The notes under the pieces are model-generated. The model was not told where the DNA came from, did not search any database, and saw nothing but the letters and a program-made list of their open reading frames with translations. 42,376 nt of DNA from assembly GCA_021108435.1 (NCBI GenBank), contig JAIOQY010000005.1, positions 1 to 42,376 of the forward strand, given 5' to 3'. Each line of letters opens with the position of its first letter. Position 1 is the stretch's first letter. A program made the position numbers and the translations under genes. This document shows, piece after piece, positions 1 to 42,376 of this stretch. This DNA comes from Candidatus Aegiribacteria sp. (GTDB lineage: Bacteria > Fermentibacterota > Fermentibacteria > Fermentibacterales > JCC-6).

Positions 1-53
1 GCAGCGGACTTCTAATCCGCAGGCCACAGGTTCGAATCCTGTCGGGCGTACCA
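1..53 (+). tRNA. tRNA-Arg (anticodon TCT), 3' portion
   Basis: The window opens inside a tRNA. A 5-bp anticodon stem (4-8 with 16-20) closes a 7-nt loop whose anticodon, at 11-13, is TCT, which reads AGA (Arg). A 5-nt variable region follows, then the T arm (26-30 paired with 38-42, loop TTCGAAT), the 3' acceptor strand 43-49, discriminator A50 and an encoded CCA at 51-53. The acceptor 5' strand and D arm lie outside the window, so identity rests on the anticodon alone. Confidence 0.9.
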
Positions 54-85
54 AACAGTGCCACCCACCATTAAAACGACAAAAT

Positions 86-109
86 GGGGACACCGATCAG
101 GGTGTCCCC
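86..109 (+). terminator. Hairpin downstream of tRNA-Arg
   Basis: A perfect 9-bp stem (86-94 GGGGACACC with 101-109 GGTGTCCCC) encloses a 6-nt loop, starting 33 nt after the tRNA. It is followed by GCTTTCGTT, which is only moderately T-rich. It probably ends tRNA transcription, although it is not a textbook U-tract terminator. Confidence 0.65.
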
Positions 110-146
110 GCTTTCGTTATTGCACTATGGATTCGGACCTCCGATT

Positions 147-198
147 AAAGATCGGATTGGTGAGTTTACTCTGAGCGAGCGAAAAGAGCCGAAGGGAA
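147..198. repeat. Imperfect direct repeat, copy A
   Basis: This segment matches 1747-1798 in the same orientation, offset by exactly 1600 bp. About 42 of the first 50 positions are identical, and the shared core is TGAGTTTAC-CTGAGCGAG. The two copies bracket the ATPase gene at 302-1549. It looks like a dispersed intergenic repeat; its family is unknown to me. Confidence 0.7.
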
Positions 199-215
199 TC
201 CTGTCGAACATACCA
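196..215 (+). repeat. Partial duplicate of the tRNA-Arg 3' end
   Basis: These 20 nt match the tRNA 3' end at 34-53 at 17 of 20 positions, including the final TACCA. The three differences are all G to A. Such duplications can be attachment-site remnants left where elements integrate into tRNA genes. Nothing upstream of the copy looks like the rest of a tRNA, and there is no integrase in view. Confidence 0.5.
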
Positions 216-301
216 TTGATGTAATCTTGCACAATTGCAGTGAAAATATGCAAATACCGCAAGATCTGCAGTGTTTGTATTTGTTCCTGATATCATGAAA
301 A

Positions 302-1549
302 CTAGACAAGCTCTTTGGCATATTCATAGATGGCCCTTCTTAAATGACAGATCTTCTCATTCCCTCGAACCTTAACAAGGAGATACCCACGGTCCGTGAG
401 GGCTCGAACCTTCCTGCTGACAGTAGACAGGTCATAATTAGTATCTGAATTCTTCTGAATCTCTGTAATGCTGAGAGATCCATGCATGGCAAGAGTGAGA
501 ATAATCTCTCTTTCTCTGTCATTAAGCCTGTCAAACCTGTCCCGACCCATCTCCCTTACAATCAGACTACTAGCTATTTCGATCTCCCTGATTGTTACGG
601 AGTTCTGATCCCGACTCTGTTGCAGTGCTGCGCTCGCGATTCGAATAACGTATCTCGGATTTCCACCGGAAAGATGCAATAGTCTATCTATACATTCAGT
701 TTCAAATGGCTCGATACCACGACCTCGCTTACGTACAAGCTCCAACCTCTTTTCGAGTAACTCCCGAACGTGTTGATACTCCAGAGGAGTTAATCGGAGG
801 CGGTTCTGTTCAGGGAAGAGGTTGTTGAAGGATGGTTCAACCTGAGCGAAACGACTGAACAGATCAGGCGACCCGCCGACTACGAGCATATAGGGTTTCT
901 TCTGAAATAAGAGGCGCATCTGCTGAAGAAGGTCTATGGAGTGCGATCCAGCTACATACTGTCCTTCATCGAGTAGAATTATTATAGCTTTGGGCTTGTG
1001 TCCCATAAGTTCCAATACTTCCCTCAGCATCTCCAGGATCTCGTAGAAATCCTCAGGGGAAGCTTTTGTCTCGGTTACAGCCCTTGAATAGCTGAATATA
1101 TTTAACAGGCTCTCCTTAAGTTGTTTATGCTTGGTAAGTTCTATTCCTTTAAGCCTCTTGCGTATTTCGTCACTGGAAATCTTCTTCCCCAGTTTCAGAT
1201 AGTGCAGAACTGTGCTGCCCAAACCCAGATCCAATTGATTGAGAAGATCTCCGACCAGTGACTTTACCATTATACCGGGTTCGGTTCCTTCGGCTATATC
1301 GATTCGCGAAAAGAATAGACCATCATACAATCTCATCTTTGCCTCGACAAAGTTGATTATCGAGGTTTTGCCGATTCCATCCTCTCCCAGAATGGCGATG
1401 TTCTGTGGAAAACCGTGACTTGCTGAGTGAATCAGATCACTAATTCCCTTCCTAACTTCCTCCCTATTTACCAGGAGGTTCATTTCATCCGCTGTCAAAG
1501 GGTTATCATTGAAGGGATCGGCCTCAATGTAATCAGAAATAAGGGCCAT
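302..1549 (-). CDS. Orc1/AAA_16-like AAA+ ATPase with C-terminal winged helix
   Basis: The protein is a predicted cytoplasmic 415-aa ATPase. Walker A (GEDGIGKT, Lys61) follows an N-terminal linker. Walker B (IILLDEGQ) has Asp194 and Glu195, a sensor-1-like segment lies near 223-230, and a GGNPRY sensor-2-like motif is near 295-300. Residues ~340-415 resemble a MarR-like winged helix with a recognition helix around DLSTVSRKVRAL, so DNA binding is likely. I chose the ATG at 1549 because AGGAGG (1558-1563) lies 8 nt upstream; an in-frame GTG at 1558 overlaps that site. The gene stands alone, flanked by direct repeats and near a tRNA, which suggests a mobile or accessory origin. This architecture occurs in predicted archaeal-type ATPases and in transposon or plasmid ATPases. 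The specific role is unknown. Confidence 0.8.
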   Translation of the reverse strand: MALISDYIEADPFNDNPLTADEMNLLVNREEVRKGISDLIHSASHGFPQNIAILGEDGIGKTSIINFVEAKMRLYDGLFFSRIDIAEGTEPGIMVKSLVGDLLNQLDLGLGSTVLHYLKLGKKISSDEIRKRLKGIELTKHKQLKESLLNIFSYSRAVTETKASPEDFYEILEMLREVLELMGHKPKAIIILLDEGQYVAGSHSIDLLQQMRLLFQKKPYMLVVGGSPDLFSRFAQVEPSFNNLFPEQNRLRLTPLEYQHVRELLEKRLELVRKRGRGIEPFETECIDRLLHLSGGNPRYVIRIASAALQQSRDQNSVTIREIEIASSLIVREMGRDRFDRLNDREREIILTLAMHGSLSITEIQKNSDTNYDLSTVSRKVRALTDRGYLLVKVRGNEKICHLRRAIYEYAKELV

Positions 1550-1569
1550 GCCTGTCACCTCCTTGCAGA

Positions 1570-1598
1570 ATTATAAGTATATTCTACAAGTATTGCAA
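1570..1598 (-). promoter_or_regulatory. Candidate sigma70-type promoter of the ATPase gene
   Basis: Read on the minus strand, TTGCAA (1593-1598) is followed after 17 nt by a perfect TATAAT (1570-1575). Transcription would start near 1563, giving a leader of only about 15 nt that still includes the AGGAGG site. The -35 box lies inside a tandem 9-bp repeat, so autorepression by the DNA-binding product is plausible. Confidence 0.6.
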
Positions 1599-1604
1599 GT
1601 ATTG
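1587..1604. repeat. Tandem 9-bp repeat, possible operator
   Basis: CAAGTATTG occurs twice in perfect tandem (1587-1595 and 1596-1604) and overlaps the -35 box. An inverted pair, GCAAGT (1595-1600) and ACTTGC (1609-1614), lies next to it. Related TTGCA/TGCAA words recur in the 3' flank at about 227-270. A separate 10-mer, TCCTGATATC, is present at both 285-294 and 1624-1633. Confidence 0.45.
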
Positions 1605-1707
1605 CAGAACTTGCGCAGTATTATCCTGATATCGCAAGAAGTCCAGAGGAAGTTTGAGTGGCATTATCGGGAGCAATCCTAATTCCGGCAATCCCACGAA
1701 GGAATGA

Positions 1708-1989
1708 TTATCCTGAGTCTACTCCTGCTAATTCGGAACTATTATCAAAGATCGGAATGGTGAGTTTACCCTGAGCGAGTGCAACGAGTCGAGGAGAAAG
1801 CGGAGGTATACCGAGTACCGGTCCGAACCTGACAAGCCAGAGATCAAGAAATCCCGGTGGAGGATTTTGGGTTGCGGCAATAATGTATCCATCATTGGAT
1901 GTTTGTTGAAAAGATCTTCCTCCCGCAGATGCGGATGCACCAACGGTTGTTTCCCATTCAACGTTTCCAATGCTGTCAATCTTTATAAT
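1708..1989 (-). pseudogene. Remnant of a secreted propeller-repeat protein
   Basis: A start-less reading frame runs from about 1989 to a stop at 1708. It contains IDSIGNVEWETTVG, then GRSFQQTSNDGYIIAA and LDLWLVRFGP. This order matches the repeated WEKTFGG...SVQQTSDGGYIIAG...DLWLVK unit of secreted beta-propeller proteins common in FCB and environmental genomes. Only about one repeat unit survives. The upstream side is broken by stops and an apparent frameshift, and the downstream side runs into direct-repeat copy B, after which homology to the family ends. It is a relic, not an active gene. The rest of the 561-bp gap 1550-2110 holds the ATPase promoter and a hairpin. Confidence 0.6.
1747..1798. 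repeat. Imperfect direct repeat, copy B
   Basis: This is the second copy of the repeat at 147-198, in the same orientation. It overlaps the tail of a decayed reading frame (1708-1989), so it may have arrived by insertion into that gene. Confidence 0.7.
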
Positions 1990-2024
1990 ACAATAAGAGC
2001 AAGGTCATTACACAGGATCTCATC

Positions 2025-2054
2025 ATCATTCGTGCTTTTTCAAGCTCGAATGAT
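2025..2054 (-). terminator. Hairpin downstream of the beta-helix gene
   Basis: An 8-bp stem (2025-2032 with 2047-2054), a single mismatch and a further 4-bp stem (2034-2037 with 2042-2045) close a 4-nt loop. It begins 56 nt past the stop of the 2111-4237 gene. On the minus strand no clear U-tract follows; the T-rich flank is on the plus-strand side (2055-2068), so orientation is uncertain. Confidence 0.5.
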
Positions 2055-2110
2055 TGGATTTAGTTTTTAACTTCATATCGGTATAACTGGAGAATGTGAG
2101 TCTGATCAGA

Positions 2111-4237
2111 TTATAGTAATATCATTTTCTTTATAATATCTCGCTCTTCTGTTTTCAGTAAGTAGAAATACATTCCCGAAGGAACAGGTTCACTGCTCCC
2201 ATCTGTACCATTCCAAATCACTCTATGAAGACCGACTCTTAAACTCTGATTAACAAGCGTAATAGTTTTTTGACCTGCTATATTGTAAATTGAAAGCTCT
2301 ACTGCACCATCTACAGATATGGAAAAAGAGATTGCTGTTGTTGTATTAAAAGGATTTGGATAATTCGATAACAGATTGACTATGCCTGTACTATTACTGA
2401 TTTCTGGATTTACAGTTGTACCAGCATCATACTCGAAAGCTCCTATATCAGGTGCTGAACCACTATATGGAAAACTGATACCCTGACCTGCATCCCAAAC
2501 CATTGAGTTAGCTAAAGTGATTCTATTATTATCATAATCTACATCAGTTATCCTTACAGTTTCAACTTCCCCTTCTAATTGAATCAAATCTCCGACTGTT
2601 ATACCGTAACCATCACAGAAATAACCGGCATCTCCGACTGTTATGACAGAACCAGAACCCGATGAAACAGTATGCGAAAGAAATGTTCCTGCATCTATAA
2701 GCTGTGAAGTGCTTTCTAAGTTGAAATCCTCAGTAGTCGGATCTATGAAAAGAGGATCTATTATGATGTTATCGTTAATATTTAGAGGGAAATTTGTCTC
2801 CCACCATGAAAGAGGATAGTTTCCTATGAGAATATCATAGATGTATACTTCTCGATCATTAAAGAAATCATTATAACGAAAAGCATTATTTCTAAGTTCA
2901 GCTAATTCGGAATAGATCATATATAGTTTTGTACTATCATCTTCCGTGTTATAGATTATGTTATTTGTAAACGTATTATCGTCAACTACGGATCCATAAG
3001 ATTCGGTAATAGACCATTCTTCAGGATATAGAACCTGCTGGGACTGACCAAGGTAAATGCTGTTGTTATTGTAAAATGTATTACTGAAAAACTTATTGTT
3101 CCCGCCAGTTCTACCGTCTGTTAAATACACACCGCCTGACTGACCGTTATGGTAGCATACATTGTTATAAAAACTATTATCATTACCATCTACCTGTAAG
3201 CCACACCCCGTACATCGATATGCAAAATTGTTTCTCCATACCTCACGATAGGTATCCCAGTTTGAACACATCGCACTACTGCCGGAATCGTGAAATCTAT
3301 TATTCTGGATAATGTTATGATGAGGCTGTGTTCCATTTGTATATCCTCTGGTGTTGATAGGGTTATGCCCTGTAAGGGATATATCATTCCCTTCGATCAG
3401 ATTATGATGACCGGTCAGGAATATTCCATCTCCCTCATCCCAGTACCATGAGCCTGAATGGAATATAGTATTGTCCTGAATCTGGTTGTGGTGTGTTTCT
3501 TCTCCAAGGCTTATACCGCCATAAGTATATTGAATGTTTAAATTCTTAAAAATGCAATTACTACTACTGTCACTCAATATTCCGATAACTATCCATTTCA
3601 TATGAATTCCGTCTATTACTATGTAATCCTTGTCGAAGTGAGCGCCCTTTCCTGTGGATGCTCTCATTGTGTGATTGTTTGGATCGTCTCCTGTGGAAGT
3701 CCAGACATAGAATCGCTGGTTTACCTCATCATGATAGAACTTGCCGGGTTCATCAAGGTCAGATAACGAGAAAACAGGCCATAGTCCACAATAGAATTCA
3801 GCTTCCTCGAAAGTATCTTCCCATAGCGGAATGGTATAACCAGCATAATGAGCCCAATAGATAGAACCAGTATGATTGACCCAGTCGGTAATCAATAGAG
3901 AACGATCAATAACCGGTGTCTCGTTCGGATATGCCTTGTATGTAATGTAATCCCACTGAGTCCCTGAACTTATCGGGTCTATGCTTTCGTTATATGATCC
4001 CTCTCTTATAATCGCAGTATCACCAGGTTCCAATTCAGTATTTGCTTTAGAAATGGTCTGCCATGGTTCAGAGAATGTTCCTGGATTGTTATCATCTCCA
4101 TATGGAGCAACATAATATGTCTCCGCATAAATTGTATTGAAACTGTTCAGTATTCCTAGAATAAATGATGTTATAATGAACTTCCTGATAGAATTGAAGT
4201 AATCATACTCATCTTTACCACTCCTGAAGAATCCCAA
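2111..4237 (-). CDS. Secreted right-handed beta-helix protein with type IX-like sorting domain
   Basis: A large exported protein. After a hydrophobic segment (IITSFILGILNSF) comes ETYYVAPYGDDNNPG, the usual opening of DUF1565/parallel beta-helix proteins. Many Asn-rich rungs follow (NNAFRYN, NNIIYN, IQNNRF), typical of pectate-lyase-like or carbohydrate-binding helices. The last ~85 residues (NYPNPFN..., LSIYNIAGQK, SGMYFYLLK) form a FlgD/type-A-like C-terminal sorting domain, implying outer-membrane export. I see no catalytic signature that names a substrate. The reading frame stays open to a TTG at 4279 without a ribosome site; the TTG at 4237 has AGGAG 5 nt upstream and is preferred. An out-of-frame ATG with a nearby purine-rich site also lies just before the signal segment, so a frameshift at the start is possible. 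Confidence 0.75.
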   Translation of the reverse strand: MGFFRSGKDEYDYFNSIRKFIITSFILGILNSFNTIYAETYYVAPYGDDNNPGTFSEPWQTISKANTELEPGDTAIIREGSYNESIDPISSGTQWDYITYKAYPNETPVIDRSLLITDWVNHTGSIYWAHYAGYTIPLWEDTFEEAEFYCGLWPVFSLSDLDEPGKFYHDEVNQRFYVWTSTGDDPNNHTMRASTGKGAHFDKDYIVIDGIHMKWIVIGILSDSSSNCIFKNLNIQYTYGGISLGEETHHNQIQDNTIFHSGSWYWDEGDGIFLTGHHNLIEGNDISLTGHNPINTRGYTNGTQPHHNIIQNNRFHDSGSSAMCSNWDTYREVWRNNFAYRCTGCGLQVDGNDNSFYNNVCYHNGQSGGVYLTDGRTGGNNKFFSNTFYNNNSIYLGQSQQVLYPEEWSITESYGSVVDDNTFTNNIIYNTEDDSTKLYMIYSELAELRNNAFRYNDFFNDREVYIYDILIGNYPLSWWETNFPLNINDNIIIDPLFIDPTTEDFNLESTSQLIDAGTFLSHTVSSGSGSVITVGDAGYFCDGYGITVGDLIQLEGEVETVRITDVDYDNNRITLANSMVWDAGQGISFPYSGSAPDIGAFEYDAGTTVNPEISNSTGIVNLLSNYPNPFNTTTAISFSISVDGAVELSIYNIAGQKTITLVNQSLRVGLHRVIWNGTDGSSEPVPSGMYFYLLKTEERDIIKKMILL

Positions 4238-4362
4238 AATGTCTCCTGCCCAGCCAGTGTTCTTATCTTGAAATGACAATACAGTAACCTGTACAGTTCC
4301 GTCAAACCCTAACCAGTAAATCTCAGGAATATCATCTTTCCGCGTAGAACATGCATCTGATA

Positions 4363-4392
4363 AATGGCGCCACCATGAAAAGTGGCGCCATT
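4363..4392 (-). terminator. Strong hairpin downstream of the PepSY-like gene
   Basis: A perfect 11-bp stem (4363-4373 AATGGCGCCAC with 4382-4392) closes an 8-nt loop, about 90 nt past the stop at 4480. Neither side carries a real U-tract. It may work as a terminator, an RNA-stabilising structure or both. Confidence 0.55.
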
Positions 4393-4479
4393 CCTCTTAC
4401 AATGGGTGGGAAGTAAAGCTATCCGATACCTGAATCAACCGTCAACGATCCAGAACAGATCTGATTCGCTTTCTTCCGT

Positions 4480-4812
4480 TTAGTTGTATTCCTCTACCGG
4501 CTCTCCTTCCTCAATGTCGATATCATCGTCATCCTTGAGCTCGATCTCGACTACTATACCTTCCTCGGTAACCAATAATTCATACTCCTCACCGTCGAGA
4601 ATACCCTCTATCTCGTAGACGATACCCTTGTCTGTAATCTTGGTCATGGCCTTCACCAGTTCAACTCCGGGGAGAACCTCCCTGGCAGCGTCCAGCACCG
4701 ATAAAGGCACCTCATCGATAGGTACTTCCTCCGCCACAGATTGTGTCAGGGCCGGTGCAGCGGAGAGCAAAAGAACCAGGAACAGTATAGTGGACCTGAT
4801 ATGCTTTTTCAT
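4480..4812 (-). CDS. Small exported PepSY-like protein
   Basis: The product is 110 aa, with an N-terminal signal peptide (MKKHIRSTILFLVLLLSA, cleavage probably near APALT). A single compact domain follows, resembling PepSY-like proteins: VLDAAREVLPGVELVKAM then a short beta hairpin and YELLVTEEGIVVEIE. The tail is very acidic (DDDDIDIEEGEP). PepSY-like domains are thought to bind or inhibit proteases or ligands in the periplasm; the partner here is unknown. The ATG at 4812 has an AAAGGA site; the upstream in-frame TTG at 4830 overlaps that site and is rejected. The gene stands alone and is divergent from the 5098 gene. Confidence 0.7.
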   Translation of the reverse strand: MKKHIRSTILFLVLLLSAAPALTQSVAEEVPIDEVPLSVLDAAREVLPGVELVKAMTKITDKGIVYEIEGILDGEEYELLVTEEGIVVEIELKDDDDIDIEEGEPVEEYN

Positions 4813-5035
4813 GATGCTTTTTCCTTTCAAATTAAGTTTGACGGTTCACTACAACGTATAGTCATAATATTAACTGGAGTTCCAGGCGCATTTTATTAGA
4901 TAATGACATCGCCTGTTAAAATGTTACGCTGAAAACCGATACCCGGCTCACAGAGCTTCTCCAATTCCTCTGACTTCAATGGAAGGACGCCGAGTAATAC
5001 GCGCATTTAATAATGGTTCATAATTTGATTATTAT

Positions 5036-5063
5036 TTGACATAATTTTTCAGAAGCATATTTT
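5036..5063 (+). promoter_or_regulatory. Candidate promoter of the 5098-8009 gene group
   Basis: A perfect TTGACA (5036-5041) is followed after 16 nt by TATTTT (5058-5063), a 4/6 match to the -10 consensus. This would give a leader of about 28 nt ending at the ATG at 5098. The surrounding 4990-5060 stretch is AT-rich, as expected between divergent genes. Confidence 0.5.
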
Positions 5064-5097
5064 GTATCAAAAGGGAAACCTGAAAGGAACGGTTACA

Positions 5098-5703
5098 ATG
5101 AGAATTCATTCATCCGGATCTTATGGCCCAGGCCGCAATAAGCGTTATACATCCTTTGGAATATCAGCAATATCTCTACTTCTGCTGCTGGCAGTATCAT
5201 CACCTGTCACTGGTGATTCTTCAGATGTAGAACAGGCAACTTACTTCTCCTGCATCCATCCTGAAGGTGAAATATTTGATTCCAGTTATCCGCAGGAAGT
5301 AGAGTTTTCTGTTATAACCGGTCTGGAAGCAACCGTGTTTGCAGATAGTTTTCTTTCTCTCATGGGTGCAGATGATGTTGTTTTCTGCCGAACAACATGG
5401 ATCGTGGCTCCTCTCGGTGGTTATCTGGTAGATGGACTATGTGAGATCGATATTGAAGGAATACACTACACATCATTCAGAATCGGAATCGGAGACGGAT
5501 CAGAAGGTAATCCGGAAGAAGATGCATTCACCTTCATTGCCCGTTCCACAACAGACGGAAACGGAAATATACTCTGGTATCCAGCACCCGGACCAGATTT
5601 TCAGCCAGGGGAAGATGAAAGGTTTCCGGAAAACCTTCTCGAATACGAATTCCTTCTGAACAGGGAGGATTTCGAAAATCTTGAAAGTGATTTTCCGAGA
5701 TAG
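5098..5703 (+). CDS. Exported protein of unknown function
   Basis: A 201-aa protein with a twin-basic N-region and a hydrophobic stretch (FGISAISLLLLLAVSS) that looks like a signal peptide cleaved near VTGDS. The mature part is acidic, rich in beta-type residues and free of any motif I recognise; two cysteines (FSCIHP, FCRTTW) could form a disulfide. The ATG at 5098 has AAAGGA nine nt upstream; a TTG at 5062 lies in the candidate promoter and is rejected. It is followed after 39 nt by the lipoprotein gene at 5743, suggesting co-transcription. Confidence 0.65.
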   Translation: MRIHSSGSYGPGRNKRYTSFGISAISLLLLLAVSSPVTGDSSDVEQATYFSCIHPEGEIFDSSYPQEVEFSVITGLEATVFADSFLSLMGADDVVFCRTTWIVAPLGGYLVDGLCEIDIEGIHYTSFRIGIGDGSEGNPEEDAFTFIARSTTDGNGNILWYPAPGPDFQPGEDERFPENLLEYEFLLNREDFENLESDFPR

Positions 5704-5742
5704 GGAATAGTTTTTCTCATGTTATTACAGAAAGGATCAGAA

Positions 5743-6903
5743 ATGAACAGAACATGTATTAATATCGCTCTGTTAATCATCCTTGCGGTATTGACCATAG
5801 CTACTTCTGCAGGATGCGGAGGTGAAGCAGAATCGATCTCTCCTGTTGAAGAAACATCCGGACCGGTTGATACTCTTGTCCTTGCGGTTACTGATACAAT
5901 CGGACTTGAAATGGGAGACAGCTCATATGTTTTCGGCATGATCCTGCAGGCCGCTCATGGAGCTGATGGTAACATAATCGCTCTCGATATGCAGAAGGCC
6001 TGTCTCAGTGTCTACTCACATGACGGTGAGTTTATCGGAAACATCGGGGCTCCCGGTCCCGGTCCGGGAGAATTTCAGATTCCTGTTGATTTCGCTGTAT
6101 TCTCTGACGGTAGCATTGCTGTTACAGACGCCATTTCGCGAGTAATCTCCTACTTCGATGCTGATGGCAGTTATACCGGTATGATGGGTGGATTCTTTCC
6201 AACACCTCCAATGAGTATCGAAGGATGCCCTGATGGAGCTCTCGTTGGCCAGCATATGCCTATGATCATGACCGGAGAGAATATGGAAATGTCGCTCGAA
6301 CTCTCGAAGTGGACTGATGATGCTGAACCTTGTCTTACATACCTCTCGAAACCCATGGAGCTGGAGTTCTCCGGAGAGGGTCAGGCTTCTTCGACTGGTG
6401 GACCGGATTTCGATTTTGCTGTAGGACCGGATGGCAGCGTACTGGTAGCCGAGATATCAGATACTCTATTCTCCGTGATCGGTTTCTCCCCTGAAGGCGA
6501 GGAATTCCTGAATATTCATGAAGTGCGTGACAGAACACCGATGACACAGGAAGAGATAGACGCCGGAGGTCTGGGAATGTCGATAATGGTCATGAATGGT
6601 GAGGCATCCGCTGACATGAACAGGATGGAAACCACATACCCATGGCGAAACGTGATAGGCTCTATAGGCGTAGACTCCCAGAGCAGGATATGGGTCGAAC
6701 TCGCACGGGAAGACCTGCCGGTATTCCAGGTTTACGATTATTCGGGTGAGTTGCTGTTTATAGCAGTTACAGATGTTGAATTCACGCCGGTCACGAGACC
6801 AAGTTTCAAAGTCGACGCCGGTGGAATACTCGCATACGATCAAGATCCTATGGATTATCCCAAGATATACCTGTTTGAACTAGTTGAACAGGAATCTGAA
6901 TAG
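5743..6903 (+). CDS. 6-bladed beta-propeller lipoprotein
   Basis: A 386-aa lipoprotein. The signal peptide ends in a lipobox (TSAGC, Cys25). The mature chain shows propeller-blade spacing: SVYSHDGEFIGNIG with GPGPGEFQIP, then ISYFDADGSYTGMM, FAVGPDGSVLVAE and IGVDSQSRIWVE. This pattern is that of the 6-bladed beta-propeller (NHL/BF3985-like) family found in Bacteroidetes-type lipoproteins. The GxGPGEF motif is characteristic. Such proteins are surface or periplasmic and usually of unknown ligand. The ATG at 5743 with AAAGGA upstream is chosen over ATG 5719. The downstream esterase gene starts 5 nt after the stop. Confidence 0.75.
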   Translation: MNRTCINIALLIILAVLTIATSAGCGGEAESISPVEETSGPVDTLVLAVTDTIGLEMGDSSYVFGMILQAAHGADGNIIALDMQKACLSVYSHDGEFIGNIGAPGPGPGEFQIPVDFAVFSDGSIAVTDAISRVISYFDADGSYTGMMGGFFPTPPMSIEGCPDGALVGQHMPMIMTGENMEMSLELSKWTDDAEPCLTYLSKPMELEFSGEGQASSTGGPDFDFAVGPDGSVLVAEISDTLFSVIGFSPEGEEFLNIHEVRDRTPMTQEEIDAGGLGMSIMVMNGEASADMNRMETTYPWRNVIGSIGVDSQSRIWVELAREDLPVFQVYDYSGELLFIAVTDVEFTPVTRPSFKVDAGGILAYDQDPMDYPKIYLFELVEQESE

Positions 6904-6908
6904 CAGCA

Positions 6909-8009
6909 ATGATAAACCTGATTATTCTTGTTATCACTGCATCGGCACCGATTCACAATTACGCTCTTCCTGGAGAGATAGATCCAATGGATCCGCATTC
7001 CGGGGACTTCCTCGATCTGAACCTGAGCAGTTACGAACAGTCCGGGCTTGAAGCTTACACTAACGAGAATTATAGACTGGCCGCAAGGTATTTCCTTGCT
7101 TTCCTCACGAGAAATATCTCAGATACGAATGTCATATATAATCTTGCCTGCTGCTATGCCCTGATGGAAGAACCGGAGCTTGCAGCACTCTACCTCAGAA
7201 GAGCAGTGAATACCGGTTACAATGATTTCGGTTACATCCTTGAAGATCATGATTTCGACTCTGTGCGAAATACTCCTGCTTTCGCGGAATTGATGGACCA
7301 GATTTCTCAAATACAGCTCGGACCTCCGGAATTCACGGGTGACTACATTCTCTTCGATGCAAAAACATCTTTTCGATGCCTGATCCAATTTCCCGAAGAA
7401 TTCGATGACTCGGAACAGGCTTATCCCCTGCTTATCGGACTTCACGGGTTCGGTGATTCACCAGAGAGTTTCATCCGACTGTGGGGATATTTCGAATCCC
7501 CGGATTTTATATATGCCTGCCCCTGCGCGCCATATCCAGTAACTGTCCATGGCATATTCGGATATTCATGGTTCAGAATGGGAGCGGATTCAATCGAGAC
7601 ATTTGAACTTGACATGATTTCTGCTGAATACGTTGCAACTGCCGTGCAAAACCTGAAAGATAACTACAATATCTCGGATGTTTTCCTCTTCGGTTTTTCT
7701 CAGGGTTGCGGTCTTACATGGCTGACAGGGCTGAAATATCCTGACGAATTCTCGGGGCTGATAGGGTTCGGAGGCAGATTCGATAAGGATTTCATACCTG
7801 AATCAGTTATTGGGAATGTTTCAGGGATGAACGCTTTCGTGGCGAATGGAACAATGGATGAATCGGTTGATTTTGCAGAGGGAGCACGCACAGTAGATAT
7901 TCTGCAAAGCTATGGAGTGGAAGTCGAATTCAAATCCTGGAATGGTCCTCACAGAGTTATCAGAAGCATTCTACTCGAGGCTCAGGAGTGGATGGAATCA
8001 CTGAGATAG
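6909..8009 (+). CDS. Exported TPR / alpha-beta hydrolase (carboxylesterase-like)
   Basis: A 366-aa protein in two parts. Residues ~40-130 form TPR-like helices (AYTNENYRLAARYFLAF, VIYNLACCYALMEEPELA). Residues ~145-366 form a phospholipase/carboxylesterase-type hydrolase. The catalytic triad can be read: Ser264 in GFSQG, Asp317 in NGTMDE and His348 in NGPHRV; LLIGLHGFGD supplies the oxyanion region. A short hydrophobic N-terminus (MINLIILVITASA) suggests export. The gene begins 5 nt after the propeller lipoprotein gene, so the two are very likely co-translated. Its substrate is unknown. Predicted esterases of this type in other bacteria often act on short acyl esters. Confidence 0.75.
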   Translation: MINLIILVITASAPIHNYALPGEIDPMDPHSGDFLDLNLSSYEQSGLEAYTNENYRLAARYFLAFLTRNISDTNVIYNLACCYALMEEPELAALYLRRAVNTGYNDFGYILEDHDFDSVRNTPAFAELMDQISQIQLGPPEFTGDYILFDAKTSFRCLIQFPEEFDDSEQAYPLLIGLHGFGDSPESFIRLWGYFESPDFIYACPCAPYPVTVHGIFGYSWFRMGADSIETFELDMISAEYVATAVQNLKDNYNISDVFLFGFSQGCGLTWLTGLKYPDEFSGLIGFGGRFDKDFIPESVIGNVSGMNAFVANGTMDESVDFAEGARTVDILQSYGVEVEFKSWNGPHRVIRSILLEAQEWMESLR

Positions 8010-8086
8010 CTGCATCAGGCATAATATTATCGCTATTAATATTTAATACTAAGCAAATGTTTAAATGTTAGGCCCGGCCCCTTTTG

Positions 8087-8422
8087 CTATCTGGGGATGA
8101 TGCAGAGGAAATCCAACGGTTCGTCTCCGGTGTTTACAAAGTTATGCTCTTCATTCGGAATTACGAGAACTACAGATCCTTCAGACAGTTCCTTCGCTGA
8201 ATTCCCCTGCCGAACTTCTCCCCTGCCATTAAGAGTATATACCTCATGTTCCCATGAATGTGTGTGATAGGGTGTCTTCCCGCCGGGGGCAATTGTAAAA
8301 CGACGCATTATGAAATTTGGTGCGCCTTCATCTTCACCTATCAGAACCCTTTTCTTGACACCTGCAGCGCCCTCAATCTCAACGTCAATTGCTTCTATAT
8401 CCGTATCTTTACGTACGATCAT
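8087..8422 (-). CDS. Small cupin-domain protein
   Basis: A 111-aa single-domain cupin. The first cupin motif is visible as PGGKTPYHTHSWEHEVYTL..G (His, His, Glu metal ligands) and the second as GSVVLVIPNEEHNFVNTG (His). It therefore probably binds a divalent metal. Possible roles include a small oxygenase, an isomerase or a sensor; the sequence does not decide. I start at ATG 8422, which has GAAGGAG at the right distance; the ATG two codons earlier is too close to it. It is the last gene of a minus-strand group behind the aminotransferase (48 nt away) and the PEBP-like gene. Confidence 0.75.
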   Translation of the reverse strand: MIVRKDTDIEAIDVEIEGAAGVKKRVLIGEDEGAPNFIMRRFTIAPGGKTPYHTHSWEHEVYTLNGRGEVRQGNSAKELSEGSVVLVIPNEEHNFVNTGDEPLDFLCIIPR

Positions 8423-8470
8423 TATCATCTCCTTCTGTGTTTCCGAATAATGCTTATTAATCGCTCTCTG

Positions 8471-9679
8471 TCACAACAGGCTTATCGGTGCTTCCATAAG
8501 TGATTCACAGAGGTACTCAAACTCGGCATCAGAGTTGTAGAGCTGGGCAGATAGTCTGAGGAATCTTCCGCAGGGAATACTTGTGTAGGTAACTGGAATT
8601 TCGATCTGCTTTTCACGAAGAAGCCAGTTCTGAAGCAGGTCAATCCCATCCGGAGGAAGTCGTTCCGACGGAGGTTTCCAGGGCAGTGAAACAGCTGCCA
8701 TAGAACCGATCATGCTCTTAGGACAGTATGGTTCAATCCCCAGTCGCTCGCAGATGAATCTTTCCGCCCTGACGGCTTTCTCATGATTCTCACTAATTAT
8801 CCCTGTCCATCCACCCGGATGAAGACTCTCCATAAAATCGATGGTGAATGGAATGGACATTCTTGGTGTCGGATCAATTGTGCCGTTCCAGAAAAACTCG
8901 ATCTGGAAATCGGACATCTCAATGTCGAATTCGGAAGCAACATGGCTCATTACAGCCGGTCGGAAATTCTTCTGCTTATCCGGTCTGACATACAGTAATG
9001 CCGATGTTTTCGGAGCGCACATCCATTTATGACAGTTACCTGTGTAGTAAGCAGCGCCAAGTTCTTCAAGATTCAGAGGAACCATACCGGGACCATGGGC
9101 ACCATCCACAAGAACATCAATTCCGAGCTGATCAAGCCTGAGGACAAGTTCCTTCACGGGGAAAACCATTCCTGTGGGACTGGATATGTGATCTATCAGA
9201 ACAAGAACGGTTCTTGATGTTATTTCTGACATAATGGAATCGATAACCTGATCAGGGCCCGAAACGGGGCTGTCTATTGGCACCTCAACATATTTCGCAT
9301 CGTACTTCGCAGCATTCGTTCTAAGAATATTGGCTGACGAGAAGTATTCCTGTCCTGTGGTTACCAGTTCATCTCCGGGATTAATTGAAAGATTGGAGAG
9401 AACTGTATTTATTCCAGTAGTCACATTGGTAACAAGCACAATGGAACCGGGAGCAGCACCTGTGAAATTCTCGAGCTTCTCAAGAATTCCAGGGATTCGC
9501 GGCATGTATTCCCTCTGGATGAAATCAACCGGCTGGTTCTCCAGCTGATCCAGAAGTCCCGCTCGATAGCTGTTCACTTCTGTTGGGCAGGCTCCAAAAG
9601 ATCCATGATTCAGAAATACAGTTTCCGGATCGAAATTCCAGAAGGACGCAAATTCACTTCTCTGTTCCTTTAGTTTCAA
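8471..9679 (-). CDS. Class V aminotransferase, isopenicillin N epimerase-like
   Basis: A 402-aa PLP-dependent enzyme of fold type I. Family marks are FLNHGSFGACP near the N-terminus, ENQPVDFIQREYMP, TNVTTGINTVL (phosphate contact), VDGAHGPG with Asp192, and the Schiff-base Lys218 in TGNCHKWMCAPK. This is the CefD/isopenicillin-N-epimerase-like branch of class V aminotransferases, which also includes EgtE-like C-S lyases and racemases, so the substrate is not certain. No beta-lactam or ergothioneine genes are nearby. Translation starts at a TTG (9679) with GGAGG five nt upstream. It sits between the PEBP-like and cupin genes. Confidence 0.8.
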   Translation of the reverse strand: MKLKEQRSEFASFWNFDPETVFLNHGSFGACPTEVNSYRAGLLDQLENQPVDFIQREYMPRIPGILEKLENFTGAAPGSIVLVTNVTTGINTVLSNLSINPGDELVTTGQEYFSSANILRTNAAKYDAKYVEVPIDSPVSGPDQVIDSIMSEITSRTVLVLIDHISSPTGMVFPVKELVLRLDQLGIDVLVDGAHGPGMVPLNLEELGAAYYTGNCHKWMCAPKTSALLYVRPDKQKNFRPAVMSHVASEFDIEMSDFQIEFFWNGTIDPTPRMSIPFTIDFMESLHPGGWTGIISENHEKAVRAERFICERLGIEPYCPKSMIGSMAAVSLPWKPPSERLPPDGIDLLQNWLLREKQIEIPVTYTSIPCGRFLRLSAQLYNSDAEFEYLCESLMEAPISLL

Positions 9680-9733
9680 CCGTTCCTCCCGACAGGAAAT
9701 CGTTAAAGATGGGAAATGCTATTTCAGATAGTG

Positions 9734-10189
9734 TTAATACAATCCAATAAGCTTGATCTGTTCCAGAATATGCCCGTTCATTTCAACCTCAACATCATCC
9801 CTGGAAGCCGCTGGAGGCAGATTCAGCCTGATATCAAGAGCAAAAAGCGTGAAATTCATGACCTGATCCGAATTATTTTTATCCGGACCATCCCATCCAA
9901 GGTTTCCAAAGCTGTTTACCCCCTGCAGCGATCCGTCTAACACAATATCGTTATGAGGCTGCTTTCCCTGAACAGCTCCTTCCCGAGGAGGGATATTGTA
10001 CATTACCCAGTGACAATATTCTTTTCTGTTAATCGGATCCCTACATGATACAATCAGCGAAAGGCTGAGTGTTCCTTCAGGAGGTTCTGTCCAGCCGATT
10101 GGCGGAGATGAATTGCCTCCCGGTTTTGAGTACCAGAATGGGATGAAGTCTTTATTCTTGAAAGCACTGCTGCTGATGCGGAAACTCAT
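9734..10189 (-). CDS. PEBP family protein (YbhB/YbcL-like)
   Basis: A 151-aa protein, the usual length for bacterial phosphatidylethanolamine-binding-like proteins. Family marks are PPIGWTEPPEGTLSLSLIVSCRDP, HWVMYNIPP, a glycine-rich GVNSFGNLGWDGP segment and the C-terminal MNGHILEQIKLIGLY. In the usual form the ligand pocket uses Asp and His residues from these segments. Bacterial members have no well-proved role. There is no signal peptide, so it is probably cytoplasmic. It leads the PEBP-aminotransferase-cupin group and a good -10 box (10224-10229) lies upstream. Confidence 0.85.
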   Translation of the reverse strand: MSFRISSSAFKNKDFIPFWYSKPGGNSSPPIGWTEPPEGTLSLSLIVSCRDPINRKEYCHWVMYNIPPREGAVQGKQPHNDIVLDGSLQGVNSFGNLGWDGPDKNNSDQVMNFTLFALDIRLNLPPAASRDDVEVEMNGHILEQIKLIGLY

Positions 10190-10223
10190 TCCTGCCCCTC
10201 ATTCAGAATGACCACTACTTATA

Positions 10224-10251
10224 AGTATATACTTCTCCGAAGCAGGAGCAA
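10224..10251 (-). promoter_or_regulatory. Candidate promoter of the PEBP-aminotransferase-cupin group
   Basis: On the minus strand TTGCTC (10246-10251) is followed after 16 nt by TATACT (10224-10229), a 5/6 match to the -10 consensus. The palindrome ACTTATAAGT overlaps the start-site region. The whole signal lies in the 68-nt gap behind the CDF transporter gene. Confidence 0.4.
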
Positions 10252-10257
10252 GTACTG

Positions 10258-11181
10258 CTAATCTAATTCAGATTCGGGTTCTGAAACAGGATGGTTCGTT
10301 TCCTGAGGTTCCAGTCTTACCAGAACATCGGTGACACCAGGTCCGAGGTTATAGAGTGCCTTTTCAACTGACTTCAGTATTGAAAACGCCTTTTTCATTG
10401 GAAGATCAGCGTTAACTACAATATGCATATCAGCCTGAATCCCGTCTCCATGGAACCGGGTTCTGAGATTATGCACATCAAGAACACCATTCACCGAGAA
10501 AGCTATTTTTCTTAATTCATCCCTGATCTCAGGCGGCGCGGCTGAATCGCTGAGCTGCCAAAGAACCGGACGAAGGATATCCAGGCCAAGTTTAAGGATG
10601 AACAGGGAAACTATGGCTCCTCCAATTCCATCAAGGAAAATCAGCGCTGGTTCGATTCTTGCCGCAAGAACAACAACTGCAACCGGTATGGAACTGAGGA
10701 CATCAGAGCGTTGATGCCATGCATTCGCGGCAAGAGCCGGGGACTTGAGTATCTTGCTCATTCTAAGGGTCCACCTGGCGAGCAATTCCTTTGAAGCAAT
10801 GGAAATTATCGCGATTACAAAAGCAATCCAGCCAGGAGGATTGGCAGCCGGCTTCATGATTGACCCGAAAGATTTCCAGGCAATCAGCAGACCTGTTAAT
10901 AACATTACGAAACCGACAAACCCCGAAACCATCGTCTCAATCCTGGCGTGCCCGTGGGGATGATTTTCGTCGGAAGGTTTTGTCCAGAAATGTGCTCCAA
11001 TAAGAATTGCTATATCCGTAAAACAATCAGCCAGACTATGCACTCCATCGGCAACCAATGCGTGACTGTAACCAATTATTCCTCCCGCGATTTTCCCGCC
11101 GGACAGAAAAACATTCAGCAGAAGACCTGCAGAAGTTGTACGTACTGTTTTCTGTAATCGGCTCTGATTATCAGAAAGCAT
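10258..11181 (-). CDS. Cation diffusion facilitator (CDF) metal exporter
   Basis: A 307-aa inner-membrane metal:proton antiporter. TM2 carries ADGVHSLAD (His48, Asp52) and TM5 carries WHQRSD, forming the His/Asp transport site; His/Asp sites favour zinc over iron or manganese in characterised CDF proteins. A His-rich HPHGHARIE stretch lies in the loop after TM2. About six TM helices are followed by a cytoplasmic ferredoxin-like domain (LDVHNLRTRFHGDGIQADMH, with metal-binding His). The ATG at 11181 directly abuts the TAA of the M20 peptidase gene, so the two are translationally coupled. Confidence 0.9.
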   Translation of the reverse strand: MLSDNQSRLQKTVRTTSAGLLLNVFLSGGKIAGGIIGYSHALVADGVHSLADCFTDIAILIGAHFWTKPSDENHPHGHARIETMVSGFVGFVMLLTGLLIAWKSFGSIMKPAANPPGWIAFVIAIISIASKELLARWTLRMSKILKSPALAANAWHQRSDVLSSIPVAVVVLAARIEPALIFLDGIGGAIVSLFILKLGLDILRPVLWQLSDSAAPPEIRDELRKIAFSVNGVLDVHNLRTRFHGDGIQADMHIVVNADLPMKKAFSILKSVEKALYNLGPGVTDVLVRLEPQETNHPVSEPESELD

Positions 11182-12516
11182 TTATCTTCCTCCACACATC
11201 TTTCTGATGTACAAGGTATAAAACTCAACCGCGTTCAGGTAGTCTTCTACGGAAACTGATTCCCCTTCTGAGTGGAGAACACTGAGCCCATTCTCTCCAA
11301 GGTGAGTTGGGACAAACCTGTAAACATTATCTGCAATCCGCCCATAGTGCCTGGAATCTGTAGCAGCTGGAAAGATGCCTGGTGCGACTGTTAACCCGTG
11401 CCAGATTTCCTCAATAGCTTCACAGATTGCCCAATAGTCATCGGTCTCAGTTGAAGCTTCAGAGGAAGGCTCGAATACTTTCCTGATATCCTCGAATTCA
11501 ACCTCAACACCGAGAGGGAACGCTATTTCCTTCACATGATTCACTATATCATTTGAATTATCCCCGGGAACCGATCTGAAATTAACAAGAGCAGTAACCT
11601 CTGCAGGCAGTATGTTCTCTCTGCTGCTTCCATTAAGCATTGTTGGTGCCGTTGTAGTCCTGATAAAAGCATTACCTAAAGGCCACTTCTCTATAATCTC
11701 TGTCATTTCCGGAAGGGGAAGCGATTCAAATTCTTCTCGAAGCAAATCGATGAATAGATTTATGGTTGCCCTGAACATTCTATCCACCGGTTCACTTAAT
11801 CTTGCGGGCATCTGATGTTTCTCAAGGAGAGCAAGGCATTCACCAAGAGCCCCTGCAGCAGTCCGAATGCCCGGTACGGATGCATGTCCCTGTTCACCTC
11901 TGGCAATCAATCTCAGGGTAAGATAGCCCTTCTCTGCAAGGCCGATAACTGCCACATCCTCCCGGAGCCAGGGCAGAGTGTATATGTATCCCCCTTCATC
12001 AAGAACAGAGCTGAGCTGAATATCCCTTTCAATCAGTAATCTGACTATTTCAGCCGCTCCGTTCAACCCTCCTGTTTCCTCATCATGACCGAATGCCAGA
12101 AGAATAGACCGGTCAGGCATGAATCCCTCATTCAGAATATCTTCGCAGGCTTGAAGCATCCCTGCAACACCTATTTTGTAATCCACAGAGCCTCTGCCCC
12201 AAATCCGTCCATTCTCGATTGTCCCCTTGAAGGGATGATGAAGCCATTTTTCTCCCTCCTCCGCCGGAACAACGTCAAGATGTGCTGTGAGCATGATCGG
12301 TTTCAGAGAGGGATTGGATCCTGGCAGAGTGTAGAGCAGGCTTCCTCTGTTGATTACCTCTCTCCGGAAACTCTTATGAACTGCGGGAAAGACCTTCTGC
12401 AGGTAATTCTGGAGCTGCAGGAAAGGTGCCATCTCGAAGAAAGAACCAGGTTGAGCGGATACAGTTCTGAATTCAATCATCTGTGCGAACTTCTCTACTT
12501 TTTCTCTGTCTGTCAC
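11182..12516 (-). CDS. M20 family metallopeptidase (carboxypeptidase S / PM20D1-like)
   Basis: A 444-aa co-catalytic zinc hydrolase. Visible ligands are His in TAHLDVVP, Asp in GRGSVDYK, the catalytic Glu pair in FGHDEETGG and the final His in SVLHSEGE. A lid/dimerisation domain occupies the middle (GEQGHASVPG). The length and motifs fit the carboxypeptidase S/N-acyl-amino-acid hydrolase branch rather than ArgE or DapE. No signal peptide is apparent. It starts at a GTG (12516) with AAAGG upstream. The stop abuts the CDF exporter start; pairing a zinc enzyme with a probable zinc exporter is suggestive but unproven. Confidence 0.85.
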   Translation of the reverse strand: MTDREKVEKFAQMIEFRTVSAQPGSFFEMAPFLQLQNYLQKVFPAVHKSFRREVINRGSLLYTLPGSNPSLKPIMLTAHLDVVPAEEGEKWLHHPFKGTIENGRIWGRGSVDYKIGVAGMLQACEDILNEGFMPDRSILLAFGHDEETGGLNGAAEIVRLLIERDIQLSSVLDEGGYIYTLPWLREDVAVIGLAEKGYLTLRLIARGEQGHASVPGIRTAAGALGECLALLEKHQMPARLSEPVDRMFRATINLFIDLLREEFESLPLPEMTEIIEKWPLGNAFIRTTTAPTMLNGSSRENILPAEVTALVNFRSVPGDNSNDIVNHVKEIAFPLGVEVEFEDIRKVFEPSSEASTETDDYWAICEAIEEIWHGLTVAPGIFPAATDSRHYGRIADNVYRFVPTHLGENGLSVLHSEGESVSVEDYLNAVEFYTLYIRKMCGGR

Positions 12517-12604
12517 TTCAAACCTTTCAGATAGCAGGGATTAAAGACTGCAAATTTTTTCAGAGGCGGTCAAGAGCCTGTATATGAGAAATTCTGATAT
12601 GACA

Positions 12605-12649
12605 ATCCGCAGGTTCATGGTTGACTGCGGATACGTCAGAGGATATTTG
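12605..12649 (+). promoter_or_regulatory. Candidate promoter with overlapping inverted repeat
   Basis: TTGACT (12621-12626) is followed after 17 nt by TATTTG (12644-12649), a weak -10. An 8-bp inverted repeat, ATCCGCAG (12605-12612) and CTGCGGAT (12625-12632), overlaps the -35 box and could be an operator. It lies in the gap between the divergent M20 and GH18 genes. Confidence 0.35.
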
Positions 12650-12679
12650 TTTAATGGGGAATAATTTTCGGAGGAAATT

Positions 12680-14515
12680 ATGTGGCATATTGCAGCATTA
12701 TCACTTCTGATATCGGGACCGGGTTCAGATAGGCTTTCCGGAATCGAACTTCCGCATCAACATCAGATGGATCACAACGAACACCGAGGATCAGTTTCAC
12801 TGAATGTTTCAGGTGAAGACGGAGGAAGAACACTTAATAAAACCGTATATGGTTTCCTTCCATACTGGGGGGATGATACATGGCTCAGATACGACTTGAT
12901 AAGTGTTCTTGCCTGTTTCTGTGTGGATATGGGAAGCTCCGGAACAATTACAGCCTGGAACGGATTTCCATCAATATTCACCGAAGCAATTGAAGGCACG
13001 AACGCCGCCGGGGGAACAGCAATTGTTACTGTGGTGAATTTCTCCTCCTACGGAATCCATTCAATTCTTACAACAAACAGAGATACTGCCATCAATACAA
13101 TTGTTGACCTTGTCAATGACTGTCCAGTTGAGGGTGTATCAATCGATTTTGAGAATGTCAGCTCCAGTGACCGAGATAACCTTACTGCGTTCATGTTCGA
13201 TCTCAGAGCTGAACTTGATGCTTACGCCCCCGGGAGCCATCTTTCGATCTGTACACCTCCGGTAGACTGGGGAAGTGCTTTCGATTATTCTGAACTTGCA
13301 GAGATCTGCAACGCCCTTTTTATGATGTGTTACCCATTTCATGGCTCATGGTCATCCATTGCCGGTCCCTGCTGCCCTTTAACCGGATGGGGAGCTACAT
13401 CCGAATCATCCAGCAATATGGTCTGGTGCATGGGGGATTATGCGAAGTATGCTCCTTTCCAACATGATAAAATCGTCGTGGGTCTTCCTTACTACGGGCA
13501 CCAGTGGGAAACAGAGGGGAGTTCACCTCATTCAACGATAATCGGCAACTGCTCAACTCTCTTCTATACTACACTTGTAAACAGGGCTGAAACTTACGGA
13601 AGGCTGTGGGACAATGAGTCACTCACTCCCTGGTACGCTTTCTACAGCGGAATCTGGAACCAGGGATGGTATGATGATGAGGAAAGCCTTTCTCTAAAAT
13701 ACGATATGATCAGGGAAGCCGATTTTCAGGGAACTGGAATATGGGCTCTTGGATACGATGGTTCCCGCACTGAGCTATGGGACTGCCTTGAAGAATCCTT
13801 CTGCGGCGAAATATGGACAGACAACATCACGGACAATCTGGAGAGCCGATTCACAGTACACGGCCCGGAACAGTACTGGTGCAATGTTACGGAAGGCGGG
13901 CAGTTCTACGGATACTTTTATACGTATTCCATCTCAACAGGTCCGGATATCAACTGGGCTGAGTGGACTTTTGAACTTCCGGACAGCAGTCTTTCATATA
14001 TGCTTGATATCTGGCTGCCGGAAGGCGGAACAGCTGAAGTAAGTTATAGAATCCTTCATGATGGAGTAGAGGATACATTTACAATCCAGCAGTCTTCATA
14101 CGCAAACGAATGGGTTCCTCTGGGAGGACCCTGGAACGCGTCAGAGGGTCTATCAGTAATAACAGGTGATTACACCGGCACCGAAGGACATCTAATCGTA
14201 ATAGACGCAATACGTTTCTCAACAGATATCGGTATTGAAGATAATGCCGGAGATTCTGGATCAAGCCCGATATCCCTTCTGTCCGGGAATCCCTCATCTA
14301 TGTTCGCTTTGAATTTATCATCATCTGATACAGAAGGTTCGGTTCTAATCTATGATACATCAGGAAGGCTGATCTTCAGCCAGATTTTTGAAGCGGGAAT
14401 CTCAGACAGGATATGTTACTGGCCAACTGATGAAAGTACTTCATCAGGTGTATACACTGCTGTATATCTGACAGGTCAATCGGTTTCTACCGTCAGACTT
14501 GTACTTATCAGGTGA
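12680..14515 (+). CDS. Secreted GH18-type glycosidase with golvesin-like and sorting-like domains
   Basis: A 611-aa protein. Residues ~50-390 resemble YaaH/chitinase-like GH18: YGFLPYWG at the first strand, then the catalytic strand EGVSIDFENV with Asp156 and Glu158, PPVDWG, MCYPFHG and VGLPYYGHQW. The DxE pair is intact, so activity on a GlcNAc polymer or a peptidoglycan-like glycan is plausible. Residues ~395-525 resemble the golvesin/Xly carbohydrate-binding module (YRILHDG, VIDAIRFS). The last ~75 residues (LIYDTSGRLIF, SSGVYTAVYLTG) look like a type IX-like sorting domain. The N-terminus (MWHIAALSLLISG) is a short signal peptide. GGAGG precedes the ATG. Confidence 0.75.
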   Translation: MWHIAALSLLISGPGSDRLSGIELPHQHQMDHNEHRGSVSLNVSGEDGGRTLNKTVYGFLPYWGDDTWLRYDLISVLACFCVDMGSSGTITAWNGFPSIFTEAIEGTNAAGGTAIVTVVNFSSYGIHSILTTNRDTAINTIVDLVNDCPVEGVSIDFENVSSSDRDNLTAFMFDLRAELDAYAPGSHLSICTPPVDWGSAFDYSELAEICNALFMMCYPFHGSWSSIAGPCCPLTGWGATSESSSNMVWCMGDYAKYAPFQHDKIVVGLPYYGHQWETEGSSPHSTIIGNCSTLFYTTLVNRAETYGRLWDNESLTPWYAFYSGIWNQGWYDDEESLSLKYDMIREADFQGTGIWALGYDGSRTELWDCLEESFCGEIWTDNITDNLESRFTVHGPEQYWCNVTEGGQFYGYFYTYSISTGPDINWAEWTFELPDSSLSYMLDIWLPEGGTAEVSYRILHDGVEDTFTIQQSSYANEWVPLGGPWNASEGLSVITGDYTGTEGHLIVIDAIRFSTDIGIEDNAGDSGSSPISLLSGNPSSMFALNLSSSDTEGSVLIYDTSGRLIFSQIFEAGISDRICYWPTDESTSSGVYTAVYLTGQSVSTVRLVLIR

Positions 14516-14524
14516 AATAGCAGG

Positions 14525-15475
14525 CTAATCGGTAAGTGAAAACACGCTCAACGAAAAACCACTGTATCCAAGGCTGTCAATCACAAATGGTTCTAACCGT
14601 TTCATTAGTTCTACCGCTTCACCAAGATCGTAGGCGTCGTAATCAAACATGGTGGCAACCTGAATCGTTCTTTCACCGTAGTCTTTCCTCTGCAACCTCC
14701 TGGCAACAGTGAAAACCACATCGCTCAACTGACTGTCAACAAATTCATCCGTGGTGATAGCCTTGTCATACTTGATACTGAATTCATCCACACTCCCTCG
14801 AATCATCTCCGGTGTAAAGTAGATTTTTATAATTACAGCTCCTGGAATGGAGTCAATAATGGTTTGATCCAGTCTGATGAGGGGTGCTGAAAAGAAATCA
14901 GTCTTGGTGCTGTCAGTCCATACGCAGAGCCTGTCTATCGTAAGGGGTTTAATTTCCCTCAGACTGATTTTCTGCAAAACGTAACTTGCTGCCGGACGTA
15001 AGGGTACGATTCTGCTTCCAAGAAATGACACAGTTGATCCTTCCGGTATCAATGTCATATCAACATTTGCTCTTGGTAATGCTCTGGATGCACTATCATT
15101 CAGAACGTAGACTATATCAGAGCCTATGAGTGAAGCAACGGAATCAATAGGGTTCTCTTCAATTATTTCATCGAATTGAATTCTTTGAGCAAGTACTGGT
15201 GTAAATTCAGATCGGTCGAAAACATGAGTAACCACATATGCCGCAGCCAACCCGATAATCGCAATTAAAGCACCAAGAGTTGGAATATGCCCTCTGGGCG
15301 GAGGGACTGTGAATTTAGTACGTTCTTTGAAGCTGACAGGCCTATCAAGTTTTTTCTGAAGTGCACTTCTCTTATTCTTTATGGGATCGTTCTGTGATGA
15401 AAGTTCAAAACCACAGTTTTCGCACCTGCCGGTATCCCGTCCGTTATTGTCGAATCCACAGCATCGGCAGTTCAT
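14525..15475 (-). CDS. Zinc-ribbon membrane-anchored protein, unknown function
   Basis: A 316-aa protein. The N-terminus is a zinc ribbon with two Cys pairs (CRCCGF and CENCGF). A basic, Pro-rich linker follows (FTVPPPRGHIPT), then one membrane helix (LGALIAIIGLAAAYVV). The C-terminal ~220 residues are predicted outside the membrane and have no motif I know. Zinc ribbons on single-span proteins are common in uncultured bacteria and are usually uncharacterised. It lies 50 nt behind the SurA-like lipoprotein gene, and GGAGG precedes its ATG, so the two probably act together at the envelope. It ends 9 nt from the convergent GH18 gene. Confidence 0.6.
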   Translation of the reverse strand: MNCRCCGFDNNGRDTGRCENCGFELSSQNDPIKNKRSALQKKLDRPVSFKERTKFTVPPPRGHIPTLGALIAIIGLAAAYVVTHVFDRSEFTPVLAQRIQFDEIIEENPIDSVASLIGSDIVYVLNDSASRALPRANVDMTLIPEGSTVSFLGSRIVPLRPAASYVLQKISLREIKPLTIDRLCVWTDSTKTDFFSAPLIRLDQTIIDSIPGAVIIKIYFTPEMIRGSVDEFSIKYDKAITTDEFVDSQLSDVVFTVARRLQRKDYGERTIQVATMFDYDAYDLGEAVELMKRLEPFVIDSLGYSGFSLSVFSLTD

Positions 15476-15525
15476 TTATACACCTCCCGAAAACAATTTA
15501 TTCAAATTATATGTATGCATACTAT

Positions 15526-17211
15526 TTAAATGATCTCCTGACTGTCAGAAGATACTGTTCCAGATGGAATTATCTCAGTTAAAGAATCGGCATAGATAAA
15601 TCCATCAATAAAATCTCTGTCCAATTGAATATGATATACAGATCGCAGACTGTCTACAAGTCCAGACACAACTTTTTCTTCGTTCAGAATCCTGGCAGGT
15701 TCATGAAGACTCTCCCTGGATTCATCAAATGACGCCTGATGCTCCGGAACGATATCTTCAATTTTAAAGACAAGAACTCGCTCAGCTGAAAGGGAACAGA
15801 AAACGGTTTCGCCTAACTCAGCGTCGAAAAGCATTTCATTCCATGGGGTTGGAATGTCATTAAATGTCATGGGGTTGGTGAGAACGATCTCATTCGGGGC
15901 AAGAAGATCAGCAAGCGGTGTCAGATCATCTAAACGGCTAAATGGTTCTTCACCTTCTGACACAATCTGATGTAGTATTTCCAGCTGATCCTCTCCTGTT
16001 GCTCCGATTGTCATAAATGTCCTCTGTTCATAGACAATCAGATTTGGAAGGCTATCCTCATACATTTCGAGTAACTGCGTTGAAGTTGGTTCGATTCCAG
16101 GTTCAATTACCAGACTATAATACACATCAAGCAACTCATCTGAGACCTGCCGTTCGACTATGTACAGTATTTCCGGTAAAGTATCCATTTGCAGTTTTCT
16201 CGCTTCAATAGCCATAATTTCATTTAAGCCCTGTGTTCTGCAGTAATCCTCGACCCATTCAGGATCTGCAGGATCGCGTGATGCGAAAACGGGCAAATTC
16301 CGTATATCCTCAACTAAATCCAGAAGTGACCGCTCTCCCCCGGTAAATGTATATGCAGTAATTCTTTCCTGCTCAGTGGAGTAGGGCTCATAGTTCCCTC
16401 TGTTGTCGATTGCATGTTCCGCAATGAGTTCCGGTACTCCGGATGTTATCCGGAGATCATGTACAGTTACCAGGCTGTCTTCCAGTTTCCGTCTGTATTC
16501 ATTTTTCAAATTGCCAAGTATCTGTCTGGATATGGATTCACTGATGTCTTCAAAAGGTGGAACAGAATCGAGTTCGATACTTACCATCTGCAGAAATTTC
16601 CAGTTTGAATCAAATGCAAGCATGGGCGATACATCACCTGCTTCAAGCTCCTGTAATAGCCTGAAATCTTCCGAGGAAGACCTCATCAGATCAACAGGTC
16701 CGAAATAACCCCTGAAAGCTGCCTCATATGAATCTATCGAAAATAATTCAACCAGATCTCCCATATCATGTCCATTCAGTACAAGCTGTTTGAGACTGTC
16801 ACAAAGAAGACTGTCGTCAACGGTTATCGATGTGTAACTCACCATTGAACCAAGTTGGGAATAGTATTCCTCCACCGTATCCGAAGAAAGCTCCACTTTC
16901 TCATCCAGTATCCATTCAAGCCAGCGTTGACGCAATTGCCTGTTCTCTATTTCGAGTCTTCTACGTTGAAATTCAGGTCGTGAATCAAATTCTCTTGCCT
17001 GAGCATCCTGAAGTATGAGCAGTCTGTTTATCAGACTTTCAACCCTGAGGTTAACTAGTTGGGAATCACCATGAAACGGCTCCAGTGCAATTGCAAGCCT
17101 GTCTTTTTTGATAGTCTCAGATCCAACCATAATCGCTGTATCTTCAGGGAGTTGCCGACCGCAACCCGTGAAGAGCCAGATTATTCCCAATAACGCGAAC
17201 AGACGTTTCAT
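15526..17211 (-). CDS. SurA/PpiC-like folding-factor lipoprotein
   Basis: A 561-aa lipoprotein with a short signal peptide and lipobox (LFTGC, Cys17). The N-terminal part follows the SurA_N/PrsA pattern: VGSETIKKDRLAIAL, LINRLLILQDAQAREFD and a long helical run. Two parvulin-sized segments follow (about 125-215 and 385-480), for example SYEAAFRGYFGPVDL, VSPMLAFDSNWKFLQMVSI and AELGETVFCSLSAERVLVFKIED. The typical GGdLG-type core is weak in both, so prolyl isomerase activity is uncertain and chaperone function more likely. It probably assists folding of outer-membrane or exported proteins. ATG 17211 has a GAGGAAAG site. It is divergent from dacB. Confidence 0.7.
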   Translation of the reverse strand: MKRLFALLGIIWLFTGCGRQLPEDTAIMVGSETIKKDRLAIALEPFHGDSQLVNLRVESLINRLLILQDAQAREFDSRPEFQRRRLEIENRQLRQRWLEWILDEKVELSSDTVEEYYSQLGSMVSYTSITVDDSLLCDSLKQLVLNGHDMGDLVELFSIDSYEAAFRGYFGPVDLMRSSSEDFRLLQELEAGDVSPMLAFDSNWKFLQMVSIELDSVPPFEDISESISRQILGNLKNEYRRKLEDSLVTVHDLRITSGVPELIAEHAIDNRGNYEPYSTEQERITAYTFTGGERSLLDLVEDIRNLPVFASRDPADPEWVEDYCRTQGLNEIMAIEARKLQMDTLPEILYIVERQVSDELLDVYYSLVIEPGIEPTSTQLLEMYEDSLPNLIVYEQRTFMTIGATGEDQLEILHQIVSEGEEPFSRLDDLTPLADLLAPNEIVLTNPMTFNDIPTPWNEMLFDAELGETVFCSLSAERVLVFKIEDIVPEHQASFDESRESLHEPARILNEEKVVSGLVDSLRSVYHIQLDRDFIDGFIYADSLTEIIPSGTVSSDSQEII

Positions 17212-17301
17212 TCTTTCCTCCGTATACGCTTCATTACGTGGTCGATTATATTCAGCAATCTAATGTAGCTTCATATTATTCCATGTCAACAGGAGGTTTC
17301 A

Positions 17302-18639
17302 TTGAATCCAGTTTTTCATTTTCTTCTGCTTCTCTCAGTATCATTACAAATGCCGGAGATTCCCACGGCCTGGCGCGCGGGGATTTACGCCCAGGATACT
17401 GAAACAGGGGAGATTCTGCTGAGCATAAATGAGGACCAGTGTTTCAGACCGGCATCAACAGTGAAACTGGTGACTTCTTACATTGCTCTAATGAAACTTG
17501 GACCTTCATACGTTTACGAAACAGAAGTACTCGCTGATACATCGGGCGGTAACCTGTATATCATCGGTTCCGGCGCTCCTCTTTTGAGTGCGGAGCATGT
17601 TGAGATAATGGCTCTGGAGACAGCTGCGTCTCTTCCACCCGGCTCATCCTGGAAACTGTTCTGGGATACTTCAAAATTCAATGAGGAATCCCACTGTCCG
17701 GGATGGGATGCAAATGACTGGAGTAAAGTGTATTGTCCTCCAATCGAAGGACTCTCCATTGGAGACAATATCCTTCAGATCATTATCTCAACAATCGGCG
17801 ATTCTATGAGAACTTTCGTCTACCCTCCCCTGCCTGATCTTGAAATTACTAATAATCTTATCATCGGAAGCAGAATTCAGATAAGAACCACGGTTAACGG
17901 ATGGGAAGATAATGCGCCCAGGCTTACTCTTCAGGGAACTATGCCTCCGGATACTCACACAGTGTTGTACAAACCCTTTGCCGGTCCATCAATGGAATTC
18001 TCGGAAATGTTCTCCCTCGCTCTTGAGAATACCGGGCTGGATATCGATACTGTCCTGCAAGGTGAAGCACCGGATGATACTACACTAATCAGAACATCGG
18101 TAATCTATTCAGATCCTCTGTTTGTTCTTCTGACATCAATGAACAAATGGAGCAGAAACATGATTGCTGAAATGGTTTTAAGAACCGTAAGCCTGGAAAC
18201 CGGGTCAATTCCTGCTTCAACAGGCGCTGGTTGTGATGTTGCAGGACAGATTCTCAGAGATCTCGTCCCTGCTGTTCCCGGAGTACAGCTTGCTGATGGA
18301 TCAGGACTTTCCAGATTGAATCTTCTGGCTCCAAGACACCTCGCTGCAATTCTGTCAAACGGAATCAGTTCACCTGAATGGGGAGTTGAATTCCTGGCGA
18401 CACTGCCTGTAAACGGTGTGGACGGAACGCTGAAGTCAAGAATGAGCAATCTTCCTCGAGGGGCTTTCAGAGGTAAGACCGGATCATTGAACGATACTTC
18501 AACAATTGCCGGAGTACTTACAGCCTTATCCGGCAGGAGAATTATCCTTGTGATCATGCTTGAAACTCCAGGTGGATATACCTTCACCGCGAGAGCATGG
18601 CAGGACACCTTCATAACCTGGTGCTGGGAAAACTACTGA
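17302..18639 (+). CDS. dacB: D-alanyl-D-alanine carboxypeptidase/endopeptidase, PBP4 family (S13)
   Basis: A 445-aa periplasmic serine peptidase acting on peptidoglycan cross-links. All three active-site motifs are present: SxxK as Ser52-Lys55 (PASTVKLV), SxN as Ser284-Asn286 (KWSRNMIAEM) and KTG at 392-394 (FRGKTGSLND). The family segments PGWDANDWSKVYCPP and ADGSGLSRLNLLAPRHLA are also clear. The length fits PBP4-type enzymes. Translation starts at a TTG (17302) with AGGAGG five nt upstream; the N-terminus FHFLLLLSVSLQ is a short signal sequence. The gene stands alone, and its 3' end is followed within 13 nt by the MITE-like element. Confidence 0.9.
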   Translation: MNPVFHFLLLLSVSLQMPEIPTAWRAGIYAQDTETGEILLSINEDQCFRPASTVKLVTSYIALMKLGPSYVYETEVLADTSGGNLYIIGSGAPLLSAEHVEIMALETAASLPPGSSWKLFWDTSKFNEESHCPGWDANDWSKVYCPPIEGLSIGDNILQIIISTIGDSMRTFVYPPLPDLEITNNLIIGSRIQIRTTVNGWEDNAPRLTLQGTMPPDTHTVLYKPFAGPSMEFSEMFSLALENTGLDIDTVLQGEAPDDTTLIRTSVIYSDPLFVLLTSMNKWSRNMIAEMVLRTVSLETGSIPASTGAGCDVAGQILRDLVPAVPGVQLADGSGLSRLNLLAPRHLAAILSNGISSPEWGVEFLATLPVNGVDGTLKSRMSNLPRGAFRGKTGSLNDTSTIAGVLTALSGRRIILVIMLETPGGYTFTARAWQDTFITWCWENY

Positions 18640-18651
18640 TAAGGGGAGGTA

Positions 18652-18674
18652 GGGTCAAATCTTTCCTCTTGATA
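18652..18674 (+). repeat. Left terminal inverted repeat
   Basis: A 23-bp terminal repeat, identical to the reverse complement of 19039-19061. It begins 12 nt after the dacB stop codon. Confidence 0.8.
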
Positions 18675-18735
18675 AATAGTATCAATTTGACGCTGTTTAA
18701 CAGTGAATGAAAAAATTATTAAGTAAAGTTCTGAA

Positions 18736-18909
18736 ATGGAGCAACCTGCCCTGAGAAAATTAAGAAAAGGACTCAAATCTCAAGAGTTGATCAATCATAT
18801 AAATCTAATCAGTAAGAACGGCGCGATACGTGTCAGCGTGGTAAAATATCTCTTGAAAGATCAGTGCGATGAAATTGTTGTACCGTTTCTGTCAGATAAC
18901 TCAACCTGA
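18736..18909 (+). CDS. Short reading frame inside the MITE-like element
   Basis: A 57-residue reading frame beginning MEQPALRKLRKGLKSQEL and ending FLSDNST. It is basic at the start and looks helical, but I recognise no family. There is no convincing ribosome site before the ATG at 18736. It may be a fragment of a gene once carried by a longer element, or chance. Confidence 0.25.
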   Translation: MEQPALRKLRKGLKSQELINHINLISKNGAIRVSVVKYLLKDQCDEIVVPFLSDNST

Positions 18910-18974
18910 AATAGCAGACTTCTGGAAGGAATAGATCGTAGTACAGATAGTCAGACAAGAAAGGAATGCAAGTT

Positions 18975-19058
18975 ATGTTGGTAAATGATCCACAATTGAA
19001 GGAAATATTTGCTAAACAAATTGATAAGTTGATTCAAATATCAAGAGGAAAGATTTGA
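18975..19058 (+). CDS. Second short reading frame ending in the right terminal repeat
   Basis: A 27-residue frame (MLVNDPQLKEIFAKQIDKL...) with AAAGGA nine nt upstream. Its last codons and stop lie inside the right terminal inverted repeat, so it could be the 3' tail of an original cargo or transposition gene. It is too short to assign. Confidence 0.25.
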   Translation: MLVNDPQLKEIFAKQIDKLIQISRGKI

Positions 19059-19061
19059 CCC
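19039..19061 (-). repeat. Right terminal inverted repeat
   Basis: The 23-bp partner of 18652-18674. On the minus strand it encodes the last six residues (GSNLSS) and stop codon of the glycosyltransferase; on the plus strand it holds the stop of the 27-residue frame. Confidence 0.8.
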
Positions 19062-19766
19062 CAATCCTCGGAAGAGCAGTCGTATCGGGGTGAAAAGAGA
19101 TTCAATGAAAATACCTGATGAGACTTTTGAATCACCCTTTTTCCTTTCAACAAATACAATCTGTACTTCACCGATCTCAATACCCTCTTTCCAGACACCG
19201 TAAAGGGTCTCCACAAGAAAGGCATAACCGGACGCTTTGATCCCTGATGATAAAAGAGCTGGTATCACATCTGAGTGGAAACCACGAAATCCGCTGGTGC
19301 AATCCGTATACGGCATCCTTGTAATGAACCTGATATACTTGTTAGCGGCATAACTCATATTCAACCGCATTATTGACCAGTTGAGAACACTGACTCCTTT
19401 CAGATATCTTGAACCTATCACAAAATGATATTTATCCAGAGCTTCATCTATTCTTCTGATATGTGAAGGCTGGTGAGAAAGGTCGGCATCCATCATGAAT
19501 ACACGTTTCCACTTCCCAATTTCCTTCACATGCCGGAAGGCGGCTCTATATGCCTGACCAAGCCCCTTCTTCTCACCCCTGCGAAGAAGAGTGACACCTC
19601 CGTCAGATTCTACCAGCTGCTGTATCAAATCAGCTGTACCGTCCGGAGAACTGTCGTCAATGAACAATAGATCAAAGTTGCATTCTGTTCGAATCTGTTC
19701 ATATAACGGAAAAATATTCTGAGCCTCGTTGTATGTCGGAATCAGGATTATACGGTCAGAGTTCAG
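19041..19766 (-). CDS. Dpm1-like GT2 glycosyltransferase (polyprenol monophosphomannose synthase type)
   Basis: A 241-aa GT-A glycosyltransferase. The frame contains IILIPTYNEAQNI, LLFIDDSSPDGT, MMDADLSHQPSHI (DxD-type metal site), VIGSRYLKG and DCTSGFRGF, then SGYAFLVETLYG and ERKKGDSKVS. This set is typical of enzymes that move mannose or glucose to a polyprenyl phosphate at the inner membrane. The PTYNE segment lies upstream of the only nearby TTG (19667), so that TTG cannot be the true start. No ATG, GTG or TTG precedes it in frame. The best site is CTG at 19766, 8 nt after GGAGAGG and 2 nt beyond the efp stop, implying coupling to efp. The C-terminus ends inside a MITE terminal repeat, so the native tail may be replaced. 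Confidence 0.8.
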   Translation of the reverse strand: MNSDRIILIPTYNEAQNIFPLYEQIRTECNFDLLFIDDSSPDGTADLIQQLVESDGGVTLLRRGEKKGLGQAYRAAFRHVKEIGKWKRVFMMDADLSHQPSHIRRIDEALDKYHFVIGSRYLKGVSVLNWSIMRLNMSYAANKYIRFITRMPYTDCTSGFRGFHSDVIPALLSSGIKASGYAFLVETLYGVWKEGIEIGEVQIVFVERKKGDSKVSSGIFIESLFTPIRLLFRGLGSNLSS

Positions 19767-19768
19767 GA

Positions 19769-20326
19769 TTATATCCTCTCCAGATAACTGTCATTTCGAG
19801 TATCGATTTTTATTACATCACCCTCCTGGATAAACAATGGAACCTGAACCTGCAAACCGGTCTGAAGAGTAGCCGGTTTAGATCCTCCACTTGCCGTATC
19901 TCCCCTGAGACCGGGGTCTGTCTTCTTTACCCTGAGTTCAACAGTATCAGGAGGTTCAACAATGATCGGGATATTATCCACAAAAGCAATTTTTACTTTA
20001 CTGTTCTCAATCAGATACTTCGCAGCATCACCCACAAGGTTGTAGTCAAGGTGTTCCTGTTCATAAGTATCAGGATTCATTACAACATAATCCAGGTCAG
20101 TGATATAGAGTAATTCCCAGATCCGATGTTCCACGCGGACCTCTGTTACTTTTTCACCGGCTCTCCAAGTTCTGTCAATAACTTTACCTGAAAGTACTCC
20201 CTTGAGTTTCGATCTGACAAATGCCGGACCCTTCCCAGGTTTTACATGTTGAAAGTATACAATCTGATACAGAATACCATCGATATCTATTACCATACCC
20301 CGCCTGAAATCATTACTTGTTGCCAT
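19769..20326 (-). CDS. efp: Translation elongation factor P
   Basis: A 185-aa ribosome factor that relieves stalling at polyproline. All three domains are present: the KOW-like N-domain (MATSNDFRRGMVIDIDG), the OB domain and the C-terminal OB domain with TDPGLRGDTASGGSKPATL and VPLFIQEGDVIKIDTR. The tip loop reads HVKPGKGPAF with Lys32, equivalent to E. coli Lys34, so a lysine-type modification is possible. No epmA, epmB or ymfI-like gene is in the window. The glycosyltransferase frame runs on directly from its stop. Confidence 0.95.
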   Translation of the reverse strand: MATSNDFRRGMVIDIDGILYQIVYFQHVKPGKGPAFVRSKLKGVLSGKVIDRTWRAGEKVTEVRVEHRIWELLYITDLDYVVMNPDTYEQEHLDYNLVGDAAKYLIENSKVKIAFVDNIPIIVEPPDTVELRVKKTDPGLRGDTASGGSKPATLQTGLQVQVPLFIQEGDVIKIDTRNDSYLERI

Positions 20327-20381
20327 CGTATGAAAACTCCATTTTCATTTTTCAAGTCATGTTAATTGTTAGTAATCGAGT

Positions 20382-20837
20382 TCAGGAGCTGTTTTCGCCT
20401 GCCATATCACAGACGATATCAATGGCATTAAGATAACCAGTGATACCAGCCCCGGCGATAAATGCATCAGCAGCCCTGGCTGTGATCAGATTGCTTCTGA
20501 AAGATTCACGTGACAGAACCTGACTGATGTGAACCTCGACCACAGGACCGTCAAACGCACTCAAAGCATCAAGAATTGCGATCGAATAATGTGAATATGC
20601 TGCCGGGTTGATAACGATTCCAATTGAACTCCCGGAAGCCCTGCCTATTGCCTGAACCAATTCACCCTCAATGTCAGATTGAAAGAAATCGATGGAAATA
20701 CCTGAGGCGGAAGCTTTCCGTTCTATCAGTTCAATTAGTTCGCTCTGAGTCGTATTCCCGTAGTGAGCGGGTTCTCGCTCACCAAGCCGTGAGAGATTGG
20801 GTCCATTTATGACAGCTATCATTCGGGGAGAATTCAT
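20382..20837 (-). CDS. aroQ: 3-dehydroquinate dehydratase, type II
   Basis: A 151-aa enzyme that converts 3-dehydroquinate to 3-dehydroshikimate in the shikimate pathway. The opening INGPNLSRLGEREPAHYG, the lid with Tyr26 and downstream Arg, FFQSDIEGELVQAI, IVINPAAYSHYSIAI and VEVHISQ (His103) identify the dodecameric type II family. AAYSHYS replaces the more usual GAYTHTS, a mild divergence. The ATG overlaps the TPR gene stop in an ATGA arrangement. No other aro genes are nearby; linkage to efp is common in other bacteria. Confidence 0.93.
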   Translation of the reverse strand: MNSPRMIAVINGPNLSRLGEREPAHYGNTTQSELIELIERKASASGISIDFFQSDIEGELVQAIGRASGSSIGIVINPAAYSHYSIAILDALSAFDGPVVEVHISQVLSRESFRSNLITARAADAFIAGAGITGYLNAIDIVCDMAGENSS

Positions 20838-21523
20838 TCAACCTCTTTGTCATACGATTTCAACTGGAATTCGTCCTTTTCCTCTTCAGAGAAAAAACCA
20901 AGAAGACTGCCGGTTGATGATATCTGAATATCAGGTTCATCACCGGAAGGAGCTTCAGGAACCTCCTCTTCGGAAACAACGTCGGAATCAGACACAATTC
21001 CCTGTGACTTCAAAACCTTCGTCATTCTTTCAGTCTCTGGAAACACACTTGTATCCGGATCGGATTCATCTGAACTTTCATCATCGTCATAAAAGTTTTT
21101 TGATGAATTCTTCTTAATCTTCGCATCCTCCAGCAATTCCCGCGCTTCTTCATCACCTGGATGCTCGAACAGGTACTCCTCGAGATATTCTACAGCTTTA
21201 TTCCATTGTTTCTTCTGAAAATGAATCTGCGCCAGATTGAGAAGAGCGACAAGATTTTGGGGCTGAGCATCATGTGCATTGCTGAAGATATCAAGCGCCT
21301 TCTCAAGAAGACCTGAATCACGAAAACACTTTCCCTGAACGATACTGATGGATATGTTGCCATTCCATCTTCTCAATCCGATCTCGGCCATTTCCAGAGA
21401 TTCGTCAAGCCTTCCTCTCTGCCTTAGAAGATCAGCCAATCGTGCGCAGACTGTAGGTGTAGGATGCTTAACCCATTCATTATCAAGTTTCTCTATCTCC
21501 TTGGAGTAATCATTCCCGGCCAT
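20834..21523 (-). CDS. TPR-repeat protein with acidic tail
   Basis: A 229-aa protein. Residues ~10-130 are about three to four TPR units (LADLLRQRGRLDESLEMAEIGL, LEKALDIFSNAHDAQPQNLVALLNLAQIHF, WNKAVEYLEEYLFEHPGDEEARELLEDA). The remaining ~95 residues are highly acidic and Ser-rich, probably disordered, ending in LLGFFSEEEKDEFQL. There is no signal peptide, so it is probably a cytoplasmic adaptor. I start at ATG 21523, preceded by AGGAGG; the TTG at 21538 overlaps that site. One nt separates it from the DUF4837-like gene and it overlaps aroQ by 4 nt. Confidence 0.8.
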   Translation of the reverse strand: MAGNDYSKEIEKLDNEWVKHPTPTVCARLADLLRQRGRLDESLEMAEIGLRRWNGNISISIVQGKCFRDSGLLEKALDIFSNAHDAQPQNLVALLNLAQIHFQKKQWNKAVEYLEEYLFEHPGDEEARELLEDAKIKKNSSKNFYDDDESSDESDPDTSVFPETERMTKVLKSQGIVSDSDVVSEEEVPEAPSGDEPDIQISSTGSLLGFFSEEEKDEFQLKSYDKEVE

Positions 21524-21524
21524 T

Positions 21525-22469
21525 TCATCCTCCTGCAAAGAAAGTATTCATTATTATCCAGCCTTCACGGACATATGGTTCCTTTTCTCTGTGTTCATGG
21601 AAGATTTCCATATCCAGCAGATACCTGCATCCATCGGCATGTAGAATATAGCTGGTAAATGCTCCTGCGTTCAGATGATCAGGATTCCGCCACATTCCTA
21701 GAAGCTTCCACCCTCTGAGACCATGCAGCTCATACTGGTCTACCACAACCCTTGATCTGTCAACAGAATCTGCAGCCGCATTGTAGAAGTAGTGTCTGGC
21801 AACAGTTTCACGCCATAAGACAGCATCATCCGGATTCAGTACAATGTCATCGTCAATCCATCTTATGCTAAGAAGAAGCAGGCATTCATCGGATACGGTA
21901 CGTTGATACTGAAGAAATCCGGCATCCGGATCCCAGTCGGAGAGTTGGTAAGATTTGGGGATATCCATACTGAAACCAAGTGTTAGAAGACTGTCTATTC
22001 TCTCCGGGCTGCTCATCTGTGTAGAAACAAAGCTTCCGTAAATATAAGCCGATAGATGCTCATTATACGATCGCTCGAGCAGTCTGGATAATTCCGCTAA
22101 CTGTGTGAATTCAGATTGAATGATACCAAATACATTCTGTCCGGTTGCCCATACATCGTCTGCCTGGTAAATACCATCTATCCGCTGAAGCACATCGGGG
22201 AGCCTATCCTCCTGCTCTGCAACAAATAGAATTGTCCTCCTGTTTCTGAGATCTCCTTTGAACATCTCTTCGGTACAGGAGGAGAAATTGAAAACATTTT
22301 CAGTGTCTACTGTAATAACATGAATCTGAATGTCTTCCAGCAATTCATCAACCAGGCTGTAATCAACACCTGATCCGTAAACAACAAGGACTCCCTTGAC
22401 AGGACCGGTTGCAGGACTCCTGCATGAAATCAGAAACATCAGAATAGAAAGTGCTGACAGGTATTTCAT
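21525..22469 (-). CDS. DUF4837-like lipoprotein
   Basis: A 314-aa lipoprotein (lipobox FLISC, Cys16). The sequence fits the DUF4837 family known mainly from Bacteroidetes: an N-terminal alpha/beta part beginning VLVVYGSG, a middle FGIIQSEF..., then YQLSDWDPDAGFLQYQRT and the marked C-terminal WRNPDHLNAGAFTSYIL with an E..HE..KEPYVREGW tail. The family is associated with the outer envelope and has no known function. Its ATG overlaps the DUF948-like gene by 4 nt and it is followed at once by the TPR gene, so this trio is a coupled envelope unit. Confidence 0.65.
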   Translation of the reverse strand: MKYLSALSILMFLISCRSPATGPVKGVLVVYGSGVDYSLVDELLEDIQIHVITVDTENVFNFSSCTEEMFKGDLRNRRTILFVAEQEDRLPDVLQRIDGIYQADDVWATGQNVFGIIQSEFTQLAELSRLLERSYNEHLSAYIYGSFVSTQMSSPERIDSLLTLGFSMDIPKSYQLSDWDPDAGFLQYQRTVSDECLLLLSIRWIDDDIVLNPDDAVLWRETVARHYFYNAAADSVDRSRVVVDQYELHGLRGWKLLGMWRNPDHLNAGAFTSYILHADGCRYLLDMEIFHEHREKEPYVREGWIIMNTFFAGG

Positions 22470-22825
22470 TTATTTTTCTTTCTCGAAAGTAGCGGAGTGG
22501 CGAATCGAATCAGAGATACAACTGCAGGAAGGAATCGCGCCGCGGAATCAAGCATCGGAGAAGTTCCCGTAGTACCGTTTATCCTGTTCAGGAGTTCCGT
22601 AGACGCATTCGCTGTTCTGCCGATATCTTCCCCTGTCTTTTCGATTTCCAGCATCACTGATGAAACACGGGGCATCAACTCCTTTATCTCCTGACCAAGT
22701 GATTTCAGAGTACCATCCATTTCGCTTAGAGTCCTGTGCATTTTCAGAACAATTGAAATGAAGAAACCAAGACCAATGAACAGACCGGCTACACCAACCA
22801 GCTGTATTATGAAAAGCCCATTCAT
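22466..22825 (-). CDS. Small DUF948-like membrane protein
   Basis: A 119-aa protein with one N-terminal membrane helix (FIIQLVGVAGLFIGLGFFISIV), an amphipathic coiled-coil stretch (TLSEMDGTLKSLGQEIKELMPRVSSVMLEIEKTGEDIG) and a short hydrophobic C-terminus ending RKKNK. This follows the DUF948/YtxG-like layout found in Gram-positive and uncultured bacteria. The function is unknown. It starts 39 nt after the OmpA-type gene and overlaps the DUF4837-like gene by 4 nt. Confidence 0.6.
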   Translation of the reverse strand: MNGLFIIQLVGVAGLFIGLGFFISIVLKMHRTLSEMDGTLKSLGQEIKELMPRVSSVMLEIEKTGEDIGRTANASTELLNRINGTTGTSPMLDSAARFLPAVVSLIRFATPLLSRKKNK

Positions 22826-22864
22826 TCTATACTCCTAACTCTTTCTTTATACTGAAGCCCTCTC

Positions 22865-24844
22865 TCAGTCGGTGCTTCGGAGAATCACTATTTCAACTCG
22901 TCTATTCAGCTCCCGTCCCGCCTCGGTATCATTCGCGGCAGCGGGTCGTCTTTCACCAAACCATGTAGGTTCGATTTCTATATCAACGCCTTCGAGCTTC
23001 GAAGAAAGATAATCGGCAACATTGATTGCCCGCTCTTTCGATAAGCCGTCGTTATGCGAGAATGTACCATCGCTGTCGGCATGTCCTTCTACTGACACAA
23101 AAACACCCGGATTAGCTCTAAGTGTTTGAATGATCTGATCAAGCGAGGGAATCTGATCGTTTCTAATCTGTTCGATATTATAATCGAAATAGATAGTTGA
23201 TACAGGTAATCCCTGTCGTTCAGTCGCGACAATTACGAACTGGAACAGGTCAATCGGATCAGTTTCATAATAACAGTACTCGAGGTCTTCATTGATTTGC
23301 CTGACCTCAACATCAAGCGGGACTCCTCCCTGAACTCTCGAAAGACCAATGCTCAGAGGATCAATGCGATTCTCATCCAGCCAGAGTTTATTCACGCGAA
23401 AACTCAGAGAAGCTTCGAGAATGTCTACACTGTCAACTTCTCCGTATACTATTCTCGGTTCAAGCATTACCAGTTCTGCCGGGCGGCAGGTAATAATACA
23501 ATCCCTGAAACGATCCAGATTCGTCTCGTAGTAATAGTAGGCTTCATCCTCATCGAATAATGCTGCTGGAACTCTTTCAAGCGATCCGTCCTCAAGAAGC
23601 TGATATAAGCGAAGAAGTCTCAGCTCCAGTCCATGCTGTTCGATCCAGAATCTTGGTACCCTGAAAAGGGCTGTCAGATCACGGATATGCGATTGTTCAA
23701 GTGAGCTGCTGATGGGGAAATAGCTGTAGAGATACTGTTCCGAATCAAGCTGAACAGGACTGTTAAGAGGAATCTCATCATATTGTGCCACCAATAATGA
23801 ATCCTTTTGAATATCTCTGATAGCCCACAGATCAAACTCGTACATGTCAGTGTTGGGGAACCATGTTCTCTTATCAACCATAGGCGGCAGAGGTACTCTT
23901 GAGCGATTCTCGTCCCAGGTATCACCACCGAGCCTGAACGTCAAACCGATTCTGTGTCTGCCCCATGTGTTGTAAAGCTGGTTCAGCGGTACACTTAAGG
24001 CGTAATCCAGTTCTATTGGAATCGATCCTTCCGTTCTCACTGAAAATCCTGCTGAGATTTCGTGCGCAAGACCTGAAGCTTTGAAAGAATATCCGGTTCT
24101 GACTCCCCATGAGGAAGCCGAACCTATCCATTTCTCGAAACCGGCTGAGACATTGAGATCGAGTTTTCCTCCGATTCTTTCAAGGCCGTAATCAATCTGC
24201 AGAACTGGAGTAACAAAACGGGGATAGAACGCAGCACCAAGAGAAAACTGCATACCTTGTTTGTCAGTGGTTTCAAGACCAAGATCAGGCTGAATGATAT
24301 TCCTGACAACACCAGCTACAGTAGCTGTTCTCCCCAATTCAGCCTGAAAACCGGCATTAAGACCTATTCCCTGCCCTTTTTGTCCGTATATGGCAAACAG
24401 GGGGTCATAAGATGTGAATTCATTATCCGCAAACTGCCTGAAAAGATATCTTCCGGTTAATCCGATTGATACAGGAAATATCCCTGGTCTGAACGCAAAA
24501 GACAGATTTGCCTCCCCTTCAGAGTAGAGATCGGCAGATGTGAGATAGTCAGCTCCCGCTGAAAAAGCAACAAATTTCGACAGAGGATGCAGGTAACTCA
24601 GAGCTGCGTAATGAAGCGAACCGTTATCCATATTCGGATACAGGTTCGAATACTCGGTACCGATAAGAATTCTTCCCGCTCGAAGGATTGAAGCGGGATT
24701 CCACCAGGCTCCCCAGGCATCATCGCCAAGTGAGATGAAAGCTCCCGAAAGTCCCATTGCTCTGGTTCCCGGTGTCTGATCCGAGGAAGCTGTAGACACG
24801 AACAGAAGGGGCAGAAGAAGCAGAAGTATTATCTTGCAACGCAT
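22865..24844 (-). CDS. Fusion of PorV/UPF0164-like barrel, two PGF-pre-PGF-like domains and OmpA
   Basis: A 659-aa outer-membrane protein. Residues 1-20 are a signal peptide (MRCKIILLLLLPLLF). Residues ~22-310 resemble the PorV/PorQ-like UPF0164 barrel, opening with GTRAMGLSGAFISLGDDAWGAWWNPAS. Residues ~387-452 and ~475-541 each match the PGF-pre-PGF pattern (LFRVPRFWIEQ...LLRLYQLLEDG...YYYYET and SFRVNKLWLDENRIDPLSIGL...YCYYET), best known from archaeal surface proteins. Residues ~549-657 are an OmpA peptidoglycan-binding domain (TIYFDYN, VEGHADSDG, LNRRVEIVI). The chosen ATG at 24844 overlaps the protease gene by 16 nt. In type IX systems PorV-type proteins shuttle cargo, and the adjacent protease carries a type B-like sorting domain. 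Confidence 0.75.
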   Translation of the reverse strand: MRCKIILLLLLPLLFVSTASSDQTPGTRAMGLSGAFISLGDDAWGAWWNPASILRAGRILIGTEYSNLYPNMDNGSLHYAALSYLHPLSKFVAFSAGADYLTSADLYSEGEANLSFAFRPGIFPVSIGLTGRYLFRQFADNEFTSYDPLFAIYGQKGQGIGLNAGFQAELGRTATVAGVVRNIIQPDLGLETTDKQGMQFSLGAAFYPRFVTPVLQIDYGLERIGGKLDLNVSAGFEKWIGSASSWGVRTGYSFKASGLAHEISAGFSVRTEGSIPIELDYALSVPLNQLYNTWGRHRIGLTFRLGGDTWDENRSRVPLPPMVDKRTWFPNTDMYEFDLWAIRDIQKDSLLVAQYDEIPLNSPVQLDSEQYLYSYFPISSSLEQSHIRDLTALFRVPRFWIEQHGLELRLLRLYQLLEDGSLERVPAALFDEDEAYYYYETNLDRFRDCIITCRPAELVMLEPRIVYGEVDSVDILEASLSFRVNKLWLDENRIDPLSIGLSRVQGGVPLDVEVRQINEDLEYCYYETDPIDLFQFVIVATERQGLPVSTIYFDYNIEQIRNDQIPSLDQIIQTLRANPGVFVSVEGHADSDGTFSHNDGLSKERAINVADYLSSKLEGVDIEIEPTWFGERRPAAANDTEAGRELNRRVEIVILRSTD

Positions 24845-27800
24845 ACTACACCACTCATCCTTGTGTTTCCAGTCCACGCCATATAAACGTAGATCCCACC
24901 GGAAACAATTCCACCTCCATCATCACGTCCGTCCCATGATGGTTCTTCACCTTCAATTGTTACAATTGGGATACCTTCCAGACTGTAGATCGTCACAGAT
25001 AACTGATCTCCATCGGCCCCTGGCCAGATGAAATTCGCAACGTCGTTGATTCCATCTCCGTTGGGAGTGAAGGGATTTGGAATTACGTTCATTCCCTGTC
25101 CGTAGTCCCGCAACATGGGGAAGTCGTGTATGGTCATTTCATCTTCATAGATGGAAACAGTATCCGTTACTGTTATATATCCGGATTTTTCTGCGCGAAT
25201 GGGAACAGGTCCAACTGGAACATTCTCAAAGCTATACAAGCCTTCCGAATCAGAAAACTGCTCGAGTCCCATCTCAACCACGCTTACAGATACATCCCGA
25301 AGTCTCTGACCAGTATGAACATCCCAGACTTCACCGGAAAGAGAGCCGCTTGGACCCTGTGGCGTCGCGCTGGCCATATTACTGTAATCACTTTCTCCGT
25401 ATGGATTCTCATAGAGCGTTGTCGCCCAGTAGTAATAGGTAACACCATTACTGACGAGGGAATCAACGTATGAAGTATCATTGGCGGACAGGCTTACGAT
25501 TGGATCAGGATCCGGTCCGAGTGGGCTCAGACTTCGGTATATCTGATAACCAAATAAGCCTTTAGAACCGGTTCCGGAACTTTCCGCGGACGGAGCACTC
25601 CAGTTCAGAGGGATGAATCCATTATTGCCGCTTTCAGCAGTAAGATACTCAGGTGGAGCAAGGATACCTTCAATGGAAAAAGGACCGTAAACCGATCTGT
25701 TATTTGACTCAGAAGATTCCTCAATCTGGTCTTCCGCGTCAATAACAGCAATCATGTATCGTATACCCATATCAAAATACGAGAATGTAACAGGCGCACT
25801 GTAAGATTGAGTCTCACCTCCCTGAAGAGGTGGAACCATAAATGAAATCAATGGATTTGAAGTACTGTCAGGATCCTCTTCAAGATAGAGAACCAGTTCG
25901 CATCCTCCTGCAGGTCCCTGTCCCTGATTAGTGACAACAACCGAGAACATAACCGTTTGACCAACGAAGAACGGAGGTGAGAGGTCCGGGCTGGGAGATG
26001 ATACAGTGAGATCAGGATACGCGAGAACAACCTGGAATATCGATGAGTCGGGCTGCAATCCGAGATTTGCCGCTGCAACCCGTGCAAGCAGATCATATGT
26101 TCCGGGTTGATCCGGAGTCTCTATCGTGAATGTATCCACACTCACAGCGTTTCTGTAAACAAGGTTACCCATATATCGCGGAACTGATACTTCTCCGCTG
26201 AAGCCAGATGGAGCTTCAATACTGCCCCATGTTCCGACCGCGATGTATCCTCCGTCATTTTTCACACTGAGAGGAAGTCTCAGTTCAGCTCCGGGGGCTG
26301 CGTATATGGTTGTATCCACAGGTGACAGAACTCTTACATCCGGGGTTCTGGAATAAGTGTACACCACAAGTGAATAATCTTCCTCTTCAAATGGATTTCC
26401 AGGATCCGACCAGCTTTCAGCAACTATTCTTGCTCTCCAGGCACCGGATTGTGGATTTTCAATACATATTTTCTCCAGTGGACTCTCGCCTGTTACACCT
26501 GCCGGAAGTGTGTAGTTATAAGTGACTTCGTCAGGTGATATCAGTGAGAAATCAAGGTCATTACCTATGGAAGCTCCTGGAACATCGCTGTATGCCATTG
26601 CACTGGATAGCGAAAGGGTAGTTGATGGAATGTAGAATGTCCATTCCCTGTACAATTGACCTTCAATATATGTTTCGTAAACCCAGAGAACCCGATCGAC
26701 TTCCTCCGAGAAATAAACACCGGGAAGATGGAAAGCATCAAGAAGTCCATATCCGTATCCTGTGGTCGCGTATCCGCTGAGAGGAGAACCGGTGTTACCG
26801 GCAAGAGGAATGGAGCTTGCTGCGAGAAGAGCAGCAATATCCTCGGGATGTACAAGATCCCCATATTTCTCAAAACAAAGCGCAATCGCTCCTGATACGT
26901 GCGCAGCGGCCATACTTGTACCAGCTCTTCGCGTATAGGATGATACACCGGGCCATCTGTTCTCCGGATCATCCAGCCACTGACCATTATACATCGCGTT
27001 TGTAGATACGACTCCGTCCAACATTGTGGAACCGGAAAACTCGCCACCCGGGGCAAGTATATCAGGCTTGAGCCGCTGATCTCCCTGTGTTGGTCCCTGG
27101 CTGCTGTAAGCGGCGAGGTAACAGTTGCCGTCCTCGTCAGGTATGTAGGTGACCGCTCCTACTGTAATGCAATTCTTCGCATTGCCGGGTGATGTAATTG
27201 TTCCCGATCCGCCCTGATTTCCGGCTGAGAACACAAGCACCATATCCCTGTCATTGACCCATGTATCTACTATTTCACAGAATTCATCATATCCTGAAGA
27301 AGTGAATCCCCAGGAATTATTGATTATTTCACATCCTGCCGTCTGGAATTGACTGAAGAAACCGTCAAGCTGTGAGGGAGTCATTCCGGATGGGCGCTCG
27401 AGTACAAAAAGAGAACCGTTGTAAGCGGCACCTCTTCCATTGAACTCGCATCCCAGAGATACCTGTCCGCGAGATGAAATAACGCCGCAGACAGCTGTTC
27501 CGTGTCCATCCTGATCAGGAGGACCGGAAATAACCGCTGGAGAAAGGTCAGGGTGTTCGCTCCAGACTCCGGTATCAAGTACACCTACTATGGTTCCCTC
27601 ACCCTGATAGTATTCCCATACGTTAGGACAACCGATAAGACGCCTGCTGTCATCAGCTCTGAATTGCGCGCTTTCCGGATTAGATCGAATTTCCCATGAG
27701 ACTTCAACTACTCCGGGAAACTCGCAGAGGTTCTTAAAATCGGTTGAAGCACCCGGAACACGAGCCAGATCCTGACGGATCCATTCTCCTCCTGCGGGTA

Positions 27801-28314
27801 GTCTTTCTCCAAGGATTCTCAGGAGGAAGTACCCCGACCAGTTGGACGGTTCTTGATCATTGCTGTAATGAGCAGTATTCCAGGGTTTTATTGATCGAAT
27901 AAATTCAGACGACCGCAACAGATCAATATCCGGTTCACCGGTCACAATAGCAGCAAATATATCGTTTTCGGGAGACCAGCCTGCAGGCCAGAAACCGCTT
28001 CGATCAAGAATCGACAGATTCGCCGGTGTGAGCGGCTGCCATACCCTGATCTCGACAATTGAAAAAAGATTAAGCTGTGATAAAACTGGTGCACCCTCAA
28101 GAACTCCTGAACCTGATAACAGCTGTTCATAACCGGAATCATACAGAAGCAATTCCCGCTGTCTTTTATCAGTATCCAGCTCTGAAAGATATTGGAGTAT
28201 TCCAGCCGGTGAAGCACCCTGTTGAGGCGCACTGCCAAAAAACGCCAATAACGTCATTAAAACAACAATCGGATGAATGACTTCGTCTCCCTTCACACCC
28301 CTCACCGTAGGCAT
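24829..28314 (-). CDS. Secreted subtilisin-like (S8) protease with CARDB, FnIII, CarboxypepD-like and type B-like sorting domains
   Basis: A 1161-aa exported protease. The triad is complete: Asp247 (GVLDTG), His271 (DGHGTAVCG) and Ser467 (GTSMAAAHVSG), with the oxyanion Asn366 (FSAGNQGG). Residues ~30-220 look like an I9-type prodomain. After the catalytic domain come beta-rich domains, a CARDB-like repeat (DLTVSSPSPDLSPPFFVGQ), an FnIII-like segment (LNWSAPSAESSG) and a CarboxypepD_reg-like unit (VWDVHTGQRLRDVSVSV). The end (PNPFTPNGDGINDV...WDGRDDGG...GGIYVY) is a FlgD/CHU_C type B-like sorting signal. The ATG at 28314 is kept; a GTG at 28296 is an alternative. It overlaps the barrel/OmpA gene by 16 nt. 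Confidence 0.88.
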   Translation of the reverse strand: MPTVRGVKGDEVIHPIVVLMTLLAFFGSAPQQGASPAGILQYLSELDTDKRQRELLLYDSGYEQLLSGSGVLEGAPVLSQLNLFSIVEIRVWQPLTPANLSILDRSGFWPAGWSPENDIFAAIVTGEPDIDLLRSSEFIRSIKPWNTAHYSNDQEPSNWSGYFLLRILGERLPAGGEWIRQDLARVPGASTDFKNLCEFPGVVEVSWEIRSNPESAQFRADDSRRLIGCPNVWEYYQGEGTIVGVLDTGVWSEHPDLSPAVISGPPDQDGHGTAVCGVISSRGQVSLGCEFNGRGAAYNGSLFVLERPSGMTPSQLDGFFSQFQTAGCEIINNSWGFTSSGYDEFCEIVDTWVNDRDMVLVFSAGNQGGSGTITSPGNAKNCITVGAVTYIPDEDGNCYLAAYSSQGPTQGDQRLKPDILAPGGEFSGSTMLDGVVSTNAMYNGQWLDDPENRWPGVSSYTRRAGTSMAAAHVSGAIALCFEKYGDLVHPEDIAALLAASSIPLAGNTGSPLSGYATTGYGYGLLDAFHLPGVYFSEEVDRVLWVYETYIEGQLYREWTFYIPSTTLSLSSAMAYSDVPGASIGNDLDFSLISPDEVTYNYTLPAGVTGESPLEKICIENPQSGAWRARIVAESWSDPGNPFEEEDYSLVVYTYSRTPDVRVLSPVDTTIYAAPGAELRLPLSVKNDGGYIAVGTWGSIEAPSGFSGEVSVPRYMGNLVYRNAVSVDTFTIETPDQPGTYDLLARVAAANLGLQPDSSIFQVVLAYPDLTVSSPSPDLSPPFFVGQTVMFSVVVTNQGQGPAGGCELVLYLEEDPDSTSNPLISFMVPPLQGGETQSYSAPVTFSYFDMGIRYMIAVIDAEDQIEESSESNNRSVYGPFSIEGILAPPEYLTAESGNNGFIPLNWSAPSAESSGTGSKGLFGYQIYRSLSPLGPDPDPIVSLSANDTSYVDSLVSNGVTYYYWATTLYENPYGESDYSNMASATPQGPSGSLSGEVWDVHTGQRLRDVSVSVVEMGLEQFSDSEGLYSFENVPVGPVPIRAEKSGYITVTDTVSIYEDEMTIHDFPMLRDYGQGMNVIPNPFTPNGDGINDVANFIWPGADGDQLSVTIYSLEGIPIVTIEGEEPSWDGRDDGGGIVSGGIYVYMAWTGNTRMSGVVCVAR

Positions 28315-28419
28315 ACGACATTACCGTGGTCAATGTCAAGCTTATCATTTTATTTTGGAATTGTAAAAGTCTTCTACCAAATATGATATGGTATCCGGAA
28401 GTACTCTCGAATGGACATG

Positions 28420-29250
28420 CTATCTGTTGCGTTTCCAGGCCTTAACTGTGTTTGAAAGCAAAAATGCGATTGTCAGTGGACCAACACCGCCTGGAACAGG
28501 CGTTATGGCTCCGCAGATATCCTTCACCTGTTCAAAATCAACATCTCCCCGGAGTCCTTCAGATGTACGGGTGATCCCCACATCGATAAGTGTGGATCCA
28601 GGTTTGACAAATTCAGAGTTTATGAAGTGTGGTTTTCCAACAGCTGCGATCAGAATATCGGCCTGTCTGCACAGACCTGGCAGGTCCGGAGTATGCGAAT
28701 GCGCGATAGTAACGGTTGCGTGCTCGCGAAGCAGAAGAGCTGCCATAGGCTTTCCTACAATATTGCTTCTGCCCACGATAACGGCATTGACTCCGTCAAT
28801 CTGAATTTCACTGTGTTTCAGAAGAGCAATTATTCCAACAGGAGTGCAGGGGAAGAGTCCATCTTCTCCGCGCCAGAGTCTTCCAACATTTACCGGATGA
28901 AATCCATCCACATCTTTAGATGAGAGAATTGACGAAGCAACCTTTTCATCCGAGATGTGTTCCGGAAGAGGAAGCTGACAGAGAATTCCATCGATGGATG
29001 AATCCTGATTAAGGTTTTCAATTTCACGTAAAAGCTCGTTCTGGGTAACTGCTTCATCCAGATGGACAATCCTGCTGATGAGTCCGGCTTTCTCGCATGC
29101 TTTTTTCTTCATGGAGACGTATACCTGGCTTGCAGGATTATCTCCAACGATAATGACGGCCAGCCCTGGAGGCCGACCGTCAATCTGTGATATCTCTTCA
29201 GCCAGATTTTTCCGTACCGTTTTCGCAAATGCCTTTCCGGAAAGAATCAT
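28420..29250 (-). CDS. folD: Bifunctional methylenetetrahydrofolate dehydrogenase/cyclohydrolase
   Basis: A 276-aa enzyme that interconverts 5,10-methylene-, methenyl- and 10-formyl-tetrahydrofolate with NADP, supplying one-carbon units. The motifs GLAVIIVGDNPASQVYV, DGILCQLPLP, VDGFHPVNVG, VIVGRSNIVGKP (Rossmann), GDVDFEQ and ITPVPGGVGPLT are all intact. ATG 29250 has a GGGAT site. It starts 10 nt after rplU, in the place where rpmA and obgE usually follow. The end is followed by a 105-nt gap before the protease. Confidence 0.95.
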   Translation of the reverse strand: MILSGKAFAKTVRKNLAEEISQIDGRPPGLAVIIVGDNPASQVYVSMKKKACEKAGLISRIVHLDEAVTQNELLREIENLNQDSSIDGILCQLPLPEHISDEKVASSILSSKDVDGFHPVNVGRLWRGEDGLFPCTPVGIIALLKHSEIQIDGVNAVIVGRSNIVGKPMAALLLREHATVTIAHSHTPDLPGLCRQADILIAAVGKPHFINSEFVKPGSTLIDVGITRTSEGLRGDVDFEQVKDICGAITPVPGGVGPLTIAFLLSNTVKAWKRNR

Positions 29251-29260
29251 GGATATCCCT

Positions 29261-29575
29261 TTATCCTTTACTAATCGTCTTGATCTCTATTCTTGTGTAA
29301 TCCTGGCGATGTCCCTGGGTTCTCTCGTAACCTTTTCGCCTTTTTCTCTTGTAGACGATTATCTTCCCGCCTCTTCCATGTTCAAGGACATTCGCTTCAA
29401 CAGACGCATCTTTCACTACCGGAGTTCCAATTTCAATATCGGAATCCTCCGCAAGCAGAAGAACTTTATCCAGTTTGACAGTACTTCCTTCTTCAGAATT
29501 AATCTTTGGGACATTCAGCTTCATTCCAGGTTCTACCCTGAACTGCAGCCCTCCTGTCTCTATAATCGCGTACAA
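29261..29575 (-). CDS. rplU: 50S ribosomal protein L21
   Basis: A 104-aa large-subunit protein. AIIETGGLQFRVEPG at the start, VLLLAEDSDIEIGTPVV in the middle and the basic C-terminus VYKRKRRKGYERTQGHRQ are characteristic. It starts at a TTG (29575) behind GGAGG. It lies 43 nt after the RNase G/E gene, which is the usual order in many bacteria, but L27 (rpmA) does not follow. The 3' side runs straight into folD. Confidence 0.95.
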   Translation of the reverse strand: MYAIIETGGLQFRVEPGMKLNVPKINSEEGSTVKLDKVLLLAEDSDIEIGTPVVKDASVEANVLEHGRGGKIIVYKRKRRKGYERTQGHRQDYTRIEIKTISKG

Positions 29576-29618
29576 CTATCCACCTCCATTATTATTTACC
29601 ATTGTTACCCGCGGGAAA

Positions 29619-31163
29619 TTAGGATTTCTCTGAATGCCCGTAGAGTTCAGTGATTTCTTCATGCATGTCAATTGAGTAGACCCTGAATTCATCCACCCGT
29701 ATTTGATTATCCTCTCGAAACTCAATACCCAGCTGAGAAATGGACGCTATATGATCCATCCTCTTCCCATCATTCTCGTGAAGATAGGCTGCAATGTCAG
29801 GGTGTACTGAGATTACCAGGTTCTTGTGCTTCTTCTTCATCGATGCCCGTTCAATAAAACGTTCAAGCTGGGTTGCAGTTGACACAATCGACAACACTCT
29901 TCCGGTACCACCGCAATTCGAACAGGGTTCGGACAGTGACTGGAAGACACTGGGTCTGACTCTTTTTCTCGTCATTTCAACGAGTCCGAGAGAACTGACC
30001 TGGCATGTTTTCGTAGGGGAACGATCCCTCCCTAATTCACTTCGGAGGGTGTTCAGTACTTTATCTCTGTGTTCTGCTATATCCATATCAATGAAATCAA
30101 TTACGATTATTCCACCTAAATCTCGCAGACGAAGCTGCCTCGCGACTTCCCGCGCGGCTTCCATGTTTGTCTTGAGAATGGTGTTTTCCTGTTTTTTTCT
30201 ACCTACATATCTTTTTGTATTCACATCAATTGCTACGAGTGCTTCAGTGTGTTCAATAACAAGTGATCCCCCGCTTTTCAACGGAACTTCACGAGCCATG
30301 ATTCCAGTTATTTCCTGCTCAATATTGAAATGATCATAGATGGGATTCTTCCCCCGGTAGTATTTCACTTTCCCCATCATACTGTTAGCGAATGTCTTCA
30401 AATATTTTCTGGCATCTCTGGCAACCTGTTTTGAATCAGTTACAATAGAATTCGTATCCGAAGTGACAAGATCCCGCATGGTCATCGTAATAACATCGTG
30501 TTCCTGGTGGAGAAGCGCCGGAGCCTTGCTCTTGAGAGCTAACTGACCAACTTCACGCCATCGGTCAATTATCCTGCTCATATCCGACCGGAATGCTTTC
30601 TCGTCATGCGAAATCCCGGCCGTTCTTGCGATGATTCCATATCCGGGTATTATAACACTGGACACAATCTTTCTCAGGCGCCCTCTTTCACGTCTGTCAG
30701 TGATTTTTCTGGATACTCCTGTGACAGATTCACCAGGCATGCTTACTATGTATCTTCCGGCTATGGAAATCCTGGTGCTGACTCTGGCTCCCTTTGTTCC
30801 TATAGGTTCTTTGGTTACCTGAACAAGGATATCCTGCCCTTTCCTGAGAACCTTCTCAATGGAATCATTCACTTCTTTCGTAACCAGAGGAGTACCGCTT
30901 GCAAGGGATTTCGCAAATTTCCCGGTGTCGGTTGCGCTTGTTCTAATATCACTGACATGAAGGAAAGCGCTTCGTTCCATTCCTATATCGACGAAAGCCG
31001 CCTGCATGCCGGGAAGGACAGCGTTAACCTTCCCAAGGTAGACATTTCCTACCTGCCTTCGTTCGTTACCACCTTCAACTATGAGCTCCATGAGTTTCTC
31101 ATCCTCAAGAATTGCAATTCTCGTAACTTCGGGATGAGAGTTAATTATGAAATCAATTTTCAA
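29619..31163 (-). CDS. rng: Ribonuclease G/E
   Basis: A 514-aa endoribonuclease of RNase G size, acting in rRNA 5' maturation and mRNA decay. Residues ~37-120 are the S1 RNA-binding domain (GNVYLGKVNAVLPGMQAAFVDIG). The catalytic magnesium ligands are Asp313 (ALVAIDVNTKRYVG) and Asp356 (IIVIDFIDMD). The Zn-link Cys414 and Cys417 (PCSNCGGTG) bridge the dimer. It lacks the long C-terminal scaffold of RNase E. A TTG start (31163) follows GGAGAAG and overlaps the radical SAM gene by 11 nt. Confidence 0.95.
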   Translation of the reverse strand: MKIDFIINSHPEVTRIAILEDEKLMELIVEGGNERRQVGNVYLGKVNAVLPGMQAAFVDIGMERSAFLHVSDIRTSATDTGKFAKSLASGTPLVTKEVNDSIEKVLRKGQDILVQVTKEPIGTKGARVSTRISIAGRYIVSMPGESVTGVSRKITDRRERGRLRKIVSSVIIPGYGIIARTAGISHDEKAFRSDMSRIIDRWREVGQLALKSKAPALLHQEHDVITMTMRDLVTSDTNSIVTDSKQVARDARKYLKTFANSMMGKVKYYRGKNPIYDHFNIEQEITGIMAREVPLKSGGSLVIEHTEALVAIDVNTKRYVGRKKQENTILKTNMEAAREVARQLRLRDLGGIIVIDFIDMDIAEHRDKVLNTLRSELGRDRSPTKTCQVSSLGLVEMTRKRVRPSVFQSLSEPCSNCGGTGRVLSIVSTATQLERFIERASMKKKHKNLVISVHPDIAAYLHENDGKRMDHIASISQLGIEFREDNQIRVDEFRVYSIDMHEEITELYGHSEKS

Positions 31164-33573
31164 AAAATATCTTCTCCAGATCTTTACTATGACTTCTCAA
31201 TAATTTTCTGTCATCGAGAGTCACGTATACATTCGTTCGTCGAATTCGAGCAGGAGAATCAAGAATCCGGTTCAATAATAAGTCCGGACGTGATTCCTTA
31301 CTGCCTGTTACTGTTACCAGTTCAACGAAACAATTATTCTTTACTTCTGCGCTCAGAACAGGATCCATTTCCTGCAGAGAGGCAGCGATTTTACTCGCAA
31401 TGTCAGGAGTCCATTCCATATCTCCCGACTGTGCGACATATCCAGCCGCAACCGTATTCGCATCCGGATCAGAATCACTGATCCGGATAAACCATATTTC
31501 TTCTATCCTGAATCCATCAGGGAGTACTCGTTCAAGAAGCTTGCGAGGTTCCTCAAGGGGTTTCTCTTCAAGCTGTATATCAACATACTCGGCAACGCTC
31601 TCCATACCAAGAGGAAGAGCTGATCCAAAATGCATTCTCGGCCTGCTAACATAACCATCTGAATAGGAAACAGGCAAATCAGCCCGTCTTACAACTCTGC
31701 CCCACATCCTGACCAGATCAAGATGGGACGAGAACCGGGCAAGACCGGTTTTGGAGTAACGTATCCTTAATACAGCATAAGGTTCCTTCGATTGTTCAGC
31801 AATTCCAGGCTCAGCAGCACCAGGCTCATCCAGCTCTGGTAAATTTCCATCGCATGCTCCGCATCCTGTGCAGCCCTGCTCCCTGCAATCAGGTGTGGTT
31901 GTCTCCTGAAAGTATTTCTCAAATTCAGAGACAAGATATTCACGCGAAACCCCGGTTGAAATAAAATCCCAGGGTAGTCGATCTCCAGGCTTTGACCCCT
32001 TGTGTACTCTTTCGAGAAGTTCGCTGTACTCATCAAGCAGTTCTTTCCAGATATCCCATCTGAAATTGTCTGTCCAGGCATCAAATCTGGCTCCTCTGAG
32101 TACGGCTTTCTCGAGCATGTCCGCTGATTCTCCGTCATCTCCGAGTGAAAGCAGCGCTTCCACAGAGGCGACTTTCGGGCTGTTCCAGCTTATAGATACC
32201 TTCCTCCCGCAAATTCTTCGAACAAGCCCGATTCTTCTCGATAGTTCCTCATCTGACATTTGAGAGGCCCACTGCAGCGGAGTATGCGCCTTGGGCACAA
32301 ATGGAGACAGCGCTACTGTTACACTTTTCCGTGGATTGCGTCCGTATTTCCTGGCTATCCTGCCGATTTCTATTGCGATACTGCCAATAGCACTGACATC
32401 TTCCAGTGTTTCCTCTGGAAGACCAACCATAAAGTAAAGTTTTATTCCTTTGGCTCCTATTCTGAAGACCGTATCGGCAGCCTTCAGAATAACTTCATCT
32501 GCAAGCGGTTTGTTCATTTTCCTTCTGAGCGATTCACTTCCGGCCTCAGGAGCCATTGTTATTCTTCCGGTAATATTAGTACAATCCTCAAGTCTGCTGA
32601 GGGTATCCGGTCTTAGAGACGGTCTGCCAGGTGAAGCATGGTGTTTTGCGCAAATTGCATCCATTCCCGCAAGCAGCTCAGGAAGTCTTGAATAGTCAGA
32701 GAATGATAATGTAAGCAGTCCTGCCTTTTCCCATCCGGTACACTTTATAATCGAATCCATCAATTCGAGTATCTCCATAACAGGCCTTTCCCTCACCGGA
32801 CGGTTCAATTGAGAGGCCTGGCAGAATCTGCATCCCCTGGTGCAGCCTCTGGCGATTTCCACAACAGCGCGGTCCTGAGATACTTTCGAAAGCGGGACAA
32901 GCTGCTTCACGGGAGCCCATTCCCTGCGAAGATCGCTGATTCTCTGCAGTTCAACAGGCTTTTTACCGATACACGGAATGAATACACCGGGAATGGAGCT
33001 TGCTCTTTCAAGACGGAAGGATCGTGATTCGGAGCCTGAAAGAATCTCAAAAAGCTCAACGGCTTTTTCTTCAATCTCTCCAAGAAAAACAACATCGGCA
33101 AAAGGCGCCAGCGGCAGAGGGTTGGCTATGCCTCCCCCTCCAAAGAGTATAACCGGTGAATTCTCTTCTCTTCCACTGCTTCTGAGAGAAACTCCCATCC
33201 TCCTGATCAGATGAAGAACATTTGTGTAAAGCGCTTCAGAAGGAATACCAAAACCTACTACTCTGCTATTCCGAACCGGGTCCCCGTTTTCAAGATCGGC
33301 CCAGTCAAGCCCTTCTCTGTCCAGAAGCTCATCCATATCAGGAGCGGGACTGAATGCGCGCCTTACATCGAACTTCCCGCTTTTGACAAGCATATGACGA
33401 AGTATTACAAGACCGAAATTCGACATCCCGAGTTCGTAAATATCAGGATAGACGAGCGTCACCCTTGGCTTATCCTTCAGGGAACACTCAAGGTTCCATT
33501 CCCCGCCGGTATATTGCTGAGGTCTTCTGATTTCAGGAAGAAATTTTTCGTATGGATGAACGTATGAACTCAA
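31153..33573 (-). CDS. Radical SAM protein TIGR03960 fused to TIGR03936/DUF2344
   Basis: An 806-aa fusion. The N-terminal half resembles the B12-binding-type radical SAM family TIGR03960, with the [4Fe-4S] motif Cys244-Cys248-Cys251 (CTRGCRFC). A Cys-rich linker (EQGCTGCGACDG) follows near residue 575. The C-terminal ~200 residues match TIGR03936/DUF2344 (LRIRYSKTGLARFSSHLDLVRMW, SRPRMHFGSALPLGMES). In Clostridia and other phyla the two halves are often separate adjacent genes just upstream of rng-rplU, and the same neighbourhood is seen here. The reaction is unproven; RNA or ribosome modification is often suggested. A TTG start (33573) overlaps the upstream stop by 4 nt. Confidence 0.88.
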   Translation of the reverse strand: MSSYVHPYEKFLPEIRRPQQYTGGEWNLECSLKDKPRVTLVYPDIYELGMSNFGLVILRHMLVKSGKFDVRRAFSPAPDMDELLDREGLDWADLENGDPVRNSRVVGFGIPSEALYTNVLHLIRRMGVSLRSSGREENSPVILFGGGGIANPLPLAPFADVVFLGEIEEKAVELFEILSGSESRSFRLERASSIPGVFIPCIGKKPVELQRISDLRREWAPVKQLVPLSKVSQDRAVVEIARGCTRGCRFCQASQLNRPVRERPVMEILELMDSIIKCTGWEKAGLLTLSFSDYSRLPELLAGMDAICAKHHASPGRPSLRPDTLSRLEDCTNITGRITMAPEAGSESLRRKMNKPLADEVILKAADTVFRIGAKGIKLYFMVGLPEETLEDVSAIGSIAIEIGRIARKYGRNPRKSVTVALSPFVPKAHTPLQWASQMSDEELSRRIGLVRRICGRKVSISWNSPKVASVEALLSLGDDGESADMLEKAVLRGARFDAWTDNFRWDIWKELLDEYSELLERVHKGSKPGDRLPWDFISTGVSREYLVSEFEKYFQETTTPDCREQGCTGCGACDGNLPELDEPGAAEPGIAEQSKEPYAVLRIRYSKTGLARFSSHLDLVRMWGRVVRRADLPVSYSDGYVSRPRMHFGSALPLGMESVAEYVDIQLEEKPLEEPRKLLERVLPDGFRIEEIWFIRISDSDPDANTVAAGYVAQSGDMEWTPDIASKIAASLQEMDPVLSAEVKNNCFVELVTVTGSKESRPDLLLNRILDSPARIRRTNVYVTLDDRKLLRSHSKDLEKIFFEN

Positions 33574-34085
33574 GCCTGATCCAGCAGATTAATGTTCTGA
33601 GAAACAGGATTCGCAAGCAAACCGTGATCCCGATAAGAAGTGACGGTCAGTGCAAGTGTTCTTTCCCTTGCTTCAGCCACGGAGGAACCTGAAGGATATC
33701 CGAGCCGCCAGAGAACTGAATACATCACTTTATCAATTTCATATTTATTGCGCCTGAGGATATCAGTCCAGTTCTCGGAGATGCTGTCTACCTTGTCGGT
33801 AACAAGCACTTCAGTCCAGACAAGTTCTTCATCCCCGGAATGGAGAGTACCGCTTCCGCCCGAAAAGCTCCAGGACTGCTTGTTGGGATTTACGATATCA
33901 TGAAAATGTGACACTACTTTTTCAACAGTTCTCTTTCCATCCAGGGGTCTGATGAACCGCCAGTAATCGTATCTTTCCAGCCTGCCCGGACATGTGTCCG
34001 GATTGATTCGCTTCAATGTCGACAGGGCGGTCATAGCCGCGGGATCAGGCGCCTTCAGTCTGACTTCTATCGAAACATCTGTCAT
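33570..34085 (-). CDS. Candidate tandem PurS-like subunit of FGAM synthase
   Basis: A 171-aa protein with no single obvious family, but both halves follow the PurS pattern. Residues ~4-74 (VSIEVRLKAPDPAAMTAL, RLERYDYWRF, then a helix TVEKVVSHFHDIVNP) resemble strand-helix-strand of PurS (VxVxLKxxVxDPxG...). Residues ~88-168 resemble it more closely: DKVMYSVLWRLGY, SSVAEARERTLALTV and GLLANPVSQNINLL, like the PurS LLANPVIExY end. Small-type PurL and PurQ work with a PurS dimer, and the single-chain PurL has an N-terminal domain equivalent to two PurS units. The gene overlaps purQ by one nt (TAATG) and no other purS is present here. I infer a fused PurS dimer; this is not proven. Confidence 0.5.
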   Translation of the reverse strand: MTDVSIEVRLKAPDPAAMTALSTLKRINPDTCPGRLERYDYWRFIRPLDGKRTVEKVVSHFHDIVNPNKQSWSFSGGSGTLHSGDEELVWTEVLVTDKVDSISENWTDILRRNKYEIDKVMYSVLWRLGYPSGSSVAEARERTLALTVTSYRDHGLLANPVSQNINLLDQA

Positions 34086-34921
34086 TAATCCTCCCTGGAT
34101 ATGAGCTCGAAATAATCAGCAAGGCTTCTGAAGAACAGCGCTCCGGGTCCTTTCGATGCGGCAATCGCAGGGTCATGGTTCAGGGAGGTTCGGCGGTCAC
34201 CCCAGGTTCCGGGGATCCACGGTGGAATCTGCCACATCCAGAACGCTCTTTCAGGGTGGGGCATCATGGCAAGAACATTGCCCTCCTTATTCATAATTCC
34301 CGCAAGATTCATGAATGAACCGTTGGGATTTACAGGATAATCAGCGATTTCAACTCCGTTCTCATCACAATATGTAAGCGCCATGCATTCGCTTACTCGA
34401 TGATTATCCTTTTCCGCAAAAACGAATCTTCCCTCAGCGTGCGCGATCGGAACAGGAATAGGATTGTTTCCAATCATTCGAAGCCATGGCGAGATTTTCA
34501 ATGCTCTTTTTTTCACGCGGAGGAACACCCATCGGCTCAGATAGCCGCTGCGGCCGCTTATATGATTTGCCGCCAGAGCTGACTCTATTCTTCCATTTTC
34601 CCATCCGGGTACAAGACCGCTCTCAACAAGTATCTGCGCGCCGTTGCAGATGCCTAGAACCGGTTTACCGGACAGTGCTTCGTTGAAAACCAGATCCATG
34701 ATCTCTTCTTTCGCGCCGACAGCTCCGGCTCTTACTCTGTCCTGGAAAGAGAATCCGCCTGGCAGAATGAACGCGTCAGGGCTGGAATCCGAAAGCTCCT
34801 TCAACTGATTCCAACGAAATATCGCGGCATCCATTCCCGATTCCCGCACAACCGAAGCGGTTTCATACTCGCAATTCGATCCGGGAAACTGCAGAACAGC
34901 TACAAGAGGTTTGTTTGTCAT
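34085..34921 (-). CDS. purQ: Phosphoribosylformylglycinamidine synthase subunit PurQ
   Basis: A 278-aa class I glutamine amidotransferase that supplies ammonia to PurL in purine synthesis. It shows VAVLQFPGSNCEYE, the oxyanion ILPGGFSFQDR, the nucleophile Cys92 in LGICNGAQIL, PIAHAEGRFVF, and the His/Glu pair in MMPHPERAF. It is about 50 residues longer than many small PurQ proteins, chiefly because of the C-terminal tail. It overlaps purL by 4 nt. Confidence 0.95.
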   Translation of the reverse strand: MTNKPLVAVLQFPGSNCEYETASVVRESGMDAAIFRWNQLKELSDSSPDAFILPGGFSFQDRVRAGAVGAKEEIMDLVFNEALSGKPVLGICNGAQILVESGLVPGWENGRIESALAANHISGRSGYLSRWVFLRVKKRALKISPWLRMIGNNPIPVPIAHAEGRFVFAEKDNHRVSECMALTYCDENGVEIADYPVNPNGSFMNLAGIMNKEGNVLAMMPHPERAFWMWQIPPWIPGTWGDRRTSLNHDPAIAASKGPGALFFRSLADYFELISRED

Positions 34922-37209
34922 TCAGACAGCTCCTCTCTCCAGATAATCCTGTCCAGCAGTGTACTGTACTCCTCCAGCACTTCTGAAAGGTTCAACTTCC
35001 AGATATCGGAGGAAATCGAGAAATCAGCTGTCACCCTTCCAATTACCGAGGTGAAGTCCGGCTTCACAGAAATGCTTTCCCAATCCTCAGATGACATTTC
35101 TATGAGATATCCTGGAGTTTCTGAATAGAGGAAAACGGGATCTGTGAAACCTTTACTGAGAATCACACCCTTCCTGGCATCCTTTCTTGTGGCCAGTGCC
35201 ATCTCGACCGCAGCCATTGCAAGACCGCCTTCAGATATATCGTGAACCGATTGTGAGATTCCAGCTTCTGCGCAATCGAGCACAAATCGCGCCATCTCGT
35301 ACTCGAGTTCTCCACGGAAAAGGGGAACCTTTCCGCCTGAATGTCCGAGACATGAACGATAGTAAAGACTTCCGCCAAACTCGTCCTCTCTCGGGCCAAT
35401 CAGAACAATGACATTTCCCTGATTTTTCAGTGACATGTCGGTTGCTCTGGTGAAATCATCTATTCTCCCGAAAACCGCTACGATCGGGGATGGTGGAATC
35501 GATCCGCCCGACAATGACTGATTGTAAAAACTCACATTACCCGATACAATGGGAAGCGGATGTTCACGACCGCTTTCAAGCCCCAGATTTCTGCAGGCAT
35601 GAGCGATTCCTTCAACGCCCCGGCAGAACTGCCAGAACACATCTGGTTTCTCCGGATTGCCGTAATTCAGGCAGTCCGTGGCAGCAATCGGAACAGCTCC
35701 TGTCGCTACAACATTTCTGACTGCCTCACCGACAGCATGCGCTCCCGCAAGAAACGGTTCGAGCTGACCGAACCAGGGATTTCCATCACCTGAAACCGCA
35801 AGTCCCGCTTTGCATCCTTTAATCGGAACAGTCACACAGGCATCAGCTTCTCCTGGTCTGAAATGAGTTGTTCCCTGAACCTCGCTGTCGTAATAACTCC
35901 ATATTGGCGATCTGCTTGCTCCATCATGCGAAAGCAGCATCTTCCTCAGATCGGAAGGAGGATCAACAGGGCGAATGTCAGGTTCTATCACCTCGACGGG
36001 AGACGGTTTCGATTCCCTTTCGTAAACGATACCCTCGGTGATACAATGTACAGGAGTGAAAGCCACTTCAATGCCCCTGTGAACAACTTTGTAAACGGGG
36101 TCTTCTGTGAACCTGCCTATTATGGAAGCGGAAGCGCCTGGAAACAGGCGGGGTAATTCAAAGCTGATGTTATAAATGTTAAGAATTTCCTCAGCAACAC
36201 TCTCCGGCACGGCGAGTCCGTATCTTTCCTGTGTTTCAGCGCAGGCAATTACTTCAGGCGGAAGCCCTGGAATTGAGATGGGTACTTCATCCAGATCCAC
36301 ATGAATGCCAAGCCCACCGTGAGCTGCAAGCTCACTGGTAACACACGCAATTCCTCCAGCACCGAGATCCTTGAATCCAAACGGGATTTCTTTTTCGAAA
36401 AGCATCTCCAGAACCACCCTGTTTGCCTCGGAAAGCACTCTCTTGAGGAAAGGATCAGCGACCTGCACCGCACCTTTCTCCGCTGTATCCGACAGATCGG
36501 CGGAAGCGAAAGTGGCTCCTCCGAATCCTGTATCATCCGTAGGCTTTCCAGCCAGAATCAGCACATACTGTTCCGTATGAGCTTCCTCCGGAACAAAGCT
36601 GTGCGCAATCCTGTCGTGTCTGACAAACCCGAGAGCAACAACATTAACAAGACAGTTATCATCGTAACCTTCATGGAACCTGGTATCACCGCCAAGGTTT
36701 GGTACACCAAGCGCATTCCCGTATTTCCAGATGCCCTCAATCACTCCACGGCAGATTGCCCTTGTTCTCTCACCTGAGAGACCTATGGGATCTCCAAAAC
36801 GGAGAAGGTCAAGTGATCCGGTTACCTTTGCTCCCATACAGTAAACATCTCGCACAATCCCGCCTATTCCGGTAGCGGCACCCTCTACAGGAAGAACCTG
36901 GGAGGGATGATTATGGCTTTCGTGAGCAACAACCAGATCCCAGTCAACTCCGTTGAAGGTGCAGAATCGCACGATACCAGCATCTTCCCCTGGCCCCACA
37001 ACAACATTGGAAGCTTGCGTCGGCAGCTGTCTCAGAACAGGTTTTGAGCTTTTATAGGAGCAGTGTTCACTCCACATAGTGTCGAACAGGTGGAGTTCGA
37101 GGGGAGTCGGCATTCGACCAACATAACCGGCCAGTTTCTCTGCTTCCGGAAGTGTCATCGCAAGACTACGTTCTTTGATTGCTTCCTTAAGCTTATCCCT
37201 TAGATCCAT
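34918..37209 (-). CDS. purL: Phosphoribosylformylglycinamidine synthase II (small-type PurL)
   Basis: A 763-aa ATP-dependent enzyme making FGAM from FGAR with glutamine-derived ammonia. The N-terminal MPTPLELHLFDTMWSEHCSYKSSKP, the ATP/Mg segment VVVGPGEDAGIVRF, AHESHNHPSQV, GGIVRD, FKDLGAGGIACVTSE and the C-terminal SVHDISEGGLAMAAVEMA identify the family. This is the small type, which requires PurQ and PurS as separate subunits. It starts at ATG 37209 behind GGAAGGT. Downstream purQ and the PurS-like gene are coupled to it. Confidence 0.95.
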   Translation of the reverse strand: MDLRDKLKEAIKERSLAMTLPEAEKLAGYVGRMPTPLELHLFDTMWSEHCSYKSSKPVLRQLPTQASNVVVGPGEDAGIVRFCTFNGVDWDLVVAHESHNHPSQVLPVEGAATGIGGIVRDVYCMGAKVTGSLDLLRFGDPIGLSGERTRAICRGVIEGIWKYGNALGVPNLGGDTRFHEGYDDNCLVNVVALGFVRHDRIAHSFVPEEAHTEQYVLILAGKPTDDTGFGGATFASADLSDTAEKGAVQVADPFLKRVLSEANRVVLEMLFEKEIPFGFKDLGAGGIACVTSELAAHGGLGIHVDLDEVPISIPGLPPEVIACAETQERYGLAVPESVAEEILNIYNISFELPRLFPGASASIIGRFTEDPVYKVVHRGIEVAFTPVHCITEGIVYERESKPSPVEVIEPDIRPVDPPSDLRKMLLSHDGASRSPIWSYYDSEVQGTTHFRPGEADACVTVPIKGCKAGLAVSGDGNPWFGQLEPFLAGAHAVGEAVRNVVATGAVPIAATDCLNYGNPEKPDVFWQFCRGVEGIAHACRNLGLESGREHPLPIVSGNVSFYNQSLSGGSIPPSPIVAVFGRIDDFTRATDMSLKNQGNVIVLIGPREDEFGGSLYYRSCLGHSGGKVPLFRGELEYEMARFVLDCAEAGISQSVHDISEGGLAMAAVEMALATRKDARKGVILSKGFTDPVFLYSETPGYLIEMSSEDWESISVKPDFTSVIGRVTADFSISSDIWKLNLSEVLEEYSTLLDRIIWREELSE

Positions 37210-37289
37210 CGATACCTTCCAGTTTACTGTTCGGGGATATTGAAATTCGCATGTTTCTTAAAATAGATCAGCTGTAAAATAATTCCCGG

Positions 37290-38444
37290 TCATTTACCAA
37301 TTGATGAGATGAACGTTTTCTGCTCAAGACTGCTTAATACAACTTCAACGGTATCACTGTTCCCGGATTCAACTATAAGATATCGCATCCTGACGTTACC
37401 TATACAATCTCCGGTATCATTCTCCAGTTTTGGAAGGTCATCAAGCAGACGATGCATAACATTTTCCATGCCCTCAATACCTGTACCAGGCAGTAGAATG
37501 ACAATTTTATCAACACCGGTTCTCAATCCGGCATCAATGTTCCGCATAGTCGCTTTAAGATGATTGGCGGCAATTGACATGAACTCTCTGGCACGAAACC
37601 TGTCATCGATAGCGCCGCGTTCAATTATTAGTTCCACTACAGCAAGAGGGCTGTCAAATCTTCTGACTCTCTCAAGCTCCTGGGTAAGAATCGGTTCTAG
37701 CCTTCCTTTACCAGGAAGACCTGTGTCAGGATCCATATCGGCAGCGGATTCAAACCTGCCAAGAAGTCGAATACCCTCTAAGGCAGCAGCTCCAACAGCT
37801 GCAATCGCAACCAGTCTTTCTCTTGGAAGAGTTGATTCTATCGGAATATCAACCAGACATATCACACCGTACAGCACGCCCTGGCAAACCATAGGTGCAG
37901 CGAGATCGGGAAGGAAATTCGGAATCGCGGTTCTCTCAAGCCGTTTCTTTGTAAGTTCGCTTTCTTTCTCAAGGTTTTTCTTCTCAAAAACCAATCCGGT
38001 CTCCGCTGAAAATCCCACATGCCCGTCACCAACATTTACCACGAGAGGTTGTTTGAGAATCTCTCCGAGTCCCTCAGTATGTACAAGCCCCAGTTTACCT
38101 CCACGGACATCTGCCAGGAATACCGCAATGCGATCACATCCGGTAAGTCTGTGCATGGCCCTGGCAAGAAGTTTAGCGAGTTCATCCGGAGTTCTCGCCG
38201 CAAGCACCTGTTTTACCAGTTCAGGAAACAGTACTGCAATAGCACGGTGTTTCTTAATCTCAAGATCATATCTGGTTTGCCTTGCATCAGCTTCCTGCTT
38301 GTCATAACGAAGAGCAGTGATATCATTCTTGAGCGAACTGATTCGTTCCTCATTATTGAATGCTATTTTCCTGGTTTTTGCAAGCATAATCAACCACACC
38401 AGCAATGCTCCAACGATAATCCCCCCAAGTATTTCGATCAGCAT
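37290..38444 (-). CDS. Membrane GAF protein with degenerate GGDEF domain
   Basis: A 384-aa protein. Residues 1-22 are a membrane helix (LIEILGGIIVGALLVWLIML), followed by a coiled coil. Residues ~75-225 are a GAF-like sensor (ARTPDELAKLLARAMHRLTGCDRIAVFL). Residues ~235-384 follow the GGDEF fold (DPDTGLPGKGRLEPIL, ELERVRRFDSPLAVVELII), but the active loop reads RTGVDKIVILLPGT where RxGGDEF is expected. The catalytic loop is therefore lost and c-di-GMP synthesis is unlikely; a binding or dimerisation role is more probable. It lies between purB and purL, 22 nt after purB. Confidence 0.75.
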   Translation of the reverse strand: MLIEILGGIIVGALLVWLIMLAKTRKIAFNNEERISSLKNDITALRYDKQEADARQTRYDLEIKKHRAIAVLFPELVKQVLAARTPDELAKLLARAMHRLTGCDRIAVFLADVRGGKLGLVHTEGLGEILKQPLVVNVGDGHVGFSAETGLVFEKKNLEKESELTKKRLERTAIPNFLPDLAAPMVCQGVLYGVICLVDIPIESTLPRERLVAIAAVGAAALEGIRLLGRFESAADMDPDTGLPGKGRLEPILTQELERVRRFDSPLAVVELIIERGAIDDRFRAREFMSIAANHLKATMRNIDAGLRTGVDKIVILLPGTGIEGMENVMHRLLDDLPKLENDTGDCIGNVRMRYLIVESGNSDTVEVVLSSLEQKTFISSIGK

Positions 38445-38466
38445 CTATATCACCCTCCCCCGTAAA

Positions 38467-39774
38467 TCATTCATCTGCTGGTAAAAGACCAAGCCTTCCC
38501 AGAGTATTATCCTCATTTCGAAGGTGATACTCAAGGGCACATCGCTCCTCGATCTCATTACCGGACAAAATCTTCTTGAACTCCTTATCCTGTCTTACCA
38601 TATCGATAAATCCTATACCCTGTTCCATAGCCTCCATGGCAACACGCTGAACCATCTTATAGGCGCTTTCTCTTGAAAAACCTTTATCAATCAGAGCGAG
38701 CAGAATTGTCTGAGAGTGGAATCTGTCCCCGGCCTTTTCAATATTGCTCCTGACGGCATCTGGAAACACCCTCAGATTTGATGTAAGCTTCACTGCCCTG
38801 GAAAGCGCATATAGAGCTATCCCACAGGAATCCGGAAAGATGAAGCGTTCAGCGGATGAATGGCTTATATCTCTTTCATGCCATAGAACAGTGTTCTCAA
38901 GGGATGGAATCAGATAGCCCCTGAGCAGGCGTGCAAGCCCGCAGAGTCTCTCACTGATAATTGGATTCCGTTTATGGGGCATGGCACTGGAACCTTTCTG
39001 TCCTTTCCCGAAGGACTCCTCAACTTCACCGACTTCGGTTCGCTGCAGATGCCGTATTTCCGTTCCGAATCTCTCAAGGAGACTTCCTATGGAGGCAAGC
39101 GCATATACAAAATCTGCGTGCCTGTCTCTTGCAACAACCTGGGTCGAAACAGTTTCAATCCCGATTCCCAGTCTTCTGCAGACGAATTCCTCCACGGATG
39201 GGTCCAGATGTGCGTAAGTTCCTACTGCTCCGGACAATTTTCCCACACATGCTGATTCAAGACCAGTTATTAATCGGTCCTTACACCTCAGATATTCGCT
39301 GTAGTACCCGGCAAACTTCAAGCCCATCGTTGTCGGTTCCGCATGCATTCCGTGACTTCTGCCTATACAGAGAATCCCCCTGGTTCTGTTGACCAGACCG
39401 GCCATAGCACTGCCAAAACTGTCAAGCTCATCCATAATCATCTTCCCTGCATCCTTCAGCTGGGTTGCAAGGCATGTATCGAGAATGTCGCTGGAAGTCA
39501 TACCGTAATGAATATGTCTTGCTTCTGAACCAAGACTCTCGGATACACTTGTAAGGAAAGCGATTACATCATGTCTGACAACTTCTTCGATTTCCTCGAT
39601 TCTTTTTACATTGAAGGAGGCGTTATCTCTGATATTCTTCAGATCTGAAGCTGAAACAAAACCGGCTTCCGCCCTTGCCTCCACAGCAAGTATCTCTATT
39701 CTCAACCATCTTGCATATCTGGATTCAGCAGTCCATATCTCCTCCATCTCGGGGATTAAATATCTGTCAATCAT
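38467..39774 (-). CDS. purB: Adenylosuccinate lyase
   Basis: A 435-aa homotetrameric lyase acting twice in purine synthesis (SAICAR to AICAR, adenylosuccinate to AMP). The family marks are EVVRHDVIAFL, the TSSDILDTCLA segment, SHGMHAEPTT with the general acid/base His, and the signature loop GSSAMPHKRNPI. Its length fits the bacterial short type. ATG 39774 has a GGAGGAT site. It is two genes upstream of the purL-purQ-PurS-like unit. Confidence 0.95.
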   Translation of the reverse strand: MIDRYLIPEMEEIWTAESRYARWLRIEILAVEARAEAGFVSASDLKNIRDNASFNVKRIEEIEEVVRHDVIAFLTSVSESLGSEARHIHYGMTSSDILDTCLATQLKDAGKMIMDELDSFGSAMAGLVNRTRGILCIGRSHGMHAEPTTMGLKFAGYYSEYLRCKDRLITGLESACVGKLSGAVGTYAHLDPSVEEFVCRRLGIGIETVSTQVVARDRHADFVYALASIGSLLERFGTEIRHLQRTEVGEVEESFGKGQKGSSAMPHKRNPIISERLCGLARLLRGYLIPSLENTVLWHERDISHSSAERFIFPDSCGIALYALSRAVKLTSNLRVFPDAVRSNIEKAGDRFHSQTILLALIDKGFSRESAYKMVQRVAMEAMEQGIGFIDMVRQDKEFKKILSGNEIEERCALEYHLRNEDNTLGRLGLLPADE

Positions 39775-39825
39775 TAATATCCTCCAGTAATCATGAAAAC
39801 GTTCAGTAAATCCGAATCTTATGTA

Positions 39826-40167
39826 TCAATGCGGAAGTTCCGCCCCGAAAGTCAATGGCCCATATATCCATGCAAAAAGAGACAGGTTCGGAACATACAC
39901 CCGGAACCAGTCATCAAGTCCCCCTGTAATCTGAAGAGTATCACCACTTTCAACCTGTCCAAGAGTAGCATATTCAGTTCCCGGCCCTGCCCTGAGATTC
40001 ACAATACTGCCGGATACAATAAGCTGCTGCCATTCCGGAATACTGCTGCCGCCCGTTTCCTGATCGTGCTGGGATACATCTGTTTTTGAGCACGATAGAA
40101 TTGTCAGAATCACCAACATCAATGAAATGAAGAAACATGTTTTACCTGAATCACATATTCTTCTCAT
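39826..40167 (-). CDS. SH3-domain lipoprotein
   Basis: A 113-aa lipoprotein with a signal peptide and lipobox (LTILSC, Cys26). The mature part is one bacterial SH3 (SH3_3) domain: VNLRAGPGTEYATLGQVESGDTLQITG then DDWFRVYV and WIYGPL. Such domains often bind peptidoglycan or other cell-wall ligands. ATG 40167 overlaps the IspH-UbiA-like gene by 4 nt (ATGA), so expression is coupled. Its link to isoprenoid synthesis is unclear. Confidence 0.75.
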   Translation of the reverse strand: MRRICDSGKTCFFISLMLVILTILSCSKTDVSQHDQETGGSSIPEWQQLIVSGSIVNLRAGPGTEYATLGQVESGDTLQITGGLDDWFRVYVPNLSLFAWIYGPLTFGAELPH

Positions 40168-41891
40168 AATACCTCCCCGATCCAGTACACAAGTATTGGA
40201 GCGAATCCCGCGATAAACAGACTCCCGTCTGCAATAATCCTTTTAGAAAACTCCGATGGAAAAGGGCTTCTTCTGAGATAGAAATACCCGACCGCCAGAG
40301 TAATTAGTCCGCCCGCGAAAGCTGAAGCATGAACAGGAAGATACCTGATAACAATACCGGCTGCGGGCAGAACAGTCGCCAGAATGAAACAGCACCAGAA
40401 TAGAATGACGCTCTTTTCTCTTCCTGCATGAATTGGAATGGTATCTATCCCCATAAGAGCATCACCCTGCATATCCACTAAATCAGCCAGCAGGCACCTG
40501 CCCAGAAATAGAAAGAACAGTGTTCCTGCCCAAAGAACAGAACCGGGATTAATTGTGGAACCGGCTGAAATGAATCCTGGAAGTAATGCAAGCAGGAACG
40601 ACCAGGCTCCGGCAAACATAAGATCCCTGGAACCGGGAACAGCCCTCAACCCTCGGAACGGGTAGGTTTTTCTTATAAGCGGAATAGAATAGAAAAGGAA
40701 TGCAACAAGCATTAATCCCAGAACACATGGCCAGACAGGATTCAAAACGAGAGAAATCCCCAGTGATCCGGCAAATGCGGTTAAAGCGCAGATAGTAAGA
40801 AATATTCGATGCTTTCTGATAAACTCCTGTCTCCGCAGACCGGATGGGCGAGAATATCCGGATTCCAGAACGGAAGTCACCGTATGGACCGCGAAAAGAA
40901 AAAGAGAAGAGGCAATCACCGGTTCAAACCATCCGGTCCCACCAAGGATGATCGAACTCGCAATTCCCGTAGCAAATGTAATGGGAAGAATATGGAAATT
41001 CCCAAAAACCATTACCTGAAGCAGCTCCCTGAATTTTCCGGATCTCAGTCTGTTCCCCTGAATCTCAAGAAGCTGTTCCCGGACTTTTCGAATGCTCCAG
41101 CTGGGAGTAGATGCACCAGCTGTTAGAAGGATGTCATCGTATCGTGCCAGCAGTTCTGCATCCAGCTCTTCATGTGTTTCTACGATGTACGATGGAAGTC
41201 CCTCCTCGCGGGCAATTTCAGCAAGTCTGGCAGTATTCGCGCTGTTTCTTCCCCCAACAACAACCACGCAGTCAACTCCGCCGCACAGATCTCTGAGTTC
41301 ATTCTGTCTCATGCTTGTTGATTCGCAAATCGTAAAAGCATGTTCAAGATTGGAAAATCTGTTCAGAAGAGCTTTCTTTGTTTCTTCGTATGTTTGAGTG
41401 TTCTGTGTGGTCTGGGAAAGCAGGAAAGGCTTTGATAGTTCAGGCAGGTTTTCCACATCAATCGGACCGGATATAACCCTGGCTGAAGATCCCCCGTAAG
41501 AAAGAATCGATATTACTTCCTGATGAGCAGGGTCTCCGAGGATAAGAACATCATATCCCTCCTCGCTTTTCTTTCTGGCAATCATCAGAGCTCTGCTGAC
41601 TCGTGGACATGTCAGATCTTTCAAATGCAGGGGGAGGCTGGAAACCTTTTTTTGTTCATCAACTGTGATTCCGTGAGTTCTCAGGAAAAGTGTACCTTTC
41701 CGCATTTCCTCAGGATCGCTGCAAATACCTACGCCCTTATCCTCAAGAGCCTCCAGTACCTGCGGATTATGCACAAGTTCACCGTATACCGCATATGGTT
41801 TATTGCCCTTCTTGAGTTCAGCAAGGACCAGATCAACTGCTCTGCGGACTCCCCAGCAGAAACCGGCAGTCCGTGCTGTAATTACGCTCAA
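40164..41891 (-). CDS. ispH: IspH (HMBPP reductase) fused to a UbiA-like membrane domain
   Basis: A 575-aa fusion. Residues 1-~280 are IspH, the last MEP-pathway enzyme, making IPP and DMAPP. All three [4Fe-4S] cysteines are present: Cys12 (AGFCWGVRRA), Cys95 (DLTCPRV) and Cys189 (ICESTSMRQ), with His41 and the HQEV pair (His123, Glu125). Residues ~295-575 are a multi-span membrane domain resembling UbiA prenyltransferases: the second Asp motif is intact (Asp470, Asp473, Asp477 in LLADLVDMQGDALMGIDTIPI), but the first Asp-rich motif is replaced by VLESGYSRPSG, with no Asp. Prenyl transfer is therefore uncertain. A TTG start (41891) has GGGAGG upstream. The SH3 lipoprotein overlaps its 3' end. 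The gene symbol refers to the N-terminal half. Confidence 0.85.
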   Translation of the reverse strand: MSVITARTAGFCWGVRRAVDLVLAELKKGNKPYAVYGELVHNPQVLEALEDKGVGICSDPEEMRKGTLFLRTHGITVDEQKKVSSLPLHLKDLTCPRVSRALMIARKKSEEGYDVLILGDPAHQEVISILSYGGSSARVISGPIDVENLPELSKPFLLSQTTQNTQTYEETKKALLNRFSNLEHAFTICESTSMRQNELRDLCGGVDCVVVVGGRNSANTARLAEIAREEGLPSYIVETHEELDAELLARYDDILLTAGASTPSWSIRKVREQLLEIQGNRLRSGKFRELLQVMVFGNFHILPITFATGIASSIILGGTGWFEPVIASSLFLFAVHTVTSVLESGYSRPSGLRRQEFIRKHRIFLTICALTAFAGSLGISLVLNPVWPCVLGLMLVAFLFYSIPLIRKTYPFRGLRAVPGSRDLMFAGAWSFLLALLPGFISAGSTINPGSVLWAGTLFFLFLGRCLLADLVDMQGDALMGIDTIPIHAGREKSVILFWCCFILATVLPAAGIVIRYLPVHASAFAGGLITLAVGYFYLRRSPFPSEFSKRIIADGSLFIAGFAPILVYWIGEVL

Positions 41892-42122
41892 GAAGATCCT
41901 CCCTCAATGAAAAGCATCAGTTAACATAACAGAGAAAGAAAGTACGGGAAAATCAATTCGGCCTCTGCGGTCAAGCGGAGTAAATTACTCGTTGATCCTT
42001 ATTCAATCCAATTTTCAACTTTCAAATTCTCAACTCTTTTGAATTCCTTTTCATTCCGCAGAAGATGTCAAGGTATATATCAAGGAATATATATTTTTGT
42101 TTATCGGAAAGTGCGGGAAGTT
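41892..42122. other. Intergenic region upstream of ispH
   Basis: An AT-rich 231-bp gap between two minus-strand genes. It should hold the ispH promoter and the terminator of the partial gene at the right edge, but I find no convincing -35/-10 pair. A weak near-tandem ATATAT-rich repeat (AAGGTATATATC, AAGGAATATATAT) lies near 42070-42096. Confidence 0.4.
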
Positions 42123-42376
42123 CTACTGAATTCGATTTATAGAGGTATTATCATTCTGATTTATCATGCTTTCCAGTTTGTTTCTGATTCGAACATCTAC
42201 TCTGAAGTGGGTTACAAATTCAGATTCATTGCTTATATCCATGCCCGCAATTTCTGACACAAGTTCATAGTATTCATTTGTCCGGTTATTTACTGTCTTT
42301 CCCATAAGCAGGTGCTGCGCAAGTATGACGCTATTCTCAATTTGCTCGTGGATATTGTATTCTTCATCATCGGGGT
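42123..42376 (-). CDS. 3' end of an unidentified gene (runs off the right edge)
   Basis: The minus-strand frame is open from the window edge to a stop at 42123, giving at least 84 codons. It includes IHEQIENSVILAQHLLMGK, TNEYYELVSEIAGMDI and VDVRIRNKLESMINQ. It is hydrophilic and looks helical. I recognise no family. Internal Met codons could be misread as a start, but the frame continues upstream beyond the window. Confidence 0.45.
   Translation of the reverse strand, partial: PDDEEYNIHEQIENSVILAQHLLMGKTVNNRTNEYYELVSEIAGMDISNESEFVTHFRVDVRIRNKLESMINQNDNTSINRIQ

Follow-up and report, generated by a model that had tools for sequence, protein, structure and literature searches.

An IspH-UbiA fusion with an eroded first aspartate motif in Candidatus Aegiribacteria and related bacteria

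Locus, reading frame and neighbouring genes

The window, i.e. the whole stretch of DNA analysed here, comprises 42,376 nucleotides of a Candidatus Aegiribacteria sp. contig (JAIOQY010000005.1, assembly GCA_021108435.1). A single open frame on its minus strand, the strand having been left unstated in the first-pass annotation, encodes an IspH domain followed by a UbiA-superfamily domain (Table 1). The order of the fusion gene, usually an SH3-domain lipoprotein gene, and purB is kept across the uncultured phylum Fermentibacteria, the SH3 gene being present in most loci. No functional clue emerged from the gene neighbourhood, which offers purB/uvrB in Fermentibacteria and aroA in G044. Elsewhere in the window, a secreted beta-helix protein and a subtilase (2111-4279 and 24829-28314, minus strand) carry C-terminal sorting-type domains of type IX secretion (Por_Secre_tail, CHU_C).

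Table 1. Features of the IspH-UbiA locus (window coordinates; residues refer to the 575-aa protein)
Feature	Position	Strand	Basis
IspH-UbiA fusion gene, 575 aa, TTG start	40164..41891	-	Pfam; equal-length orthologues
Shine-Dalgarno-like GGAGGA, 5 nt upstream of the TTG	41897..41902	-	Read directly in the sequence
IspH (LytB) domain, residues 1-278	41058..41891	-	Pfam LYTB 4e-76; 3dnf match; alignment of 12 orthologues
UbiA-superfamily membrane domain (supported), about residues 285-575	40167..41039	-	Pfam, hhalign, AlphaFold, Foldseek
Eroded first Asp motif, residues 339-351 (TSVLESGYSRPSG)	40839..40877	-	Alignments, hhalign
Y401, aligned with AfUbiA catalytic Y139	40689..40691	-	Alignment; role from PMC4106721
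R422-D423, conserved basic-acidic pair	40623..40628	-	Alignment of fusions
Second Asp motif, D470-P486 (DLVDMQGDALMGIDTIP)	40434..40484	-	Conserved throughout Fermentibacteria
SH3-domain lipoprotein-like gene, with a 4-bp overlap (ATGA) at the fusion stop codon	39826..40167	-	Pfam SH3_3 5.9e-9; synteny
purB (adenylosuccinate lyase), located downstream of the fusion gene throughout the phylum	38467..39774	-	Pfam Lyase_1 6e-46, ADSL_C; synteny

The first-pass annotation had described one frame joining a complete IspH to a UbiA-like domain with no stop in between, and had named a frameshift or an assembly join as a danger to this description. The description was confirmed by the 575-aa frame, by Pfam and by independent assemblies. 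Among 41 related genomes of the same genus, family or order (G001-G041), 40 contain the fusion, at 45-95% identity; the sole exception, G036, is an 80%-complete genome from another family of the order, in which no match whatsoever was obtained. Three of these copies are cut or split at contig ends (G008, G010 and G014), and five matches were counted with one stop codon, at least partly in gaps or ends as aligned by the tool. Thirteen further loci with the fusion come from named public Candidatus Fermentibacteria/Aegiribacteria MAGs of several projects. No stop or frameshift separates the two halves, and the same full-length frame recurs in independently assembled MAGs from other projects. Because relatives show the same fusion in independent MAGs and the synteny is kept across the phylum, a chimeric join or a frameshift in the window is excluded for practical purposes.

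The N-terminal half is a complete IspH

The Pfam family LYTB covers residues 3-274, the Aquifex IspH structure 3dnf was matched at E 7e-43, and the NCBIfam model ispH_lytB scored above its cut-off, the remainder of the protein giving weak prenyltransferase matches. All three [4Fe-4S] cysteines are present, as had been claimed (C12, C95 and C189), and are invariant among 12 aligned orthologues. The same invariance was found for H41, H123, E125, T161, S217, N219 and S261, whose roles we take to be those of their counterparts in E. coli IspH. With IspH enzymes such as that of Aquifex, the protein has in common the whole domain, each of the cluster cysteines and the active-site residues; it differs from them in its additional C-terminal membrane domain.

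The genome that contains the window has one IspH, one IspG and one short-chain prenyl synthase. Since IspH is single copy, IspG is present and the cluster and active-site residues are conserved, the fused protein is expected to act as the functional IspH of the cell, serving the MEP pathway. A weak extra "UbiA" match in this genome, on contig C46, is not a paralogue; it corresponds to the short-chain prenyl diphosphate synthase.

The C-terminal half is assigned to the UbiA superfamily

The Pfam UbiA family was matched at residues 368-539 with an E-value of 6e-6 and 26 bits, under the gathering score of 34.2. Profile-profile alignment (hhalign) with stand-alone UbiA proteins gave a probability of 98.6 and an E-value of 1e-15; in this alignment NDxxDxxxD is paired with the eroded segment, and the second motif with D470-P486. 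An AlphaFold model of this half (pLDDT 77, pTM 0.77) was submitted to Foldseek, and the PDB matches were led by UbiA-superfamily enzymes with a probability of 1.00 and E-values of only 0.01-0.1, so that the result counts as support, not proof. Among these matches was Aeropyrum pernix UbiA (4od4; TM 0.58/0.61), and the UbiA-family structures retrieved (7bpu, 6m31, 4od4, 4tq4 and 8djk, TM up to 0.61) were intermixed with soluble prenyl synthases. Soluble prenyl synthases and UbiA enzymes have an all-helical fold in common. A profile search of the PDB with the UbiA half returned no sequence match even at E 10, so that sequence alone ties this half too weakly to the solved UbiA structures. The full-length AlphaFold model was poor (pLDDT 67), leaving the arrangement of the two domains unreadable.

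Taken together, hhalign and the structural model support membership of the C-terminal half in the UbiA superfamily, in agreement with the UbiA-like domain first proposed for it, and hhalign together with Foldseek rules out an unrelated membrane family. With AfUbiA, ApUbiA, MenA and UBIAD1 the domain shares the fold, motif 2, the catalytic Tyr and the basic residues, whereas its motif 1 lacks NDxxDxxxD and it is fused to IspH.

Distribution, origin and relation to published fusions

A sample of 386 genomes was searched with a profile built from the fused UbiA halves, at a cut-off of E <= 1e-15. Matches were obtained in 34 genomes, and for 28 of the 386, spread over 23 family codes, IspH was confirmed in the same frame (G281, with a profile match in a 579-aa frame, is not counted among the 28); as the sample includes clusters of relatives, 28/386 is not a rate for Bacteria. 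In two small phyla, all sampled genomes gave a strong match (3/3 and 7/7). The search for other proteins of this architecture, suggested by the first-pass annotation, was thus positive both among close relatives and in the wider sample.

In a tree that included 12 stand-alone UbiAs, the fused UbiA halves fell into a single clade (95/87). In the IspH tree, the halves taken from fusions came together with support of 100/98, although a long-branched unfused sequence (L079, from G080) lay among them; their strict monophyly was not rejected (AU p 0.10). This unfused IspH may have shed its UbiA half, or its position may be an artefact of the tree. The identities of the IspH and UbiA halves correlate at 0.93 (703 pairs). 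Given the single clade of fused UbiA halves, the fusion probably arose once, and the simplest reading is one such event with joint inheritance of both halves thereafter.

Our first-pass annotation knew of no fusion of IspH to a UbiA-like domain, a statement that does not stand, as Rao et al. described in 2015 a set of 47 IspH-UbiA "Rosetta stone" proteins (PT_UbiA_5), all said to come from sulfate reducers, mainly Desulfobacterales, and to contain two DXXXD repeats (PMC4746011). These authors could not express an active IspH-UbiA and left its function undetermined (PMC4746011), and in the searchable literature since 2015 we found no assignment of a function to IspH-UbiA; a literature search brought up just one other paper that uses the term. 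The published proteins and the one in the window agree in having an N-terminal IspH and a C-terminal UbiA-like domain in one frame, and a length about twice that of the usual IspH. They differ in that the window protein has only the second of the two DXXXD repeats, its motif 1 being eroded, and in that its host gave no DsrA match whereas theirs were reported as sulfate reducers; both traits are described properties of the published set, not a definition of the class. Direct homology to the published Desulfobacterales sequences, compared here by description, is likely. The IspH-RPS1 fusions of Clostridia and Fusobacteria (PMC4746011) also have IspH as the N-terminal partner, but join it to ribosomal protein S1 repeats rather than to a membrane domain.

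DsrA exceeded the cut-off in only 5 of the 32 fusion genomes tested, and no match was found in the window's own genome or in 7 other Fermentibacteria. Given these counts (5/32, and none of 8 Fermentibacteria), the published link with sulfate reducers is too narrow and does not hold in this sample; fusions from DsrA-bearing genomes fall within the same clade as the others. The architecture itself is already known, and what is added here is the variant with an eroded motif and a host range wider than published.

Motif erosion and conservation of the pocket

In the window protein, the motif 1 region reads T339-S-V-L-E343-S-G-Y-S347-R-P-S-G, with T339, E343 and S347 aligned to N68, D72 and D76 of AfUbiA; neither NDxxDxxxD nor an NxxxD metal site is found in TSVLESGYS. 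Across 41 diverse fusions aligned, the canonical NDxxDxxxD does not occur once, and the NxxxD/E form is present in part of them: the position of AfUbiA N68 is Asn in 26 and that of D72 is Glu in 20, Asp in 14 and lost in 7 (an acid in 34/41), the alignment of this segment being less certain for distant lineages. Within Fermentibacteria, the metal-binding Asn position holds Asn, Thr, His or Ser, and the Asp has become Glu, except for Gly in one lineage (L046/L047); E343 is kept in nearly all Fermentibacteria examined. The earlier description of the first motif as replaced by VLESGYSRPSG was right as to its degeneracy, while "replaced" is slightly too strong, the conserved Glu being a conservative D-to-E change seen in 20 of the 41 fusions.

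The second motif, claimed to be intact, indeed is (D470-LV-D473-MQG-D477-ALMGIDTIP), and the window protein has both the DxxxD formed by D473 and D477 and the Tyr at 401. In the 41 fusions, motif 2 is D-D-D in 25 and D477 is present in all; Tyr occupies the 401 position in 32, and in every Fermentibacteria sequence aligned; Lys or Arg is found at 422 in 40 and R465 in 39. Fermentibacteria thus combine an eroded motif 1 with an intact motif 2 and Tyr, and in two other lineages (f6 and f22) the motif 1 Asp is retained, the first motif 2 acid is altered and the Tyr is gone. Purifying selection acts on the UbiA half, for which the dN/dS ratio was 0.11-0.20, versus 0.05-0.15 for the IspH half.

These positions have been probed in characterized enzymes. 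In AfUbiA, N68A and D72A abolish GPP binding, with loss of function for the MenA equivalents, D198A and D202A weaken binding 45- and 21-fold, and Y139 is the near-universal catalytic Tyr of UbiA enzymes (PMC4106721). In UBIAD1, N102S, which affects the same Asn as N68, lowers both GGPP affinity and activity (PMC9314443).

Possible roles of the fused UbiA domain

On the reading that we tentatively favour, and which may well be correct, the UbiA half would be a membrane module that retains a diphosphate-binding pocket and is impaired in canonical prenyl transfer. The sole IspH would convert HMBPP to IPP and DMAPP while permanently tethered to the cytoplasmic membrane by its C-terminal UbiA-fold domain, a domain that would stem from apparently one ancient fusion common to many bacterial lineages. 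A pocket of the Mg-diphosphate type would be kept (D470/D473/D477, Y401, R422 and R465), the strong first metal site having presumably been lost in Fermentibacteria, where N and D became T/N and E. The domain would then most likely bind an isoprenoid diphosphate or a lipid, canonical transfer being weak or absent, and would place IspH at the membrane, the site at which its products are consumed. The analysis itself shows the fusion, the assignment of the fold, the single copy of IspH, the common ancestry, the purifying selection and the residue patterns; that the domain inserts into the membrane, binds a ligand and no longer transfers prenyl groups, and that tethering is of benefit, is inferred. 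The N68/D72 mutants and UBIAD1 N102S lead us to predict weak or no canonical transfer from T339 and E343, and from the conservation of the pocket we would expect it still to bind some ligand; the earlier suggestion that the domain may bind lipid without catalysing transfer is a reasonable inference. As erosion differs among fusion lineages while the fusion is kept, transfer seems not to be the shared reason for the fusion.

That same independent erosion, of motif 1 in Fermentibacteria and of motif 2 or Tyr in other lineages, would also be expected if the UbiA half were an inert anchor that merely holds IspH at the membrane with a vestigial pocket. We regard this as improbable, since an anchor would have no need of the motif 2 and pocket positions found among the invariant residues, and since few residues of the UbiA half are as well conserved as those of the pocket (D477 in 41/41, K/R422 in 40/41 and R465 in 39/41 fusions).

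The conserved motif 2, Tyr and basic residues, the acidic residue that most fusions have at the metal position of motif 1 and the purifying selection on the UbiA half are likewise consistent with a bifunctional enzyme, as already proposed in print by Rao et al. 2015 (PMC4746011), in which an active UbiA prenyltransferase with an NxxxE-type motif 1 would be fed locally by IspH with IPP/DMAPP or a derived prenyl diphosphate. E343, being conservative and nearly always conserved in Fermentibacteria, makes a working metal site possible, and motif 2 and Tyr could just as well be so strictly conserved because the enzyme is active. Yet we consider such an enzyme rather unlikely, as no fusion carries the canonical motif, the Asn has become Thr, His or Ser in part of Fermentibacteria and the Glu has become Gly in L046/L047, and related fusions are without the Tyr or the motif 2 acids. 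IspH makes C5 units, and most known UbiA enzymes use longer chains; direct channelling from one half to the other is for this reason not obvious.

Retention of pocket residues while the catalytic motif erodes would also fit an in-built isoprenoid-diphosphate sensor, kept across lineages as the transferase motifs decayed, which would bind a prenyl diphosphate in the membrane and exert feedback on the attached IspH. The precedent is UBIAD1, a UbiA-family protein that senses GGPP and regulates an isoprenoid-supply enzyme, HMG-CoA reductase (PMC9314443). The argument being purely one of analogy, we give the sensor only a small chance; if true, bacteria would have, within one polypeptide chain, an equivalent of the control that UBIAD1 exerts on HMG-CoA reductase.

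As a drug target, IspH is regarded as essential and soluble. In the fusion, which is probably of single origin and spans at least 23 family codes, it would be a membrane protein, and the combination of an eroding catalytic motif with a conserved pocket makes it testable whether a UbiA fold can serve isoprenoid synthesis without prenyl transfer.

Other UbiA-like proteins

By score, the closest unfused relatives found for the fused UbiA half are two stand-alone UbiA-like proteins, 292 and 314 aa long (L153 in G145 and L154 in G283), in which motif 1 is likewise without the canonical Asp and motif 2 is kept. A 595-aa frame in G105 (L125; contig C117, 9510-10265) has a UbiA-like match of 76 bits without IspH. 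The other UbiA protein of Fermentibacteria (L087-L100 and L114; about 31450-32380 on contig C179 of G000) resembles, on our reading of its sequence, decaprenyl-phosphate phosphoribose synthase. In several genomes its gene adjoins ispE, so that here too a UbiA gene is paired with a gene of the MEP pathway.
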